Below, one piece after another: positions 1 to 64,000 of a stretch of DNA of 64,000 nt (position 1 is its first letter; each line of letters starts with the position of its first letter). The translations under genes and the position numbers were made by a program. The DNA comes from Erythrobacter sp. CCH5-A1 (GTDB lineage: Bacteria > Pseudomonadota > Alphaproteobacteria > Sphingomonadales > Sphingomonadaceae), in contig NZ_LSKQ01000231.1 of assembly GCF_001557115.1 (NCBI RefSeq), positions 1 to 64,000 of the forward strand, given 5' to 3'. Below the pieces are notes generated by a model. The model did no database searches. It saw nothing but the letters and a program-made list of their open reading frames with translations, and was not told the DNA's origin.

Positions 1-91
1 CGCCCACGGCGAGCGTGGTGATCGCCAACCCAAAAGGAGTGCGCGTGGTGGTGCGGGACGTGTCGCGAAGCGAGTGCTCTGCAGCGCTCAT
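1..91 (-). CDS. Partial hypothetical protein, N-terminal 30 residues
   Basis: The minus strand is open from an ATG at 91 to the left edge. It encodes about 30 residues beginning MSAAEHSLRD and becoming hydrophobic near PFGLAITTLAVG, which may start a membrane segment or signal anchor. A purine-rich stretch (AAAGAGA) lies about ten bases upstream of the ATG and could be a ribosome-binding site. The family cannot be recognised from so short a piece. The plus-strand frames here have no better support. The call rests on the open frame, the start context and the orientation shared with the genes that follow. Confidence 0.4.
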   Translation of the reverse strand, partial: MSAAEHSLRDTSRTTTRTPFGLAITTLAVG

Positions 92-207
92 CAGGGATCT
101 CTTTCTCGTGATGCGGTCTGTGGTTGCCGCGCGGCCCGCCAGAATGGGGGTCTGCGGATTGCTCCAGCCTGAAGGCCCCTGCGATAGCTGCCCCGGCTAA
201 CAATGCA

Positions 208-241
208 AATGCCCGGGACCTATGGAAAGGCCCCGGGCATT
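208..241 (-). terminator. Palindromic stem-loop downstream of the Bax-inhibitor gene
   Basis: A perfect 10-bp inverted repeat (AATGCCCGGG at 208-217 and its complement at 232-241) surrounds a 14-base loop. It lies about 60 bases after the stop of the Bax-inhibitor gene on the minus strand. The T tract is poor, so it may act as a transcript-end hairpin rather than a strong intrinsic terminator. Confidence 0.5.
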
Positions 242-304
242 CGAGATTTCAACACTCTTGCGGCGGGCCGCAGCCCGGCCGGGCGGCGCGGTTATGCGCG
301 CCGA

Positions 305-1048
305 TTATTCCCGGTTGCCGAGGAAGCTGAGCAGGAACTGGAACATGTTGATGAAGTCCAGGTAGAGGCTCAGCGCGCCCAGCACCACGGCCTTGCCGGC
401 GAATTCGGTGCCGCGCAGGTACTGGTACTCGTTCTTCAGGCACTGCGTGTCATAGGCGGTGAGGCCCGCGAAGATCAGCACGCCGATGAAGCTGATCGCG
501 TAGTGGAACGCGGGGCTCTGCAGGAACAGGTTGATGACCATCGCCACGATCAGGCCGACCAGGCCCATGATCAGGAAGCTGCCGATGCCCGACAGGCTCT
601 TCTTGGTGGTGTAGCCAAACAGCGACAGGCCGGCAAAGGCCGCCGCGGTGGCGAAGAAGGTCGTAGCGATCGAACCGCCGGTGTAGACCAGGAAGATCGA
701 CGAGAGCGACAGGCCCATCAGAACCGCGAAGCCCCAGAACAGCAGCTGGAGCGTGCCGGTGCTGAAACGGTTGGCGCCGAAGCTCATCGCGAACACGATG
801 GCGAGCGGCGACAGGCCGACCACCCAGCGCAGGGCGCTGAAGTGGATCGTTTCCGCCATGCCGCTGGTGAAGGCCAGCAGCGCGACGATCCCGGTCAGCA
901 GGATGCCCGAGGTCATGTAATTGTAGATCGAGAGCATGTGCTTGCGCAGGCCCTCGTCAAAGCTCACGCGGCCCGAGACATCGCCTCCGGCGCGCGGCAC
1001 GGAGCCGAAGCGCTGCGCATTGCGCGAGGGGTCATTCCAGTCAGCCAT
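305..1048 (-). CDS. Bax inhibitor-1/YccA family inner-membrane protein
   Basis: This is a 247-aa, very hydrophobic protein with a soluble N-terminus of about 45 residues and then about seven membrane segments. Its order and motifs fit the BI-1/YccA family: a first helix near residues 46-66, an ALRWVVGLSPL segment, and a C-terminal AGLTAYDTQ motif followed by a final helix. In that family this motif carries the conserved acidic residue of the last helices. Family members are implicated in ion leak or modulation of membrane proteases such as FtsH, but the role here is unknown. The start at 1048 is the first ATG, and the length matches the family. The gene is transcribed alone, with proC 143 bases upstream. 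Confidence 0.9.
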   Translation of the reverse strand: MADWNDPSRNAQRFGSVPRAGGDVSGRVSFDEGLRKHMLSIYNYMTSGILLTGIVALLAFTSGMAETIHFSALRWVVGLSPLAIVFAMSFGANRFSTGTLQLLFWGFAVLMGLSLSSIFLVYTGGSIATTFFATAAAFAGLSLFGYTTKKSLSGIGSFLIMGLVGLIVAMVINLFLQSPAFHYAISFIGVLIFAGLTAYDTQCLKNEYQYLRGTEFAGKAVVLGALSLYLDFINMFQFLLSFLGNRE

Positions 1049-1191
1049 TGTGAAACCCTTAGCCTTTCATCATGGAGCGCGGGAACAGCCCCGTGCTCTC
1101 CATGCGACGCAATATCGTGGGTTCACGTGCGCTTTTCAAGCGAAACCGGCTTGCAAAGCGCGCAATCCGTTCAGATTAACCGATGTTAATA

Positions 1192-1986
1192 TTAACTGGT
1201 GCGCGACAGCGCCGCGCCCTTGTCGCGCGTGGCGGCGAGGGTGGCGGTCAGCAGGCCGCGCAGTGCCGCCTTGTCGTCGAGCACGTTGAGGCCCTCGCGG
1301 GTCATGCCGCCCGGGCTGGCGACGCGGTCGGCGAGGGTCGCGGGGCTGGCATCGGAGGCCGCGGCGAGCGCGGCGGCACCCTCGACCGTGGCGAGCGCGA
1401 GAGCGGCGGCGGTGGGCTCGTCGAGCCCCAGATCGATTGCCGCGCCCGCCAGCGCATCGATGAAGCGGTAGACGAAGCCCGGCCCCGATCCGGCGAGCGC
1501 GGTGACGAGATCGAACTGCGCTTCGTCCCCGAGCCACACCGCGCTGCCGAGGCGGTCGAACAGGGCGAACGTGGCATCGCGGCTGTCGGCGCCGAGGCCG
1601 CGTTCGGCGAGGATGACCGGCGATTTGTTGATCCGCGCTGCGAGGTTGGGCATCACCCGGACGTGCCCATCCGCATCCGGAAAGGCTGCCGCGAGCTGAT
1701 CGAGCGTGATCCCGGCCAGAAGCGAAAAGGCCGTCCGGCCTTCGGTCAACCCCAGCAAGCCCGGCCCGAGCGCACCCAATTGCTGCGGCTTGAAACCGAG
1801 CAGCACCGCGTCATGCACCCCAGGCACCTCGGCCGCATTGCGGTAGAGCGCCACGCCCTCGGGCGCCTCGACCAGCGCCGGGTCTAGCACGGCAAAGCGC
1901 GCCGGATCCTCGCCCGCCGCCAGCCATCCGGCCAGCATCGCTCCGCCCATGTTGCCGCAGCCGATGATGAGGAGGAGGTTGATCAT
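1192..1986 (-). CDS. proC: Pyrroline-5-carboxylate reductase
   Basis: The 264-aa product catalyses the last step of proline synthesis, the NAD(P)H-dependent reduction of pyrroline-5-carboxylate in the cytoplasm. The N-terminus carries the Rossmann glycine motif GCGNMGGAML (residues 9-18). The C-terminal dimerisation domain has the family signature around ALAGSGPGFVYRFIDAL and SPGGMTREGL (the P5CR SPGGTT-like motif). Length and architecture are normal. The gene stands downstream of a YbjN-family gene on the same strand, separated by a pair of inverted palindromic repeats. Confidence 0.95.
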   Translation of the reverse strand: MINLLLIIGCGNMGGAMLAGWLAAGEDPARFAVLDPALVEAPEGVALYRNAAEVPGVHDAVLLGFKPQQLGALGPGLLGLTEGRTAFSLLAGITLDQLAAAFPDADGHVRVMPNLAARINKSPVILAERGLGADSRDATFALFDRLGSAVWLGDEAQFDLVTALAGSGPGFVYRFIDALAGAAIDLGLDEPTAAALALATVEGAAALAAASDASPATLADRVASPGGMTREGLNVLDDKAALRGLLTATLAATRDKGAALSRTS

Positions 1987-1996
1987 GTTCCCAAAC

Positions 1997-2088
1997 CCGT
2001 TCGCCCTGAGCCTGTCGAAGGGCCGTCCTTCTTTTCGCAGACATTGCTAGAAGAAAATGCGGGGCTTCGACAAGCTCAGCCCGAACGG
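1997..2088. repeat. Inverted pair of REP-like repeats (Sphingomonad type)
   Basis: Two copies of a roughly 24-base element face each other at about 1997-2021 and 2065-2088. Both contain the core CTGAGC(C/T)TGTCGAAG. They sit in the 120-base spacer between proC and the YbjN gene. Such elements are common intergenic repeats in Sphingomonadales genomes. As an inverted pair they can fold into a long hairpin, which would also insulate or terminate transcripts. Confidence 0.6.
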
Positions 2089-2106
2089 GGTGGTGGTCGC
2101 AGTCGC

Positions 2107-2613
2107 TCAGGCCTCGCCCGCCGCGTCGACCATCGCCGCCTCGAGCGCGGCGCGCGGGGTCTTGCCGCCCCACAAAACGAACTGGAAGGCAGGGTAGAAG
2201 CGGTCGCATTCGTCGATCGCGCTCTCGACCAGCGCCTGCGCCATGTCGAGGCTGAGGCGGCCGTGATCGCCGAGCAGTGCGCCGTGGCGGTACAGCAGCA
2301 CGTCGCCGTTCGACCAGATGTCGAAATGCCCCAGCCACACCTGCTCGTTGACGAGGCAGAGCAATTCATAGGCCGCCGCGCGCTTGTCGTCGGTGACGCG
2401 GATGTCGGGAAGGCACAGGAACTGGAGCACGCTGTCCTCCGCGCGCCAGATCGCGCGCAGCTGGTAATTGGCCCAGCTGCCCTGCACCTCGCCGGTCATC
2501 TCGTCTTCGGAGACCATCTCGAACGGCCACCCGCGCGCCGCGAAGAGGCTGGCGAGCATGTCGACGGGGGCGGCATCGTCCTCGGCGGAATAGTCCATGT
2601 CAGCGGCTCTCAT
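2107..2613 (-). CDS. YbjN domain-containing protein
   Basis: This 168-aa acidic soluble protein matches the YbjN sensory-transduction-regulator-like family (type III secretion chaperone-like fold). Visible features are an N-terminal VDMLASLFAARGWPFE segment, the middle block WANYQLRAIWRAEDSVLQFLC, and the later NEQVWLGHFDIWSNGDVLLYRHGALL. The biochemical role is unknown. The frame extends further upstream, but the extension has no family character. The start is placed at the ATG at 2613, and a second ATG at 2598 with a GAGAG sequence upstream is equally possible. It lies between the TPR/SPOR gene and proC on the same strand. Confidence 0.8.
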   Translation of the reverse strand: MRAADMDYSAEDDAAPVDMLASLFAARGWPFEMVSEDEMTGEVQGSWANYQLRAIWRAEDSVLQFLCLPDIRVTDDKRAAAYELLCLVNEQVWLGHFDIWSNGDVLLYRHGALLGDHGRLSLDMAQALVESAIDECDRFYPAFQFVLWGGKTPRAALEAAMVDAAGEA

Positions 2614-2761
2614 GGGCGGGCGTTCGCGGCGGAAGGGGGCTGTGTCACCATCGCGAGGATGGATGGACGCGAAGGGGGGCGATTGGCAATCACCTGCATC
2701 AGGGCGGCTGGGGAGAACCGGACAGACCTGTGCAAAGCCTGTGCACAGAAACCCGTAGAAC

Positions 2762-4267
2762 CTACTTAAGTGGCTGAACAGCCTCGCCTTCGTCGCTGAG
2801 CCAGAGGAACACATCCATGCCCTTCTTCTTCAGCTCGCGCACCATTGCCTCGGCCTTGTCGCGGCTGGCGACCGGCCCGATCACGAGGCGATTGGTCGCC
2901 CCCCAGCGCGCGGTGTGGGGCTTGTAGGGGGCAAGCGATTTGCCGCCCTCCTTGGCTATGCGCTTCCAGTCGAAGGCGAGCGCGTCGATCTTCTTGCCCG
3001 TCGCCACCTGCACCCAGACGCGGCTGGGGTGAACCGGCTTGGGCGGCTCCTTGGGCTTGGGCTTCGGTTTCTCGGCGGGCTTGGCGACCGGTGCGGGCGG
3101 GGGCGGCGGAGCCTCGCGCTTGACCTCGATTCGCGACAGGTCGACTGCATCGCCCGACACCCGCGCATCAGCCGAGGGCGCGCCGAGATCGGCGAAGACA
3201 TCGGCCACCCGCTCGGCCGGGCGCGGCGCGGGCGCAGGCACAGGAGGCGGCGCGGTCGTGACCGCGACCGGGGTGACGGTGGCCACCCGCGCGGGATTGG
3301 CAGCAGGCGCGGGCTGACTGCCGATCGCGGACGCCGGAACCGGCGTTGTGTAGGCCGTGGTCGAAGGCGGCGGCGTGGGCACGGCTGCGGTGACCTGCTG
3401 AGGCCGCGTGCCAAGCGGCGCGCCGGCGGGCGCGAGACGGCTGTCGGCACGCTCCTCGGCGGCAAAGCGGGCGAGGCGCGGATCGTCCCGCCCGATATCG
3501 GCCGAACGCGGGAAGATCCCGAGATTGGCCGCGGCCGCCTGCTGCTGCTTCGTCAGGCGCGGCATGTAGCCGAGATAGGGCACCAGCCGGGTGGCGATGT
3601 CGCGCGGCATGACCTGCTCGACAATCGCGGTCGCGCGCACATTCTCGCCCATGATCGCGAGGCCGAAGGCGCGGGCGCGCTGCGCGGCCAGATCGCGGCG
3701 GTCGAGCAGCGGGCGCAAGGTATCCTCGAACCGCGCGGTGTTGCCGGCGATGGCATAGCTCAGCGCCAGCCGCCGCCGGGCTTCGTCATTGGCGGGATCG
3801 AGCTCGAGCGCGCGGGTATACGCGGCCTGCGCCGCCGTGCCCTCCCCGACCAGATCAAGGCTCAGCGCGCGATCGGTGAGCACGGCACGTTCGTCCGCTC
3901 CGGCAGCGAGCGCGCGGTCGAATTGCAGCAGCGCCTCGCCCGCCCGCCCTGCGCGCAGATAGACCGAGCCGAGCCCCAGCGCGACATCGGGATGGCCGGG
4001 ATCGACATCGGCAGCGCGCCCGAAAAAGCCGATCGCGGCCTCGAGATCATCGACGCCCAAAGCGGCCTGTCCTGCCTCGATCAGGGCGGCACGGTCGCGC
4101 GGGGCCTTGGCGAGCGCGACCAGCGCGCGGTTCAGCCGCTGGACCTCGGGGGCGGGCAGCGCCTGGACGACCGGCTGCGAGACGACGTCCTGCGCTGCCA
4201 GCATGCCCTGAGGGAACAGCGCGGCGCCAAGCGCGAGCGTGCAGGCAACGGAGAAGCGCGACACCAT
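2762..4267 (-). CDS. TPR-repeat protein with C-terminal SPOR domain
   Basis: This 501-aa secreted or periplasmic protein has a signal peptide (about residues 1-25, ending MLAA/QD). Several tetratricopeptide repeats follow between about 45 and 200 (blocks such as AAIGFFGRAADVDPGHPDVALGLGSV). A long Pro/Ala-rich linker leads to a C-terminal SPOR domain of about 75 residues beginning SRVWVQVATG. SPOR domains bind denuded septal peptidoglycan, so a role at the division site is likely. It lies immediately downstream of ftsZ on the same strand, 68 bases away. That supports a division-linked function, although the substrate or partner is not visible. Confidence 0.85.
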   Translation of the reverse strand: MVSRFSVACTLALGAALFPQGMLAAQDVVSQPVVQALPAPEVQRLNRALVALAKAPRDRAALIEAGQAALGVDDLEAAIGFFGRAADVDPGHPDVALGLGSVYLRAGRAGEALLQFDRALAAGADERAVLTDRALSLDLVGEGTAAQAAYTRALELDPANDEARRRLALSYAIAGNTARFEDTLRPLLDRRDLAAQRARAFGLAIMGENVRATAIVEQVMPRDIATRLVPYLGYMPRLTKQQQAAAANLGIFPRSADIGRDDPRLARFAAEERADSRLAPAGAPLGTRPQQVTAAVPTPPPSTTAYTTPVPASAIGSQPAPAANPARVATVTPVAVTTAPPPVPAPAPRPAERVADVFADLGAPSADARVSGDAVDLSRIEVKREAPPPPPAPVAKPAEKPKPKPKEPPKPVHPSRVWVQVATGKKIDALAFDWKRIAKEGGKSLAPYKPHTARWGATNRLVIGPVASRDKAEAMVRELKKKGMDVFLWLSDEGEAVQPLK

Positions 4268-4335
4268 CTTGCGTGCTCTATCAAGCCTTGCGCCGCAGGA
4301 AAGCGGCGTTGCGACGCGGCGCGAGATGCGCGCGA

Positions 4336-6045
4336 TTACTGGTTGTTCTGGCGGCCGAGGAAGCGCGGGATGCTGAGCGCCGGACCATCGTCGCCCTCGT
4401 CATCCTCCTCGTCGTCGCGCGACGAACTGCGCGACAGGTTGGCCATGCGTTCGAACAGCGTGCTGCCGGCACCGGCTCCGCCGCCACCGCCGCTGCCATC
4501 GCCCGCTGCGCCGCCGAGCAGCGCGCGGCGCCGTCCGCCGCCGAGCCGGGCTTCGACCTGACGGTCTTCTGCCGCCAGCCGGTCCGCGCTGGCGAGGAGA
4601 TCGTCCTGCGCGGGCCCATCGCCCCCGGCGTCGCCGTAGGCCGCGTAGCCATCGTCGAGTTCGAGCGCTTCGCCATCGTCCTCGTCGTCCGCGGCAGGAG
4701 TCCCCGCACCGTAGCCATAGCTTGCCGATTCTTCAGCGCCGCGCAGGCCCGCGAGGGGATCGACGATGCCGTCGACATCGTCCTCGTACTCGTCGCCATA
4801 GCCGTCACCGGCCTGCATGCCGGTCAGCTCGAAGGGCGCGGCTGAGGGATAATCGGCCTCATCCGCCTCGACCTCGCCGAGATCGAGCATATCCTCATCG
4901 TGCCCTCCTGCCGCGCTCGCCGCAGGACCGTCGAGATCGAAGGTCGGGGCGGGTGCCGGTTCGGGAGCAATCGCAGCAGCGCCGTAGCCGTCATCGTCCG
5001 ACAGCTCGAGCACCGGCCGCTTGGGCGCGCGCGCGCCGCCGAGCGAGATGCTCTGGCTGCGCTCGGACTGGCCGATGGCGCTCTGCTCGATCCCGGTGGC
5101 GACCACCGAGACGCGGATCTTGCCCTTGAGGTCGGGGTTAAAGGCCGAACCCCAGATGATGTTCGCGTCCTCGTCCACCAGTTCGCGGATGTGATTGGCG
5201 GCCTCGTCGACTTCGAGCAGGCGCATGTCCTCGCCGCCGATGATCGAGATGATGACGCCCTTGGCGCCGGCCATGCTGACGCCGTCGAGCAGCGGGTTGG
5301 CGATCGCCTGCTCGGCCGCATCGAGCGCGCGGTTCTCGCCCTCGCCCTCGCCGGTGCCCATCATCGCCTTGCCCATCTCGCTCATGACCGAACGCACGTC
5401 GGCGAAGTCGAGGTTGATGAGGCCGGGCATGACCATCAGATCGGTGATCGAGCGCACGCCCTGCTGGAGCACCTCGTCAGCGAGCTGGAAGGCTTCCTTG
5501 AAGGTGGTCTCCGCCTTGGCGACCAGGAACAGGTTCTGGTTGGGGATGACGATCAGGGTGTCGACGTGGTTCTGCAGTTCCTCGATGCCCGCCTCGGCGG
5601 CGCGCATGCGGCGGGTGCCCTCGAACAGGAACGGCTTGGTGACGACACCCACAGTCAGCACGCCCATGCGGCGCGCGGCTTCCGCGATGACGGGCGCGGC
5701 GCCGGTGCCGGTGCCGCCGCCCATGCCGGCGGCGATGAAGCACATGTTGACGCCTTCGAGCGCCTTCTCGATCTCGGCGACGGTTTCTTCGGCCGCAGCC
5801 TTGCCCACTTCAGGCCGCGCGCCCGCGCCGAGGCCGCCGGTGATATCGGGACCCAGCTGGATGCGCCGTTCAGCCGGCGAGGTGCTCAGGGCCTGCGCGT
5901 CGGTGTTGGCGACGATGAATTCGACGCCCTCGATCTCGGCCGCGATCATGTTCGCGATCGCGTTGCCGCCGGCCCCGCCGATCCCGATCACGGTGATGCG
6001 GGGGCGCAGATCGTCGCTCGCTGCGGGTCCGATATTGATGCTCAT
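4336..6045 (-). CDS. ftsZ: Cell division protein FtsZ
   Basis: FtsZ is the tubulin-like GTPase that forms the cytokinetic ring. The 569-aa product has the GTP-binding tubulin signature [10 protein letters not shown] at residues 109-118. The T7-loop region ([11 protein letters not shown]) and a normal globular domain of about 320 residues are present. A long acidic, Gly-rich variable linker follows. The extreme C-terminus [13 protein letters not shown] is the conserved peptide that binds FtsA. The length is typical of alphaproteobacterial FtsZ with long linkers. A strong ribosome-binding site (GGAGG) precedes the ATG at 6045. It is the last gene of the dcw cluster, with a 165-base spacer after ftsA that may hold its own promoter. 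Confidence 0.98.
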
Positions 6046-6210
6046 CAGCTGGTCCTCCAGGCGCGGGGGCGGCTTTTATTCACTCTCCCACGCGCATTCA
6101 TCGTCTGTGACATAATCATGGCGTACATTTTATAGCGGCAGAACCCTTATCCACAGCATCAGGCTACCGAAAGCATCGCACGCCCCTGCGTAAAGCGGGC
6201 AAGGGCACGG

Positions 6211-7563
6211 TCAGAAATACTCCTTCAGCGCCCGGAACAATCGCGAGAGCAGCGCCAGGAAGCCGCTTTCGCGCGAAAAGGCGCGATACACCCCGGCGCG
6301 CTTCGCGCCCACGGCGCGGATATCGACCGGATCGTCGGCAGCGTAGAGGCACAGGCCCGCCAGTGTCGCAAACCCGGGCGCGTGGTGCGCCTCGGGCATG
6401 CCGGTAAGCTGCGGCGGGCGGCCCAGCCGCACCGGCTGCCCGAGCGCACCCTGCATGAAATCGGCCATCCCGGCAAGCTCGGCTCCCCCGCCGGTGAGCA
6501 CCACCTGGCCCGCGCGCGGACCCGCAAAGCCCATGGTCTTGAGCGCCTTGCCGATCTCGCCGGTGAGCACGCCCAGTTGCTGGGTGACGACCGCGATCAG
6601 CTCGGCGCGCACGATGCGGTTCTTGTCGTCCGCCCCGCGCGCGAGCGGGCCGACGGGTGCCCCGCCCTCCCCGCCCTCGCCCGGCCCATTGACCGGGATC
6701 AGCTCGCGGTGATCGGCAGGGCTGGCGATGGCCGAGCCGGCGACGCATTTCAGCCGCTCGGCCTGGCTGCGGCGGATGCCGAAGCTCGAGGCGATCGCAT
6801 CGGTGATCGACCCTGAACCCATCGGCACCGCGTGGAGGCCCAGCAGCATCCCGCCCGCAAACACCGCGACATTGGTGATGTCCGCCCCGATTTCGACCAG
6901 CGCCACGCCCAGCTCGCGCTCTTCCGGCGTGAGGCAGGCGTGCCCGGCAGCCAGCGGCGCGGCGACCACGCCCTCGACCTCGAGATGGGCGTTCTGCACG
7001 GCTTCGGTGAGGTTCCTGACCGGCGCGCCGTCGGCCAGCATCACGTGGATGTCGACCCCGAGCCGCTCGGCATGCAAGCCCCGCGGGTTGGCGACGCCGT
7101 GGGCGCCATCGAGGGTGTAATGCGCCGGCTGGGCGTGGAGCACCTTGCGGCCATCGGGCTGGATCATGTCCTGCGCCTCGACCAGCAGCGCCTCGACATC
7201 CTCGTCCTCGATCCGCCGCCCGCCGATCTCGATATCGACCGCGACCACGTGGCTGGCGAGCCCGGCCCCGGCGCAGGCGATCCAGACGCTCCGGACTGGA
7301 GTGCCCGCGCTCTTCTCGGCGCGCTCGACCGCGTCGCGGATCGCATGGGCGGCGGCCGCCATATCGGTCACATAGCCGCGCTTGATCCCGGCGCTCGCAC
7401 GGTGGCCCGATCCCAGCACCTGCAGGTCGCCGCTTTCGGTCTCGCCCATGATCATGGCGCTGATGCGGAACGAGCCGATATTGACCGCGGCATAGGTGCG
7501 CGCGAGGCGGCGCTGGGCGGCGGTCGATCGGGGCGCGGCGCGGCCGGAGGAATTGGCGGCCAT
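6211..7563 (-). CDS. ftsA: Cell division protein FtsA
   Basis: FtsA is the actin-like ATPase that tethers FtsZ to the membrane. The 450-aa protein shows the actin-fold phosphate-binding region at AAVNIGSFRISAMI, the SHV/1C-domain segment around residues 90-190, and the LTGGGAELAGM adenosine motif near residue 360. It ends in a short basic, hydrophobic C-terminal tail (LALLSRLFRALKEYF), the expected amphipathic membrane-targeting helix. Its start overlaps the ftsQ stop by one base (TGATG), indicating translational coupling. Confidence 0.96.
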   Translation of the reverse strand: MAANSSGRAAPRSTAAQRRLARTYAAVNIGSFRISAMIMGETESGDLQVLGSGHRASAGIKRGYVTDMAAAAHAIRDAVERAEKSAGTPVRSVWIACAGAGLASHVVAVDIEIGGRRIEDEDVEALLVEAQDMIQPDGRKVLHAQPAHYTLDGAHGVANPRGLHAERLGVDIHVMLADGAPVRNLTEAVQNAHLEVEGVVAAPLAAGHACLTPEERELGVALVEIGADITNVAVFAGGMLLGLHAVPMGSGSITDAIASSFGIRRSQAERLKCVAGSAIASPADHRELIPVNGPGEGGEGGAPVGPLARGADDKNRIVRAELIAVVTQQLGVLTGEIGKALKTMGFAGPRAGQVVLTGGGAELAGMADFMQGALGQPVRLGRPPQLTGMPEAHHAPGFATLAGLCLYAADDPVDIRAVGAKRAGVYRAFSRESGFLALLSRLFRALKEYF

Positions 7564-8528
7564 CAGGTGGTCACCTCCTCGGGCTCGGCCTCGGCCTTGG
7601 GCGTTTCGGCGGGCTTCTCCCCGGGCCCGGCGACCACCTTGGGCCGGCCGACAGCTTCAGGCAGGCGCATGTAGAGCCGCGGCGGGGTGCGCATGTCGAA
7701 GGCCAGCACCTTGCCGCCAAGCAGGCGGTTCTTGCCATCGAGCCGCGCGAACTTGACGAGCGCGGTCGCCGCCTCGACCTCGCCTTCGGGGAGCGCGAGC
7801 AGCTGGCCGGTGGTGAAGGTCAGGTTCCAGCGCCGGTTGCCGACCCATTCGGCCGCCTCGACCTTGGGCGCCAACGCGGGCGCAGCGGCGAGCAACGCTT
7901 CAAGCGCTTTCGCCTGCTTGCCCGCGCCCGGCCCGGCGAGCCGCAGCATGCCCTTGGTCTTCTCCGGCGCGACCGGCTCAAGCTCGACCCCGCTGGCATC
8001 GATCAGCATCAGGCGGTCGGGCCGCTCGAGCACGGCATGGGGGCTGCGCTCGACAATGTCGATGGCGAGGGTGTGCGGCAGCTGGATCGAGACCCGCGCG
8101 TCCTTGACCCACGGCAGGGCGCGCAGTTCCTCGCGCAGCTTGGCGACATCGACATCGGGCATGGCGCGGTTGCGCTGGGCGAGCGCGCGGGCATAGACCT
8201 GCTGCTCGTCCATCCGGCTGGTGCCGGTGACGCGCACGTGGCGCACCTCGAAGCCTGCGTCGGCCGCAATCGCGGCGACCTGCGCCTGCGCCAGCGCGGG
8301 GACGCCGGCAAGGCTGGCGATCACGAAGGCGATCCCCACCCCGCCGCCGATGATCATGGCGAGCCAGATGCGGCTCCATTGTTCCTCGGTGAAGGGGAGC
8401 ACGCCCATGATTCGGTCGATCACCCCGCTCGCGCCCCGGTGCGCCTTGCGCGCGGCGACCGCGCGGCTCTGCGCCTTGGCGGCGCGCCTCACGCCCGAGG
8501 TGCCGTTACGCCTGATCTGCTGCGCCAT
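7563..8528 (-). CDS. ftsQ: Cell division protein FtsQ/DivIB
   Basis: This 321-aa bitopic division protein bridges the cytoplasmic and periplasmic divisome. It has a basic cytoplasmic N-terminus of about 50 residues. One membrane segment follows (IWLAMIIGGGVGIAFVIASLAG), then a POTRA domain (FEVRHVRVTGTSRMDEQQV) and the FtsQ beta domain (LPWVKDARVSIQLPHTLAIDIVERSPHAVL). The C-terminus has a Pro/Glu-rich extension. Its 5' end overlaps the 3' end of ddl by 23 bases, and its stop overlaps ftsA. Confidence 0.95.
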   Translation of the reverse strand: MAQQIRRNGTSGVRRAAKAQSRAVAARKAHRGASGVIDRIMGVLPFTEEQWSRIWLAMIIGGGVGIAFVIASLAGVPALAQAQVAAIAADAGFEVRHVRVTGTSRMDEQQVYARALAQRNRAMPDVDVAKLREELRALPWVKDARVSIQLPHTLAIDIVERSPHAVLERPDRLMLIDASGVELEPVAPEKTKGMLRLAGPGAGKQAKALEALLAAAPALAPKVEAAEWVGNRRWNLTFTTGQLLALPEGEVEAATALVKFARLDGKNRLLGGKVLAFDMRTPPRLYMRLPEAVGRPKVVAGPGEKPAETPKAEAEPEEVTT

Positions 8529-9492
8529 GCGCGCCTCCCTGTTTCAGAGCGTGAACCCGAAGCGCCTCGGCGCAGAGCATCTCGACGAGGTCGGCATAGC
8601 TGATCCCGCAGCCCGCCGCCTGTTCGGGGACGAGGCTGAGCGGCGTCATGCCCGGCTGGGTGTTGGTCTCGAGCACGAACAGCCCGTCCTCGCCCGCCTC
8701 CTCGTCCCAGCGAAAATCGGTGCGGCTGGTGCCGTGGCAGCCGAGCACCTGATGCGCCTTGACGGCATAAGCCTCGCACAGCGCCGTGATTTCGGGCGGG
8801 AGCTTTGCCGGGAAGATGTGCTCGGTGCGGCCGGCAGTGTACTTGTTTTCGTAATCGTAAAAGCCGCTCGCGACGACAAGTTCGGTGACGCCCAGCGCGC
8901 GCGGGCCATCCGGGCCGTCGAGCACGGCGGCGGTGAGTTCGCGGCCCTTGATGAAGGGCTCGGCGAGGAGTTCGGCGAATTCCTGCCAGGGCCCGCGTGC
9001 GTCCGGGCTGATCGGGTTGCCGACATTGCTGTTGTCGGTGATGATCGCGACGCCCACGGACGAGCCTTCGTTGACCGGCTTCAGCACATAGGGCCGCGGC
9101 AGCGGGTCGCGCGCGTAAAGTTCCTCGCGCGTCACGATCCGCCCGCCGGGCATGGGGATGCCATGCGGCACCAGCGCCTGCTTGGTCAGCTGCTTGTCGA
9201 TCGCGATCACCGAGGTCGCGAGGCCGGAGTGCGTATAGGGCAGGCCCATCAGGTCGAGCATCCCCTGCACCGTCCCGTCCTCCCCCGGCACGCCGTGGAG
9301 CGCGTTGAAGACGACATCGGGCTTTGCCTCGTGCAGACGCAGGGCAACGTCGCGCCCCATGTCGATGCGGGTGACGCGGTGCCCCTTGCTCTCGAGCGCC
9401 TCGGCAACGCCCGCGCCGCTGGTGAGCGAGACCTGCCGCTCGTTCGCCCAGCCGCCCATCAGGACGGCGACGTGGAGGGGAGAAGATGTCAT
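8506..9492 (-). CDS. ddl: D-alanine--D-alanine ligase
   Basis: This ATP-grasp ligase (328 aa) makes the D-Ala-D-Ala dipeptide used by MurF. Signatures are HVAVLMGGWANERQVSLTSG at the N-terminus (Ddl motif 1) and the FNALHG(V)PGEDG motif. The VLKPVNEGSSVGV ATP-binding loop and the C-terminal FVLETNTQPGMTPLSLVPEQA metal-binding segment are also present. The length is normal. The start codon overlaps the stop of the DUF4262 gene (ATGA), and the 3' end overlaps ftsQ. In most related clusters ddl follows murB directly. Here one extra gene intervenes. Confidence 0.96.
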   Translation of the reverse strand: MTSSPLHVAVLMGGWANERQVSLTSGAGVAEALESKGHRVTRIDMGRDVALRLHEAKPDVVFNALHGVPGEDGTVQGMLDLMGLPYTHSGLATSVIAIDKQLTKQALVPHGIPMPGGRIVTREELYARDPLPRPYVLKPVNEGSSVGVAIITDNSNVGNPISPDARGPWQEFAELLAEPFIKGRELTAAVLDGPDGPRALGVTELVVASGFYDYENKYTAGRTEHIFPAKLPPEITALCEAYAVKAHQVLGCHGTSRTDFRWDEEAGEDGLFVLETNTQPGMTPLSLVPEQAAGCGISYADLVEMLCAEALRVHALKQGGAHGAADQA

Positions 9493-9992
9493 TGCATTAG
9501 CCTCGGCTCATAAAGCGCGGGCTGGTCACGCCTGACCCACTCCTCGCATCCTTCTTCCCACGGGAAGACACTGTTTTGGTCAGGCCAGACGATCATGGCC
9601 ACCTTGCTCAAGGACCGACCCATCTGCGTCCGATGATACCACATGGCCGAGTTGAGATACTTCTCCTCGATCCGCGTTTCGTGAACCATGCGGACGACCG
9701 CGTCGTACGCCTCGAAGAACGAATCAAGCCGCTCGCCATCCCTCAGCGCCTGTCCGGCAGCGCACATCGCCAGCAGCGAATTGATCGCAGGTCCGACGAC
9801 AGCGCGGGGCAAGCCAAACAAGATCACTTCCGGGCAGTCTGGCTTGCCAACTTTCTCGAGGGTGCGGGTAAAGCCGACCGAATAGGCAAAGTTCGGTTCG
9901 GCACCTTCAGGGTCGAAGACACCCATGATGTGACAGCCATGCTTCTCGACGTTGGAGATGATCTCCCGTTCGAACTCGGTGAGCCCGCTCAT
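9489..9992 (-). CDS. DUF4262 domain-containing protein embedded in the dcw cluster
   Basis: This 167-aa soluble protein beginning [26 protein letters not shown] matches the DUF4262 pattern. It has the EYHGWHV-like opening, the AYSVGFTRTLEKVGKPDCPEVILFGLP block, and the C-terminal DQNSVFPWEEGCEEWVRRDQPAL block. The function of the family is unknown. The gene overlaps murB by four bases at its start and ddl by four bases at its stop. It is therefore translated as an integral part of the cell-wall operon rather than as an isolated insertion. No motif suggests a peptidoglycan role. Confidence 0.85.
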   Translation of the reverse strand: MSGLTEFEREIISNVEKHGCHIMGVFDPEGAEPNFAYSVGFTRTLEKVGKPDCPEVILFGLPRAVVGPAINSLLAMCAAGQALRDGERLDSFFEAYDAVVRMVHETRIEEKYLNSAMWYHRTQMGRSLSKVAMIVWPDQNSVFPWEEGCEEWVRRDQPALYEPRLMQ

Positions 9993-10954
9993 GGCCGCCC
10001 CACCCGCTGAATTTCCCACTCGAGGCTCACGCCCGTCTGCGCGTAGACCTTGTCGCGCACCATTTCGCCGAGGCCTTCGATGTCGGCGCTGGTGGCGGTG
10101 CCGGTGTTGATGAGGAAGTTGGTGTGCTTCTCGCTGACCTGCGCGCCGCCCAAGGTGAGGCCGCGGCAACCGGCGCGGTCGACCAACTCCCAGGCCTTGT
10201 GGCCCTCGGGGTTCTTGAAGGTCGATCCGCCGGTCTTGGTGCGCAGCGGCTGCGAGGCCTCGCGCGCGGCGGCGATGCGGTCCATTTCCGCGCCGATCGC
10301 GGCAGGCTCGCCCGGGTGGCCGCGGAAGCGGGCCGAGACGACGATCGCGCCCTCGGGCAAGGCCGAGTGGCGGTAGGAATAGTCGAGCTCCTCGCCCGTC
10401 AGCGTGATGAAGCTGCCGTCATGCAGGATCACCGCGCAGTCGAGCAGCACGTCGGCGACCTCGCGGCCATAGGCGCCGCCGTTCATGCGCACGAAGCCGC
10501 CGACCGTGCCGGGGATGCCGCGCAGGAATTCGAGCCCCGCAATCCCAAGGTCGCGCGCGGTGGAAGCCACCAGAATGCCGCTAGCCCCGCCGCCGCAGGT
10601 GAGTTCCATTTCGTCGGTGTGCGCAACGCCTGCAAAGGCCTTGCCGAGCCGCACCACCACGCCGGGCACCCCGCCATCGCGCACGATCATGTTCGAGCCG
10701 AGGCCCAAGGCCATCACCGGGATCTCGCCATCGAGCCGTTCGAGGAAGGTCTTGAGGTCGTCCATGTCGGCAGGCTCGAACAGCCAGTCGGCAGGGCCGC
10801 CTGTCTTGAACCAGGTATAGGGCGCGAGCGGGGCCTTGCAGGTGAGCTTGCCGCGGATGCCGTCGAGCGGCACGGGCGCGGCGACGGCACCCTCGACCGC
10901 GCAGGTGGGCGCGCTGCCGTCGTCGGAATGATAGGTGTCGCCCGGCTGGTTCAT
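9989..10954 (-). CDS. murB: UDP-N-acetylenolpyruvoylglucosamine reductase
   Basis: MurB reduces UDP-GlcNAc-enolpyruvate to UDP-MurNAc using FAD and NADPH. The 321-aa protein shows the FAD-binding segments [15 protein letters not shown] and [16 protein letters not shown]. The [18 protein letters not shown] motif and the [16 protein letters not shown] segment of the type I/II active site are also present. The open frame continues far upstream inside murC, but the ATG at 10954 overlaps the murC stop by four bases and gives the expected length. It has a roughly 25-residue N-terminal extension before the conserved domain. Confidence 0.96.
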
Positions 10955-12384
10955 GCAGGAACGCCCCGCTTCGCCGTGATCGCCGGAGCCAGCCCTGCGG
11001 CCCACTTGGTGATATCGCCCGCACCGAGGCAGACCACGAGGTCGCCCGGCTGGACTTCGCCCGCGAGCGTCTCGGCCAGAGCCTCGGCCCCCGCGATCTC
11101 GCGCGCGGCGCGGTGCCCGCGCGCCTTCATCCCCGCGACGAGCGCGGCGTGGTCGACCCCCTCGATCGGTTCCTCGCCCGCCGGATAGACCGGGGCGACA
11201 TAGGCGATGTCGGCATCGTCGAAGCACGACTGGAAGTCGTTCATCAGGTCCTTGAGGCGGGTGTAGCGGTGCGGCTGGGCGACCGCGATCACGCGGCCTC
11301 CCGCGCTCACCGCCTCGCGCGCTGCGGACAGCACGGCGCGGATTTCGACCGGGTGGTGGGCGTAATCGTCAATCACGGTGACAGCGCCGCCCGCCAGATC
11401 GACCGTGCCGACCTTGGTGAACCGCCGCCGCACTCCGCCGAAGCGGGCAAAGCCGGTGCGGATCACTTCGTCCGAGCAGCCCATCTCGATCGCCACCGCG
11501 ATGGCGGCGAGCGCGTTCTGGACGTTGTGGCGGCCCGGCATGGGCAGGTGCACGCCCTCGATCCGGCGATCATGCTCGCCGCGCTGGCGCACGATCACGT
11601 CGAAGCGGTTGCCCCCGTCCTCCGAGGCGATGTTGACCCCGCAGATGTCGGCCTGAAGCGAGAAGCCATAGGTCACGACCTTGCGGTCGCGCACTTCGCC
11701 GATCACCGCCTGCACCACGGGATGATCGACGCACAGCACCGCCGCGCCGTAGAAGGGGACGTTGTGAATGAACTCGACGAAGGCCCGCTTCACGCCTTCA
11801 AAATCGCCGTAGTGGTCGAGGTGCTCGGGGTCGATATTGGTGACCACCGCGATGGTGCCGTCGAGGCGCAGGAAAGAGCCATCGCTTTCGTCGGCCTCGA
11901 CCACCATCCAGTCGCTGTCACCGAGGCGGGCGTTGGAGCCATATTGCTCGATGATCCCGCCGTTGATGACGGTGGGGTCGATCCCGCCCGCATCAAGAAG
12001 GGTCGCGATCATCGAGGTGGTGGTGGTCTTGCCGTGGGTGCCCGCCACCGCGACGGTGGACTTGAGGCGCATCAGCTCGGCAAGCATCTCCGCGCGGCGC
12101 ACCACGGGGACGCGGGCCTCCAGGGCGGCGGCGACTTCGGGGTTGGTGCGGCGCACGGCGGTGGAGGTGACGACCACCGCCACGCCCTCGACGTTCTCGG
12201 CCCGGTGCCCGACATGCACGGTGATCCCGCGCGCGCGCAGTCGCTCGACGCTCGCGCCTTCCGCGATGTCCGAGCCCTGCACGCTGTAGCCGAGGTTGTG
12301 CATCACCTCGGCGATGCCCGACATGCCGATCCCGCCGATGCCGACGAAGTGGATGATGCCGATATCGGTGCCGACGCCCTTCAT
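10951..12384 (-). CDS. murC: UDP-N-acetylmuramate--L-alanine ligase
   Basis: MurC adds the first amino acid, L-Ala, to UDP-MurNAc. The 477-aa protein has the N-terminal Rossmann-like motif [15 protein letters not shown] and the Mur ligase P-loop [13 protein letters not shown]. It also has the [14 protein letters not shown] and [14 protein letters not shown] motifs that define MurC. It overlaps murB downstream and murG upstream by four bases each, so the three genes are translationally coupled. Confidence 0.97.
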
Positions 12385-13604
12385 TGCTCAACCTTGTCCT
12401 TGGCGGCCTTGCTGGTGGAAGGCTGGGGACGGGCTGCGGCCTGCGCGGCGCGCGGGGCGGCCTCGCCCACGCGGATCACGTCCATCAGGTCGATCCCGCT
12501 CATGCTTTCGACGAGGTCGGCCAAGTCCTTCGCCGCATCGGGCCGCCCGCAGTTGAACGCGCAATGCGCGGCGTTGGCGAGGCTCTGCGGGTGCATCGCC
12601 ATGGCCTGGATCTGCTTGGCGAGCTCCTTGGGCTGGAAGGCGTCCTGCCGCACCATCCGCGCGCCGCCCGCTTTGACGATCTCGCGGGTGTTCGCCGCCT
12701 GGTGATCGTCGGTCGCGATGGGCAGCGGGATCAGGATTGCCGGACGTCCCACCGCGGTGAGTTCGGCAATCGTCGAGGCGCCCGCACGGCCGATGAACAG
12801 GTGCGCACCCGCCAGCCGCTCGTGCATGTCCTCGAAATAGGTGCCGAGTTCGGCCGGGATGTCATGCTCGGCATAGCGCCGGCGCACCGCCTCGAGGTCT
12901 TCGGCGCGGCACTGCTGCGTCACCTGCAGGCGCTGGCGCAGCGCCGGGGGCAGCATGGCGAGGCCATCGGGCACGACCTGCGACAGGATGCTCGCGCCTT
13001 GGCTGCCGCCGGTGACGAGGATGCGCAGCAGGCTTTCTTCGGTGAAGGCAGGGAAGTCCTGCTCGCGAAGGGCAAGCACCTCGGCGCGCACCGGATTGCC
13101 GACGAGGTGGACCTTGTGCGCATGCTTCGGGTTCAGGCGGTCGACCTTCTCGTAGGAAGTCGCGATTGCATTGACCCGCCCCGCGAGCAGCCGGTTGACG
13201 CGGCCGAGAACGGCGTTCTGTTCGTGGACGATGCTCGGCAGCTTCACCGCCGTGGCGGCGAGCAGCGCAGGCAGCGCGGGATAGCCGCCGAAGCCGACGA
13301 TCGCCGAGGGCTGGAAGTGGTCGAACAGTCGGAGCGCCATCGCCCGCCCTTCGAGCACCGCGCGGATGCCCGCGGGCCAGCCGAGCGGGTTCTTGCCGAA
13401 GCGGCCTGCGGGCAGAACATGGGCGGTGAGGAAATCGGGCTTGCCCGGGATATTCGCCCCGCGCTCGTCGGTGATCAGGGCGACGTGGTGGCCCCGCTGG
13501 TGCAACTCGGTCGCCAGCGCGAAGGCGGGGATGAGGTGGCCCCCGGTGCCGCCTGCGGCAAGCACGAAGTGGCGGGTGGCGCCGCTGGGCGTCTGATGGG
13601 TCAT
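12381..13604 (-). CDS. murG: UDP-GlcNAc--lipid I N-acetylglucosaminyltransferase MurG
   Basis: MurG converts lipid I to lipid II at the inner face of the membrane. The 407-aa product has the N-terminal glycine loop [17 protein letters not shown], the [12 protein letters not shown] segment and [13 protein letters not shown]. It also carries the donor-binding region [26 protein letters not shown]. The start at 13604 overlaps the ftsW stop by four bases. The frame extends upstream within ftsW, but that part is not homologous. Compared with the usual length of about 360 residues, it has a C-terminal Ala/Pro/Lys-rich tail of about 40 residues, probably disordered. Confidence 0.96.
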
Positions 13605-14833
13605 GCGCTCTGGTCCTTGCGTTCGATCAGGTCGCGCAAGCTCCATCCCTCGCGCGCGAGGAACGGGTTGCGCCGCGTGATCGCCAGCAATAGCCCAAGC
13701 GTGAAGCACACCGCCAGTGTCGATGAACCGCCGTAGGAAATCAGCGGCAGGGTCATGCCTTTGGAGGGGAACAGCTTGAGGTTGACGAGGATGTTGATGA
13801 AGGCCTGCCCGCCGAACTGGGTGACGAGGCCCGCCGCGGCAAACAGCGCGAAGAGATTGTCCTCGCCCGTCAGCCGGATCAGCGCGCGCATCACTAGCGC
13901 GCAGTAGAGCAGCACGATCACTCCGCACATCACAAGGCCGAATTCCTCGCCGATCACCGAGAAGATGTAGTCGGTGTGCGCTTCGGGCAGGTTCATCTTG
14001 CGGATGCCGAGCCACAGGCCGGTGCCGGTCCATCCCCCGGCGGTGATGGTGCGCTGGGCGAGATCGACCTGGTCGAAAGCGGTGCCGTCGCCAAGGAAGG
14101 AGTCGATCCGGTGGCGGGCGTTGTCATAGAAGAAGTAGGCCAGCGTCAGCCCCACCACCCCAATCCCGCCGAGCCCGGCGATGCGCTGCCAGGGAAGCCC
14201 CGCGAGCAGCACCATCACCAGCCAGATCCCGCCGAACAGGATCGCATCGCCAAGGTTGGGCTGAAGCATCAGCAGCGCGGCGATCAGCGCGAAGAAACCG
14301 GTGACGAAGGCAATCACCGGCAGGCCCGGATCGCGCAGCCGCCAGCTCAGGATCCACGCGCAGATGATCGCGAAGCCGGGCTTGAGGAACTCCGACGGCT
14401 GCAGGCTCATGCCGATATTGATCCAGCGCCGCGCGCCGTTCTTCTCCTCGCCGATGAAGGGTACCACGAAGAGCAGCGCCAGCATCACCGCACCCACGAG
14501 GATGCCGAGCCTGCGCGCCTGGTCGCGGTCGAGGAAACTGAGGCCGATCATCAGCGCCAGACCCAGCGCCTGGAACACGATGTGGCGCTGGAAGAACATG
14601 AAATCCGGCACCCGCGTCTTGGCGGTCGAGAGCATATCGGCGCTGGCGGGCGAGGCGGCGGCGACCGCGACGATGCCGACCGCCATCAGCAGGCAGATCA
14701 GCAGCAGCAGCAGCTTGTCGATCTCGCGCCACCAGATGCGCAAGCCATCGCGCCATTGGCGGCGGACTGGCACGGGGGGCAGATAGGCGCCCGGCCCGCG
14801 CGCGGGGGAGGCGGAGAAGACGGGCGCGCTCAT
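13601..14833 (-). CDS. ftsW: Peptidoglycan glycosyltransferase FtsW
   Basis: FtsW is the SEDS-family septal peptidoglycan polymerase that works with FtsI. The 410-aa protein has a cytoplasmic N-terminus and about ten membrane segments. It shows the SEDS motifs NGARRWINIGMSLQPSEFLKP and GWTGTGLWLGIRKMNLPEAHTDYIFSVIGEEFG, and the C-terminal GMTLPLISYGGSST. The order ftsW-murG-murC is standard for the cluster, and it overlaps both murG and murD by four bases. Confidence 0.97.
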   Translation of the reverse strand: MSAPVFSASPARGPGAYLPPVPVRRQWRDGLRIWWREIDKLLLLLICLLMAVGIVAVAAASPASADMLSTAKTRVPDFMFFQRHIVFQALGLALMIGLSFLDRDQARRLGILVGAVMLALLFVVPFIGEEKNGARRWINIGMSLQPSEFLKPGFAIICAWILSWRLRDPGLPVIAFVTGFFALIAALLMLQPNLGDAILFGGIWLVMVLLAGLPWQRIAGLGGIGVVGLTLAYFFYDNARHRIDSFLGDGTAFDQVDLAQRTITAGGWTGTGLWLGIRKMNLPEAHTDYIFSVIGEEFGLVMCGVIVLLYCALVMRALIRLTGEDNLFALFAAAGLVTQFGGQAFINILVNLKLFPSKGMTLPLISYGGSSTLAVCFTLGLLLAITRRNPFLAREGWSLRDLIERKDQSA

Positions 14834-16212
14834 GCCGGGTTGCTCCCGTCCGTGCCCGGGCCGCCCGTTTCGCCGCAGGTCTCGCAGCCGGTGATCGCGC
14901 CGACCATCTGGCGGAAGTGGTGGCCGCGCTTCTCGTAATCGCGGAACTGGTCGTAGGAGGCGCAGGCGGGGCTCAGCAGCACCACCTCGCCCGGACGCGC
15001 AGACTCTTCGGCGCGGCGCACCGCCTCGCTGATGAGCTCGCAGCGCTCGACCTTGACCTGACCTTCGAGGAGGCCCGCAAACATCGGCCCGGCCTCGCCC
15101 ACGGTGTAGGCGGCGGCGATGTTGGCGAGATGGTCGGCGCAGGAGCCGAGCCCGTCCTCCTTGGGCAGGCCGCCGACGATCCAGTGGATGCGCGGGGCGC
15201 CTGCGTTGATCGCGGGATCGGGCGGAAAGGCAGCGAGCGCAGGGGCGGCGGAGGCGGCGTTGGTCGCCTTGCTGTCGTTGATGTAGACGACACCCTTGAC
15301 CTCGCAGACGCGCTCCATGCGGTGGGGGAGGCCGCGGTAGGAGGCGAGACCCTGCGCGATCTGCGCATCGGCAAGGCCGAGCTGGCGGCAGATCGCCACC
15401 GCGACCGCAGCGTTCTGGGCATTGTGAGGGCCCGCCAGCGAGGGCGAGCGCCCCTCGGCAAGCCCCGCCGCGTCAAGATCGGCAGTCTTGACCCGCACCG
15501 GCGCGCGGCCGCTTGCTGCCAGCCGCTCGGCGATGGCGGTGGTCGGCGCGTCCTCGTCGCAGATGATCGCGGTGCCGCTCGCCTGCATCTGGAACAGGCG
15601 TTCCTTGGCGGCGGCATAGGCGGCGAAATCGGCGTAGCGATCCAGATGATCGGGGGTAATGTTGGTGATCGCCGCGACGTCGCAATCGAGCGTGAAGGTG
15701 AGGTCGATCTGGAAGCTGGACAGTTCCAGAACATAGACCCCGCCTGCGGGGAGCGGATCCTCGCCGAGGATCGGGTCGCCGATGTTTCCGCCCATCACCG
15801 TGGGCACGCCTGCCTGCTTGAGAATGTGGTGGACCAGCGCGGTGGTGGTCGACTTGCCGTTGGTGCCGGTGATGCCGACCACCTTGTGCGGCGGCAGGCT
15901 GGCGCGCGCCTGCGCGAACAGCTCGATATCGCCGATCACCGGCAGGCCATATTGCCAGGTGTGCGGCCCGATGGGATGCGAGTTCAGCGGCACCCCGGGC
16001 GAGACCACCACGCCCGCAAAGCCGGTGAGGTCGAGCTCGAGCGGGTCGATCAGCCGGCAGCGGCCCTCGAACGGCTCGCGCGCATGGGGCTGGCGGTCCC
16101 AGGCGATCACCTCCGCCCCGCTCGCGATCAGCGCCTCGGCCGCCGCCGCGCCCGAGCGGGCGAGGCCGAGCACCGCGTAGCGCTTACCCTTGAAGGCGGG
16201 GGAGGTGATCAC
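14830..16212 (-). CDS. murD: UDP-N-acetylmuramoyl-L-alanine--D-glutamate ligase
   Basis: MurD adds D-Glu to UDP-MurNAc-L-Ala. The 460-aa protein has the N-terminal nucleotide-binding fold (KRYAVLGLARSGAAAAEAL) and the P-loop GITGTNGKSTTTALV. The NITPDHLDRYADFAAY motif and the C-terminal VLLSPACASYDQFRDYEKRGHHF signature specific to MurD are also present. It follows mraY after only 11 bases. Confidence 0.97.
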   Translation of the reverse strand: MITSPAFKGKRYAVLGLARSGAAAAEALIASGAEVIAWDRQPHAREPFEGRCRLIDPLELDLTGFAGVVVSPGVPLNSHPIGPHTWQYGLPVIGDIELFAQARASLPPHKVVGITGTNGKSTTTALVHHILKQAGVPTVMGGNIGDPILGEDPLPAGGVYVLELSSFQIDLTFTLDCDVAAITNITPDHLDRYADFAAYAAAKERLFQMQASGTAIICDEDAPTTAIAERLAASGRAPVRVKTADLDAAGLAEGRSPSLAGPHNAQNAAVAVAICRQLGLADAQIAQGLASYRGLPHRMERVCEVKGVVYINDSKATNAASAAPALAAFPPDPAINAGAPRIHWIVGGLPKEDGLGSCADHLANIAAAYTVGEAGPMFAGLLEGQVKVERCELISEAVRRAEESARPGEVVLLSPACASYDQFRDYEKRGHHFRQMVGAITGCETCGETGGPGTDGSNPA

Positions 16213-16223
16213 CGGGCGTGCAC

Positions 16224-17294
16224 CTACCGCAGCTTCAGCGTCGACAGCCCGATCAGCGCGAGCACGATGGCGATGATCCAGAACCGGATCACGACCTTGC
16301 TCTCGCTCCAGCCAAGCTGTTCGAAGTGGTGGTGGATCGGCGCCATCTTGAAGACCCGGCGGCCGGTGCGCTTGAACCAGAAGACCTGCACGATGACGCT
16401 CACCGCCTCGAGCACGAACAGCCCGCCGACGATGGCGAGCACGACTTCATGGTGCGAGGCGACCGCAATCGCGCCCAGCGCGCCGCCAAGGGCCAGCGAG
16501 CCGGTGTCGCCCATGAACACCGCCGCGGGCGGCGCGTTGAACCAAAGGAAGGCGAGCCCCGCTCCCATGATCGCCGCGCAGAAGATCGCCAGCTCGCCCG
16601 CGCCGGGAACGTGCGGGATGCCGAGATAGGCCGAGAAGTCCGCCCGCCCCGCCAGATAGGCGATGATCGCGAAGGTGCCGGCGGCGATGATGACGGGCAT
16701 GATGGCGAGGCCATCGAGCCCGTCGGTGAGGTTCACCGCATTGCCCGCGCCCACGATCACGAAGGCGGCGAAAACGTAATAGGCCGGCCCGAGCGGGATC
16801 GAGACCCCGGTGAGGAAGGGCAGGTAGAGGTTGGTGTTGATCTGGCTGACGATCAGCCAGCTCGCCACCCCCGCGACCACGAATTCGCCTAGCAGCCGCA
16901 CACGTGCGGGGACGCCCGCATGGCTGTTCTTGGCGACCTTGTCGTAATCGTCGAGAAAGCCGATCACCCCGAAGCCGATCGTCACCGCAAGGCAGGCCCA
17001 GACGAAGGGGCTGCTGAGGTCCATCCAGATCAGCAGCGAAAGCGACAGTGCCACAAGGATCATCAGCCCGCCCATCGTCGGCGTGCCGCGCTTGGCGAGG
17101 TGCGATTGCGGGCCGTCGAGCCGGATCGGCTGGCCCTTGCCCTGACGCACGCGCAACAGGTTGATGAAGCGCGGGCCGATCAAAAGGCCGATGACCAGCG
17201 CTGTCATCAGCGTCGCGCCCGCACGGAAGCTCTGGTATCGCACCAGATTGAGGATGCCTTCGAAGCCAAGCCACTCGGCAAGCAGGTATAGCAT
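16224..17294 (-). CDS. mraY: Phospho-N-acetylmuramoyl-pentapeptide transferase
   Basis: MraY transfers phospho-MurNAc-pentapeptide to undecaprenyl phosphate, forming lipid I. The 356-aa integral membrane protein has about ten helices. It carries the family motifs [13 protein letters not shown], the catalytic-loop [28 protein letters not shown] and the cytoplasmic HHHFEQLGW near the C-terminus. Its length equals the usual 355-365 residues. It lies 49 bases downstream of murF. Confidence 0.97.
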
Positions 17295-17343
17295 TCAGTC
17301 GTCCTTTGGTGCCTGTGGCCGGGCCTGAGCCTCCGGATGCGCC

Positions 17344-18816
17344 TTACGCGCGGGCATTCTCGATAAAATGTGACACCAGCCTGCCGAGCCCCACCGAATT
17401 GGACCCCTTGACCAGCACCGCATCCCCATGAGCGAGGCCGAACTGCCCGAGCAGCGCAATCGCCTCGGCAGGCCCCTCGCAATGGGCGAAGCTCGGGGCC
17501 TTGCCAAGCGGCGTCCCGGCGAATTTCCCCAGTTCCTCGGCCAGCGCGCGCATCTCGGCGCCGACGAGGATCGCATGGGTGACGCCCGCCTCGGCAATGG
17601 GTTCGGCGAGCTGGCGGTGGAAGGCGTCGGAAAAGTCGCCCAGTTCCTTCATGCTGCCCAGCACCGCGAGCCGCCGCGTGGCGGGCGTGGCAGCCAGCGC
17701 CTTTAGCGTCGCGCGCATCGAGGCGGGGTTGGCATTGTAGCTCTCGTCGATCAGCAGCGCAGGTCCGCCCCGGGCTGCAATGGTGTGCCGCGCGCCGCGC
17801 CCCTTGAGGCCGCCCATCTCGGCGAGCGCAAGGCCGGCGCTGGCAAGGTCGCCGCCTGCCGCGCGGACTGCCGCCATGACGCCCAGCGAGTTGACGATCC
17901 AGTGCTCGCCCGGCTCGGCGATGGTGTAGCAGATGCGCCGGTCGCCCAGGTCGGCGGTCACCAGCGACCCGCCGCCCGCCGCCGGGATCGCATCGAGCAG
18001 CCGCACGTCGGCGGTCTTGGCGCGGCCGAAGGTCACGACCTTGGCCCCGCAGGCGAGCGCGTGACTGATCATCCGCTCGGCCCATTCGCTGTCGGCAGGG
18101 ATGATCGCGACGCCCCCTTCGACCAGGCCGGTGAAGATCTGCGACTTCTCGTCGGCGATGGCCTCGAGACTGCCGAGGTTTTCGATATGCGCGGGCGCGA
18201 TGGTGGTGATGAGCGCGACATGGGGGCGGGCATGGGCGGCGAGCGGCGCGATTTCGCCCGCGTGGTTCATACCCATCTCGAACACGCCGAACTTCGCTCG
18301 GGCGGGCAGCCGCGCGAGGCTGAGCGGCACGCCGACATGGTTGTTGTAGCTGCGCACGCTGCGATGCGCGGCGCCCCGGCTGGCGCGGTCGAGACAGGCG
18401 AAGATCGCCTCTTTCATCCCGGTCTTGCCGACCGATCCGGTGATTCCGATCCGCACGGCCTCCACAGCACGGTCGCGCGCGGCGCGGGCGAGATCGTGGA
18501 GCGCCTGCGTGGTGTCGGCGACCAGCACGTGGGGGAAATCCACCGGACGGTCGACGATGGCCGCAACAGCGCCCTTGGCAAAAGCGGCCTCGATGAAGCG
18601 ATGGCCGTCCATCGCCTCGCCCTTCAGCGCCACGAAGACATCGCCGGGCTTCACGTCGCGCGAATCCATCTCGACGCCGCTCGCCTGGAAATCGGCGCTG
18701 GCGGTGCCGCCTGTAGCCGCGGCGATTTCGGGGGCGGTCCACAGCGCCATCGGCAGCGCATCGCGCGCCGTGACGGGCCACTGGTGCAGCATCGGGTGAG
18801 CGAGCGGCATGTTCAT
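17344..18816 (-). CDS. murF: UDP-N-acetylmuramoyl-tripeptide--D-alanyl-D-alanine ligase
   Basis: MurF adds the D-Ala-D-Ala dipeptide to complete the UDP-MurNAc-pentapeptide. The 490-aa protein shows the N-terminal segment GVEMDSRDVKPGDVFVALKGEAMDGHRF, the P-loop GITGSVGKTGMKEAI and NNHVGVPLSLARLP. It also has FEMGMNHAGEIAPL and DESYNANPASMRATL. The P-loop has S-V-G-K-T-G rather than the common N-G-K-T, as seen in many alphaproteobacterial MurF proteins. Its ATG immediately follows the murE-side junction (TGAATG context) with no spacer. Confidence 0.96.
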   Translation of the reverse strand: MNMPLAHPMLHQWPVTARDALPMALWTAPEIAAATGGTASADFQASGVEMDSRDVKPGDVFVALKGEAMDGHRFIEAAFAKGAVAAIVDRPVDFPHVLVADTTQALHDLARAARDRAVEAVRIGITGSVGKTGMKEAIFACLDRASRGAAHRSVRSYNNHVGVPLSLARLPARAKFGVFEMGMNHAGEIAPLAAHARPHVALITTIAPAHIENLGSLEAIADEKSQIFTGLVEGGVAIIPADSEWAERMISHALACGAKVVTFGRAKTADVRLLDAIPAAGGGSLVTADLGDRRICYTIAEPGEHWIVNSLGVMAAVRAAGGDLASAGLALAEMGGLKGRGARHTIAARGGPALLIDESYNANPASMRATLKALAATPATRRLAVLGSMKELGDFSDAFHRQLAEPIAEAGVTHAILVGAEMRALAEELGKFAGTPLGKAPSFAHCEGPAEAIALLGQFGLAHGDAVLVKGSNSVGLGRLVSHFIENARA

Positions 18817-20286
18817 TCAGCAAGCTCCCCCGGCGCATTCGCGCGCCACTTCGACATCGTCGAAAGCCTCGATCCGCATGTTTTCTCCAGACCCGAATAT
18901 TTGTCCCTGCTCGTGGCCTTTCCCGGCGATGAGCACAATGTCGCTTGCCCCGGCTTCCCCAATCGCGGCGGCGATGGCAGCGCGGCGGTCACCGATTTCG
19001 CGAGTGTTGCTCCCTGCACCCGCCAGAATCTCTGCGCGGATGGCTGCGGGGTCTTCGGAGCGCGGGTTGTCATCGGTGACGATGGCGAGGTCGGCGGCGC
19101 GCGCGGCGACTTCGCCCATTTGCGGGCGCTTGCCCGCGTCACGATCCCCGCCCGCGCCGAACACCACGATCAGGCGGCCGCCCGGAGCGACATGCGGGCG
19201 CAGCGCGGCAATGGCGGCCTCGAGCGCATCGGGGGTGTGAGCGTAGTCGACATAGGCGGGCGCCCCTTGCGCATTGAGTGCGGCGCGCTCCAGCCGCCCG
19301 CGCACCGGCTGGAGCCGGGTCAGCGCATCGAAGGTCGCGGAGGCCGGCACGCCCGTCGCGAGCGCGAGCCCCGCCGCAACGAGCGCGTTCGCCGCCTGAT
19401 AGGCCCCGATCAGCGGCAGATTGACCTTCCGCGTCTCGCCTTGATGTTCGATGTGAAGAAGCTGCCCCAACTGCCCGGGCTCGCGCGCGGCGAGGCGCAG
19501 GAAGTCCCCGCCCTCGCCCACGGTCAGCACCTTGAGGCCCCGCGCCTGGCCTTGCGCGATCGCCTTGGCGGTCCACTCCGACTCGTCGCCCGCATCATGG
19601 ATCACCACGGGCGAGCCCGGCGCGACGACCTCGGTGAACAGCCGCATCTTGGCCGCGAAATAGGCCTCCATCGTGCCGTGATAATCGAGATGGTCGCGGC
19701 TGAAATTGGTGAAGGCGGCGGCCGAGACCGTCGGCCCCTCGCCCCGGTACTGGTCGAGGCCGTGGCTGGAAGCCTCGTAAGCGACGTGGCTCACGCCCTC
19801 GCGCGCGAGCCCGGCCATGTTGGCGAGGAAGGTGACGATGTCGGGCGTGGTGAGTCCGGTCGACACGCTCCCGTCAGGGGTGGTGACGCCGAGCGTCCCG
19901 ATGCTCGCCGCGCGCTCGCCCGCCATGCGCCAGATCTGGCGGGTCATTTCGACACTCGAGGTCTTGCCGTTGGTCCCCGTCACCGCGACGATGACGCTCG
20001 GATAAGGAGAAAAAAAGCCCGCGGCGAGGCGCGCGAAGGCACGTCGGGGGTTGACGTCGGTAAGGTGGAGCGCTCCCTCGACGCGGGCTTGCGGACGGGC
20101 AACGACGGCAATCGCGCCCGCACGAATTGCGGCGGGGATGAAATCCTCGCCATTGACGGTGGCGCCTTCGAAGGCACCGAAGATGGTTCCGGGGGCGACC
20201 TTGCGGTGGTCGATGGCAAAGCCGGTGACGGCCTGATCGCCGTCCCCCGCAAGCCCCGCCTGCGCCAGCAGATCGCCGAGCCTCAT
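18817..20286 (-). CDS. murE: UDP-N-acetylmuramoyl-tripeptide synthetase (meso-DAP type)
   Basis: MurE adds the third residue, expected to be meso-diaminopimelate in this group. The 489-aa protein contains the N-terminal uridine-binding domain (DHRKVAPGTIFGAFEGATVNGEDFI) and the P-loop VAVTGTNGKTSSV. The SSHGLDQYR and FTNFSRDHLDYHG motifs and VVFGAGGDRDAGKRPQM are also present. A DNPRSEDP block contains the DNPR sequence that marks DAP-adding enzymes. It overlaps ftsI by four bases and abuts murF. Confidence 0.96.
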   Translation of the reverse strand: MRLGDLLAQAGLAGDGDQAVTGFAIDHRKVAPGTIFGAFEGATVNGEDFIPAAIRAGAIAVVARPQARVEGALHLTDVNPRRAFARLAAGFFSPYPSVIVAVTGTNGKTSSVEMTRQIWRMAGERAASIGTLGVTTPDGSVSTGLTTPDIVTFLANMAGLAREGVSHVAYEASSHGLDQYRGEGPTVSAAAFTNFSRDHLDYHGTMEAYFAAKMRLFTEVVAPGSPVVIHDAGDESEWTAKAIAQGQARGLKVLTVGEGGDFLRLAAREPGQLGQLLHIEHQGETRKVNLPLIGAYQAANALVAAGLALATGVPASATFDALTRLQPVRGRLERAALNAQGAPAYVDYAHTPDALEAAIAALRPHVAPGGRLIVVFGAGGDRDAGKRPQMGEVAARAADLAIVTDDNPRSEDPAAIRAEILAGAGSNTREIGDRRAAIAAAIGEAGASDIVLIAGKGHEQGQIFGSGENMRIEAFDDVEVARECAGGAC

Positions 20287-22040
20287 TGCGTCTCGCCTCC
20301 CACCAGGTAGCGCAGGTCCGAGATGTCGACATCGCGGCTGTCGTCGGGCTGGACGCCCAGCATCGGGCCGATGCGCGGCACCAGCTTGCCGACGATCGGC
20401 GCCGAGGTGAAGGCAGCGGTGCGCTGGAAGCTCGAGGCCATGGTGCCCTTGGGCTCGTCGACGACGACCACCACGACATAGCGCGGCGCTTCCATAGGGA
20501 AGGCGGCGGCAAAAGATGAGACCAGCGCGGTCTTGTTGTATCCGCCCACGCCAGCCTTCTCGGCCGAGCCGGTCTTGCCGCCCACGCGGTAACCGGGCGC
20601 ATCGGCGCTCTTGCCGGTGCCGTAGAGCGAGATCATCCGCAGCAGCTGGCGCATGCGCGAGGAGGTCGATTCCTTGAACACCCGCCGCCCGCGCGGCACA
20701 TCGGCCGGCGCGAGCTTCATCAGCGTCGCCGGGCGCCAGATCCCGCCATTGACCATCGCCGCATAGGCGCTCGCCAGATGCAGCGGGGTCACCGCAAGGC
20801 CATGACCGAAGCCGACCGTCATGGTCGTCGCGCGGTCCCAGTTGCCCTTGCGCCAGAGCGGCATGCCCCGGGCGGGCAGTTCGATGAACGGACGGCGGTC
20901 CATGCCCAGATCAATCATGGAACGGCGCAGGCGTTCCGCGCCCATTTCATCGGCGACCCGCGCGGTGACGGTGTTGGAGGAATGAACCAGCGCCTGCGGC
21001 ACGTTGAGGCTTGCGCCCATGTCGTGCGAATCCTTGATCGTGCGGCTGCCCACCGGCACGGGCGCCGCATTCCACGGGCGCGCCAGATCGCGCACCACGC
21101 CCGCATCGATCGCGGCGGCCACGGTCAGCGGCTTGAAGGTCGAGCCGAGCTCGTAAACCCCGTTGGTGGCGCGGTTGAAGACATTGACCGCGCCGCTCGC
21201 GCCTGCGGTGTTGGGATCGAATTCGGGCAAGGACGCCATCGCCATGACCTCGCCGGTGTCGACATCGAGCACCAGCCCCGCTGCGCCCAGCGCATTGGTC
21301 GCCAGCATCCCGCGGCGCAGCTCGTCCTCGAGCGCGCCCTGCACCCGCACGTCGATCGACAGCGCCACCGGTGCGTTGCGCAGATCGGGGTTGCTGAGCT
21401 GCTTGTCGAGCACCTGCTCCATCCCGGTCTGCCCGCCCTTGCCCTCGACCACATAGCCGAGGATATGCGCGGCGAGCGTGCCTTGCGGGTAGTAGCGATC
21501 GGTCTCGCGCGGGATCTCGAGCGCGATTTCGCCCAGCGCGAAGACGCGGTTGGCCTCTTCGGGCAGCAGGCGGCGTCGCAGGTAGCCGGGCTTGCCCGAG
21601 GCGAGGCGCTTGGCCATGCGGGCCTCGTCGATATCGGGGAAGATTTCCTTGAGCGCGCGCGCGACTTCCTGCGGCGAGCGCACCAGCGGCGAGCCCTTGT
21701 CACCCATTGCCTCGGGATCGAACCACAAGGAATAGGCGGGAAAGGCACGCGCCAGCGGGGCGCCGTTGCGATCGGTGATCTCGCCGCGCGGGGGGAGCAG
21801 CGCCTCTTCCAGACTGGTGCGCTGCGGGGCCTGCCCGCCGAGCCCGAGCGTGGCGATCCGCAGCAGCGCGATGAGGGCAATCGCGCCGAACCCGCCGAGC
21901 AGCCACAACACGCGCAGCCGCGCCGACCACAGCATCTGCGCGCGCAGGCCCGCGCTCGGCAGGCGGCCGGCGGGAATGACCGGGGTCGCGGCGTGGACGG
22001 TGCCGAGCGAGACGGCCATGCGGGCCGTCAGCGCGTTCAT
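20283..22040 (-). CDS. ftsI: Peptidoglycan D,D-transpeptidase FtsI (PBP3)
   Basis: FtsI is the septal class B penicillin-binding protein that cross-links peptidoglycan with FtsW. The 585-aa protein has one N-terminal membrane helix (about residues 42-64) and a PBP dimerisation domain starting at PPRGEITDRNG. The transpeptidase motifs are all present: S310-T-F-K, S364-S-N and K499-T-G. The frame stays open upstream into ftsL and rsmH, but the ATG at 22040 overlaps the ftsL stop by four bases and gives the right topology. Confidence 0.97.
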   Translation of the reverse strand: MNALTARMAVSLGTVHAATPVIPAGRLPSAGLRAQMLWSARLRVLWLLGGFGAIALIALLRIATLGLGGQAPQRTSLEEALLPPRGEITDRNGAPLARAFPAYSLWFDPEAMGDKGSPLVRSPQEVARALKEIFPDIDEARMAKRLASGKPGYLRRRLLPEEANRVFALGEIALEIPRETDRYYPQGTLAAHILGYVVEGKGGQTGMEQVLDKQLSNPDLRNAPVALSIDVRVQGALEDELRRGMLATNALGAAGLVLDVDTGEVMAMASLPEFDPNTAGASGAVNVFNRATNGVYELGSTFKPLTVAAAIDAGVVRDLARPWNAAPVPVGSRTIKDSHDMGASLNVPQALVHSSNTVTARVADEMGAERLRRSMIDLGMDRRPFIELPARGMPLWRKGNWDRATTMTVGFGHGLAVTPLHLASAYAAMVNGGIWRPATLMKLAPADVPRGRRVFKESTSSRMRQLLRMISLYGTGKSADAPGYRVGGKTGSAEKAGVGGYNKTALVSSFAAAFPMEAPRYVVVVVVDEPKGTMASSFQRTAAFTSAPIVGKLVPRIGPMLGVQPDDSRDVDISDLRYLVGGETQ

Positions 22041-22594
22041 TCGCCGACCCCCTTGGCAGCCGCGGCAGGCTTGCCGCCGCGCGGCGGGGTTTCGGCGCGC
22101 GCAGGGCGGATCGGCGAGGCCTCGATCAGGAAATCCCCGAAGGCATCGGCGAACACCGCGCCGGCATCCTTCTCGGCAGCTGCCGAAGCGAGCGTCACCT
22201 TCTCGCCCGAGACCGGCGAGCGCATCGGGGCGTCGGCGGCGGCAACATCGGCCGCATCGGCGCTGGCCAGACGGATCGGCGAGGGCGCATCGGGCCCGCG
22301 CACTTCGCCTAGGCTCGCCAGCTGGCGCTCGCCCTCGAGGAACTGCCCGGCGCGTGGGGCCTCGTAGCCGAATTCGACCGCGTTCCACTCCGCCAGCTGG
22401 CGCTGGCTGGCGCGGGTCTCGAACTCGGTTTCGAGCAGCACGGTCTCGCGCTGCAAGGCGATCAGTTGGCGTTCGGCGAGCAGCACCTCGCTGCGGACCG
22501 CGTGCACCTTGAAGCTCAGCACCACCACAGCCGCGAAGCAGATCGCAAGGACGGCGGCCCAGCCGAGCGAACGGGCCTGAGTGCTGGTCATCAT
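22037..22594 (-). CDS. ftsL: FtsL-like cell division protein
   Basis: This 185-aa bitopic protein has a short cytoplasmic start, one membrane helix (about residues 10-30, [21 protein letters not shown]) and a heptad-rich periplasmic segment ([23 protein letters not shown]). It matches the FtsL leucine-zipper architecture and position between rsmH and ftsI. The C-terminal extension of about 110 Ala/Pro-rich residues is longer than in typical FtsL and poorly conserved. The assignment rests mainly on topology and context. Two adjacent ATG codons exist at the start, overlapping the rsmH stop. Confidence 0.85.
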
Positions 22595-23535
22595 GCGGCG
22601 AGACTCCTCGGCGGCGCGCCGGTGCGGGTGGCATGGCGCAGGGTGGACGAACGGGCGCGCGGGTTGCGGGCGATCTCGACCTCTGAAGGACGGATAGCCT
22701 TGGAAAGCTGCGCGAAGGTGGGCGGCGGCCCCGGGATTTCCCCGGGCAGGTGGCGCGAAACCGCACGGCCCGCGCCGCTCGCCGCCTTGAGGAACTGCTT
22801 GACGATGCGGTCCTCGAGGCTGTGGAAGCTGACCACGGCGAGGATCCCGCCCTCGGCGAGCAGCGCCTCGGCGGCGGCAAGGCCGGCCTCGAGCTCGCCG
22901 AGCTCGTCGTTCACATGGATGCGCACCGCCTGGAAGGTGCGGGTGGCGGGGTCCGTCTTGTCATGCGGCTTGTGGCCCAGCGCGCGGCGCACCACGCGGG
23001 CAAGCTCGCCGGTGGTCGCGAGCGGGCGTGCGGCGACGATCGCGCGGGCGACGCGGCGCGACTGGCGCTCCTCGCCATATTGGTAGAGCACGTCCGCGAT
23101 CGCTTCCTCGTCCGCCGTGTTGAGGAAATCTGCGGCGCTTTCCCCGTCCTGGCTCATGCGCATGTCGAGCGGGCCGTCGTGCATGAAGGCGAACCCGCGC
23201 TCGCCCTGGTCGAGCTGCATCGAGGAGACGCCGATGTCCATCACCACCGCATCGACCCGGGCAATGCCGATGGCAGCAAGTTCGGCGCGCATCGCGGAGA
23301 AGCGCGCGGGGTGCAGCGCGAGGCGGCCCTCGTAACGGGCGACGAGCGCCTGCCCGGCGGCGATGGCATCGGGATCGCGGTCGAAGGCGTGGACGCTCGC
23401 GCCCGCATCGAGCAGGGCGGTGGTGTAGCCGCCCGCACCGAAGGTCGCATCGACGATAGTCATGCCCGGGCGCGGCTGGATGGCCGCGACGACCTCGTCG
23501 AGCAGCACGGGGATGTGGGGCGCAGGCGCGCTCAT
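22591..23535 (-). CDS. rsmH: 16S rRNA (cytosine1402-N4)-methyltransferase RsmH
   Basis: RsmH (MraW) methylates N4 of C1402 in the 16S rRNA P site using S-adenosylmethionine. The 314-aa protein begins [19 protein letters not shown]. It carries the SAM-binding loop [15 protein letters not shown], the [28 protein letters not shown] signature and the C-terminal [15 protein letters not shown]. The ATG at 23535 overlaps the mraZ stop by four bases. An in-frame extension upstream lies inside mraZ and is not part of the family. Confidence 0.97.
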
Positions 23536-24029
23536 TCGCCGCCCCCCTTCTTTGCAGCTGCCATCAGGCGCGCGCAGGCCGCCTGCGCGCTCTTCCACTC
23601 GGGGCCCATCTGGCGGAGCTGCTCGGGCGCCCAGACGAAGAAGAACTTGCCTGAGCCCTGGAAGTAGAGCCCGCTTTCGACCTTACCGAGATCGCGCAGA
23701 TATTCAGGCATGACGAAGCGGCCGCTCTCGTCGAAGGGCAGCTGCTCGAAGCCGAACAGCTGCGCGGCGCGGACGTCGCGGTCGAATTCGGTGTTCTTCA
23801 GGTCGCGCGCGGCGGCGGCTTCCTCGTCAAGCTCGCGGTGGAGTTCCTCGATGCGCGACAGGCCAAAGCCCATCAGGCAGTCATATCTGGCATGGGCGGC
23901 AAGGCAGAGGGTCTTCGCCCCGCCCGAGCTTTCCTTGACCGCCTTGCGGAAGGCCGGAGGCAGGACAAAGCGGCCCTTGTCGCCCGCAGGCGACCAGGCT
24001 TGGCCACTATATCCCAAAAAAGCAGACAC
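23532..24029 (-). CDS. mraZ: Transcriptional regulator MraZ
   Basis: MraZ is an AbrB-fold DNA-binding protein that regulates the dcw operon. Two copies of the SpoVT/AbrB-like motif are visible: [26 protein letters not shown] near the N-terminus, and [23 protein letters not shown] in the middle. There is no good ATG. A GTG at 24029 preceded by AGAGGGG is chosen (165 aa), with alternatives GTG at 24050 or TTG at 24017. It is the first gene of the cluster, and its long 5' region contains periodic GGGA boxes likely to be its own operator. Confidence 0.9.
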
Positions 24030-24213
24030 GGGCCTGCGTTCCCCTCTCACCCCAAGCGGACGCGGCCTTGCGGCCCGCCCGCGCCAATGACGCGCTCAAA
24101 TTCCCCCGGACACGCCTCTCCCGTCCCCGACCGCGCGCACGCGAGCGGGTCGTCCGGCCCCCACCGGGCGGACGCGAGACATACAGGCATGTCTGATGGA
24201 CCCCGGTCATATC

Positions 24214-24400
24214 GGGGAAGGCATGGGGATGGAAGGGATTTTTCGGGGATTTTACGGGAAAACTAGTTAAATCTTTGAATTATATACTTTTCAACTTCAC
24301 CCCTAGGTCATTCGACATAAGCGCACCTGCCGCCAAACACCTGATTTTCGCGGAACAAACCATGTCCTTCCCGTGGTTTTCCCGTGCTTTCCCGTTCCCG
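24214..24400 (-). promoter_or_regulatory. Putative dcw/mraZ promoter with two GGGA-box arrays
   Basis: The stretch from 24030 to 24444 has no gene. It contains an AT-rich island (24260-24300) with a minus-strand TATAAT at 24279-24284, a good -10 candidate for mraZ. No convincing -35 sequence is seen. On one side, five GGGA boxes on the plus strand begin at 24215, 24226, 24235, 24246 and 24256, a spacing of 9-11 bases. On the other side, TTCCCG copies at 24368-24400 put GGGA boxes on the opposite strand, with the first three 10-11 bases apart. MraZ in other bacteria binds short G-rich direct repeats spaced about one helical turn, so this is a plausible autoregulatory operator. Confidence 0.5.
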
Positions 24401-24444
24401 CCCGCGACTCCGAGTGGATTCTTCCCGCATATTCCCCAAGCCGC

Positions 24445-25236
24445 TCATCCCAGCACCCCGGCGACCAGTGCGCGCAAGCCTGCCCCGCCCTCGCCTGCCT
24501 GTTCTTCATGTTCGAAGATCGCGGCATCGGCGAGCAGCGTGACCTTGCCCTTGCCGATCCGGCAGGTCGCCATGATGCTGCTACCGCCTGCCAGCGCGCA
24601 TTGCTTCGCGCCATCAGGCAGGATTCTGACGAGGCCGGGGTGCGCGAAGGGCAGCACGATCCCGCCCGGTAGATCGCGGGTGCCGTAGTAGGCTTCCTCG
24701 GTCTCGTGGGCGCCGTAGCTGATCTCCATCCCCCAGCGCGCCACCACCGGCGGGATCAGCGCCGTATCGGCGGGGCGGCGCGGATCGCCGAGCGGCAGAT
24801 CGTACTCCCCGGTGAGGAAGGGATCGAGCACCAGCAGCACATGCCCCCCGCCCCGCACCCAATTGTCGAGTGCGACATTGTCGGCCGGCGAAAGCCCGCG
24901 CGGCTGGATCACCGCCAGCCGGGTCAGCCCGGCAAGCGGGTCGGTCGCCGGGGCATCGGGCGTGAGGCCGGGGACGGGCGCGAGGCTGTCGAGCGGCTCG
25001 ATTGCATAGGCCGCCTCCAGCGCCACGCGCTGCCACGGCGGCGGGGCGCGGCCCGCGGCGATCTCCTCCACGCCGGCGCCGAGCGGCCAGTAGAGCGGCA
25101 GGCTGGTCATCAGCCCGAGCCTTTCGCGCGGGGCGGGACTTTCCGGCGCAGCAGGCGCGGCGGGCGCTCGATCACACCCGCTCGCCAGCAGCGCGAGCAG
25201 CGCCGCGGCGAGCGCGCTATTGCGACGGCGCGGCAT
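24445..25236 (-). CDS. Putative lipoprotein, DUF4350/GldG-like
   Basis: The 263-aa product begins with a signal peptide and lipobox (ALLALLASGC), so it is predicted to be a lipoprotein. The rest resembles the substrate-domain fold seen in DUF4350 or GldG-type proteins, with VALDNWVRGGGHVLLVLDPFL and GKGKVTLLADAAIFE blocks. These are typical of periplasmic Rossmann-like glutamine-amidotransferase-like domains without a catalytic Cys. The function is unknown. The start at 25236 overlaps the 3' end of the next upstream gene by 20 bases, so the two are probably cotranslated. Confidence 0.65.
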   Translation of the reverse strand: MPRRRNSALAAALLALLASGCDRAPAAPAAPESPAPRERLGLMTSLPLYWPLGAGVEEIAAGRAPPPWQRVALEAAYAIEPLDSLAPVPGLTPDAPATDPLAGLTRLAVIQPRGLSPADNVALDNWVRGGGHVLLVLDPFLTGEYDLPLGDPRRPADTALIPPVVARWGMEISYGAHETEEAYYGTRDLPGGIVLPFAHPGLVRILPDGAKQCALAGGSSIMATCRIGKGKVTLLADAAIFEHEEQAGEGGAGLRALVAGVLG

Positions 25237-25639
25237 TGCCCGGAGCGCGCTGGCCCGGCGGGGGCGGCAGGTCGAGCGGCTTGACGCTCGGCGAAGGACT
25301 CGGCTCGGCGGCGATATCGGGCACCACGCCCGCGTCCGCCAGCGGATTGGCCTGTGCGGGCGCCGCGCTCGGTTCGGTTGTGGGCGCGGCCTCGGGCGGG
25401 GCGAGCTTGTCGTTGCGCTCGGCCTGGCCGCCGATGATGCTGGCAAGTCCCACCAGCAGCACCATCGACCCGATCCCGAACACCCCGACCTGCAGCCGCT
25501 GCATCGCCTCGGCGCGGACGGTGGCGGGCGGCGGGAGATCGTCGGGCGTGCCGGGCACCTCGCTCGGCGCGGCGGAGGGGCGGAACAGGCTGCGCTGGTT
25601 CATCCGCCGCATCCGTTCGCGCCACGAAAGCCCGCTCAT
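25217..25639 (-). CDS. Small membrane protein with Pro-rich tail, unknown
   Basis: This 140-aa protein has a basic N-terminus (SWRERMRRMNQRSLFRP) and one membrane helix at about residues 50-72 (VGVFGIGSMVLLVGLASIIGG). A Pro/Ala-rich, presumably periplasmic C-terminus follows. No family is recognised. It overlaps the cysteine synthase stop by four bases at its start and the lipoprotein gene at its end, making a tight three-gene unit. The topology suggests a single-pass anchor protein, possibly working with the lipoprotein. Confidence 0.65.
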   Translation of the reverse strand: MSGLSWRERMRRMNQRSLFRPSAAPSEVPGTPDDLPPPATVRAEAMQRLQVGVFGIGSMVLLVGLASIIGGQAERNDKLAPPEAAPTTEPSAAPAQANPLADAGVVPDIAAEPSPSPSVKPLDLPPPPGQRAPGNAAPSQ

Positions 25640-26658
25640 GCTGCGGCTCCCTGCTTGAGCCAGTCGAACGCCGGCAGCCCCTTGGAGGCCAGCCATTCGG
25701 GGTTGTAGAGCGTCGAGAGATAGCGGAAGCCGGTGTCGCACAGGATGGTGACGATCTGCGGGTTTGCGCGTCCCTCGGCGACCAGCTCGCGGCCCAGCGC
25801 CACCGCGCCCGCGACATTGATGCCCGAGGAAAGGCCAAGGCACAGGCCCTCCTCGCGCAGCAGCCGCGCGACCCATTGGAGGCCCTCCTCGTCGGAGATG
25901 CGGTATTGCGTGTCGATCGGCGCGCCTTCGAGGTTGGCGGTGATCCGCCCCTGCCCGATCCCCTCGGCGACCGAGGACCCCTCGGCCAGCAATTCGCCCT
26001 TGGCGTAGTAGTTGTAGAGCGCCGCGCCGTGCGGGTCGGTGAGCGCGATGCGGATATCGGGGTTCTTCTCCTTCAGCCCCATGCCGACCCCGGCGATGGT
26101 CCCGCCGGTGCCCGCCGCGCAGGTGAAGCCGTCGACGCGGCCTTCGGTCTGCTCCCAGATCTCCTGCGAGGTGCCCTCGATATGCGCCTTGCGGTTGGCG
26201 ACATTGTCGAACTGCCCGGCCCAGACCGCGCCCGGCGTCTCCTCGGCCATCCGGCGCGAGACGTGCTGGAAGTGGCCGGGATCGGAATATTTGGTAGGCG
26301 GCACCAGCACCAACTGCGCACCCAGCGCGCGCAAGGTGTCCATCTTCTCCTTGGACTGGTTGTCGGGCATGACGATGATCGTCTTGTAGCCCAGCGCATT
26401 GGCGACCAGCGCAATACCGATGCCGGTGTTGCCTGCCGTCCCCTCGATCACCGTGCCGCCGGGCTTGAGCTCGCCGCGGCTCTCCGCATCGCGGATCATC
26501 CACAAGGCCGCGCGGTCCTTCACCGAGGAGCCGGGGTTGGCGAATTCGCACTTGCCGTAAATGTCGCAGCCAGCCGCCGCGCTGGGCCCGGCGAGGCGGA
26601 CGAGGGGAGTATTGCCGATCAGGGCGAGCGTGTCGCCGAAGGGGCGGGTGATGTTCAT
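25636..26658 (-). CDS. cysK: Cysteine synthase A
   Basis: O-acetylserine sulfhydrylase makes cysteine from O-acetylserine and sulfide using PLP. The 340-aa protein has the PLP-lysine motif NPGSSVKDRAA (Lys near residue 49), the substrate loop EGTAGNTGIG and the phosphate-binding AAGTGGTIAGVG. It belongs to the longer cysteine synthase subgroup (about 340 residues against 310-320 in enteric CysK). The ATG at 26658 is chosen over an upstream in-frame ATG because it matches the family N-terminus (NITRPFGDTLALIGNTPLVRL). Confidence 0.92.
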   Translation of the reverse strand: MNITRPFGDTLALIGNTPLVRLAGPSAAAGCDIYGKCEFANPGSSVKDRAALWMIRDAESRGELKPGGTVIEGTAGNTGIGIALVANALGYKTIIVMPDNQSKEKMDTLRALGAQLVLVPPTKYSDPGHFQHVSRRMAEETPGAVWAGQFDNVANRKAHIEGTSQEIWEQTEGRVDGFTCAAGTGGTIAGVGMGLKEKNPDIRIALTDPHGAALYNYYAKGELLAEGSSVAEGIGQGRITANLEGAPIDTQYRISDEEGLQWVARLLREEGLCLGLSSGINVAGAVALGRELVAEGRANPQIVTILCDTGFRYLSTLYNPEWLASKGLPAFDWLKQGAAA

Positions 26659-26706
26659 GGGATATGAGTTAGGCGTTCGCAGCGGCCGCCGCAACGGCGA
26701 AGGCGA

Positions 26707-27078
26707 TCAGGCGAGCGTCAGCACCGCCTCGACCACCGTGCCCTCGGCGATCTTCTCGGCCTTGCGCACCGCGGCCTTGAGCGGCAGCAGCCAGCCGCCG
26801 TGGGCCTTGGAAGGGAACAACGAGGTGCGCCATGTGGTGCCGCCGATCGTGGCCTCGATCCGCACCGAGCCCCAGGCGTCGGCCTTGCTGGCAGACGCCC
26901 GGATCGCACCCGCCGTCTCGCCGTCGATCACGAGGAAATACCACGAGCCCTTGGCGGGTGCGCCGTCCGCACCCTGCCACAGCCACACGCCCCCGCTAAC
27001 GGCCCAGGGCCCGGCACCGGAGCCCTCCGGCACGACGCCCAATTCGTCGCGCAGGAAACGGGCGAGGTCAGCGTCCAC
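26707..27078 (-). CDS. DUF1905 domain-containing protein
   Basis: This 123-aa protein fits DUF1905, a small beta-barrel-like family of unknown function. Recognisable blocks are KGSWYFLVIDGETAGAI, GSVRIEATIGGTTWRTSLFPSKAHGGWLLPLKAAVRKAEKI and the closing GTVVEAVLTL. No ATG is suitably placed. A GTG at 27078 preceded by GAGGCGAGG leaves a 17-base gap from the ferredoxin stop and gives a sensible length. The upstream extension lies inside the ferredoxin gene. Confidence 0.75.
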   Translation of the reverse strand: MDADLARFLRDELGVVPEGSGAGPWAVSGGVWLWQGADGAPAKGSWYFLVIDGETAGAIRASASKADAWGSVRIEATIGGTTWRTSLFPSKAHGGWLLPLKAAVRKAEKIAEGTVVEAVLTLA

Positions 27079-27095
27079 CGCCTCGCCTCGCGCGA

Positions 27096-27413
27096 TCAAT
27101 CTTCCGGAGCGATGGTGACGTGGAGCCCGTCCAGTTCTGCCGTGAACGGGATCTGGCACGACAGGCGCGAGGTCGGCGCGCGGTGATCAGAGGATTCGAG
27201 CAGGTCGTCCTCGTCTTCGCTGATCTTGGGCAGCTTGTCGGCGAAAGCCGGATCAACCACCACGTGGCAGGTCGCGCAGGAACAGCACCCGCCGCACAGC
27301 GCCAGCAGCTCGTCGAACCCGTTGTCGCGGATCGCTTCCATCACGGTGAGGCCATCGGCGACCTCGATCTCGCTGGTGGCGCCTTCGCGGTTGGTGACGA
27401 CCAGTCTGGGCAT
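27096..27413 (-). CDS. 2Fe-2S ferredoxin, adrenodoxin type
   Basis: This 105-aa electron carrier has the adrenodoxin-type cysteine ligand pattern: Cys40, Cys46, Cys49 ([15 protein letters not shown]) and Cys86 (SRLSCQIPF). The acidic interaction helix [11 protein letters not shown] lies between them. Such ferredoxins serve Fe-S cluster assembly or cytochrome P450 systems. No P450 or Isc gene is visible nearby, so the partner is unknown. The start at 27413 matches the family N-terminus ([10 protein letters not shown]). Confidence 0.93.
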
Positions 27414-27520
27414 GGACCTGAGTTCCTTTTCGAAGATCGGGCGCAAGAAAGCGCGCTGTGAGAGGTTCGCCCGCGCTGCTAAGATAGTCTGGCGACCAGT
27501 GCAAGTTAAGGAAAGTGCGA

Positions 27521-28138
27521 GTGGGCCTGTCAGCCGAAAAATTGCGTGAAGACCTCGATGCCTTGGCGGCGCGCGAGCCGCGGCTGGCGGCAGAATTGCA
27601 GCGCATCGGCTATCCCGAGCCGCGCCTGCGCGACCGCGGCTTCGTGACGATGCTGCGCACCATCGTCGGCCAGCAGGTCTCGGTCGCGGCGGCGGCTTCG
27701 ATGTGGAGAAAGCTCGAGGGCGAACTGGGCGAAGGCTTCACGCCCGGCTGCCTCCTGAAGCGCGATTTCGACACGCTGCGTGCCTGCGGGCTCTCGCGCC
27801 AGAAGCAGGGCTATGCGCGCTCGCTGTGCGAGCTGGTGGAGGCAGGCGAGCTCGATTTCGGGGGGCTTCCGGCGGACGACGAGGAAGCGATCGCGCTCCT
27901 GACCCGGATCAAGGGCATCGGCCGCTGGTCGGCGGAGATCTACCTGCTGTTCGCCGAAGGGCGCCCCGATATCTGGCCCGCGGGCGACCTTGCGGTGCAG
28001 GAGGGGGTGAAGCGGCTGCTCGGCCTCGAAGAACGCCCGGCTGAAAAAGCCACCCGGGCCATCGCCGCGCCGTGGTCCCCCCAGCGAGGGAGCATGGCGA
28101 TCTTCACCTGGCACTACTACGCCAATCCGGCGCTGTAA
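27521..28138 (+). CDS. DNA-3-methyladenine glycosylase II family (AlkA-like)
   Basis: This 205-aa HhH-GPD base-excision repair glycosylase shows the [10 protein letters not shown] motif of AlkA-type enzymes. It has the helix-hairpin-helix [18 protein letters not shown] and, downstream, the catalytic aspartate in [11 protein letters not shown]. It would excise alkylated purines. The start is taken as GTG at 27521, seven bases after an AGGAA sequence. A second GTG six bases earlier is too close to that site. The gene is divergent from the ferredoxin operon and is followed by a small hairpin before the lasso operon. Confidence 0.88.
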
Positions 28139-28163
28139 TCCTGCCCCTTCGACAGGCCGCTGG

Positions 28164-28183
28164 ACGGGGGCGGAAACCCCCGT
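28164..28183 (+). terminator. Hairpin after the AlkA-like gene
   Basis: A 7-bp G/C-rich stem (ACGGGGG at 28164-28170 and its complement at 28177-28183) with a six-base loop follows the glycosylase stop by 26 bases. Only a weak T-rich tail follows, so termination may be partial. It separates the repair gene from the lasso operon. Confidence 0.45.
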
Positions 28184-28268
28184 TATTCAGCCTGCTAGGC
28201 CCTGCATTCGATAAGGGCGCAGAAGGTTTTTTGTCCGATTACCGGGCCGGGGCGTCGCCAGACATGAG

Positions 28269-30107
28269 ATGTCAATGTTCTACCTTGGCATAGGCGTGGG
28301 CCGCGAGCCTAGCGCGCGCGGCATCGCCGAGGCTTTGCTGCCCCATGCCGAAGGACGCATCGAAACCCACACCGGCCACGGGTGCCATGCCGTCTCGGTC
28401 ACACCCACAGCTTGGGGGGCGGCACGCCGCGAAATGCAGGTATGCGAGGAGGATGGCCTGGTGGCCTGCGCCTGGGCCCGGATCGACAACGCCCGCGATC
28501 TTGCCCGCGCGCTCGGCGATGAATCATTCGCGCTCGCCGCAGAAGCGCCGCGCCTCATCATCGCCGCCTACAGGAAGTGGGGCGAGGAGGCGCCGCGCCA
28601 CCTCGAGGGCGATTTTGCCTTCGCCATCCATGATCCCGCGACCGGTACAATCTTCGCCGCGCGCGACGCCCTGGGGATCCGGCCGCTCTACTGGATAGAG
28701 GGCCAGTCGGGCGCGGCCGGGGCCTGCGCCACTTCGATCCCCGCCCTGCGACAGGCAGCGGGCCGATTGCACGGCATCGATCCGGACTGGGTCGCCCGGT
28801 TCATCGCCGGCGCATCGATGTCGTGCGAGGCGACCCCCTTTCCCGGAATCTCCAAGGTGCCGCGCGGGCACAGCCTGCGCCTCACTGCCGACGGCGCGCG
28901 CCTTTCGCGCTACCACGACCTCGCCGATGAGATCGGAGAGCCCACCGAGAGTGAGGCGGCTTTGCTCGAACGCTATCGCGATCTGCTCGACAAGGCGGTA
29001 TCGGCACGCATGGCAGGGCACGGCGGCCTCGGGATCGAGATCAGCGGCGGGCTCGATTCCTCGACTGTTCTTGCTCTGGCCCTGCGCCATCAGGAAAGCG
29101 CGGGACGGCGGATCCACGGCTTCGGCTGGACGCGGCACGATCTGGAGGGGCCAGCGGTGATCGGCGTCAGCCAGCGGCTGGGTCTTGCGCATAATCACCT
29201 GCTTGCGGCCGAGACGGACCCGATCCCGCGCGACCGCGTGTGGTCGATCCTCGGCCATCCGGCAGAGCATGGATCGGCCACCCACCACTGGCCGATCTAC
29301 ACATTGGCACAGCAGCTTGGCGTGACAGGCTTGCTTTCGGGCTTTGGCGGCGATGAAGGGGTCACCAATTACGCGCCCAATTTCCCCCGCGAGATGCTGG
29401 ACCGGCAGGCTTATCTCACGCTGTGGAAGGCGCTCGCCGCCAATCCCGTGCTGCGCACCGCGAAGTTCGTGCGCGCGGTGCTGCGGCGGGGCTCGGGCAG
29501 TTTCTATTCGCGCAGATTGAGCGAAGCCGCCCGCCAGCGCGTCGCGCTACTGCCCCTTACCCGTGACGCCATCGCGCGGCTTGCGATCGACGATCGGATC
29601 CAGAGCGACGCGCAATACGATGCGCCTTTTGCGACGGTGAAGGCCTTCAGCGCCCACATGCTGTCGCGCCCCTTCGTCTCGACGCGCACCGAAAGCTGTT
29701 CGCTGATCGCGGCGAACAACGGGGTCGAATATGCCTGGCCGCTGCTCGATCGGCGGCTGCTGGCCTGCTTTCTCAGGGCCCCGCCGACCAGCTTTTTCCG
29801 CGATGGCATGGGGCGCGCCCTCCACCGGCGCGCGGTGGCCGGCATCGTCCCGGACGAACGCCGCCTCGCCCCAAGCAAATATCTCGGCACCATTGTCGAG
29901 CCCCTGCATCGACCGGCGGTTGAGGCGCACAGCGAACGGGCAGGCAGTTTGCCGGACTGGACCGGCCTCGAGCCGATGGTGCAGGACCTTGTCGACCGCG
30001 AGAAGATGGACAACCTCGTCCGGAACGTCTCGGCGCCTGGCGCTGGGACGCGCCAATCGTTGCGTGCGCTGGGGGAAGTGAACCAATGGCTGGCAAGCAA
30101 ACCATGA
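28269..30107 (+). CDS. Lasso peptide cyclase (asparagine synthetase-like, C protein)
   Basis: This 612-aa protein has an N-terminal glutamine-amidotransferase-like domain followed by an asparagine synthetase domain. The ATP-pyrophosphatase loop is SGGLDSS at residues 259-265. The N-terminus is MSMFYLGIGV and lacks the Cys needed for glutamine hydrolysis. This is typical of lasso cyclases, which adenylate a core Asp/Glu side chain and join it to the core N-terminus. True AsnB is unlikely given the PqqD, B2 and precursor genes nearby. It is the first gene of a six-gene plus-strand operon, with the kinase 13 bases downstream. No clear ribosome-binding site precedes the ATG at 28269, and the ATG at 28275 is an alternative. 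Confidence 0.9.
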   Translation: MSMFYLGIGVGREPSARGIAEALLPHAEGRIETHTGHGCHAVSVTPTAWGAARREMQVCEEDGLVACAWARIDNARDLARALGDESFALAAEAPRLIIAAYRKWGEEAPRHLEGDFAFAIHDPATGTIFAARDALGIRPLYWIEGQSGAAGACATSIPALRQAAGRLHGIDPDWVARFIAGASMSCEATPFPGISKVPRGHSLRLTADGARLSRYHDLADEIGEPTESEAALLERYRDLLDKAVSARMAGHGGLGIEISGGLDSSTVLALALRHQESAGRRIHGFGWTRHDLEGPAVIGVSQRLGLAHNHLLAAETDPIPRDRVWSILGHPAEHGSATHHWPIYTLAQQLGVTGLLSGFGGDEGVTNYAPNFPREMLDRQAYLTLWKALAANPVLRTAKFVRAVLRRGSGSFYSRRLSEAARQRVALLPLTRDAIARLAIDDRIQSDAQYDAPFATVKAFSAHMLSRPFVSTRTESCSLIAANNGVEYAWPLLDRRLLACFLRAPPTSFFRDGMGRALHRRAVAGIVPDERRLAPSKYLGTIVEPLHRPAVEAHSERAGSLPDWTGLEPMVQDLVDREKMDNLVRNVSAPGAGTRQSLRALGEVNQWLASKP

Positions 30108-30120
30108 AGGGCGTCCCGCA

Positions 30121-31086
30121 ATGACAAGCGTCACGACAGACGAACGCACCACGCCGGCTTCGACCGGCTACACCTACAGGGCCTGCGGCCTTGCCATCCG
30201 CAGCGACATTGCCCTGCCCGGCCTTCGTCCCGCCGCGCCCGGCACCGATGACGCGCCCGTCAGCATCACGCGCGGCGCAGTTTCCGCCAACCTCGACGCG
30301 CCGATCCTCAAGGCCGGCCCGAACTGGCAGCGCGGTGCAGATGCCTTCCTGCTCACGATCCCGGGGCTTGCCCGGTTCCTGATCAACGGCCGCGATGCGA
30401 TCACCTACCAACCGGACGAGGGCATCGCGGCGGACGACCTGACCGCCTTTCTCACCGGCAGCGTGCTTGGGATCCTGTTGCACCTACGGCAATCGGTCGT
30501 GCTCCATGCCAGCGCCGTGCTGGTCGGCGAACAGGCGGTGCTGTTCTGCGGCGCGTCGGGTGCCGGCAAGTCGACCCTGAGCGCCGCGCTCGGCAAGCGC
30601 GGTTACCCGATGCTGAGCGATGACCTGTGCGTGCTCGCGCCGCGTCCCGACGGACGCCTGTGGGTCGAAAGCGATGGCCGCCAGCACAAGCTGTGGGAAC
30701 GTTCGGTGCGCAGCCTCGATCTCGAGGAGCGTAAGGGTGCCGGCGTGCGCCACCAGATCAACAAGTTCTACGTCAGCCCGCAGGCCATCCACGCGGACGC
30801 GGCGCCGGTCGCCCGGCTTTACCAGCTGGTCGAGCAGCGCAACGGCCAGGCGCCGGGGATCGAGCCGCTGGCGCTCGCCGATGCGGCGATCACGGTGCGG
30901 CAGAACGCCTTCCGGCCGCGCATGATGTGGCAGCTCGAACAGAAGACCGATTACTTCCGCGTGGCGGCGCAGCTTTACGCGCAGGCGCGCATTGCCCGCT
31001 TTCGCCGGCCGTTCGATTTCGCCAGCCTCGACCACGGCCTCGACCTGCTCGAGAGCGACTGGGCGGTCGGGGAAGGCGACACCTGA
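30121..31086 (+). CDS. HPr kinase-like peptide kinase (lasso peptide tailoring)
   Basis: This 321-aa protein has the P-loop GASGAGKST at residues 144-152 within a segment typical of the HPr kinase/phosphorylase C-terminal domain. It lacks the full HPr-K N-terminal domain. In the paeninodin lasso system a homologous kinase phosphorylates the C-terminal Ser of the precursor. Every intact precursor at this locus ends in Ser, which fits that role. The gene lies between the cyclase (13-base gap) and the sulfotransferase (stop and start share one base, TGATG). The specific substrate is inferred, not shown. A general HPr sensor role is unlikely in this context. Confidence 0.85.
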   Translation: MTSVTTDERTTPASTGYTYRACGLAIRSDIALPGLRPAAPGTDDAPVSITRGAVSANLDAPILKAGPNWQRGADAFLLTIPGLARFLINGRDAITYQPDEGIAADDLTAFLTGSVLGILLHLRQSVVLHASAVLVGEQAVLFCGASGAGKSTLSAALGKRGYPMLSDDLCVLAPRPDGRLWVESDGRQHKLWERSVRSLDLEERKGAGVRHQINKFYVSPQAIHADAAPVARLYQLVEQRNGQAPGIEPLALADAAITVRQNAFRPRMMWQLEQKTDYFRVAAQLYAQARIARFRRPFDFASLDHGLDLLESDWAVGEGDT

Positions 31087-32015
31087 TGCCGCGCCCCTTC
31101 TGGCTCGCCTCCTATCCCAAATCGGGCAACACCTGGTTTCGCCTGGTGGTGGCCAACCTCCACGGCCCGCAGGACACCCCGGCAGACATCAACAACCTGC
31201 CCGAACGCGGCGGGATCGCCAGCGCCCGGCAGCCGTTCGACAACATCCTGCTGGTGGAATCCGGCCTGCTGACCCATGACGAGGTCGATCGCATGCGCCC
31301 GATGCTGCACCGTTTCATGGCGCAGGAGGACGACAGCGACTTCGCCGACCCGCTGCAGGCCCGCGAAGAGGAGGACCGCCTCGACGCGAAGGTCGGGCTG
31401 GTCAAGGTCCATGACAGCTACACCCTGACCGACAGGGGGGAGCCGGTGATGGGCGGGGCCGCGGCGGCAGGCGGCGCGATCGTGATCGTGCGCGATCCGC
31501 GCGATGTCGCCCCCTCGCTCGCCAACCATTCGGCACGCGACATCGACCGGGCGATTGCCGACATGGCAAACCCCGGCTTCGCCTTCTGCGCGGGCCCCAA
31601 TGCCCAGCCCAACCAGCTGCGCCAGCAGCTCCAGAGCTGGAGCGCCTGGCACGCCAGCTGGCTCGATCAGAGGGATATTCCGGTGCATCTCGTCCGTTAC
31701 GAGGACATGCAGGCCGATCCCGTGGCGACGATCGGCGCTGCGCTCGCCTTCGCGGGACGGCCTGCGTCGCGCGAGGCGCTCGAACGGGCGGTCGATCTGG
31801 CGCGGTTCGACCGTCTGCAGGCGATGGAAGCCGAAGCGGGGTTTCGCGAGGCCCCGCCGGGCCGCACCTTCTTCCGCCAGGGCAAGGCCGGGGGCTGGCA
31901 GAGCGAGCTCAGCGCAGATCAGGTCGCGCGCATCGAAAGCGACCACGCAGACATGATGGCACGGCTTGGCTATGCTGCGGCATCGCTACAGCCGGTCGCG
32001 GCCAGCAACGGATAG
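31086..32015 (+). CDS. PAPS-dependent sulfotransferase in the lasso operon
   Basis: This 309-aa cytoplasmic sulfotransferase has both PAPS-binding motifs: the 5'-phosphosulfate loop YPKSGNTWF at residues 10-18, and the 3'-phosphate motif IVIVRDPRDVAPSLANHS at about 132-149. The conserved C-terminal RYEDM block and the FFRQGKAGGW segment of the sulfotransferase_1 family are also visible. Translational coupling to the kinase and the PqqD gene 10 bases downstream tie it to peptide maturation. The acceptor could be Tyr or Ser/Thr of the lasso product. Four precursors carry a Tyr a few residues before the C-terminus (three of them D/E-Y-G-P-S), but two have no core Tyr at all, so the acceptor is unresolved. 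Confidence 0.88.
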   Translation: MPRPFWLASYPKSGNTWFRLVVANLHGPQDTPADINNLPERGGIASARQPFDNILLVESGLLTHDEVDRMRPMLHRFMAQEDDSDFADPLQAREEEDRLDAKVGLVKVHDSYTLTDRGEPVMGGAAAAGGAIVIVRDPRDVAPSLANHSARDIDRAIADMANPGFAFCAGPNAQPNQLRQQLQSWSAWHASWLDQRDIPVHLVRYEDMQADPVATIGAALAFAGRPASREALERAVDLARFDRLQAMEAEAGFREAPPGRTFFRQGKAGGWQSELSADQVARIESDHADMMARLGYAAASLQPVAASNG

Positions 32016-32025
32016 AGGAGGACGC

Positions 32026-32292
32026 GTGAAGTACCGGAAAAGCGAAAACTGGCTCGATGCCGCCGTGCAGGACGAAATGCTGCTGATGTGCTCGGAGACC
32101 GGCGCGTTCCGGTCGCTCAACGAGACGGGGGCGTTTCTGTGGCAGCAGCTCGATCATCCCCGCGCCGCGCCCGACCTTGCCGCCAGTCTCGCGGCCGAGT
32201 TCGCCGTCACCGAGGCGCAGGCGCTTGGAGACACCGAGGCCTGGCTGGCGGACATGGCGCAAGAAGGCATCATTTGTGCCGTGGACGGCTGA
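32026..32292 (+). CDS. Lasso leader-binding protein B1 (PqqD family)
   Basis: This 88-aa protein matches the PqqD-like RiPP recognition element. It has an N-terminal beta-strand region (WLDAAVQDEMLLMCSETGAFRSLNETGAFLW) followed by helices (LAASLAAEFAVTEAQALGDTEAWLADM). In lasso pathways B1 binds the YxxPxL part of the leader and delivers it to B2. The start is GTG at 32026 behind a strong GAGGAGG sequence. It is separated from B2 by a single base. Confidence 0.88.
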   Translation: MKYRKSENWLDAAVQDEMLLMCSETGAFRSLNETGAFLWQQLDHPRAAPDLAASLAAEFAVTEAQALGDTEAWLADMAQEGIICAVDG

Positions 32293-32293
32293 C

Positions 32294-32779
32294 ATGCCGC
32301 CGCGCCCGGCCCTGGACCGCAGCGGGTCTTGGCGGCGCCGGATCGCCTGGTGGATGCTGGTCGCCGAAGCGCTGATCCGGCTGACCGGGTTGAAACTGTT
32401 CCTGCTGGCCTATGGCGCCGAGCGCCAGCCGCGGCTCTACGGGCGGGCCAACCGGCCGGAGGTGGGGGCTGCCGCCAACGCCGCCTTTGATCTTGGCCCG
32501 GAGCAGGAGCGCATGGCGCGGCGGATCGGCAAGGCGATCGTGCGCGCGGAGGCGCTGTTGCCGTTCGACGTGGTGTGCCTGCCGCAGGCGCTGGTCGGGC
32601 GGCGGATGCTGCGCAACCGCGGCCTGCCCAGCGTGATGTTCTTCGGGGTCGAGCAAGGCAAGCCGATGAGCGCGGTGGGGACCCACGCCTGGCTCGTCGC
32701 GGGCGAGGCCAGAGTGACGGGCTTCCCGCAGGCGTCGCGCTATAACGTTTTCGCGTCCTACCTCGATCCGCGCGGCTGA
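32294..32779 (+). CDS. Lasso leader peptidase B2 (transglutaminase-like)
   Basis: This 161-aa protein corresponds to the stand-alone B2 cysteine protease that cuts the leader. A hydrophobic N-terminal helix region precedes the catalytic Cys in LLPFDVVCLPQALVGRRML. The catalytic His lies in THAWLVAGEARVTGF. An acidic third member of the triad is not obvious right after the His, where HAWVExDG is more usual, so catalysis may use a different acidic residue. The ATG at 32294 begins one base after the B1 stop. The frame continues upstream inside B1 but is not used. Confidence 0.85.
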   Translation: MPPRPALDRSGSWRRRIAWWMLVAEALIRLTGLKLFLLAYGAERQPRLYGRANRPEVGAAANAAFDLGPEQERMARRIGKAIVRAEALLPFDVVCLPQALVGRRMLRNRGLPSVMFFGVEQGKPMSAVGTHAWLVAGEARVTGFPQASRYNVFASYLDPRG

Positions 32780-32787
32780 GTCCCTTG

Positions 32788-33861
32788 ATGCGAGCCGTCC
32801 GCGCGCGCGTCCTGTTCAGCCTGCTGCTCCGAATGGCTGTGCGCCCTGCCCTGCGCGCTTGCCTGCGAGGGCATCCGGTGCGCGGCGGGCGGCTGTTGGT
32901 CGCCCATGCCTCCGCCTTGCTGCGCGACCGCCTGTGGCCTCATGAAGCGCGGCTGCTGAAAGCCGATCTGCCCCGCGTGCGGGCCGAGCGATCCCGGCTC
33001 TATCTCCAGTTCGAGCACCAATGCGCCCTTGCGCCTTATGCGCAAGCGCTGGCCCGGGCGGGACTGGCCGACAAGGCCGCCTTCGCCGTGTTCTGCCGCG
33101 ACGCGGGCCTCGCCGCCATTCCGACCGTCAGAGTGAGCGCGGCGGATGCTGCCGAATGGGAGCGCGCCTTTGCGGCGAGCGCGGGTGACTGCGCCTTCGT
33201 CAAGCCCGCCACCGGCAGCGGCGGCAAGGGCAGCGCGCTGTTGGAGCGCACCGGGGCGCAGGCCTGGCGGCTGACCGATGCTGCGGGGGTCCACGAAGGG
33301 AAGCTTGCCGCCGTCATTCGCGGTCATCGCAAGGCGGGCGCGTTGGTGATGCAACCGCTGCTCGCGAACCACCCGGAGCTTGCCGCATGGGCAGGCGCGA
33401 CGCTGGCGACCTTCCGCACCATCACGGCGCGAGGGCAAGATGGCGCGGTGCAGGTGCTGTCGATGCTGGCGGAAATTCCCTGCGGGGAGGAGCGGCCGCT
33501 CCCCAAGGGCTGGTGCATCATCGCCGTCGATCCGCGGACCGGCCAGCTGGCCCCGCTCGATGATGCCGCGCTGTCCGCCCTGCCCCCGGCGCCCCGGGAC
33601 CGTGCGGCGGGGCTTGCCGGACGGGTAGTGCCGCAGGCCGCCGCGCTGGCCGAACTGGCCTGCGAGGCGCACCGCCGGATCATCGCCGCTGCGCCCGAGC
33701 CGCTACCGCCGATGATCGGCTGGGACGTGGCTCTGGCCGAGGAAGGGCCGGTGCTGGTGGAGCCCAACTGGAACTGGTCGGTGGCGGCGCATTACCGCAA
33801 TCTTGCCGGGCTCGACCTCAGCCTCAGTCCGCGCTTTGCCGCCGCAGCCGCGCGCCGCTGA
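32788..33861 (+). CDS. ATP-grasp enzyme (sugar-transfer-associated type) in the lasso operon
   Basis: This 357-aa protein has ATP-grasp features: the nucleotide-binding loop FVKPATGSGGKG at about residues 137-148, and a C-terminal metal-binding E-x-N in LVEPNWNWS. The overall pattern resembles the sugar-transfer-associated ATP-grasp family (PF14397). The N-terminus is basic and hydrophobic. ATP-grasp enzymes activate a carboxylate and join it to an amine, thiol or similar group. Here the peptide C-terminus or an acidic side chain could be the substrate, which is inference. It follows B2 by eight bases. A TTG three bases before the ATG is a possible alternative start. The gene converges on the precursor array, and its last 100 or so bases are duplicated at 34139-34268. 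Confidence 0.8.
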   Translation: MRAVRARVLFSLLLRMAVRPALRACLRGHPVRGGRLLVAHASALLRDRLWPHEARLLKADLPRVRAERSRLYLQFEHQCALAPYAQALARAGLADKAAFAVFCRDAGLAAIPTVRVSAADAAEWERAFAASAGDCAFVKPATGSGGKGSALLERTGAQAWRLTDAAGVHEGKLAAVIRGHRKAGALVMQPLLANHPELAAWAGATLATFRTITARGQDGAVQVLSMLAEIPCGEERPLPKGWCIIAVDPRTGQLAPLDDAALSALPPAPRDRAAGLAGRVVPQAAALAELACEAHRRIIAAAPEPLPPMIGWDVALAEEGPVLVEPNWNWSVAAHYRNLAGLDLSLSPRFAAAAARR

Positions 33862-33888
33862 TCGCAGCGGGCGCAAGGTGCGCAGCGA

Positions 33889-34020
33889 TCAGGACGGCCC
33901 GAAGCTCGACGTCGAGTCCTCGAAGATGGAGATCGCCTTCTTCCCCTCTGGCGAAAGCCCCTCGGCGTCGGGGCGGATCAGCCGGGGCGCGGTGTAGGGG
34001 CGCTTTGACATTTCATGCAT
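33889..34020 (-). CDS. Lasso precursor peptide 1 (43 aa)
   Basis: The leader is MHEMSKRP then YTAPRLIRPDAEGLSPE, with Y1, P4 and L6 of the lasso motif in register. The inferred core starts at the next residue. It has ring GKKAISIFE (Gly1 to Glu9) and tail DSTSSFGPS, 18 residues in all. The usual Thr at -2 is Pro. The start at 34020 is preceded by GGAG at nine bases. It lies 28 bases beyond the ATP-grasp stop on the opposite strand, so the two transcripts converge. It has no core Tyr but several Ser/Thr. Confidence 0.85.
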   Translation of the reverse strand: MHEMSKRPYTAPRLIRPDAEGLSPEGKKAISIFEDSTSSFGPS

Positions 34021-34120
34021 ATGGGCTTGCTCCGTGTTCATGGCCCGCGAAAGTCTGGCGGAAGCTCAACGCGTGCGAACGTAGCTTTGCCATCGCAACT
34101 GCGCCAGCCGGCAGCGGGGA

Positions 34121-34268
34121 TCAGGAGGGGCGCGGCATGGGGCCGGTGCTGGTGGAGCCGAACTGGAACTGGTCGGTGGCGGCGCATTACCGCAATCTTG
34201 CGGGGCTTGATATCATCCTGCGCGCCCGCTTCACTGCCGCAGCGGCGCTGCGGCGATGGCAGCGTTAG
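34121..34268 (+). pseudogene. Duplicated 3' fragment of the ATP-grasp gene with a precursor-tail scar
   Basis: From 34139 to 34268 the plus strand repeats the last part of the ATP-grasp gene nearly base for base. It encodes GPVLVEPNWNWS and AAHYRNLAGLD, then diverges and stops. There is no upstream enzyme sequence, so it is not functional. On the minus strand at 34121-34138 the tail of another precursor (codons for Arg-Pro-Ser and stop) abuts the fragment. About 40 bases of its 3' flank match the flank of precursor 4. This marks an unequal recombination that duplicated a unit of ATP-grasp tail plus precursor. Confidence 0.8.
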
Positions 34269-34283
34269 CGTGTTGCGCAACGG

Positions 34284-34433
34284 TCAGGACGGCCCGTAAT
34301 CAACACCAACGCTTGTCGTCTCTCTGGAATTATTACTCTTTCCCTCGGGCGAAAGCCGTTCGGCCTCCGGGCGGATCAGCCGGGGTGCAGTGTAGGGGCG
34401 GGTCGCCCGCTCGGGTATCTGAACCTTGGTCAT
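34284..34433 (-). CDS. Lasso precursor peptide 2 (49 aa)
   Basis: The leader is MTKVQIPERATRP then YTAPRLIRPEAERLSPE. The inferred ring is GKSNNSRE, closing at Glu8 rather than Glu9 as in the other copies. The tail is TTSVGVDYGPS, giving a 19-residue core. A strong GGAGGT ribosome-binding site lies seven bases before the ATG. Together with the ATP-grasp fragment to its left it forms the second copy of the duplicated unit that includes precursor 1. The Asp-Tyr before GPS is a candidate sulfation site, and the final Ser a candidate phosphorylation site. Confidence 0.85.
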   Translation of the reverse strand: MTKVQIPERATRPYTAPRLIRPEAERLSPEGKSNNSRETTSVGVDYGPS

Positions 34434-34518
34434 TTACGTCACCTCCGGTTGATGGACGAGCCTGCACGAATGGGACGACAGCACCGGAACGAGGCCCGGT
34501 CGATGGGAAGTAGCAAGA

Positions 34519-34662
34519 TCAGGACGGGCCGGTGGTTGGATAAGGCGAAGCCGAATAGAATTCGGTGGCAGCGACATTTTTCTTGCCCTCAGGACACAAT
34601 CTTTCCGCTCCAGGGCGGATCAGCCGGGGAGTGGTGTAAGAGCGCTTTGCCGCTTCAGTCAT
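34519..34662 (-). CDS. Lasso precursor peptide 3 (47 aa)
   Basis: The leader is MTEAAKRS then YTTPRLIRPGAERLCPE, the only copy that keeps Gly at the G10 position of the lasso leader motif. Its Ser is replaced by Cys before Pro-Glu. The inferred ring is GKKNVAATE (Gly1-Glu9) and the tail FYSASPYPTTGPS, a 22-residue core. The ATG at 34662 is chosen to match the other copies. An in-frame ATG further upstream adds an unconserved extension. A GGGGG stretch precedes the start. Confidence 0.83.
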   Translation of the reverse strand: MTEAAKRSYTTPRLIRPGAERLCPEGKKNVAATEFYSASPYPTTGPS

Positions 34663-34760
34663 ATGGTTGCCCCCATAGTCATCGTCTGCACGTGCCGTGC
34701 GACAGTTCACTGTGCCTCGGCTATCATCGCCATCGCAAATGCGCCAGCCGATAACGAGGA

Positions 34761-34910
34761 TCAGGAGGGGCCATATTCCTGGGTATAGATTGCCTCAGCG
34801 GGATACATCCCTGCTTTTCCTTCCGGTGAGAGCCTTTCGGCTTGGGGGCGGATCAGGCGGGGCGGGGTATAGTGGCGGGCCGACAGTTCGGGCAACGGGG
34901 CTTGCGTCAT
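34761..34910 (-). CDS. Lasso precursor peptide 4 (49 aa)
   Basis: The leader is MTQAPLPELSARH then YTPPRLIRPQAERLSPE. The inferred ring is GKAGMYPAE (Gly1-Glu9) and the tail AIYTQEYGPS, a 19-residue core with Tyr in ring and tail. The ATG at 34910 matches the other copies; an ATG six bases upstream is possible. Its 5' flank shares blocks (GGCAC, GTCATGC, GGCTATGT) with that of precursor 5, so the promoter or leader region was duplicated with the gene. Confidence 0.84.
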   Translation of the reverse strand: MTQAPLPELSARHYTPPRLIRPQAERLSPEGKAGMYPAEAIYTQEYGPS

Positions 34911-35067
34911 GTCCATCCGACTCAGGCTATGGCGGGTCAGGCATACATAGCCACAACGGGCGCATGACTCCACGTGCCGAGACGACGCGGAATGCCGGCC
35001 CGCACTTTCGCCGCGAAGACGGAGCACCGGGGAAGGGGTCAGATCCAGATGCGGATCGACAATCCCA

Positions 35068-35226
35068 TCAGGATGGTGCGGTGGAATAGTCAGGGGGCGA
35101 CCCGGGGTGCTCGCTATAGGCGCGAACCAGCTTGCCTTCGGGACACAATCCCTGCGCAGCGGGGCGGATCAGGCGGGGCACGGTGTAGGGGCGCTTCGGT
35201 GCCTCAGGCAATCGGGCTGTCGTCAT
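35068..35226 (-). CDS. Lasso precursor peptide 5 (52 aa)
   Basis: The leader is MTTARLPEAPKRP then YTVPRLIRPAAQGLCPE. The inferred ring is GKLVRAYSE (Gly1-Glu9) and the tail HPGSPPDYSTAPS, giving a 22-residue core. It ends Ala-Pro-Ser, the only intact copy without Gly-Pro-Ser. A GGAAGAG sequence precedes the ATG. The leader segment AAQGL is shared with the decayed copy at 35741-35860, which suggests those two are the closest relatives. Confidence 0.84.
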   Translation of the reverse strand: MTTARLPEAPKRPYTVPRLIRPAAQGLCPEGKLVRAYSEHPGSPPDYSTAPS

Positions 35227-35410
35227 ATCCGCTCTTCCGTTGGCGCCAATCATCACGATCGGGCGTACATGATAGACATAGCCGAAGCGGAGGCATGACG
35301 CAAAGTGCCGAGCCGGGGCCCGTTCAAAGCCGGAGTGCTTGCGGGCGCTTTTCTCGTGCAGGCGGGCCGCCGGACATCGGGTCAGAACCCGGTGCCGCGC
35401 ATCAGCCCGA

Positions 35411-35554
35411 TCAGGATGGCCCGACGAGGCTACCGCTCTCAACAGCCGAGATAGCCGACTTCCCTTGTGGCGACAGTTCTTCCGCGTCAGGGCGGATCAG
35501 CCTGGGCGGCGTGTAGGGGCGACCCGAAAGTGCAGGCAACCGGGATTTCGTCAT
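35411..35554 (-). CDS. Lasso precursor peptide 6 (47 aa)
   Basis: The leader is MTKSRLPALSGRP then YTPPRLIRPDAEELSPQ. The inferred ring is GKSAISAVE (Gly1-Glu9) and the tail SGSLVGPS, a 17-residue core with no aromatic residue. This copy argues against Tyr as the universal sulfation target. The ATG at 35554 lies eight bases after GGAGAA. The residue before the core is Gln instead of Glu, and Pro remains at -2. Confidence 0.85.
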   Translation of the reverse strand: MTKSRLPALSGRPYTPPRLIRPDAEELSPQGKSAISAVESGSLVGPS

Positions 35555-35740
35555 TGCTCGTTCTCCACCAGACGCCGATCACCCCCTTGCGACGCGCTTG
35601 GGTGATCCGAGCCTGATCGCTGCATCATTCCTGACGCCCGAACAAGGCGCATTCAAAACCAGAATGGACCAAAGCGGAGCGCATAAGCCGCCGGAAGCCT
35701 TGGAGATTCTGTCAGAGCCCGGCGTTGTGTTCCGGCACCA

Positions 35741-35860
35741 TCAGTATGGTCCGTAAGAGGTGTCTGTGGGACCGGTGGATTCGATCGGGAGAATCCCGGT
35801 CTTGCCCCCTGGCAAGAGGCCCTGCGCAGCGCTGACGATGGACCGCGCAAAGCTGGTCAG
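35741..35860 (-). pseudogene. Decayed lasso precursor copy (no start, altered C-terminus)
   Basis: The frame reads ARSIVSAAQGLLPG followed by a core-like ring GKTGILPIE and tail STGPTDTSYGPY before a stop. It aligns with precursor 5 (PRLIRPAAQGL then PEGK). The Gly1 and Glu9 positions are intact, but the YTxPRLI part is degraded. There is no ATG or ribosome-binding site, because the 5' end runs into the end of precursor 7. The final Ser has become Tyr. It is most likely a dead copy. A second, weaker remnant reading RFGPF may lie at about 35653-35700. Confidence 0.6.
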
Positions 35861-36000
35861 GATGGACCGTAATCCGCCAAAAGTTCAAGCGAGGCGAAAT
35901 CTGCCTTTGCTTCAGGCGACAGCCCCATGCCATCGGGGCGGATCAGCCGGGGTGCGGTGTAGGGGCGGGCCGACGGTTTGCTCATCTCGGTCTTCGTCAT
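35857..36000 (-). CDS. Lasso precursor peptide 7 (47 aa), first of the array
   Basis: The leader is MTKTEMSKPSARP then YTAPRLIRPDGMGLSPE. The inferred core is AKADFASLELLADYGPS, with Ala instead of Gly at position 1 and Glu at 9. Ala1 is known from paeninodin. A strong GGGAGG ribosome-binding site sits eight bases before the ATG at 36000. It is the promoter-proximal copy if the array is one transcript. The 264 bases upstream, shared with the divergent SDR gene, contain a TTGACT on the minus strand at 36138-36143 but no good -10. Confidence 0.86.
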   Translation of the reverse strand: MTKTEMSKPSARPYTAPRLIRPDGMGLSPEAKADFASLELLADYGPS

Positions 36001-36264
36001 TCTCGTCCTCCCTTTGCAGCCACAGATCGGTACATTGCAGCGTGTGCCAGTCGATCCTGCTCGGGGCCTGCGACACGCTGATTGGCAGCACAAGCCTTGT
36101 ACAGAACCAGATTGGTTGATGGCATGATCGGGCCGAAAGTCAAGGAAAACAAGGCGAAGCGGATCAACTCCGCCCTGCCCCTGCGCCTCCCGCGCACTCT
36201 GCCTGCTGACAAGCGTGTCAGTCCGCACTAGACAGGTTTCAAACAGCAATCTGAGGGGATCTCA

Positions 36265-37080
36265 ATGACGGCAGGCAGTTCGCGGCGCAGCATCTTCATC
36301 ACTGGCGGCGGCTCCGGCATCGGTCGCGCCACCGCGCTGCATTTCGCCGCGCGGGGCTGGTTCGTGGGCGTCGCCGACATCTCCGAGACCGGGATGGCCG
36401 AGACCCTCGCCCTCATCGCCGGAGACGCCAAGTGGGCGGGCCGCCTCGACGTGCGCGACCGGGCGCGCTGGGACGAGGCGCTGGCGGAATTCGCCGCCGC
36501 GGCGGGAGGCCGGATCGATGTGCTGGTCAACAATGCCGGGATCGGCACCGGCGGATCGCTGAGCGAGCTCGACCCCGAGGAGATCGACCGCTGCCTCGAC
36601 ATCAACTTGAAGGGCGTGCTCTACGGCGCGCAGGCGGCCTATCCCTACCTGCAGAAGAGCGGCCCGGGTTCGGCCTGCATCAACATCGCCAGCGCCGCCG
36701 GGATCGTCGGCAGCGCGGGGATGAGCGTCTATTGTGCGACCAAGTTCGGCGTGCGCGCGGTGAGCGAAAGCCTCGATGCCGAGTGGGTGGCGGACGGGAT
36801 CACGGTCGCCTCGGTCTGCCCGGGCTTTATCGAGACCCCGCTCCTGAACGGCACCGGCAACCGCAAGTCGAACGAGCCGATCCGCGCGCGGGTGCAGGCG
36901 GCGGGGCTGGAGATCACCCCCGTGGAGCACGTCGCGCAGGCGATCTGGGACGCGGTGCACGGCGACAAGCTCGATTACTACATCGGCGCGACCGCCAAGC
37001 GCATGGCCTTCGCCAAGCGCTGGATGCCGGGACGGGTGAGGAAGCAGCTGAAAAACAGCCTGCGCCCCCTAGGCCAGTAA
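36265..37080 (+). CDS. Short-chain dehydrogenase/reductase
   Basis: This 271-aa classical SDR has the cofactor loop TGGGSGIG near residue 14 and NNAG in VLVNNAGIG. The catalytic Ser lies in NIASAAG and Tyr-x-x-x-Lys in YCATK. The substrate is unknown. A GAGGGG ribosome-binding site precedes the ATG. It is divergent from the lasso precursors, and its last 12 bases overlap the end of the convergent phhB gene. Nothing links it to the lasso pathway beyond position. Confidence 0.9.
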
Positions 37081-37371
37081 GGCATCGATCGCCGCCGCCA
37101 TCCGCGCATCGCGTGCCGAAAGGCCGCCGCTTGTCCCCGCGTCATGGGTCGTCAGCGTCACCTCGACACGGTTGTAGACGTTGAACCATTCGGGGTGGTG
37201 ATCCTGCGCCTCGGCCAGCAGGGCGACGCGGTTCATGAAGCCCCAGGCCTCGGAGAAGTCCCGGAAGCGGAAGCTCCGCGCGATCGCCTTGCCCTCGCGC
37301 GCGCTCGCCCATTCGGGGTGGGCCGCCAGCAGCGCGGCGGCTTCGTCGGGGGTGAGTTCGGGGACGGACAT
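37069..37371 (-). CDS. phhB: Pterin-4a-carbinolamine dehydratase
   Basis: This 100-aa protein dehydrates 4a-hydroxytetrahydropterin, recycling the cofactor of aromatic amino acid hydroxylases. It carries the family signature [29 protein letters not shown], with the conserved His-His-Pro and the later His-Asp. The start at 37371 gives the usual length; another ATG 15 bases upstream is possible. Its stop lies within the end of the SDR gene on the other strand. Confidence 0.93.
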
Positions 37372-37434
37372 GAGGCACTCCGGCATGAGGGATCGCTTGT
37401 TTGGCCCGTGCCTTTTCCCTAACGCTGCCGCGCA

Positions 37435-38046
37435 ATGCAAGCGCTCTCCCCCTTCCTCGCGGCCGAAAACCTCGCCTGTAGGCGGGGCGAGCGGCTGCTG
37501 TTCCGCAAGCTGTCGTTCCGGCTCGAGGCGGGGGCGGCGTGCCATGTGACGGGGGCCAACGGGGCGGGCAAGACGACGCTGATCCGCGCGCTCGCCGGGC
37601 TGACGACGCCCTATGCCGGGAGCGTGACGCGCGAGGGCGCGCTGGGCTTGCTCGACGAGCGCACGGGCCTCGATCCCGACCTGCCGCTGGGCCGCGCGCT
37701 GGCGTTCTGGGAAAGCGTCGACGGCTGCACCAGCCCCGACGGCGCCATCACGATCCTCGGGCTCGCGCCGCTGCTCGAGGTGCCGGTGCGGTTCCTTTCG
37801 ACCGGGCAGAAGAAGCGCGCGGCGCTGGCGGCCTTGCTCAATCGCGCCGTGCCGATCTGGCTGCTCGACGAGCCGTTGTCCGGGCTCGACGCCGACACGA
37901 TTGCCAAGGTGGTCGCGCTGATCCAGCTGCATGTCGGCGGCGGCGGGATCGCGCTGATCGCCTCGCACCAGCCGCTCAATGTGCCGGGGATGACGAGCTT
38001 CGCGATCGAGGATTACGCCCCGGCCGAGACGGAGGATTACGCATGA
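37435..38046 (+). CDS. ccmA: Haem exporter ATP-binding subunit CcmA
   Basis: CcmA is the ATPase of the CcmABCD system, which releases haem-loaded CcmE for cytochrome c maturation. The 203-aa protein has Walker [11 protein letters not shown], the signature-like [15 protein letters not shown], Walker [14 protein letters not shown], and a switch His in ASHQP. Length and motifs match CcmA rather than a drug or peptide exporter. It overlaps ccmB by four bases. Confidence 0.93.
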
Positions 38047-38693
38047 TCCTCAATCTGCTCCGCCGCGATCTGGCGCAGTTCTTTCCGTTCGCCGGCAGCG
38101 GGGCGGCGCTTCCCGTGGTGTTCTTCGTCGCGGTCGCCATGCTGTTTCCGTTCGCGGTCGGGCCGGACGTGAACCTGCTCGCGCGGACCGGTGGCGGGGT
38201 GGTGTGGATCGCGGCGCTGCTGGCGGCGATCCTGCCATTGGAGAAGCTGGTGGCGCGGGACATTACGCTCGGCGTCTTCGACCAGCTGAAGCTGCGCGGG
38301 CTGGCGGAGGAGGCGATGATGGCGGTGCGCCTGCTCGCCCACTGGCTGAGCTTCGGCCCGCCGCTGCTGCTGGCGACCTTTCCCGCGGCGGCGCTGCTCA
38401 AGATCGAGGGCGAGAGCTTTTCGATCCTGCTGCTAGGCCTGCTGGCGGGCACGCCGGGGCTCGCGGCCATCGGGTTGATGATCGCCGCGCTGACCGCCTC
38501 GTTGAGGGCAGGCGCGGCGCTTTCGGGGCTGCTGCTGATCCCGCTCGCGCTGCCGATCCTGATTTTCGGCGCGGGTGCGCTCGCGCGGCTGGATCCCGTC
38601 AGCCTCGGCTTCGTTGGAGCGATAAGCCTCGGGCTGGTCGCGATCGCGCCCTTCGCCGCCGGGGCCGCGATCCGCGCCGCGAGGGAGCAGTAG
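38043..38693 (+). CDS. ccmB: Haem exporter membrane subunit CcmB
   Basis: This 216-aa integral membrane protein has about six helices and is the membrane partner of CcmA in cytochrome c biogenesis. Family features are the N-terminal [10 protein letters not shown], the [23 protein letters not shown] cytoplasmic loop and the GTPGLAAIG segment. It is translationally coupled to ccmA upstream. The downstream membrane gene starts in the TAGTG overlap. Confidence 0.92.
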
Positions 38694-39355
38694 TGAGAGC
38701 ACCCGAGAGCCACACCCGCGCCAACCTGCTGATGGGACGGATCGCGCTCGGGCTGCTGGCCTTCACGCTGTTCGCCTTCGCTTTGAAAGCCGTGGCGCAT
38801 CCGCAGGTGCAGGCGCGCTATACCCCGATCGTGGTGTTCCACGCCGGGAGCATGATCGCCTGGCTGATCCTGCTCGCGAGCCAGAGCTTCCTTGCGGCCA
38901 AATACCGCCTCTCGGCCCACCGCGCGACCGGGCGCGCCTCGTTGGCGCTCGTCGCGGCGATGCTGGTGAGCGGCGGGGTGATCTCGTGGCGGATCGGGCT
39001 GGAGCTCGGCCGCCCCGAGGTGACGGTGGTCAACCTCGCCGCCTTCGCGACCTTCGTGCCGCTCTACTTCCTCGCGCTGCGGTATGCGCAGGCCCGCGAC
39101 ATCGCCGCGCACCGGCAAGCGATGCTGAACGCAACGCTGGCGCTGATGACCCCCGCCTATGCCCGCGTGGTGCAGGTCATCGGACTGCCCGATCCGGTCG
39201 CGATCGCGGTGCAGGTGCCGATCACGGTGCTGGTCTCGGCGGGCTACGACTGGGTGCTGCACGGGCGGGTGACACGGCCAGTGCTGGCGATGCTGGGGTT
39301 TTCAGTCGGGCTGGTGGTGGTGATGAGTGCGGTGCTGGCGGTGCTGTTCCTTTGA
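38693..39355 (+). CDS. Multi-pass membrane protein, unknown
   Basis: The 220-aa product has about six hydrophobic segments. A notable block is IVVFHAGSMIAWLILLASQSFLAAKYRLSAHRATGRASL, whose His residues and spacing resemble small haem-binding or DUF2306-like membrane proteins. No firm family assignment is possible. The start is GTG at 38693 overlapping the ccmB stop (TAGTG), with GGGAG upstream, so it is cotranslated with ccmAB. It does not resemble CcmC, CcmD or CcmE. Confidence 0.7.
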   Translation: MRAPESHTRANLLMGRIALGLLAFTLFAFALKAVAHPQVQARYTPIVVFHAGSMIAWLILLASQSFLAAKYRLSAHRATGRASLALVAAMLVSGGVISWRIGLELGRPEVTVVNLAAFATFVPLYFLALRYAQARDIAAHRQAMLNATLALMTPAYARVVQVIGLPDPVAIAVQVPITVLVSAGYDWVLHGRVTRPVLAMLGFSVGLVVVMSAVLAVLFL

Positions 39356-39364
39356 CCTTACCGT

Positions 39365-39397
39365 CTCCCCGGCCTTGAGCCGGGGGCTCGCTTCTTC
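39365..39397 (+). repeat. Left copy of a 33-bp inverted repeat flanking the GIY-YIG gene
   Basis: The element contains an internal palindrome (CCCCGG and CCGGGG around CTTGA) and ends CGCTTCTTC. It matches the inverted copy at 39711-39743 at 29 of 33 positions. The stop codon of the GIY-YIG gene lies at its inner edge. Confidence 0.7.
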
Positions 39398-39698
39398 ATG
39401 CCAAGATTTCGTTGAAGAGATCACGCCAATCCGGATTGGCCTTCTCGATCAGCGCAAACTTCCATTCCCGCCGCCAGCGCTTGATTCGCTTTTCCTGATC
39501 CATGGCCTCCTGCATGGTCGGGAAAAGCTCAGTCCAGACCAATCGTGTGAGGCCATATTCAGCGCAGAACGTCGAGCCTTGTCCTTCGCGGTGCTGGAAG
39601 ACGCGGGCCGCAATATCGGCGGTTGATCCAACATACATGGTGCCACGGTAACGGTCGGCCATGATGTAGACCCAGCCGCCCTTTTGTTCGCGATCCAT
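39396..39698 (-). CDS. GIY-YIG nuclease family protein
   Basis: This 100-aa protein is a stand-alone GIY-YIG domain of the UPF0213/YhbQ type. It has GGWVYIMADRYRGTMYVGSTADIAARVFQH (GIY and YIG as VYI and YVG), a catalytic Arg in AARV, and the C-terminal KRIKRWRREWKFALIEKANPDW. Members are often multicopy in alphaproteobacteria, and their role is not established. The start at 39698 is the ATG nearest the domain. The gene is bounded on both sides by inverted repeats, and its stop is inside the left one, as if gene and repeats formed a cassette. Confidence 0.88.
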   Translation of the reverse strand: MDREQKGGWVYIMADRYRGTMYVGSTADIAARVFQHREGQGSTFCAEYGLTRLVWTELFPTMQEAMDQEKRIKRWRREWKFALIEKANPDWRDLFNEILA

Positions 39699-39710
39699 GC
39701 CCTGAGGAAA

Positions 39711-39743
39711 GAAGAAGCGGGGCCCCGGGTCAAGCCCGGGGAG
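39711..39743 (-). repeat. Right copy of the 33-bp inverted repeat
   Basis: This is the inverted partner of 39365-39397, with four mismatches and the same internal palindrome. It lies 12 bases upstream of the GIY-YIG start. It also supplies the last codons (Pro-Pro-Arg-Ala) and the stop of the neighbouring gene that ends at 39730, suggesting insertion into that gene's 3' end. Confidence 0.7.
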
Positions 39744-40218
39744 GCGTAACAGCTTTTCGCAGGAACTCAACGAGCGGGCGGACCGTTTCAAGACCCGGTG
39801 TCTCGAAGACATCTTCGCCAAACCGCTCCTGCCAGCCACGTTCGTCGTTCGGAAGTGTCGCGATCAATGACTGGAGCCCGCCAAGGAAGCGGCCATCGAT
39901 TGGCTTGTCCGAGAGTCGGCCAAACGGAACCAGCCAAGGGAAATTGGCGATGTCACAAGCGGCACAATGCTCGGGCCAATCAAATTTCTTCGAAGGCGCT
40001 CGCAGCGGGACCAGCTTGCGGCGGGGAATGAACATCAAGGTACCGATGATGATCCTGTCCTGCGGCTGCCCCATCATCACACGCTTGGAGCGGGGGATGA
40101 GCAGCTTGAGGATCTCGCCTTCGCCAAGGCGCACGCAATCTGCATGAGGGAACCGGATCAGATCGAGGCCGAACTGTTCGGCCATCCGACTTGCCAGATG
40201 CGACTGCGAAGCAGCCAT
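39730..40218 (-). CDS. Hypothetical soluble protein, unknown
   Basis: This 162-aa protein beginning MAASQSHLASRMAEQFGLDLIRFPHADCVRLGEG is not recognised as a member of a named family. It is soluble, with a basic middle (PRSKRVMMGQPQDRIIIGTLMFIPRRKL) and a HCAAC pair of Cys that might bind metal. The start shares one base with the methionine aminopeptidase stop (TGATG), so it is coupled to map. Its last four residues and stop are made by the inverted repeat, so the native C-terminus may have been lost. Confidence 0.7.
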   Translation of the reverse strand: MAASQSHLASRMAEQFGLDLIRFPHADCVRLGEGEILKLLIPRSKRVMMGQPQDRIIIGTLMFIPRRKLVPLRAPSKKFDWPEHCAACDIANFPWLVPFGRLSDKPIDGRFLGGLQSLIATLPNDERGWQERFGEDVFETPGLETVRPLVEFLRKAVTPPRA

Positions 40219-41045
40219 CACACGTAAGGCGGGCAATCCCGCCCGGTCGGGCTCTTCGTGAAGATCTCGTTGCCCGTCTCGGTGATCGCGATCGAATGTT
40301 CGAACTGTGCCGAGAGCGATTTGTCGCGCGTCACCGCGGTCCAGCCGTCGCCGAGCACCTTGGCCCATGGCTTGCCGAGGTTGATCATCGGCTCGATGGT
40401 GAAGAACATCCCCGGCTTCAATTCCGGCCCCGTCCCCGCACGGGCGGCGTGGACCACCTCGGGGGCGTCGTGGAACAGGCGCCCCAAGCCATGGCCGCAG
40501 AACTCGCGCACCACGCCGTAGCGGAACTGGTTGGCGTGAGCCTCGATCGCCGCGCCGATATCGCCGAGCCGCGCGCCGGGCTTGGCCGCCGCGATGCCGA
40601 GCATCATGCATTCATAGGTCACCTCGACCAGCTTCCTCGCCTTCAGAGACGGCTCACCGGCGTAGAACATGCGGCTGGTATCGCCGTGCCAGCAGTCGAC
40701 CAGGGGTGTGACATCGATGTTGAGGATATCGCCATCCTTCAGCAGCTTGTCGCCCGGAATCCCGTGGCAGATCACGTGGTTGATCGAGATGCAGCTCGAA
40801 TGCGCATAGCCGCGGTAGCCCAAGGTCGCAGGCACCGCGCCCGCATCGAGCATCATGCCGCGGATCGCATCGTCGATGCTGCCGGTGGTGACGCCCGGCT
40901 TCACCAGCTCCACGCAGGCGTCGAGGATCTCGGCGGCGAGGCGCCCGGCCTTGCGCATCCCCTCGAACCCTGCGGCCGTGTGGAGCTTGATGGAGCCATC
41001 GCGGTAGACGGTCGTATCGCCGTCAACGAGTTGATAATCGTGCAT
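40218..41045 (-). CDS. map: Methionine aminopeptidase type I
   Basis: The enzyme removes the initiator Met from nascent proteins. The 275-aa protein has the pita-bread fold and metal ligands: Asp in ILNIDVTPLVDCWHGDTSRMF, His in CGHGLGRLFHDAPEV, and Glu in FFTIEPMINLG and AQFEHSIAIT. The His of ISINHVICHGIP is also present. The ATG at 41045 gives a normal length. The frame upstream extends into the next gene. Confidence 0.95.
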   Translation of the reverse strand: MHDYQLVDGDTTVYRDGSIKLHTAAGFEGMRKAGRLAAEILDACVELVKPGVTTGSIDDAIRGMMLDAGAVPATLGYRGYAHSSCISINHVICHGIPGDKLLKDGDILNIDVTPLVDCWHGDTSRMFYAGEPSLKARKLVEVTYECMMLGIAAAKPGARLGDIGAAIEAHANQFRYGVVREFCGHGLGRLFHDAPEVVHAARAGTGPELKPGMFFTIEPMINLGKPWAKVLGDGWTAVTRDKSLSAQFEHSIAITETGNEIFTKSPTGRDCPPYV

Positions 41046-41077
41046 GGCCCCTACATAGCGCGCCCTGCCCCGAAATA

Positions 41078-41929
41078 CTACTTCCCGAGCGCGAATGCCG
41101 CCCGGTATGCGGGTTTGACCGCAGCCAGCACCTTGGGCGTCACCGGCAGCGTCACCTCGTATTCCCCCTCGGCATAGGAGCCCGCCACGTAAGGCGCGGC
41201 GATCAGCCCGATGCGGTTGAAGGATTTGCGGTCGGAGGATCCTACAAGCACGGTGAGATCGGCGATCGGCGGGCAGGGGAAAATGCCGTCGTCGTCCTCG
41301 GGCGCCATGCCCTTCTTGACCCGCTCGACCTTGAGCGCCTTGCACCATGCGTCCCCGAGCGCGCCCTGCAAGGCGGCGGGCGAGGTGAACATCGTCTTGG
41401 GATCGAAGGCCTTGTTCGTCTCGCGGTCCCACACCAGCGCCTCCCACGCATAACTCCCGTGCGCCCCGCCGCTGTAGACGTTCCACGCGCCCGAGAGCGA
41501 AAGGAAGCGCGGCAGATTGGCAACCACGTCCCATTGCATCGCGTAGTCGCGGTTGACGCAGCCGGCGCAGTCGCTGTCGGCGAATTCGCGCAGGGATTCC
41601 TCCCAGTCGGCCTTCTGCTCGGCGAGCAACCTGTCGCGCTCGGCGGTGAGGCGCGCGGCGAGTTCGGGGATCGCGCTGACCTCGGCGGGCCAGCTATAGG
41701 CGAAGTCGCGGGTGGCCTCGCCCTTCTTGGCGTTGTCCTCGAAGGCGACCTTGCCGGGCGCGGGGGCAGGCGGTGTCGGGAGCGTGGGGGGTGCCTCGGC
41801 GGTGGCGGTCCCGGTCTTGGCGACGATCTCGTCGGGCGAGGAGCATGCCGCCAGCGCAGCCAGCGAAAACGCCGCCACGGCCGTGCCGCCTGACCAGTGT
41901 TTCACGTGAAACATATCGGGAACATTCAT
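41078..41929 (-). CDS. DUF3298/DUF4163 (RsiV-like) lipoprotein
   Basis: This 283-aa protein has a signal peptide with lipobox LAALAACSS, so the mature form is probably a lipoprotein. The body shows the DUF4163-DUF3298 pattern of the periplasmic part of RsiV- and PdaC-like proteins: FAYSWPAEVSAIPELAARL, then FLSLSGAWNVYSGGAHGSYAWEALVWDRETNKAF and a C-terminal IADLTVLVGSS region. Some family members bind lysozyme. The start MNVPDMFHVKHW encodes a perfect parS palindrome at its seventh base onward. ATG at 41914 is an alternative start. Confidence 0.8.
   Translation of the reverse strand: MNVPDMFHVKHWSGGTAVAAFSLAALAACSSPDEIVAKTGTATAEAPPTLPTPPAPAPGKVAFEDNAKKGEATRDFAYSWPAEVSAIPELAARLTAERDRLLAEQKADWEESLREFADSDCAGCVNRDYAMQWDVVANLPRFLSLSGAWNVYSGGAHGSYAWEALVWDRETNKAFDPKTMFTSPAALQGALGDAWCKALKVERVKKGMAPEDDDGIFPCPPIADLTVLVGSSDRKSFNRIGLIAAPYVAGSYAEGEYEVTLPVTPKVLAAVKPAYRAAFALGK
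41898..41913. other. parS centromere site (ParB-binding palindrome)
   Basis: TGTTTCACGTGAAACA is a perfect 16-bp palindrome and an exact match to the chromosomal parS consensus bound by ParB. It lies inside the N-terminal coding region of the lipoprotein gene, encoding Met-Phe-His-Val-Lys-His. No parA or parB gene is in the window. parS sites cluster near the replication origin, so this region is likely origin-proximal. Confidence 0.9.
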
Positions 41930-41998
41930 TCAGCCTATCCCTCCCCCGCTGCGCGAATCCGCTGGTGACATTGCTAGCCTTGCGATTATGGACGCTCC

Positions 41999-43384
41999 AT
42001 GAGCGAAGCCAAAGCCCTGATCCGTCCCGACCGCGCCGAGCCCGCAATTGCCATTCACCTCGTGAACAAGGACGGCTTCGAGGCCTTCGCCAAGGCGCTT
42101 TCCCCCGTCCAGCGCGCCAGCCTTGCCGCGCAGAAGTTCGAGGGCGGCGGCTATCAGACCGCGATTTTGCCCGATGGCGACGGTTGGCTCGCGGTGGGCG
42201 GCGTCGCCAATCCCGAGAGCCTGAGCGCATGGTGCCTCGCCAAACTCGCCGAGGAACTGCCCGAGGGCACCTATCGCCTCGCCAATGCCGAAGCCGGGGC
42301 GGCGATGTTCGGCTGGATCACCGGGCAATATCGCTTCGGTCGCTACAAGAGCGAGGACAAGAGCCAGGGCCCACGCGTGCTGCTGACCGGGCAGGTTGGG
42401 CAGATTGACGGCTATGTATCTGAAGCAGAGACGGAAATCTTGCTGCGCGACCTAGTCAACGCGCCCCCTGAGGACATGGGACCAGCCGCACTCGAGGCCG
42501 AGTGCGAAAGGCTCGCCAAGGCGCACAAGGCCGAGTTGACGGTGGTGCGCGGCGAGAGCCTCGAGCAGGACTATCCGATGGTCCACGCCGTCGGGCGCGC
42601 GGCGGCGCGGCATCATGCGCCGCGGCTGATGCACCTCGTCTGGGGCGACCCGGCGCATCCGGTGCTCGCGGTGGTCGGCAAGGGGGTGTGCTTCGACAGC
42701 GGCGGGCTCGACATCAAGCCGCCTGCGGGCATGCGGCTAATGAAAAAGGACATGGGCGGCGCGGCGCATGCGCTGGCGCTGGCGGGGCTCGTCATGGGCG
42801 CGCGGCTGAAGGTGCGGCTGCACCTGCTGATCCCCGCGGTCGAGAACGCCATTTCGGGCAATGCCTTCCGCCCGGGCGACATCCTCAAAACGCGCAAGGG
42901 CCTGACGGTGGAAATCGACAACACCGATGCCGAGGGGCGCCTGATCCTCGGCGATGCGCTGACCCGCGCTTCGGAGGAGAACCCCGACCTGATCGTCGAT
43001 TTCGCCACGCTGACCGGCGCGGCGCGGGTGGCGCTGGGACCGGACCTGCCTGCGCTCTTCGCCCGCCGCGACGAGACGGCCGAGGCCTTCCTCGCCGCCG
43101 GCAAGGCGCATGACGATCCGGCCTGGCGCCTGCCCTTGCATGATGCCTACCGCGAATACCTCGCCTCGGACGTGGCCGACATGGCGAACTCGGCACCCAA
43201 TCCCTTTGCCGGGGCGAGCGTGGCGGGGCTGTTCCTCGACCGCTTCGTGGGCGAGGGGCTGGACTGGGTGCACTTCGACACCTTCGCCTGGACCCCCGCC
43301 CCCAAGCCCGGCCGCGCGCGCGGCGGGCGGGGGCTCGGGCTGCGCGCCGCGTGGCACGCCATCCGCAACCGTTACGCCGCCTAA
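41999..43384 (+). CDS. Leucyl aminopeptidase family (M17) peptidase
   Basis: This 461-aa dinuclear-metal exopeptidase has a variable N-terminal domain and a catalytic C-terminal domain with VVGKGVCFDSGGLDIKPPAGMRLMKKDMGGAA. The hallmark NTDAEGRLILGDAL carries metal ligands and the bicarbonate-binding Arg region, and TLTGAARVALG follows. It would remove N-terminal residues from peptides in the cytoplasm. It is divergent from the lipoprotein gene. The 68-base spacer is short, so promoters probably overlap. Confidence 0.93.
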   Translation: MSEAKALIRPDRAEPAIAIHLVNKDGFEAFAKALSPVQRASLAAQKFEGGGYQTAILPDGDGWLAVGGVANPESLSAWCLAKLAEELPEGTYRLANAEAGAAMFGWITGQYRFGRYKSEDKSQGPRVLLTGQVGQIDGYVSEAETEILLRDLVNAPPEDMGPAALEAECERLAKAHKAELTVVRGESLEQDYPMVHAVGRAAARHHAPRLMHLVWGDPAHPVLAVVGKGVCFDSGGLDIKPPAGMRLMKKDMGGAAHALALAGLVMGARLKVRLHLLIPAVENAISGNAFRPGDILKTRKGLTVEIDNTDAEGRLILGDALTRASEENPDLIVDFATLTGAARVALGPDLPALFARRDETAEAFLAAGKAHDDPAWRLPLHDAYREYLASDVADMANSAPNPFAGASVAGLFLDRFVGEGLDWVHFDTFAWTPAPKPGRARGGRGLGLRAAWHAIRNRYAA

Positions 43385-43481
43385 GCTTGCCCCGGGGGCC
43401 GCTTGCCGCTAACGGCCCTGCCACGCTGCTCAGGCTTGGGGAGAGGCCGCAGCATAACGATAATCGGGCAACGGAACGCAG

Positions 43482-43844
43482 ATGAGCGGCGCGACGCGCA
43501 AGGACAGTGATTATGCAGTGCCGGCCGGCGTGCTGGGTCTGAACGGCCCGGTCGAGAAGCCCGCGCCCGGCAGCCTGCCGCTGCGCGGCGATCTGGCGCA
43601 CATGGCGCTGGCGGGCACGCACCTTGCCGCGCACTATGTCATCCCCCACGTCCATGCGGTGGGCAGCGCGGGCGCCGGCCTCAGGCTCACCCCGCGCGCC
43701 GATGCCGAGGTCTTCGCGACGCTCGCTCCCGGCAGCCGCTTCGAGCTGCTCGACGTCGCGGGCGAATGGGCCTGGGGCTGCCCCGGACCGCAGGGCCCAT
43801 CCGGCTGGTGCCGGACGAGCGAACTCGCTCCGGCGGAAGGCTGA
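43482..43844 (+). CDS. SH3-like domain protein lacking an NlpC/P60 domain
   Basis: This 120-aa protein resembles the N-terminal part of NlpC/P60 cell-wall hydrolases of this group. It has a LRGDLAHMALAGTHLAAHYVIPHVHAVGSAG segment and then an SH3-like fold (LLDVAGEWAWGCPGPQGPSGWCRTSEL). No Cys-His-His catalytic domain follows, because the stop comes at 43844 and argC starts five bases later. It is likely a truncated or single-domain relative that may only bind murein or peptides. Confidence 0.65.
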   Translation: MSGATRKDSDYAVPAGVLGLNGPVEKPAPGSLPLRGDLAHMALAGTHLAAHYVIPHVHAVGSAGAGLRLTPRADAEVFATLAPGSRFELLDVAGEWAWGCPGPQGPSGWCRTSELAPAEG

Positions 43845-43848
43845 GCCG

Positions 43849-44769
43849 GTGGCGATCCGCCTGTTCATCGACGGCGCAGCCGGAACGACGGGCCTCGAAA
43901 TCCGCGAGCGTTTGCAGGGGCGCGGCGAGTTCGACCTGCTGGTGCTGGACGATGCCCAGCGCAAGGACGAGGCCGCCCGCCGCGACGCGCTCCACGCCGC
44001 CGACATCGCGATCCTGTGCCTGCCGGACGAGGCGGCGAAAGAGGCGGTGAAGCTGGCGGAAGGATCGGGCACCCGCATCATCGACGCCTCGAGCGCGCAC
44101 CGCGTGGCGGAAGGGTGGACCTATGGTTTCCCCGAGCTGATCGGGCAGGAGACCATCGCCAATGCGCGGCTGGTGAGCAATCCGGGGTGCTACCCCACCG
44201 GCTTCCTCGCGCTTGTCGCCCCGCTGGTGCGCGCCGGGCTGCTGCCCGTCGACTGGCCCTACACGGTCAACGCGGTGAGCGGCTATTCGGGCGGGGGCAA
44301 TGCGCTGATCGATCGGTTCGAGCAGGATACTGACATCGCCTTCCGCGCCTACGGCCTGCAAATGGGTCACAAGCACCTGCCCGAAATGCAGAAATATGCG
44401 GGCCTCGCGCACGCACCGGTGTTCTCGCCCGCGGTCGTTCCCGCGTTTCGGGGCATGATCGTGGATGTGCCGATCCCTTTCAAGGCGATGGGTGTCGCCG
44501 GGGCTGCCGACTTCGAGGAGGAGCTCGCGAAGGTCACCGGGCAATCGCAACTCATGACATGGCGCCGGGGCTTTGAGAGCGAGTTTCTGATCCGCAAGGA
44601 TGCGCCCGCATGGGACGGGATCGAGCTTTCGATCTATTGTGACGAGGATTACACCCAGGCCCGTCTCATCGCCCGTCTCGACAACCTCGGCAAGGGCGCT
44701 TCGGGGGCCGCGATCCAGAACCTCAACATCATGTGCGGCCTGCCCGAGACTACGGGACTTCGTCTGTAA
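43849..44769 (+). CDS. argC: N-acetyl-gamma-glutamyl-phosphate reductase, type 2
   Basis: ArgC reduces N-acetylglutamyl phosphate in arginine synthesis. The 306-aa protein is of the shorter type 2 form. It has FIDGAAGTTGLEIRERL at the NADP-binding start, the active-site Cys in SNPGCYPTG, and HKHLPEMQKYAGL with catalytic His. The start is GTG at 43849, five bases after the SH3 gene stop. The open frame upstream lies over that gene and is not used. Confidence 0.92.
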   Translation: MAIRLFIDGAAGTTGLEIRERLQGRGEFDLLVLDDAQRKDEAARRDALHAADIAILCLPDEAAKEAVKLAEGSGTRIIDASSAHRVAEGWTYGFPELIGQETIANARLVSNPGCYPTGFLALVAPLVRAGLLPVDWPYTVNAVSGYSGGGNALIDRFEQDTDIAFRAYGLQMGHKHLPEMQKYAGLAHAPVFSPAVVPAFRGMIVDVPIPFKAMGVAGAADFEEELAKVTGQSQLMTWRRGFESEFLIRKDAPAWDGIELSIYCDEDYTQARLIARLDNLGKGASGAAIQNLNIMCGLPETTGLRL

Positions 44770-44817
44770 CCCCGCCAGGTTTTGCTTAAAATTTAGGCAC
44801 GGCGCGATCAGATGCTG

Positions 44818-44947
44818 TGCACCATTGCGCGTTGCACCATTATGTTGCTAACCGCCCGTCAACGGTGAAAGACATCCGCTTCCTTGAGTCTTCAAGCGGC
44901 AAGGAATGTTCGCAGCCACCACCTTACAGCTTGGCACGGTTCTTGTT
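44818..44947 (+). promoter_or_regulatory. Sigma-54-type promoter and possible NtrC sites upstream of glnB
   Basis: TTGGCACGGTTCTTGTT at 44931-44947 matches the -24/-12 consensus (TGGCAC, five bases, TTGC-like), with T for C in the second element. It ends 55 bases before the glnB start. About 90 bases further upstream TGCACCATT occurs twice (44818-44826 and 44833-44841), 15 bases apart, resembling NtrC half-sites. Together they suggest nitrogen-limited, RpoN/NtrC-driven transcription of glnB-glnA. Confidence 0.7.
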
Positions 44948-44978
44948 AAGAATCGGTCAGCAATCGGCCAGGCGCTGA

Positions 44979-45341
<363 letters not shown>

Positions 45342-45405
45342 TCCCTTTCCTCTCCAGCCTGCCACGGGGGCGGGCCGGCACCAAATACTTGGAGGCAATA
45401 CCAAA

Positions 45406-46815
45406 ATGTCAAAGGCAAAAGACGTCCTGAAGAAGATCAAGGACGAGGAAATCGAGTGGGTCGATCTGCGCTTCACCGATCCCAAGGGCAAGTGGCAGCA
45501 CCTCACTATGGTCGCGGGCGTGATGGGCGAGGACGAGCTTGAGGACGGGCTGATGTTCGACGGCTCGTCGATCGCGGGCTGGAAGGCGATCAACGAATCC
45601 GACATGATCCTGAAGCCCGATCTCACCGAGACCTGGGTCGATCCCTTCAGCGCCACCCCGATGCTGATCATCAACTGCGACATCGTCGAGCCTTCGACCG
45701 GTGACTGGTACAGCCGTGACCCGCGCACCACCGCCAAGCGCGCCGAAGCCTACCTGAAGTCGACCGGCCTCGGCGACACGGTCTATGTCGGCCCCGAAGC
45801 CGAGTTCTTCATGTTCGACGACGTGCGCTTTGAGGACGGCTATGCCGGCTCGGGCTTCTCGATCGACGATATCGAACTGCCGACCAACACCGCCAAGGAA
45901 TACGAGGCGGGCAACCTCGCCCACCGTCCGCGCGCGAAGGGCGGCTACTTCCCGGTCGCGCCGGTCGACAGCGCCGTGGACATCCGCGCCGAGATGGTAT
46001 CGACCATGCTCGAAATGGGCCTGCCCTGCGACAAGCACCACCACGAAGTCGCCGCCGCGCAGCATGAGCTCGGCCTGACCTTCGGCACGCTGGTGCAGAC
46101 CGCCGACCGCATGCAGATCTACAAGTATGTCGTGCATCAGGTCGCCCACGCCTACGGCAAGACCGCGACCTTCATGCCCAAGCCGATCAAGCAGGATAAC
46201 GGCTCGGGGATGCACACCCACATGTCGATCTGGAAGGACGGCAAGCCGCTGTTCGCCGGCAACGAATATGCGGGCCTTTCGGAAATGTGCCTCTACTACA
46301 TCGGCGGCGTCATCAAGCACGCCAAGGCGCTCAATGCCTTCACCAACCCGACCACCAACAGCTACAAGCGTCTGGTGCCGGGCTTCGAGGCGCCGGTGCT
46401 GCTCGCCTATTCGGCGCGCAACCGCTCGGCTTCGTGCCGCATCCCCTATGGTGCGGGCGAGAAGGCCAAGCGCGTCGAGTTCCGCTTCCCCGATGCGCTC
46501 GCCAACCCCTACCTTGCCTATTCGGCGCTGCTGATGGCGGGTCTCGACGGGATCGAGAACAAGATCCACCCGGGCGAGGCGATGGACAAGAACCTCTACG
46601 ATCTGCCCCCGGCCGAGCTCGCCGAAGTGCCGACCGTATGCGGTTCGCTCCGCGAGGCGCTCGACAGCCTGGCCGCCGACCACGAGTTCCTGCTCAAGGG
46701 CGACGTGTTCACCAAGGACCAGATCGAGGCCTACATGGAATTGAAGTGGGAAGAGGTGATCCGCACCGAAACCACCCCGTGCCCGGTCGAATTCGACATG
46801 TACTACTCGATGTAA
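45406..46815 (+). CDS. glnA: Glutamine synthetase type I
   Basis: The enzyme makes glutamine from glutamate, ammonia and ATP. The 469-aa protein shows [17 protein letters not shown] at the start and the metal-binding EAEFFMFD. The ATP-binding [22 protein letters not shown] and the [17 protein letters not shown] segment follow. The adenylylation Tyr is near residue 398 (NLYDLPPAE), indicating GlnE control in the GSI-beta class. GGAGG lies upstream of the ATG. A strong terminator follows. Confidence 0.98.
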
Positions 46816-46843
46816 CAGCACGGCAGTTTTGTCGGTAATTGCG

Positions 46844-46874
46844 GGGGCGGGAGGAGCGATCCTTCCGCCCCTTT
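46844..46874 (+). terminator. Rho-independent terminator after glnA
   Basis: A 12-bp stem (44-55 and 60-71 of the 46800 block) with a four-base GCGA loop and one G-T pair is followed by TTT, 29 bases after the glnA stop. Confidence 0.75.
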
Positions 46875-46964
46875 CGCATGGGCTTGCCGCGCGCGAAGAA
46901 TCGTGTAGCAATTGCTACGCATTTTGGCTTTGTCCGGGTCGGCGGCGCGAGGGGAGAGGGTGTC

Positions 46965-47774
46965 ATGGAAGGGATTGCGGGCGGTGTTCGCTGGTCGGCG
47001 CAGGGGCAGCCGAAAGACGGCGAGGCGAGCCTGCTGTTCATCCATGGCGCGGGCGCCAACCGGGCGGCCTGGTGGCAGCAATTCGCTGCCTTTGGCACCG
47101 CTCATCACGTGATTGCCTATGACCTGCCCGGCTTCGGCGAATCCGATGCTTCGGACCCGGAGCGGCTGATCGCGCAGGCGGTGGACGCCGCAGTCGGTGT
47201 GCTGGCCGCGGCCGGTGCAACCCGCGCGAAAGTGGTGTGCCAGTCGCTCGGCGGGTGGACGGGGGTACGGCTCGCGCTCGTGCGGCCCGATCTGGTCGAA
47301 CGGCTGGTGCTGTGTTGCACGCTCGGCGGGATCGCCCACCTCCCGGGCCTTTCCTCTTTCGCCGAAGCCCGCAAGCAGATGGGGACGCGCGGCCCGGCGG
47401 CGCTGGGGCTCACCAGCGATTTCATCAGGGCAAACCCGCTGAAGGCATCGATCTATCGGCAACTGGGCGCCTTCAATCCGCCCGCCGACCCGGCGGTGGC
47501 CGCACGGCTGTTCACGCCCGAAATCCTGGTCCCACCCGCCGCGCTCGGCAGGATTACCGCTCCGGTGCTGATGATTGCCGGGGAGCGCGATCCGATCTGG
47601 CCGCCAGCCGCAATCGCCGGGATCCTGCCGCATTTCGCCGACGGGCGCATGGAGATCATCCCCGATGCCGGGCATTCGCCCTATTTCGAGCAGCCCGAAG
47701 ACTTCAACCGGCTGGTCGCCGAATTCCTGGACCTCGCGCCGGCGGATCACATCAAAGTATTCGCGAAGATTTGA
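46965..47774 (+). CDS. Alpha/beta hydrolase
   Basis: This 269-aa soluble hydrolase-fold protein has the oxyanion HGAGANRAAWW loop, the nucleophile elbow CQSLGG (Ser; the usual first Gly is Cys) and FGESD. The catalytic Asp lies in AGERDPIWP and His in DAGHSPYFEQP. The substrate is unknown; the pattern resembles carboxylesterases or C-C hydrolases. GGGGAGAGGG precedes the ATG at 46965. In-frame codons upstream fall in the glnA terminator region and are not used. Confidence 0.88.
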   Translation: MEGIAGGVRWSAQGQPKDGEASLLFIHGAGANRAAWWQQFAAFGTAHHVIAYDLPGFGESDASDPERLIAQAVDAAVGVLAAAGATRAKVVCQSLGGWTGVRLALVRPDLVERLVLCCTLGGIAHLPGLSSFAEARKQMGTRGPAALGLTSDFIRANPLKASIYRQLGAFNPPADPAVAARLFTPEILVPPAALGRITAPVLMIAGERDPIWPPAAIAGILPHFADGRMEIIPDAGHSPYFEQPEDFNRLVAEFLDLAPADHIKVFAKI

Positions 47775-47953
47775 ACATACGCGGCACAAACAATTGCGCT
47801 CGCGGCTGGGCGGCACCCTGCCGTGATGTAAGAAAGCCACGCCTCAACGAAATGTTAAGTCGCGATTGTGTCGCAAAAATCTCGCGTTAGAGTGTCGCAC
47901 ATCGCGGATTCTCGCGTCAGAAATTTTCCATTTTTGAACAGGGTAGAGAAATC

Positions 47954-50900
47954 ATGAGCAAGCATGATCGCCGGGGTCGCCCGGCGCTGTTGACGGGTGT
48001 GGCCATGCTGGGTCTGGTCGCGGGTGCGAGCGGCGCACAGGCTGAAGAGCTCGCCGTTGCCGAAACCGCGGTCCTCACCCCTGTCGCGCCGGAAGCGCAC
48101 TCGGGCGACAGCGATCAGACCGCTCGCCTGCTTGCCGACGCCGCCGAGGCCGCGGCGCTGCGCCAGAACGCGTTCACCTATCAACAGCAGACGATCCTTC
48201 GCCCCGACGAGGCCGAGATCGATCCCAACATCCTGATCGCCCTTCCCGGCTCGCCGACCACCGCGCGCGATCCGGTCAACATCACCGGCGTTGGCCAGAT
48301 GATCGTCGAAAACGGCGTTCCCGGCACCGGCTCGCTGGGCCTGTGCACCGGCTCCCTGATCAATCCGCGCACCGTGCTGTTCGCCGCGCACTGCATCAAC
48401 AGCCGCGCCGCGACCGCCTATGGCTCGAACTCGGGCGGCGTTCCGATCGGCTTCGGGTTCGAGACCAACCTTCGCGCCAACGGCCCCGGTCAGGTCGACG
48501 AACTGGTGCGCTGGATCTTCGGGTCCGGTCCGGATGCGACCGGTCGCTACCAGACCAACACGGCGCAGGCGTTCTACACCGTCGACTCGGTCGCCTATAA
48601 TCCGCTCTCGCTCGAACCGGACGCGCGCCGGTTCCTGTATGGCGATGTCGCGATCGCTGCGCTCGACACGCCTGCAGTGGGCATCCCGACCTGGTCGATC
48701 CTGCTTTCGCCGCTCCCGGCCCCCGGGACGATCACCGCTGCGACCGGCACCGGCTACCGTGTCGCGCTCGCGGGCTACGGCGGCAACGGCACCGGCACCA
48801 GCGGCACCTTCGCCATCGACTTCCGCCGCCGCGTCGCTGAAAACTGGCTGGGCGCGCTCGCCTCGCTCGCCGATTTCGAAGGTGCCGTGTTCGGCGCCGG
48901 ATCGAGCGCCAACCTCATCCAGAACCTCTATTTCATCGACTTCGACGATCCCGCTCGCGGGACGCCGGCTGCCGCACGGCGTGATTTCAACGCCTTCCGC
49001 GACAATGCGCTGCCCAACGAGGGCACCACGGCCGGCGGCGATTCGGGCGGTCCGCTGATCCTCAGCCAGGCCTTCACCCGCCAGCTGGTCATCGGCGTGC
49101 TTTCGGGCGGCTACACCCGCTTCTTTGCCGACCAGCCTGCCAACGGCTATGGAACCGTCAGTTTCTACCAGCCGCTCTATCTCTACTGGGACTGGATCGC
49201 GGCCAACAATCCCTACCGCTATGTCGGCGCCAATGCCGGCAACGGCAATTGGGAAGACCCTACCCGCTGGGTCTCGCTGACCGATCCCAACTACTTCATC
49301 CTCGGACCCAACGGCCAGCCGATCAACGGCGTGCCGACCATGACGGGTGAGCAGAACACGGGCACCGCCGGCAAGTTCGGCCAGGTCTGCATTCAGGGCA
49401 ACACCATCGGCGCAATCGGCAACAACGTGTGCCGTGACGTTGCGACCGGCAATCTGATCAACACCCCCGGCGGCATCGGCACCGAGGGCAGCGAAGTCGT
49501 GGGCGGCTCCAACAACAACATGGGCAGCGCCAACATCTCGCCCGACGGCACGGCGACCAACCAGCCGGCGACGATGCAGATCGACCGCGAGCTGGCCCAG
49601 CCCGAGGCGCAGGCTGCCGCGCAGCCGCTGCCGGCGCCGACTATCGCCAACGGCCTGCCCGGTGCGACGAACTTCGTGCCGAACAACACGCCCGGCAACC
49701 GCCTCAACGGCGTGCTGCCGCGCTACTTCGACGTGACGCTCAGCAATGCGGGCACCACCACGCTCGGCAGCACCGTGACGATCGACCGCCTGACGGTGCG
49801 CAACACCGCTGGCCTGACGATCAACACCGGCGCGCGCCTCAACTCGCTGATCGACGTCACCCAGGCGGGCGGCACGGTCAACGTCAACGGCACGCTCTCC
49901 TCGGTCGGCGATTTCGCGCTGCTCGCAGGGATGCTGCAGGGCACCGGGACGATCATCGCGCCCTTCACCACCAGCGTCGCCGGCACGATCTCGCCCGGCA
50001 CCATGGGCACGGTGGGCACGCTGAACTTCACCGGCAACCTCGTGCTCGCTTCGGGCACGGTGACGGTGATCGACGTGGCCGGCGCCAATTCCGACCGGAT
50101 CGCGGTCACCGGTGCGGCCAACCTGGGCGGCACCGTCATGCTCAACGGCCTCACCGGGCAGGTCAACGGGCTCGGCCGCCAGTTCACCATCGTCTCGGCC
50201 ACGGGCGGCGTGACGGGCGCCTTCTCGGCGCTCACGCTCTCGCCGATCCTGCGCCAGTCGTTCACCTACCAGCAGAACGCCGTGCAGGTGCAGGTGACCG
50301 CAGCAAGCTACAACACGGTGATCAATTCGGCTGATCCGGTGCAAGTGGCCTATGCCCGCCTGTTCGACCAGAACCGTGCCAACGGCGCACTGAGCTCGAT
50401 CTACGCGCTCGACTTCGCCTCGACCGACACGATCCGCGACACCTTCACGCGGCTCGCGCCGGTCAACGAGCAGGCGGTCCGCTCGCTCTCGGCGCAAACG
50501 ATCAACCTGCTGCAGAACTTCAACGATGCGCGCCTGCGCGAAGCGGACAAGGATCGCGCCGGGGGCAAGGTAGCGATCACCGGGCGCCCGCTCGATCTTG
50601 CGCAGATGAGCCTCTCGCCGGCCATGCAGCCGCTCGGCGGCGCGGTGATGGGCGCGCAGGAAGGCGCAGGCGAGACCGAAATGCGCGAGGCGAACCTGCC
50701 GGACAACGTCGGCATCTTCCTCGCGGGCGGCTTCGTCGTCGGCGAAGGCGCTTCGCTTCCCGGCTACGAGCCCGGCACGCAGCCCTTCTTCCAGTACCAG
50801 CTCGATCCGATGGATTACGCGGGCTGGTATCTGGCCGGCGGGATCGAGTTCTACCCGGGTGACAACACGATGATCGGGCTTTCGGGCCACTACAGCGACA

Positions 50901-51556
50901 TCGATGCAGATGTGCCGCTGGCGCAGGAAGTCCGTAACACGACCTACGCCGCCTCGCTCTACATGCGTCAGCGCTTCGACAGCGGCGTGGTGGTCGATGG
51001 CCAGGTCACTCTGGGCAGCACCGGCTTCGATACGACCCGGCGGGTGACCTTCCTGAACGCCTTCCAGACGCTCGAATCGAGCACGGACAACCTGCTGTTC
51101 TCGGGTGCGCTCGGGGTCTCCTACGACCTCAAGACTTCGGTCGGCACGATCTCGCCGGGGATCGAGGCGCGCTATGCCAGCATCGACTTCGGCCGCGTGC
51201 AGGAAACCGGCGGTGCGCTGGCGCTGAGCATCGATCGCGACACCTACAAGAGCACGCAGCTGCGCGGCGGGTTCGACTGGCAGAAGCAGGGCAAGAACGT
51301 CCAGCTCAACGCCACCGCCCAGGTCGTGCGCGAGCTCGAGCAGGGCTCGCGTCTGCTGGGTGCGAACTTCGTCAACGGCACCGGTCCGAATGCGGCGTTC
51401 GCGATCGGCACGGCTGACCGGACCTGGGGTGAGGCCGGGGTCAGCGCGACCTTCGGCAGCGGTCCGGTGCAGGCCGGCATCGCCTTCGACACGACCATCG
51501 CGCGCAGCGATGCCGACACCCAGGTCGTCCGGGGCAACCTGACCTGGCGGTTCTGA
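47954..51556 (+). CDS. Autotransporter serine protease (trypsin-like passenger)
   Basis: This 1200-aa type V secreted protein has a signal peptide at residues 1-30 (ending SGAQA). A chymotrypsin-like protease follows, with His146 (FAAHC), Asp231 (YGDVAIAALD) and Ser364 (GGDSGGP). A long Gly/Asn/Thr-rich beta-helix-like passenger (about 600-790) is followed by a C-terminal autotransporter barrel of about 280 residues ending in Phe (GNLTWRF). It probably acts on surface or extracellular proteins, or releases its own passenger. It is monocistronic, with a promoter region of 179 bases upstream and a strong terminator downstream. Confidence 0.92.
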   Translation: MSKHDRRGRPALLTGVAMLGLVAGASGAQAEELAVAETAVLTPVAPEAHSGDSDQTARLLADAAEAAALRQNAFTYQQQTILRPDEAEIDPNILIALPGSPTTARDPVNITGVGQMIVENGVPGTGSLGLCTGSLINPRTVLFAAHCINSRAATAYGSNSGGVPIGFGFETNLRANGPGQVDELVRWIFGSGPDATGRYQTNTAQAFYTVDSVAYNPLSLEPDARRFLYGDVAIAALDTPAVGIPTWSILLSPLPAPGTITAATGTGYRVALAGYGGNGTGTSGTFAIDFRRRVAENWLGALASLADFEGAVFGAGSSANLIQNLYFIDFDDPARGTPAAARRDFNAFRDNALPNEGTTAGGDSGGPLILSQAFTRQLVIGVLSGGYTRFFADQPANGYGTVSFYQPLYLYWDWIAANNPYRYVGANAGNGNWEDPTRWVSLTDPNYFILGPNGQPINGVPTMTGEQNTGTAGKFGQVCIQGNTIGAIGNNVCRDVATGNLINTPGGIGTEGSEVVGGSNNNMGSANISPDGTATNQPATMQIDRELAQPEAQAAAQPLPAPTIANGLPGATNFVPNNTPGNRLNGVLPRYFDVTLSNAGTTTLGSTVTIDRLTVRNTAGLTINTGARLNSLIDVTQAGGTVNVNGTLSSVGDFALLAGMLQGTGTIIAPFTTSVAGTISPGTMGTVGTLNFTGNLVLASGTVTVIDVAGANSDRIAVTGAANLGGTVMLNGLTGQVNGLGRQFTIVSATGGVTGAFSALTLSPILRQSFTYQQNAVQVQVTAASYNTVINSADPVQVAYARLFDQNRANGALSSIYALDFASTDTIRDTFTRLAPVNEQAVRSLSAQTINLLQNFNDARLREADKDRAGGKVAITGRPLDLAQMSLSPAMQPLGGAVMGAQEGAGETEMREANLPDNVGIFLAGGFVVGEGASLPGYEPGTQPFFQYQLDPMDYAGWYLAGGIEFYPGDNTMIGLSGHYSDIDADVPLAQEVRNTTYAASLYMRQRFDSGVVVDGQVTLGSTGFDTTRRVTFLNAFQTLESSTDNLLFSGALGVSYDLKTSVGTISPGIEARYASIDFGRVQETGGALALSIDRDTYKSTQLRGGFDWQKQGKNVQLNATAQVVRELEQGSRLLGANFVNGTGPNAAFAIGTADRTWGEAGVSATFGSGPVQAGIAFDTTIARSDADTQVVRGNLTWRF

Positions 51557-51576
51557 CACCCGGTCACGGGCATTGA

Positions 51577-51613
51577 AAAAGGGGCGCTCGCCAGCCGGCG
51601 GGCGCCCCTTTTG
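51577..51613 (+). terminator. Rho-independent terminator after the autotransporter gene
   Basis: An 11-bp stem (AAAAGGGGCGC at 51577-51587 and its complement at 51602-51612), with a further inner CGCC/GGCG pairing, ends in TTTT 20 bases after the stop codon. Confidence 0.8.
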
Positions 51614-51641
51614 CTTGTGCGCCCCAAAGGACGCGCCGCGA

Positions 51642-52295
51642 TCAGCGCGGCGTCAGCATCCCGCGGCGGCCGATCGCAATGAAGCTCGCCAGCAGCACAA
51701 CCACATAGAACATCGTCAGCAGATCGAGCGGCGCCGGGGCGGCGGCATAGCCGAGATGCGCAAGCATCGCCCAGCCGCCTGCGAACAGAAGCATGAGCCC
51801 GTAGCTGATCGCACCGGCTTCGAGGTTGACCGCGACCATCAACTCGTCGCTCAGGCGATAGGCGGGGATGGAGATCAGTGTGCCGATCACCAGCCCGCCC
51901 GCACCCAGCGCTAGTGCGGCGGCCTGCGGCAGCGGACCATCGGGGGCGGCCAGGGCAAGCGCGATCAGCGCCCCGCCCCACAGCACCATCGCCGCGCCCG
52001 ACAAGGTCAGGACCTTCTTCTGTTCGCGCAGCTCGTCCGCGTCCTCGACATTGAGGAAACGCGCGCCGACCTGCGGGCTCGCCGTGCCCAGCCCAACGCC
52101 GAGGCCGATGACAAGGTAGAGCACGCCCACGAGCGCAGCGGCCGTCGCGGATTCTCCGAGGCCACCCAGCGGTCCCTGGATCAAGTGCAACATCCCGAAG
52201 GCGGCGCAGTACCCAACCACGCCCCCGATGGCCATGCGAAACAGAATGCTGCGCAGCCCCCTCGTGGCGCCGGGCGACTTGTCTTCAATCATCAT
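51642..52295 (-). CDS. Multi-pass membrane protein coupled to an HTH regulator
   Basis: The 217-aa product has about six hydrophobic helices and a short charged N-terminus (MMIEDKSPGATRG). No family is firmly recognised. The pairing with a small Xre-type regulator whose stop overlaps its start (ATGATGATTGA) is a common two-gene arrangement in alphaproteobacteria. There the regulator is thought to control the membrane protein. Function unknown. Confidence 0.75.
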   Translation of the reverse strand: MMIEDKSPGATRGLRSILFRMAIGGVVGYCAAFGMLHLIQGPLGGLGESATAAALVGVLYLVIGLGVGLGTASPQVGARFLNVEDADELREQKKVLTLSGAAMVLWGGALIALALAAPDGPLPQAAALALGAGGLVIGTLISIPAYRLSDELMVAVNLEAGAISYGLMLLFAGGWAMLAHLGYAAAPAPLDLLTMFYVVVLLASFIAIGRRGMLTPR

Positions 52296-52497
52296 TTTCG
52301 GGCTCCCAGTGATCGATGAACAGATCCGGCACCGCCACCCCGAACAGGCGCGCCATGCGCAGCGCCAGCGGGAGCGAGGGATCATACTTGTCGGTCTCGA
52401 CGGCGTTGATCGTCTGCCGCGAAACGCCGAGCCTGCGGGCGAGTTCGCCCTGGCTCCAGCCATTGACGTCGCGGTAGTGCTTCAAACGGTTTTCCAC
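52285..52497 (-). CDS. Small Xre-family HTH transcriptional regulator
   Basis: This 70-aa protein consists of one helix-turn-helix of the Cro/CI type: RLKHYRDVNGWSQGELARRLGVSRQTINAVETDKYDPSLPLALRMARLFGV. The acidic tail is DLFIDHWEPENDD. A GTG at 52497, six bases after GGAAG, gives the typical length. Upstream frame extensions (to a TTG at 52578) enter the operator repeats and are unlikely. It is coupled to the membrane protein gene and preceded by three palindromic repeats, probably its binding sites. Confidence 0.88.
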   Translation of the reverse strand: MENRLKHYRDVNGWSQGELARRLGVSRQTINAVETDKYDPSLPLALRMARLFGVAVPDLFIDHWEPENDD

Positions 52498-52573
52498 GTT
52501 AGCTTCCGACAGCATTTGGTTGATGGACTGCCCGGCTCCGGAGTTTCGCTTATCGCGAATCACCCCGCTGCCT

Positions 52574-52624
52574 GACAAGAGCTCTTTACAGACAAGAGCT
52601 CTTGTCAGTCAAGAGCTCTTGTCA
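52574..52624. promoter_or_regulatory. Triple 17-bp palindromic operator array
   Basis: Three tandem 17-base units (52574-52590, 52591-52607, 52608-52624) each contain the palindrome CAAGAGCTCTT(G), perfect in the second and third and broken at one end in the first. They lie 77 bases upstream of the HTH start and 88 bases upstream of the lysozyme gene on the other strand. They are likely operator sites for the small Xre regulator. Confidence 0.75.
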
Positions 52625-52711
52625 CCCCATGCGGCGGGTCGCACGAAACCGTTTTCCTACTCGCGCAAAACGTGCTGAATCGCGGGGCCTCACGCCTGAC
52701 AGGAGGCCCCC

Positions 52712-53311
52712 ATGCCCTACCAGCTCTCGACCCCGCTGCTCGCCTTGATGCGGCGGCTTGCCAGCCTTCCTCCGGTAGCGCGCGAGCCCGTTTCGCTTGC
52801 CGCGCTGCGCCCCGGGGGCAGCGCCGCTCCCCGCCAGATCAGCGCGGCCGGTATCGCCCTCGTGAAACGCTTCGAGGGCTGCGCGCGCCAGCGGCGCGAC
52901 GGGTTGATCGAGGCCTATCCCGACCCCGGCACCGGCGCCGAGCCCTGGACGATCGGCTGGGGCGCCACCGGCGAAGACCGCTTCGGCGGCGGCAGTATCG
53001 GGAAAGGCACCTGCTGGACCCAGGCCCAGTGTGATGCCCGCCTTGCCGAGGATCTCGCCCGCTACGCCGCCGAAGTCGCCGCCGCGATCGGCAGCGCGCT
53101 CACCACCCAGAGCCAGTTCGATGCGCTGGTCAGCTTCCACTACAACACCGGCGCAATCCGCACGGCGACGCTGACCAAGCGGCATATCGCGGGCGACTAT
53201 GCCGGGGCGACGCACGAATTCTCGCGCTGGACCCGCGCGGGCGGGCGCGTGTTGCAGGGGCTGGTCAGGCGCCGCGCGGCGGAAGCGGAATTGTATATGA
53301 GCGAAGGTTGA
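52712..53311 (+). CDS. Lysozyme, GH24 (phage-type)
   Basis: This 199-aa muramidase has the catalytic Glu in LVKRFEGC, the GWGATGEDRFGG active-site beta-hairpin (GYGHTG-like), and the FNYNTG-equivalent SFHYNTGAIRTATL. The C-terminal RRAAEAELYM motif is also present. There is no clear signal peptide; the N-terminal 40 residues are basic and apolar. A strong AGGAGG precedes the ATG. No phage genes surround it, so it is probably domesticated. It converges on tamB with a 31-base gap. Confidence 0.88.
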   Translation: MPYQLSTPLLALMRRLASLPPVAREPVSLAALRPGGSAAPRQISAAGIALVKRFEGCARQRRDGLIEAYPDPGTGAEPWTIGWGATGEDRFGGGSIGKGTCWTQAQCDARLAEDLARYAAEVAAAIGSALTTQSQFDALVSFHYNTGAIRTATLTKRHIAGDYAGATHEFSRWTRAGGRVLQGLVRRRAAEAELYMSEG

Positions 53312-53342
53312 TCGCACTCACGCCGCCCGGCGCACAACTTCC

Positions 53343-56300
53343 TCAATAATCGCGGGAAACCTGCACCAGCACCGAATCGCGCCCGATGGTCGACACCGTG
53401 CCGAGCAGCGCCAGCCAGCTGGTGATGCGGTATTCGACCTGGGTGGCGCTGTAGCCGCGCCCGTCGGTGATCAGCTCGACATAGATCTGCCGGGTGATGT
53501 TCTTGCCGATCGCGATGCCGGTCTGCCGCCCGGTCAGCGGGTCGGCGCTGACGATGCGCAGCTGGTCGAGCCCGATGGTGCGGCGCAATGACCCGATCGG
53601 ATCGAGCCCCCCGCCCCCGCCCTGCAAGGCCGCCAGCGCCGCGGCGAGCTGCACCGCGTCGGTCGCCGACAAGGACGTCACCGACCCGCCGAACAGCAGC
53701 CGCGCGAGGATCTCCTCCTCGGGCAGCGAGGGATCGGACGAGAAGGCAATCGAGGGCGCCTGCGCATTGCCGGTGATGGCGATGTCGACATTGGTGCCGT
53801 TCTTGGCGGTCTCGGCAAGGATATCGAGCCGCGGGTTGATCGCCTCGTTCACGTCGAACAGGATCCGCCCCCGGGTGAGATCGAAGCGGGTGCCGGCGAA
53901 GGTGTAATCGCCGCGCACCAGCCGCGCGGTGCCACCGATGCGCGGGTCGGCGACCGTGCCGCGCAGCGCGATGTCGATGCCCCATTCGCTTTCCAGCCCC
54001 AGCCCCTCGACCGTCACGCGGCCGGGCGCGGAGGCATTGACGAGGTAGCGCCAGACGGCGTCGCGGCCCGAGGCCTGCGCCCGCGCGCGCCCGTCCTCGC
54101 CGTTGATCTCGCGCGTGGCGATGCGTGGCAGCGCGCGGTCCTCTGCGGCGTTGCCGAGCGCCCAGCGCGCACGGTCGACGCTCACGCGGCCCGCGATGGT
54201 GCCGCCGACGCCGTTCGAGACGATGCGCAGCGGCCCGGTGATGGTCGCCTCGAGCCCGTTGGCATCGAGCAGCCGGGCGTTCTTCACCGCCGCGCGCAGA
54301 TCAAGCACGGGCCCGCGCACCCGGCTCATTTGCGCAAGATCGACCGTGCCGCTGCCGGTGACCGTGCCGCCGCCGGCCGTCTGCCCGGCAAAGCTCGCCA
54401 GTTCGAGCCGCGATCCGGCGAACCGCCCGCGCGCCTTGACGGCGGTGATGCGGGTGCCGGTGAGCGCGCTCTGCACGGTCATGTCGTCGCTCGCGACGGT
54501 GCCGATAATGCGCGGGTCGGCGAGCGTGCCGGTGGCGCGGGCATCGATCCGCACGGGCCCCGCAAGATCGAAGGCCTCGATCGCGGCGAGGCGCCACAGC
54601 GTCTCGGCCGCGCCGTCGAAGGCGAGCCGTGCGCCCAATCGCCCGCGCATCACGCGGTCGGCCAGCGCGCCGTCCGGGGCAAGGCCGAGCACCGCGAGCG
54701 AGACGTCGCCGCGCCGCTCCTCGCCCTCGAACATGCGTGCGGCGGCGGTCAAGCGGTCGGCGCGAAGGTCGACCACGGCGAGCACATTGACGGGCTTTGA
54801 CGAGAGCACCAGCCCCGCCCGGCTGAAGCGCTCGATCCGCCCGCGCGCGCGCGCCGTAGGCGCTTCGCGGCCCGTCTGGCTATAGTCGATGATGCCGGTG
54901 AGCCGTCCGCCGAGGCCGAGGTCCGCGCCCGCCAGGTCGAGCAGGCGCAGCGGCATCTTCGATAGCTGGAGGTTTAGCCCGGTCGTGCCGCCGCCGAAGC
55001 GCCCTTCAGCAATCGCAAAGCCGCCGCCGAAGCCGATCTGGGTCGGCGCGAGGCTCCACCCGCCCTCTTCCTGCGCGCTCAGCACCGCGCGGCGCGGCAT
55101 GGTGATCTGCGCATTGCCATATTGCCCGCGCGCCGCCGCGGCGATCTGGTTCGGGGCGACATTGGCGTCGAAATTGAGCGCGAAGCGGTCCGCGCGCCGG
55201 CCCGAAATCTGCCCCGTGACCTTACCCCGCCCATTGGCGACGGCGGCCTTGGCGGTGAGATTGGCGAGGTAGAGCCCGCCATATTCGAAACCGCTCGCGG
55301 TGATGTCGGCATCCACGGTGGCGCTGCCGTCGGCGTAGCGGCCGGCGGCATTGATATCGGCGCGGGCGATGGTGATCGGGGTCGTCCCGCCGAAGCTCGC
55401 ATTGCGCGCGGCCAGATCGACCGCGAAGCCGATCGCGCCGCCACCTTGCGGGCGGAAGCTCGCCGTGCCGTTCACCCCGCCGCCCGCCAGCCGGAGATCG
55501 CCCGAGACGCCCTCGTTGAGCAGCACGACCTCGCCCGTCACATTGGTGCGGTAGACATTGAGGCGATTGATCGCGATGCGCGTGGGCGCGTTCTCGGGCA
55601 GGAACAGTTCGAGCGCGCCATCAAATGCGCCGAGCGTCGACTGGCCCTCGACATCGAGCCCGAAGCCCTCCTCGCTGGGCGCGAGCGCGATGCGCACGTC
55701 CTTGAGCCCTGCCGCCGGATAGGGATCGGCCAGCACCAGCACCGCGCGCGGGCCGTCGGCGGCGATCTCGGCATCGAAGCGGAAGGGGCCATATTGCGCC
55801 TGCCGCCCGTTTCCGGCGAGGACGGTGCGGGTGACGCCGCCGCCGGTCACCACCTTGCTGTCGAGCTTGGCCGTCAGGCGCGGGGCGGTGACGGTGGTGT
55901 TGCGGAAGATGATCGGCTGGCCCGCGCCCATCCCGAGCTCGCCCTTGAAGCGCACCTGCGGCCCCGCGAGGTTGACGATCGTGGCATTGCCGATCCGGCT
56001 CAGCACCCCGGCGAGATTGGCGCGCAGGCTCCACGGCACGGCGGGGCCGAACTTGGCGAGGATCTTGGCATTGGCCGTGACCTCGCCTGCGCCCTCGACC
56101 CGCAGGCGGCTGGCGGTCACCGGCCCGGCGATGGCATAGGCGCCGCCGGGGATGTCGCCTGCCAGCGAGAGCTGGGCGCCGAGGCCCGGGAAGGCGATCT
56201 CGGTCCGCTCGGCCGCGAGCGCGCCCTTGGCGAAATCATAGGTCAGGAGGCCGCTCGCCCGGCCCTTGACCAGCCGCGGATCGGCCTGGGCGATGCCGGT

Positions 56301-57569
56301 CGTCACCCGCTCGGCGGTGAGCGCGAGGGGGAGGCGCAGCACCGATCCATCGAGCCGCGCGCTGCCCGATTGCGCGAGGCCGGTCGCGGTGACGCCCGAG
56401 GCAGCCAGCCGCCTGACCGCGATCTCGTGCTTGATGCCGAGATCGTCGAACTCGCCGGTGAGGTCGGCCACCACAGCGCCGCCCTCGATCCTGAGGTTCT
56501 GCCCGAAGAGGTCGGGATCGCGCAGCGCCAATCGCGCCCGCGCGCCCTCGACCACCTTGTCGGCGAGGTTGGCGACGCCGCTCACCCGCGCATCGAGCCC
56601 GGAGGAGACCGCCGCCGCGCGCCCGTCGATCACGCTGTCGGCCAGCGTGAAGCTGGCCGCGAGCGCCGTGGTCTCGCCCAGCGCGCGGCCGAGGATGGTC
56701 GCGTCGGCAAGCCCGGCGCGCAGCTCGCCGAGCACGCCGTAGCGGCCCGCGTCATTGGTGATGCGGAAGGCGGCGACGGGGGCATCGTCCTCGCCGTCCG
56801 CAGCCCGCGCCACCGCCGCGCCGCGCCAACGCTTCCACGTACCGTCGCCCACAATCCGCGCCGAATAACCCCGGTCGAGCTTCGCCAGCCCGACCAGCAC
56901 GCCGCCTGCCGGGGCGAGCGCATCGCCCGAAAGCTCGAACCTGTCGCCATCGGGCTCGGCATCGAGCAGCAGCGCGAAACGGTCGCGCGCGCCCAGCCGC
57001 GCATCCGCGTCGATCAGCGCGCGGCCCTGGCGGATGTCGACCTTGGCGGTGAGATTGGCCCGCTCGTCGCGCGGCGTGGCAAGGCCCTTGGCGATGGTCA
57101 GGTCCTCGACCACCAGCTTGTCCACCCGGATATCGAAATCGGGCAATAAAGGCGCGTCCGGGTCGCCGGGGAGCAGTTCGGGCAGCCGCGTCAGCCTGCC
57201 CCGCCGGGCGGTGACCTCGCGGATATCGAGCCCGCTCCACAGCCAGTTCAGCGGCCGCCAGTCGAGCCGCACTTCGGGGATGGTGAGGAAGGCGCCCTTG
57301 GGGTCGCTCACGGTCACCTGCCGCAGTACCGCCTGCCCGTAGATATCGCCCTCGATCCGCCCGACGGTGAAGCGAAGGCCCGAGGCGGGGGCAACGGCGG
57401 CAATCTGGTCGGCGATGAAGCGCTTGCCGATCGGGGTGGCGAAGAACAGCGCGGTCAGCAGGAACGGCGCAAGCAGCAGCCCGAGCGCCCAGCCCGTCCG
57501 CTTGCCCCAGCGCCGCCGCGCCGATGGCGCAGGCGCCGTCACCGCTCCGGGGTCCCCCGCGCCCGCCAT
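53343..57569 (-). CDS. tamB: Translocation and assembly module subunit TamB
   Basis: This 1408-aa inner-membrane-anchored, periplasm-spanning AsmA/DUF490-type protein works with TamA in outer membrane protein or lipid transport. It has one N-terminal helix (about residues 26-48, TGWALGLLLAPFLLTALFFAT) and then long beta-rich repetitive segments. The conserved C-terminal TamB domain includes LPEEEILARLLFGGSVTSLSATDAVQLAAALA and a closing TVSTIGRDSVLVQVSRDY. The start overlaps the tamA stop by one base. Confidence 0.93.
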   Translation of the reverse strand: MAGAGDPGAVTAPAPSARRRWGKRTGWALGLLLAPFLLTALFFATPIGKRFIADQIAAVAPASGLRFTVGRIEGDIYGQAVLRQVTVSDPKGAFLTIPEVRLDWRPLNWLWSGLDIREVTARRGRLTRLPELLPGDPDAPLLPDFDIRVDKLVVEDLTIAKGLATPRDERANLTAKVDIRQGRALIDADARLGARDRFALLLDAEPDGDRFELSGDALAPAGGVLVGLAKLDRGYSARIVGDGTWKRWRGAAVARAADGEDDAPVAAFRITNDAGRYGVLGELRAGLADATILGRALGETTALAASFTLADSVIDGRAAAVSSGLDARVSGVANLADKVVEGARARLALRDPDLFGQNLRIEGGAVVADLTGEFDDLGIKHEIAVRRLAASGVTATGLAQSGSARLDGSVLRLPLALTAERVTTGIAQADPRLVKGRASGLLTYDFAKGALAAERTEIAFPGLGAQLSLAGDIPGGAYAIAGPVTASRLRVEGAGEVTANAKILAKFGPAVPWSLRANLAGVLSRIGNATIVNLAGPQVRFKGELGMGAGQPIIFRNTTVTAPRLTAKLDSKVVTGGGVTRTVLAGNGRQAQYGPFRFDAEIAADGPRAVLVLADPYPAAGLKDVRIALAPSEEGFGLDVEGQSTLGAFDGALELFLPENAPTRIAINRLNVYRTNVTGEVVLLNEGVSGDLRLAGGGVNGTASFRPQGGGAIGFAVDLAARNASFGGTTPITIARADINAAGRYADGSATVDADITASGFEYGGLYLANLTAKAAVANGRGKVTGQISGRRADRFALNFDANVAPNQIAAAARGQYGNAQITMPRRAVLSAQEEGGWSLAPTQIGFGGGFAIAEGRFGGGTTGLNLQLSKMPLRLLDLAGADLGLGGRLTGIIDYSQTGREAPTARARGRIERFSRAGLVLSSKPVNVLAVVDLRADRLTAAARMFEGEERRGDVSLAVLGLAPDGALADRVMRGRLGARLAFDGAAETLWRLAAIEAFDLAGPVRIDARATGTLADPRIIGTVASDDMTVQSALTGTRITAVKARGRFAGSRLELASFAGQTAGGGTVTGSGTVDLAQMSRVRGPVLDLRAAVKNARLLDANGLEATITGPLRIVSNGVGGTIAGRVSVDRARWALGNAAEDRALPRIATREINGEDGRARAQASGRDAVWRYLVNASAPGRVTVEGLGLESEWGIDIALRGTVADPRIGGTARLVRGDYTFAGTRFDLTRGRILFDVNEAINPRLDILAETAKNGTNVDIAITGNAQAPSIAFSSDPSLPEEEILARLLFGGSVTSLSATDAVQLAAALAALQGGGGGLDPIGSLRRTIGLDQLRIVSADPLTGRQTGIAIGKNITRQIYVELITDGRGYSATQVEYRITSWLALLGTVSTIGRDSVLVQVSRDY

Positions 57570-59929
57570 CAGAACGCCTGCCCCAGGCTGACATAGACCA
57601 CCACCGGGCTGTCGAATTCGGTCTTGTTGAGCGGGGCTGCGACATCGACGCGGATCGGGCCGAAGGTCGTCTTGTAGCGGATGCCCAGCCCTGCGCCGAA
57701 GCGGATCTCGTCGAAATCCGGGGTCGATCCGCGCGCCACCGAGCCGCCGTCGACGAAGGGCACGACTTCGATCGCGCCCCCGAACAGCGGGGTCGGAATG
57801 CGCGCCTCGAGCGAGAATTCGACCAGCGAGGCGCCGCCCGTGGGATTGCCGAGCGCATCGCGCGGGCCAACGCCCTGAAAGCCGTAGCCACGCACCGAGG
57901 CCCCGCCGCCGCCGTAAAGCCTGCGTGAAGGCGCGATGTCGTCGATCCCCGCCCCCTGGATCGTCGCCGCCCGCACACGCCCGGCCAGCACCAGATCGCC
58001 CAGCGACTGATAATAGCTCGCATCGGCCTGCGCGCGCAGGTAGAAACTCTGCGCCCCGCTGCTGCGCGAAACCTCGGGCGCGAGGAACAGGGTCGTGCGC
58101 CAGCCCTCGCTCGGATCGAGAAGGTCGTCGCTCTCGTCGAGCGTCACGCTGCCGAACAGCCCGCCGATCAGATAGGCCTGGCGCGGCACCACCACGCCGG
58201 GCGCGCTGCGGACATTGCGGTTGCGCTCGTCGGTATAGACAAGCTCGCCGCCGATCTGCCAGCTGACCGGCTTCTGGAACAGGATGTTCGAGATCTTCTC
58301 GAAGGTCGCGCGCACCCCGCCGCCGCGCGAGTCCACAGCCTGTGTCGTTATGTCGCTGGCGAAGGCATCCACCGTCAGCACCTGGTCGCGGCCAAGGAAG
58401 TTGTTGCGCCTGACCCCGACACTGCCGAGCATCTCGCGCGTGCCGAGGATACCGCGCAGCCGCAGGGTGCCTTCGGGCGGGAAGAGGTTGCGGTGTTCCC
58501 AGCGACCTTCGACCTTGAAGCCATCCTCGGTGCCGTAACCGATTGCGCCCGCGATGGTGCGCAAGGGCGCGCGCTCCATTTCCACGTCGAGCACGACCTC
58601 GCCCGGCTGACCCTCCTGCGGCGCACGGGTCTCGCGCGGGGTGACGGTGACGCTCGAGACGAGCCCGGTGGCGATGATCGCGCGCCTGAGATCGGTCTCG
58701 AGGCTCTGCTGGAAGGTGTCGCCCGGATCGAAACGGGCGATGCGCGCCAGGTGCTCGCCCGAAAGGAAGCGCGGGTCGTTGCTGACCACAGCGCCGAACA
58801 CATATTTGCCCTTGGGATCGACCGCGAGGGTGAGGTCGCCCTCCTGCCGGGCGTGGTCGATCAGCAGCTGCGGCTCGTCCACCGCGGCAAAGGGATAGCC
58901 GCTTTCGCCCAAGGCGACGCGCAATTCCAGCTCGCGCTCGACGATGCGGTCGGCATAGAGCGGATCGCCGGTCTTGATCCCGAAGGCCTCGATCAACCGG
59001 CTGGCATCGGGTTCGGGCAGCGCAGGAAGCCGGCCGAGATCGATCGCACCGAAGCGGTAGCGCGGCCCGGGGAGGATATCGAAGCGCACGCTCGGCTCGC
59101 GCGATGCGGCCTCGGCCTCTTCCTCGCCGGCAGCCTCACCCGCGCGCCGCCCGCCAGAAAGCTGGCGCACCACCTCGCCATCGTAATAGCCGTAGGTGCG
59201 CAGGATATCGCCGAGCAGCTCGGCATCGGCGCGCGCGCGGGCAGCGACCTGCGGGGCGGCTTCGACACCGTCATCAAGCTCGCGCAGGGTCGAGAGGTCC
59301 CTGAAGCGGTCGACGAATTCGTCCTTCTCGGGGAAGGCTTCCTCGGCAGCCGGGAGCGCGAGGACCAGCGTGCTGCTGACCCGCGTCTCGGCAAGCTCGG
59401 GCGCGGCAGCGAGCACGGGGGCCTCGATGCTGGCCAGCGCTTCGATCTCGGGATCGGGCGGCAGTGGCTGGGGATCGGGAACCGCGAGCTCGGCAAAGGC
59501 GGCCTCGCTATCGGACGGGGCCGCGCTGTCGGGGACGGTGTCCAGCCCGGCAAAGGCGGCATCGAAGGCGGGATCGGGGGCGCCTGCGAGCGGATCGGGC
59601 AGTTCGTCCACGGGCACCGGATTGGCAACGCCGCCAGCGGCCCACGCCTCGGGATCGGCGAGCGCGGATTCGGGGATCAGATCGTCGAGTGAATCCGGCA
59701 CCGGCTGCGGCTCGGGCGCGGCGGGAGGGGGAACGGGGGGCGCTTCGCCAACCGGCTCCTCCGGCCGGCTGGCCTGCGCCGGTCCCTCCTGCTGCACGGC
59801 AAGCGACGCCGCCGCGACCGGCGCGCCGTTCAGCGCCAGTACGGTGTGACCCAATCCTGCGGCAATGGCGAGACCGAGCGAGAGACGCTTGTCCGTCTCA
59901 GGTCGCGGGGAACTTGACAGGCTGGCCAT
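57569..59929 (-). CDS. tamA: TamA-like outer membrane assembly protein with acidic Pro-rich extension
   Basis: The 786-aa product is an Omp85-family protein. After a probable signal peptide, about 220 residues rich in Pro, Asp and Ala precede the POTRA domains (from about residue 240). A 16-strand barrel with the conserved [19 protein letters not shown] loop (VRGY-type motif) and a C-terminal Phe (SLGQAF) follows. The N-terminal linker is unusual in a TamA. ATG at 59929 gives a plausible signal peptide; another ATG at 59959 is possible. Its 5' end overlaps bpt. Confidence 0.9.
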
Positions 59930-60743
59930 CCTTGCCGCGCGCGCCGGCGAGGCTTTCATCCTGCGGCCGGCGCGGCGCTGTCGCTGCGGCGATCAGGCGA
60001 TGCTGTTCGCCCTCCTCCATCAGCTGCCAGCCCTCGCGCGTCAGGCGCTCGAGCGGGCGATAGCGGACCTTGTATTGCATGCGCGGCGAGCCCTCGACCC
60101 AATATCCGAGATAGACGTACGGCAATGCCTCAGCTGCGGCGCGGCGGATATGATCGAGGATAATAAAGTTGCCGAGGCCAGCGCGTTCGGGGTGATCGGG
60201 CTCGTAAAAGGAGTAGATCATCGACAACCCGTCACCCTGCCGGTCGGTCAGGCAGGCACCGACCAGACGGCCGGGTTTGCCGTTGGGGCCCGGCTCGCGA
60301 TATTCGGTGACGACGCTGGTGACCGGCGTGTGCTCGATCATGTCGGCGTAGTCGAGCTCGTCCATCGCCGACATCCCGCCATCTGGGTGACGCTGGCCGA
60401 GATAGCGGGCGAGAAGTTCGAACTGCTCGTCGGTCGCCCAGGGGCGGCATTCGGTGACGATAAGGTCGCTGTTGCGCTTCAGATCACGCTTCTGCGTGGC
60501 CGAGGGCTTGAACTTGCCCGCCACCACCCGCACCGAGACGCAGGCCTGGCAATCGAGGCAGGAGGGGCGATAGGCGACTGTCTGGCTGCGGCGGAAGCCG
60601 ATCCGGCCCAGCGCCTCGTTGAGCTGGTCCGCATGCGGCCCCTTCAATTCGGTGAACACCTTGCGCTCGCTGCGGCCCGGCAGATAGGGGCACGGCGCGG
60701 GGCTCGTCACGAAGAAGCGGGGGAAGCGGATCGGTGCCGTCAC
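59898..60743 (-). CDS. bpt: Aspartate/glutamate leucyl- or arginyl-tRNA-protein transferase
   Basis: The enzyme conjugates an amino acid from aminoacyl-tRNA onto N-terminal Asp or Glu, feeding the N-end rule pathway. The 281-aa protein carries the N-terminal Cys-rich part ([14 protein letters not shown]), the block RNSDLIVTE and the C-terminal [27 protein letters not shown]. The [22 protein letters not shown] motif of Bpt/Ate1 proteins is also present. Length is typical. Its 3' end overlaps tamA. Confidence 0.93.
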
Positions 60744-60966
60744 GGGTGGGGCCTGTCCCTTGTGTCCATGGCCACGCGCGTGAATCGCGGGTGGGCGAAA
60801 GTGTTAAGAAAATCTTATGCCCACACCTTCGCTCCGGTAAAAGTCCCTTAACTATGAAAATGTCGCGAAAACGACATGGGTGTGCCGAGCGCCGCGGCAA
60901 ACCCCGCCCGCAATGGTGCAAACCGGAACAAATGCCCGGCAAGCGTTCAGCGATTGTCGCGGAAAC

Positions 60967-62229
60967 TCAGCCGAGTTCGACCAGCTGCACCGAATAGCCG
61001 TTGGCACGCAGGCCCTCGACCAGCCGCTCGACCTGCTCGGCGTCGCGCGCTTCGCATTCGATGTCGGTGATCAGGCCCTTGGCCGGCAGCGTGGTAAAGA
61101 TGCGCTGGTGGTAGATCTCGATGATGTTGACGTTGTGCTCGTCGAACAGGCGCATGACCCGGAACAGCGCGCCGGGGCGGTCCTGCAAGGTGATGCGCAG
61201 CCGCGCGAGCCGGCCCTGCCGCGCAAGGTCGCGCAGCAGCACGTTGGCAAGCAGGCGGGTGTCGATATTCCCGCCGCACAGCGCAAGGCCGATGGTCTTG
61301 CCCGCAAAGCGCGCCGGATTGCGCAGCACCGCAGCGAGCCCCGCCGCGCCCGCACCCTCGACCACGGTCTTCTCGATCTGGAGCAAAAGCGCCACGGCCT
61401 TCTCGAGCGCCGGTTCATCGACCAGCACGATGTCGTCGACCCGCTCGGCGATGACCTTGGAGGTGAAATCGCCCGGCACCTTCACCGCGATGCCTTCCGC
61501 GAGCGTATCCCCGCCGCACGGCAGGCTCGCGCCCTTGATGCGGTCGAACATGCTCGGGAACAGCCCGGCCTGCACGCCGACTACCTCGATCTTCGGATTG
61601 ATCGCCTTGGCAACCGTCGCCATCCCCGAAATCAGCCCGCCCCCGCCGATCGGCGTGACGATGCAATCGAGATCGGGGTTCACCTCGAGCATTTCGAGCG
61701 CCACCGTGCCCGCGCCGGCCGCGACATGCGGATCGTCGAAGGGGTGGACGAAAGTGAGGCCAAGCTCGCCTTCGAGCTTGCGGGCATGGGCATAGGCCTC
61801 GTCGAAGGTCTCGCCCTCCAGCACCACCTTGCCGCCGACGCTTTCGGTCTGCATCACCTTCACCGTGGGCGTGGTGCGCGGCATGACGATGGTGACCGGC
61901 ACGCCCAGCCGGGTGCCGTGATAGCTCAGCCCCTGCGAATGGTTGCCCGCCGAAGCCGCGATCACCCCGCGCGCGCGCTGTTCCTCGTTGAGCAGAAGCA
62001 GCGCGTTCAGGGCGCCGCGCTCCTTGTAGGCCGCGGTGAACTGGAGGTTCTCGAACTTCAGCCAGATATTCGCGCCGGTGATCTGCGACAGCGTGATCGA
62101 GTGCATCATCGGCGTGTTGACCACCGCGCCCGCAATCCGCGCAGCGGCGGCGCGGACGTCGTCGAGGGTGAGGTCGGCCGGAGTGGCGGCGGCGCCCTTG
62201 GGGTTCGATGCGGTGGCTTGCGTCAACAT
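60967..62229 (-). CDS. ilvA: Threonine ammonia-lyase with C-terminal ACT domain
   Basis: This PLP enzyme converts threonine to 2-oxobutanoate, the entry step to isoleucine. The 420-aa protein has the PLP-lysine in FTAAYKERGALNAL, SAGNHSQGL and GGGGLISGMA. A C-terminal ACT domain (RLRITLQDRPGALFRVMRLFDEHNVNIIEIYHQR) is the form usual in this group. The ATG at 62229 matches the family N-terminus and removes an upstream frame extension. A 220-base spacer separates it from bpt, with no obvious feature. Confidence 0.94.
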   Translation of the reverse strand: MLTQATASNPKGAAATPADLTLDDVRAAAARIAGAVVNTPMMHSITLSQITGANIWLKFENLQFTAAYKERGALNALLLLNEEQRARGVIAASAGNHSQGLSYHGTRLGVPVTIVMPRTTPTVKVMQTESVGGKVVLEGETFDEAYAHARKLEGELGLTFVHPFDDPHVAAGAGTVALEMLEVNPDLDCIVTPIGGGGLISGMATVAKAINPKIEVVGVQAGLFPSMFDRIKGASLPCGGDTLAEGIAVKVPGDFTSKVIAERVDDIVLVDEPALEKAVALLLQIEKTVVEGAGAAGLAAVLRNPARFAGKTIGLALCGGNIDTRLLANVLLRDLARQGRLARLRITLQDRPGALFRVMRLFDEHNVNIIEIYHQRIFTTLPAKGLITDIECEARDAEQVERLVEGLRANGYSVQLVELG

Positions 62230-62379
62230 GATCCCGAGGCGATTAGAGCCTCGGGCGCGCAAGGGCAATGTGGCTTGGCCCGTGGGCGCGAAAGGATTTC
62301 TGCGCGGGGGTGAAAGTTGGCAAGCGCGCGCGAAGGCGATAGGCACCGGCCTGACCCGCATTTCTGCCCAAGGATCGCC

Positions 62380-64000
62380 ATGCTCCGCTTCGCTTCTGCC
62401 GCGCTTGCCGCCGTCTCCGCCCTCGCGCTCGCCGCCCCGGCGCTCGCCGATACGCTGGTCGACAATGTCGACGGGGTGACGATCGACGAGACCGGCAAGG
62501 TCAAGCGCTTCAGCGCGCTGGTGTTTGACGAGAACGGCACGATCACCGCGGTGCTGGATCGCGCCGACAAGCGCCCGCAGACCGATTACCGCGTCGATGG
62601 CGAGGGGCGGGTGATGCTGCCGGGCATGATCGATGCCCATGTCCACGTCATGGGGATCGGCTTCGGCGCGCTGACGCTGGATCTGTCGGACACCACCTCG
62701 CTCGAAGGCGCGCTCGCCAAGATCAAGGCCTTTGCCGAGGAGAACCCCGGCCGCCCGTGGATCATCGGGCGCGGCTGGAACCAGGAGAAGTGGGGCCTCG
62801 GCCGTTTCCCGACCGCCGCCGAGCTTGACGCGGTGGTGGCCGACCGTCCCGTCTGGCTGGAGCGGGTCGATGGCCACGCCGCCTGGGGCAACACCCTCGC
62901 GATCCAGACCGCAGGCGTCACCGCCAAGACCGCGGACCCCTCGGGCGGCAAGATCATCCGCGATGCCAAAGGCAATCCGGCCGGCGTCTTCGTCGACAAG
63001 GCCGCGCTGCTGGTGGAGAAGGACGTCCCCGCCCCGCGCCCCGAAGACCGCGACCTCGCGCTCGCCAAGGCGCAGGAGGTGCTGCTCGGCTATGGTGTCA
63101 CCGCGGTCGCCGACATGGGCACCAGCCTTGCCGACTGGAACGCCTATCGCCGCGCGGGCGACAGCGGGCGGCTGGCGATCCGCATCATGTCCTATGCCGA
63201 TAGCCACGCGACGCTTTCCACCGTCGCCGGGCCGGAGCCGACGGTGTGGCTTTATGACGACCGCCTCAGGATGGGCGGGATCAAGCTCTATCTCGACGGT
63301 GCGCTGGGATCGCGCGGGGCGAGCCTCAAGGCGCCCTATCACGACGATCCGGGCGCCAAGGGGCTGCCGTTCCTTACGCCCTCGCAGCTCAGGAACCTGA
63401 TGAGCCTTGCCGCGATGGACAATTTCCAGACAGCGATCCACGCTATCGGCGATGCTGCCAATGCCGAGGTGCTGGGCGCGATCGAGGAGCTTTCGGAAAG
63501 CTACAAGGGTGACCGGCGCTGGCGGATCGAGCATGCGCAGATCATCGATTCCGCCGATCTTGCGCGGATGGGACGGCACGGGGTGATCGCTTCGATGCAG
63601 CCGCTTCACCAGACCTCCGACCGGCTGATGGCCGAGGCGCGGCTGGGGCCGGAGCGGCTGGCAGGGGCCTATCCGTGGCGCTCCGTGCTGACGGTGGGCG
63701 GCAGGCTCGCCTTCGGATCGGACGCGCCGGTCGAGCCCGCCGATCCCTGGGCCGGCATGGCCGCCGCGATCAGCCGCACCGATGCCAAGGGTGAGCCCTT
63801 CGGCGGGTGGTTCCCGCAGGAGACCGTGACGCGCGAACAGGCGCTTGCGGGCTTTACCGCGGACGCCGCCTTTGCCGGGTTCGCCGAAGGCCGCTTCGGC
63901 CGCCTGATCCCGGGCGAGCGCGCCGACTTCCTGTTCGTCGACCGTGACCCGCTGTTCGCCTCGCCGGAGGCGCTGCGCGCAACCAAGGTGCTGCAGGTGT
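62380..64000 (+). CDS. Amidohydrolase family protein (YtcJ-like), partial at right edge
   Basis: A 540-residue open frame runs off the window. It has a signal peptide (residues 1-24, ending LALAAPALA) and the metal-binding IDAHVHVMG of amidohydrolases. It also has GWNQEKWGLGRFPTAAELD, the SLEDLP-like NFQTAIHAIGDAAN with His, and RIEHAQIID, and ends in SDAPVEPADP. This is the amidohydrolase_3 pattern of exported YtcJ-type enzymes. AAGGAT precedes the ATG at 62380. The substrate is unknown. Expect a short further C-terminus beyond 64000. Confidence 0.9.
   Translation, partial: MLRFASAALAAVSALALAAPALADTLVDNVDGVTIDETGKVKRFSALVFDENGTITAVLDRADKRPQTDYRVDGEGRVMLPGMIDAHVHVMGIGFGALTLDLSDTTSLEGALAKIKAFAEENPGRPWIIGRGWNQEKWGLGRFPTAAELDAVVADRPVWLERVDGHAAWGNTLAIQTAGVTAKTADPSGGKIIRDAKGNPAGVFVDKAALLVEKDVPAPRPEDRDLALAKAQEVLLGYGVTAVADMGTSLADWNAYRRAGDSGRLAIRIMSYADSHATLSTVAGPEPTVWLYDDRLRMGGIKLYLDGALGSRGASLKAPYHDDPGAKGLPFLTPSQLRNLMSLAAMDNFQTAIHAIGDAANAEVLGAIEELSESYKGDRRWRIEHAQIIDSADLARMGRHGVIASMQPLHQTSDRLMAEARLGPERLAGAYPWRSVLTVGGRLAFGSDAPVEPADPWAGMAAAISRTDAKGEPFGGWFPQETVTREQALAGFTADAAFAGFAEGRFGRLIPGERADFLFVDRDPLFASPEALRATKVLQV

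Follow-up and report, generated by a model that had tools for sequence, protein, structure and literature searches.

How a single set of biosynthetic enzymes might serve seven precursor peptides with very different cores, and which neighbouring genes decorate the products, are questions raised by a locus within the window analysed here (the whole stretch of DNA, 64,000 nucleotides long). Six plus-strand enzyme genes lie end to end and face seven precursor genes on the minus strand (Table 1). We conclude that this locus is probably an 8-kb lasso-peptide island in which one predicted enzyme set would mature all seven precursors; the same peptides would likely be decorated by the kinase, sulfotransferase and ATP-grasp ligase encoded beside it. 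A preliminary description had proposed this gene content for 28269-36000 as a unit. The content was borne out, both for the six enzyme genes (PF00733, PF07475 below cut-off, PF00685, PF05402, PF13471 and PF14397) and for the seven open reading frames of 43-52 codons between 33889 and 36000, every one of which encodes YTxPRLIRP; the limits were not, and those in Table 1 fit better. The same flanking genes occur with no island between them in three relatives (L119, L120 and L121), and the island was likely gained as a unit. Pieces of the site in L124 and L126 hold other occupants, among which inspection revealed no lasso-like gene. The island leaves no space for an exporter or isopeptidase gene, a point against the lasso reading. 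A defence role was also considered, and PADLOC gave no match for the cyclase, kinase, sulfotransferase or ATP-grasp protein.

Table 1. Features of the island, with positions in the window.
Feature	Positions	Strand	Basis
Whole island, between HhH-GPD glycosylase gene and short-chain dehydrogenase gene	28139..36193 (edges approximate)	.	Empty site in L119, L120, L121
Lasso cyclase C, asparagine-synthase-like, SGGLDS motif	28269..30107	+	PF00733 1.1e-29, over cut-off; NCBIfam lass_lactam_cya
HPr-kinase-like peptide kinase	30121..31086	+	PF07475 2.3e-5, HprK_rel_A 9.1e-12, both below cut-off
Sulfotransferase, stretch PKSGNTW	31086..32015	+	PF00685 9.3e-19; best solved matches SOT18, Teg12
B1, PqqD-like leader-binding domain, GTG start	32026..32292	+	PF05402 5.7e-16, over cut-off
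Transglutaminase-like leader peptidase B2 with Cys and His stretches	32294..32779	+	NF033537; PF13471
ATP-grasp ligase (ATPgrasp_ST)	32788..33861	+	PF14397 3e-20
Precursor 1, core GKKAISIFEDSTSSFGPS	33889..34020 (further ATG at 34041)	-	ORF and YTxPRLIRP
Partial copy of ATP-grasp 3' end and adjoining precursor end	34140..34296	+	82% to 33745-33901
Precursor 2, core GKSNNSRETTSVGVDYGPS	34284..34433	-	ORF and YTxPRLIRP
Precursor 3, core GKKNVAATEFYSASPYPTTGPS	34519..34662	-	ORF and YTxPRLIRP
Precursor 4, core GKAGMYPAEAIYTQEYGPS	34761..34910	-	ORF and YTxPRLIRP
Precursor 5, core GKLVRAYSEHPGSPPDYSTAPS	35068..35226	-	ORF and YTxPRLIRP
Precursor 6, core GKSAISAVESGSLVGPS	35411..35554	-	ORF and YTxPRLIRP
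Eighth precursor remnant (tail)	~35741..35830	-	Reading of sequence; repeat family D4
Precursor 7, core AKADFASLELLADYGPS	35857..36000	-	ORF and YTxPRLIRP

The assignment to the lasso pathway, also part of the preliminary description, held up on three grounds: B2 scores 58.2 bits against NF033537, above the cut-off of 33; B1 matches the solved lasso B1 proteins TbiB1 and TfuB1; and Gly or Ala at position 1 together with Glu at position 8 or 9 is found in 24/24 cores of the precursor family. Against lass_lactam_cya the cyclase reaches 200 bits, below the cut-off of 525. The scores of cyclase and kinase below their NCBIfam cut-offs, and the absence of Thr at position -2, were counted against the lasso reading. 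Gene order, the way leaders and cores are conserved, the empty site and the joining of ATP-grasp to B2 in L037 are direct observations; the chemical steps proposed here, like the expression, export and function of the island, are inferred. B1 likely binds YTxPRLIRP through Tyr-17, Pro-14 and Leu-12, B2 likely cleaves the leader after its P-E/Q end, and cyclase C likely closes the ring around a threaded tail, bonding the Gly/Ala1 amino group with Glu8 or Glu9.

Relatives of the YTxPRLIRP precursors, for which a search had been recommended, were found in a protein database: 19 follow the same pattern and one is divergent. The resulting family has 26 members (seven from the window and 19 from the database, with P0018 and P0019 being the window's own), and dropping P0016 and P0017, each of which differs from a window precursor by a single change, gives 24 non-redundant cores (seven and 17, respectively). 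Aligned in the BsfA register, all 24 have Gly/Ala1, Lys2, Glu at 8 or 9, a C-terminal Ser and Pro at -2, while shuffling residues within cores places Glu at 8/9 in an average of 3.5 and at most 12 of the 24 (20000 shuffles). The divergent precursor, P0037, departs from the lasso pattern, having neither Lys2 nor Glu8/9 and no acid at all. Because the core starts at the Gly/Ala that follows P-E/Q, the penultimate leader residue is Pro and not Thr. Thr at -2 is usual in lasso precursors, not defining. In this family Pro takes its place in all 24 leaders, and among 27 leader ends from other clusters, cut by a heuristic, Thr occupies -2 in 15 and Pro in none. Ile at this position has been validated in BsfA (available text of PMC10368454). 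A search for precursors in 114 genomes of G421's genus, run with no positive control, returned none.

Leaders and cores differ in constraint. Leader codons, pooled over the seven precursors, are constrained (pN/pS 0.25), whereas core codons 3-8 are not (pN 0.67, pS 0.69), and nearly identical leaders precede different cores in two pairs (w2/P0020 and w7/P0021, each 29/30). A shared leader with such different cores makes a family of knotted peptides likely, and if cores change while leaders are held, the range of products could widen with the enzymes unchanged. The leader region itself forms an 87-nt direct-repeat family of seven copies, with 70-76% identity to the reference copy, and wreckage lies among the genes. 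An eighth precursor remnant keeps G1, K2 and E9, has lost the leader motif and ends in YGPY; a possible dead precursor end lies at about 34121 (repeat D5); and part of the ATP-grasp gene is duplicated. We infer that the array grew by unequal duplication, which carried along the ATP-grasp piece and left one precursor dead. This wreckage, with one precursor plainly dead and another perhaps reduced to its end, and the GC content of the array (62.4%, against 69.3% in the operon) could also indicate a decaying array, in which most of the seven precursors are silent and one or none is matured. We consider this improbable, given the constraint on leaders across all seven and the retention of positions 1, 2, 8/9 and the last residue in every one of them. 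Seven precursors in the window are confirmed; multiplicity as such is not the peculiarity it had been taken for: several precursors per enzyme set are known in lasso clusters (available text of PMC13381572), and the surveyed cluster L067 holds four.

A kinase step, as previously suggested, fits the sequences: motif inspection finds the His, the P-loop Lys and the Asp-Asp pair kept in the kinase, and the last core residue is Ser in 24/24 cores. Both features agree with what the accessible part of PMC9266682 describes for lasso kinases. The enzyme likely phosphorylates the invariant C-terminal Ser while the precursor is still linear. For the sulfotransferase, whose PKSGNTW stretch we take to be the PAPS loop, a tail hydroxyl or phenol may be guessed as target. 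Sulfotransferase genes are present at 33 of 51 kinase-plus-cyclase loci of Sphingomonadaceae, so that a sulfotransferase beside kinase-lasso genes is common in this family; a putative one has been reported for lasso clusters of Firmicutes (PMC8498205, in part).

The ATP-grasp gene is a different matter. It had been called unusual, and it is rare, occurring at three of the 51 Sphingomonadaceae loci, but it recurs in other genomes: it is also present in L033, and in L143 to L147 it lies at most 10 kb from a kinase and a cyclase gene. L037 carries it as a fusion with B2 in which each of the two Pfam domains scores above its cut-off. When used as a single-protein query against genome contigs the protein returned nothing, an alignment query returned one relative, plasmids gave no match, and the 114 genomes of G421's genus gave one partial match. 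Among tailoring enzymes, the portions seen of the lasso reviews PMC8498205 and PMC9266682 do not name an ATP-grasp protein, and we met no ATP-grasp tailoring gene among lasso clusters in the parts available of these two or of PMC10368454, PMC13352647, PMC13381572, PMC12670498, PMC8939145, PMC13003496, PMC9484694, PMC7533575 and PMC12325987. The AlphaFold2 model (pLDDT 89) matches ATP-grasp ligases in fold searches.

A candidate target emerges from comparing clusters. A core Lys is present in 9/9 ATP-grasp clusters with a precursor found and in 5/30 clusters lacking the gene, counts that are partly non-independent, come from cores picked by eye and few independent lineages, and combine Lys at differing positions (2, 9 and fourth from the end). 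When related clusters are collapsed, Lys occurs in 4/4 ATP-grasp lineages (p 0.003). There are ten ATP-grasp clusters in total, and in L042 a precursor was sought and not found; in L143 a second, Lys-less precursor, at a distance of 1.2 kb from ATP-grasp, was assigned in the count to a neighbouring cyclase. Hits of the stricter precursor scan are no evidence that other clusters have an acid at 7-9 or a small residue at position 1, since the scan required both; a looser scan recovered several of the same cores, as well as the acid-free core of L033. On this comparison the ATP-grasp protein is predicted to amidate the Lys of the core, which in the window is Lys2, the partner being either an external acid or the C-terminus of the same peptide; this is the least certain step of the scheme. 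A bolder proposal, which we advance with considerable doubt, is that the protein represents a new lasso tailoring ligase that amidates the invariant core Lys, possibly to the peptide's own C-terminus as a second ring, and accepts whatever core follows a Pro-2 leader; the island would then naturally generate lasso peptides that are doubly cyclised, phosphorylated and sulfated.

The nearest named relative, L001/L033, complicates this picture. It has the same gene order as the window from kinase to ATP-grasp, and its precursor has Pro-2, Gly1 and the GPS end, without Asp/Glu or Lys2. No cyclase match was found on its 8.2-kb contig, which begins shortly before the kinase, and the rest of the genome gave weak matches (best 68 bits, 31%). 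With an acid-free precursor and no orthologous cyclase found, the product there would not be a lasso. This bears on the notion of a graspetide-like product, in which the ATP-grasp protein rather than the cyclase links the side chains of Lys2 and Glu8/9, with the lasso genes left as relics or serving some other role. Such a product might be expected from Lys2 and Glu8/9 being invariant together in 24/24 cores and missing together in P0037, from a further acid in 5/7 window cores, and from the graspetide ligase PsnB heading the Foldseek list. The fold matches do not set PsnB apart from Ddl, RimK, LysX or DcsG, and its absence among the 50 entries shown by a second aligner weighs neither way; the domain model matched is PF14397, which is not a graspetide model. 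Against such a product, L033 keeps the ATP-grasp gene though its core has neither Lys2 nor an acid, and the cyclase retains SGGLDS; we judge it quite unlikely.

A real, if still unlikely, possibility is that the ATP-grasp protein targets the C-terminal carboxylate and extends the GPS end by an amino acid or amine, with Lys irrelevant. The GPS end and Gly1 are the core features shared with P0037, the peptide-extending ligases RimK and 8ynq are among the second aligner's fold matches, and in 17/24 family cores, which have no acid besides the ring Glu, the C-terminus is the sole free acid. That last argument, of an ATP-grasp protein facing no side-chain acid, fits the family better than the window, since a spare acid is present in five of its seven cores and missing in two. 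Against C-terminal ligation, the GPS end also occurs in L054, a cluster with no ATP-grasp gene, and Lys is biased towards ATP-grasp clusters. If our reading of the island is true, one leader with a Pro-2 cleavage site and one enzyme set handle cores sharing just residues 1, 2, 8/9 and the end, a tolerance that lasso engineers want; the ATP-grasp protein would add a tailoring enzyme with a specific predicted target, and its fusion to B2 is an independent sign of that role.

Among known systems, the paeninodin/SyanA type (PadeK, ThcoK, SyanK) has, like the window, an HPr-kinase homologue with His, Lys and Asp-Asp and a C-terminal Ser, and the source of SyanK is itself a sphingomonad, Sphingobium yanoikuyae (PMC9266682 and PMC8498205, each in part). 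Unlike this type, the window sets seven precursors opposite the enzymes, has Pro at -2, adds a sulfotransferase and an ATP-grasp gene, and leaves no space in the island for a transporter. The BsfA cluster of Bradymonas sediminis (PMC10368454, in part) shares the spacing of Tyr-17, Pro-14, Leu-12 and Gly1, with an equal distance from Tyr-17 to Gly1, as well as a kinase and a residue other than Thr at -2; it has Ile at -2 and Asp8 where the window has Pro and Glu8/9, and its kinase targets Ser3, whereas the conserved Ser of the window is the last residue. Caulosegnins I-III likewise represent several lasso peptides from one cluster, three by the title of the report, compared with seven precursors here, plus one wreck, encoded on the strand opposite the enzyme genes. 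The lasso clusters L037, L038 and L143-L146, identified in this analysis, combine the kinase-sulfotransferase-ATP-grasp trio with cyclase and B1; unlike in the window, one such precursor was found in each, with a near-constant core ending in FLK(P/T)GS and Thr at -2, and their ATP-grasp proteins fall into a separate supported group of the tree. The graspetides (PsnB and relatives) also place an ATP-grasp ligase, matching that of the window in fold, in a peptide pathway, and the window family differs from them in the spare acid missing from 17/24 cores and in the presence of lasso genes.

The operon proteins could each be assigned to a family by Pfam and NCBIfam scans, and ORF, family and motif scans found both parts of the locus put forward in the preliminary description, a plus-strand operon and seven minus-strand precursor genes, to be present in the window as claimed. 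The PqqD-like leader-binding protein (B1), the asparagine-synthase-like cyclase, the transglutaminase-like leader peptidase (B2), the sulfotransferase and the ATP-grasp protein all score above their Pfam cut-offs, and B2 in addition above its curated NCBIfam cut-off; the kinase falls under the cut-off, yet its His, P-loop Lys and Asp-Asp are all in place.

The register of leader and core was taken from BsfA, the lasso precursor of Bradymonas sediminis with Ile at -2, for which Tyr-17, Pro-14, Leu-12 and Gly1 are given (PMC10368454). Aligned to BsfA, the window precursors read Y-17, P-14, L-12, P-2 and E/Q-1, followed by a core that opens with G/A1 and K2. The precursor family comprises 26 members plus the divergent homologue P0037, and removal of two single-change copies left 24 cores, including the seven of the window. 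Pro-2, Lys2, a Glu at position 8 or 9 and a final Ser are each found in 24/24, while core position 1 is Gly in 20/24 and Ala in 4/24; for Glu8/9, shuffling within cores (20000 shuffles) gave an expectation of 3.5/24 on average and 12 at most. Core positions 3-8 and 10-13 are highly variable across the 24 cores (2.5-3.3 bits), and 11 of the last 17 leader positions lie at ≤0.5 bits. At the DNA level the pooled leaders of the window precursors have a pN/pS of 0.25, with core codons 3-8 showing equal rates (pN 0.67, pS 0.69). Precursor 2 and the database homologue P0020 share 29/30 leader residues but have different cores, and the same leader identity (29/30) with unlike cores is seen between precursor 7 and P0021.

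Counting against a lasso reading is the locus L001/L033, a Sphingomonadaceae MAG contig, in which the gene order of kinase, sulfotransferase, B1, B2 and ATP-grasp is kept, at identities to the window of 61%, 67%, 47%, 62% and 45%, respectively. The core of its precursor is devoid of acidic residues, and a search of the contig and of the rest of its genome for an orthologue of the cyclase found none. Either the MAG is incomplete or the lineage has given up the ring. That gene set and leader are retained alongside an acid-free core suggests that the tailoring genes and leader form a unit for which neither Glu9 nor Lys2 is required.

Features of the window and of loci from other genomes (L numbers)
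Sequence	Position	Strand	Feature
Window	28139-36193		Island
Window	33745-33901		ATP-grasp 3' end, one copy
Window	34140-34296		ATP-grasp 3' end, other copy
L033	3071-3226	minus	Precursor; lasso-type leader, Pro-2, Gly1, GPS end; beside B1, B2, kinase, sulfotransferase, ATP-grasp
L067	2957-4793		Kinase-sulfotransferase lasso cluster, four precursors
L118	8787-9297		Insert at the island's insertion site
L124	1-560		Other cargo at the insertion site
L125	3693-5684	minus	663-residue ORF with GGSYGGYM stretch, at the insertion site
L126	1-1100		Other cargo at the insertion site
L143	581-17467		Several adjoining lasso clusters of a single genome, with three cyclases, two clear kinases and two sulfotransferases
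L148	9169-12989		Three consecutive ATPgrasp_ST genes; no lasso gene found within the 20-kb piece

Across 397 genomes of the family Sphingomonadaceae (that of the MAG G001), a kinase match was obtained in 226, and 76 kinase loci were examined among the matches listed, with a cyclase within about 10 kb in 51. These 51 loci carry B1 in 50 cases, B2 in 37, the sulfotransferase in 33 and ATP-grasp in 3 (L037, L038 and L042). In L037 a single protein comprises ATP-grasp and B2. In a class-wide search of 385 genomes, ATP-grasp turned up in five further lasso clusters, L143 to L147, the last having its kinase and sulfotransferase about 7.6 kb off. A near-constant core ending in FLK(P/T)GS, with Thr-2, recurs in L037, L038, L143, L144, L145 and L146. 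In the genus to which G421 belongs (114 genomes), no full-length relative of the ATP-grasp protein was found, and one match was partial.

The island's approximate boundaries come from comparison with ten regions from relatives (L118 to L127). In L119, L120 and L121 the site is empty, the flanks aligning 15, 15 and 0 bases apart with the island missing, and other DNA lies between the flanks in L122 (0.13 kb), L118 (0.5 kb) and L125 (2.2 kb). The pieces of L123, L124, L126 and L127 do not span both flanks, with L124 and L126 continuing from the flank into unrelated ORFs. Since the same flanks enclose varied DNA or none, this position looks like a frequent target of insertion and is a possible hot spot. 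Other cargo there includes an ORF that we take to be beta-lactamase-like and one of 181 residues; the GGSYGGYM ORF of L125 is presumably like an S9 peptidase. A Pfam family was assigned to 12 of the 17 flanking ORFs scanned, and these families are of housekeeping type (FtsZ, FtsA, Mur ligase, TamB and others). A protein 1.5 kb from the island, which we assume to be cysteine-synthase-like, has matches at 60-86% identity in 93 of 99 genomes of G001's family, and on this basis the host was assigned to the sphingomonads.

Both copies of the ATP-grasp 3' end, which are 82% identical, continue into the end of a precursor; one array precursor is a tail remnant only, and a second has perhaps shrunk to its last residues. 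This doubled end and the reduced precursors point to growth of the array by unequal duplication. In a heuristic scan, clusters mostly yielded one precursor or none, with two in L072 and in L098, four in L067 and seven in the window. The L067 array, a second multi-precursor case, has leaders with WS[AT]PQVIDLDD and cores beginning GG. We infer the chemistry, expression, export and function of the island; on the features compared here it belongs with the phosphorylated type of lasso cluster, and it combines Pro-2 leaders with a large array of precursors and an ATP-grasp gene that is rare.
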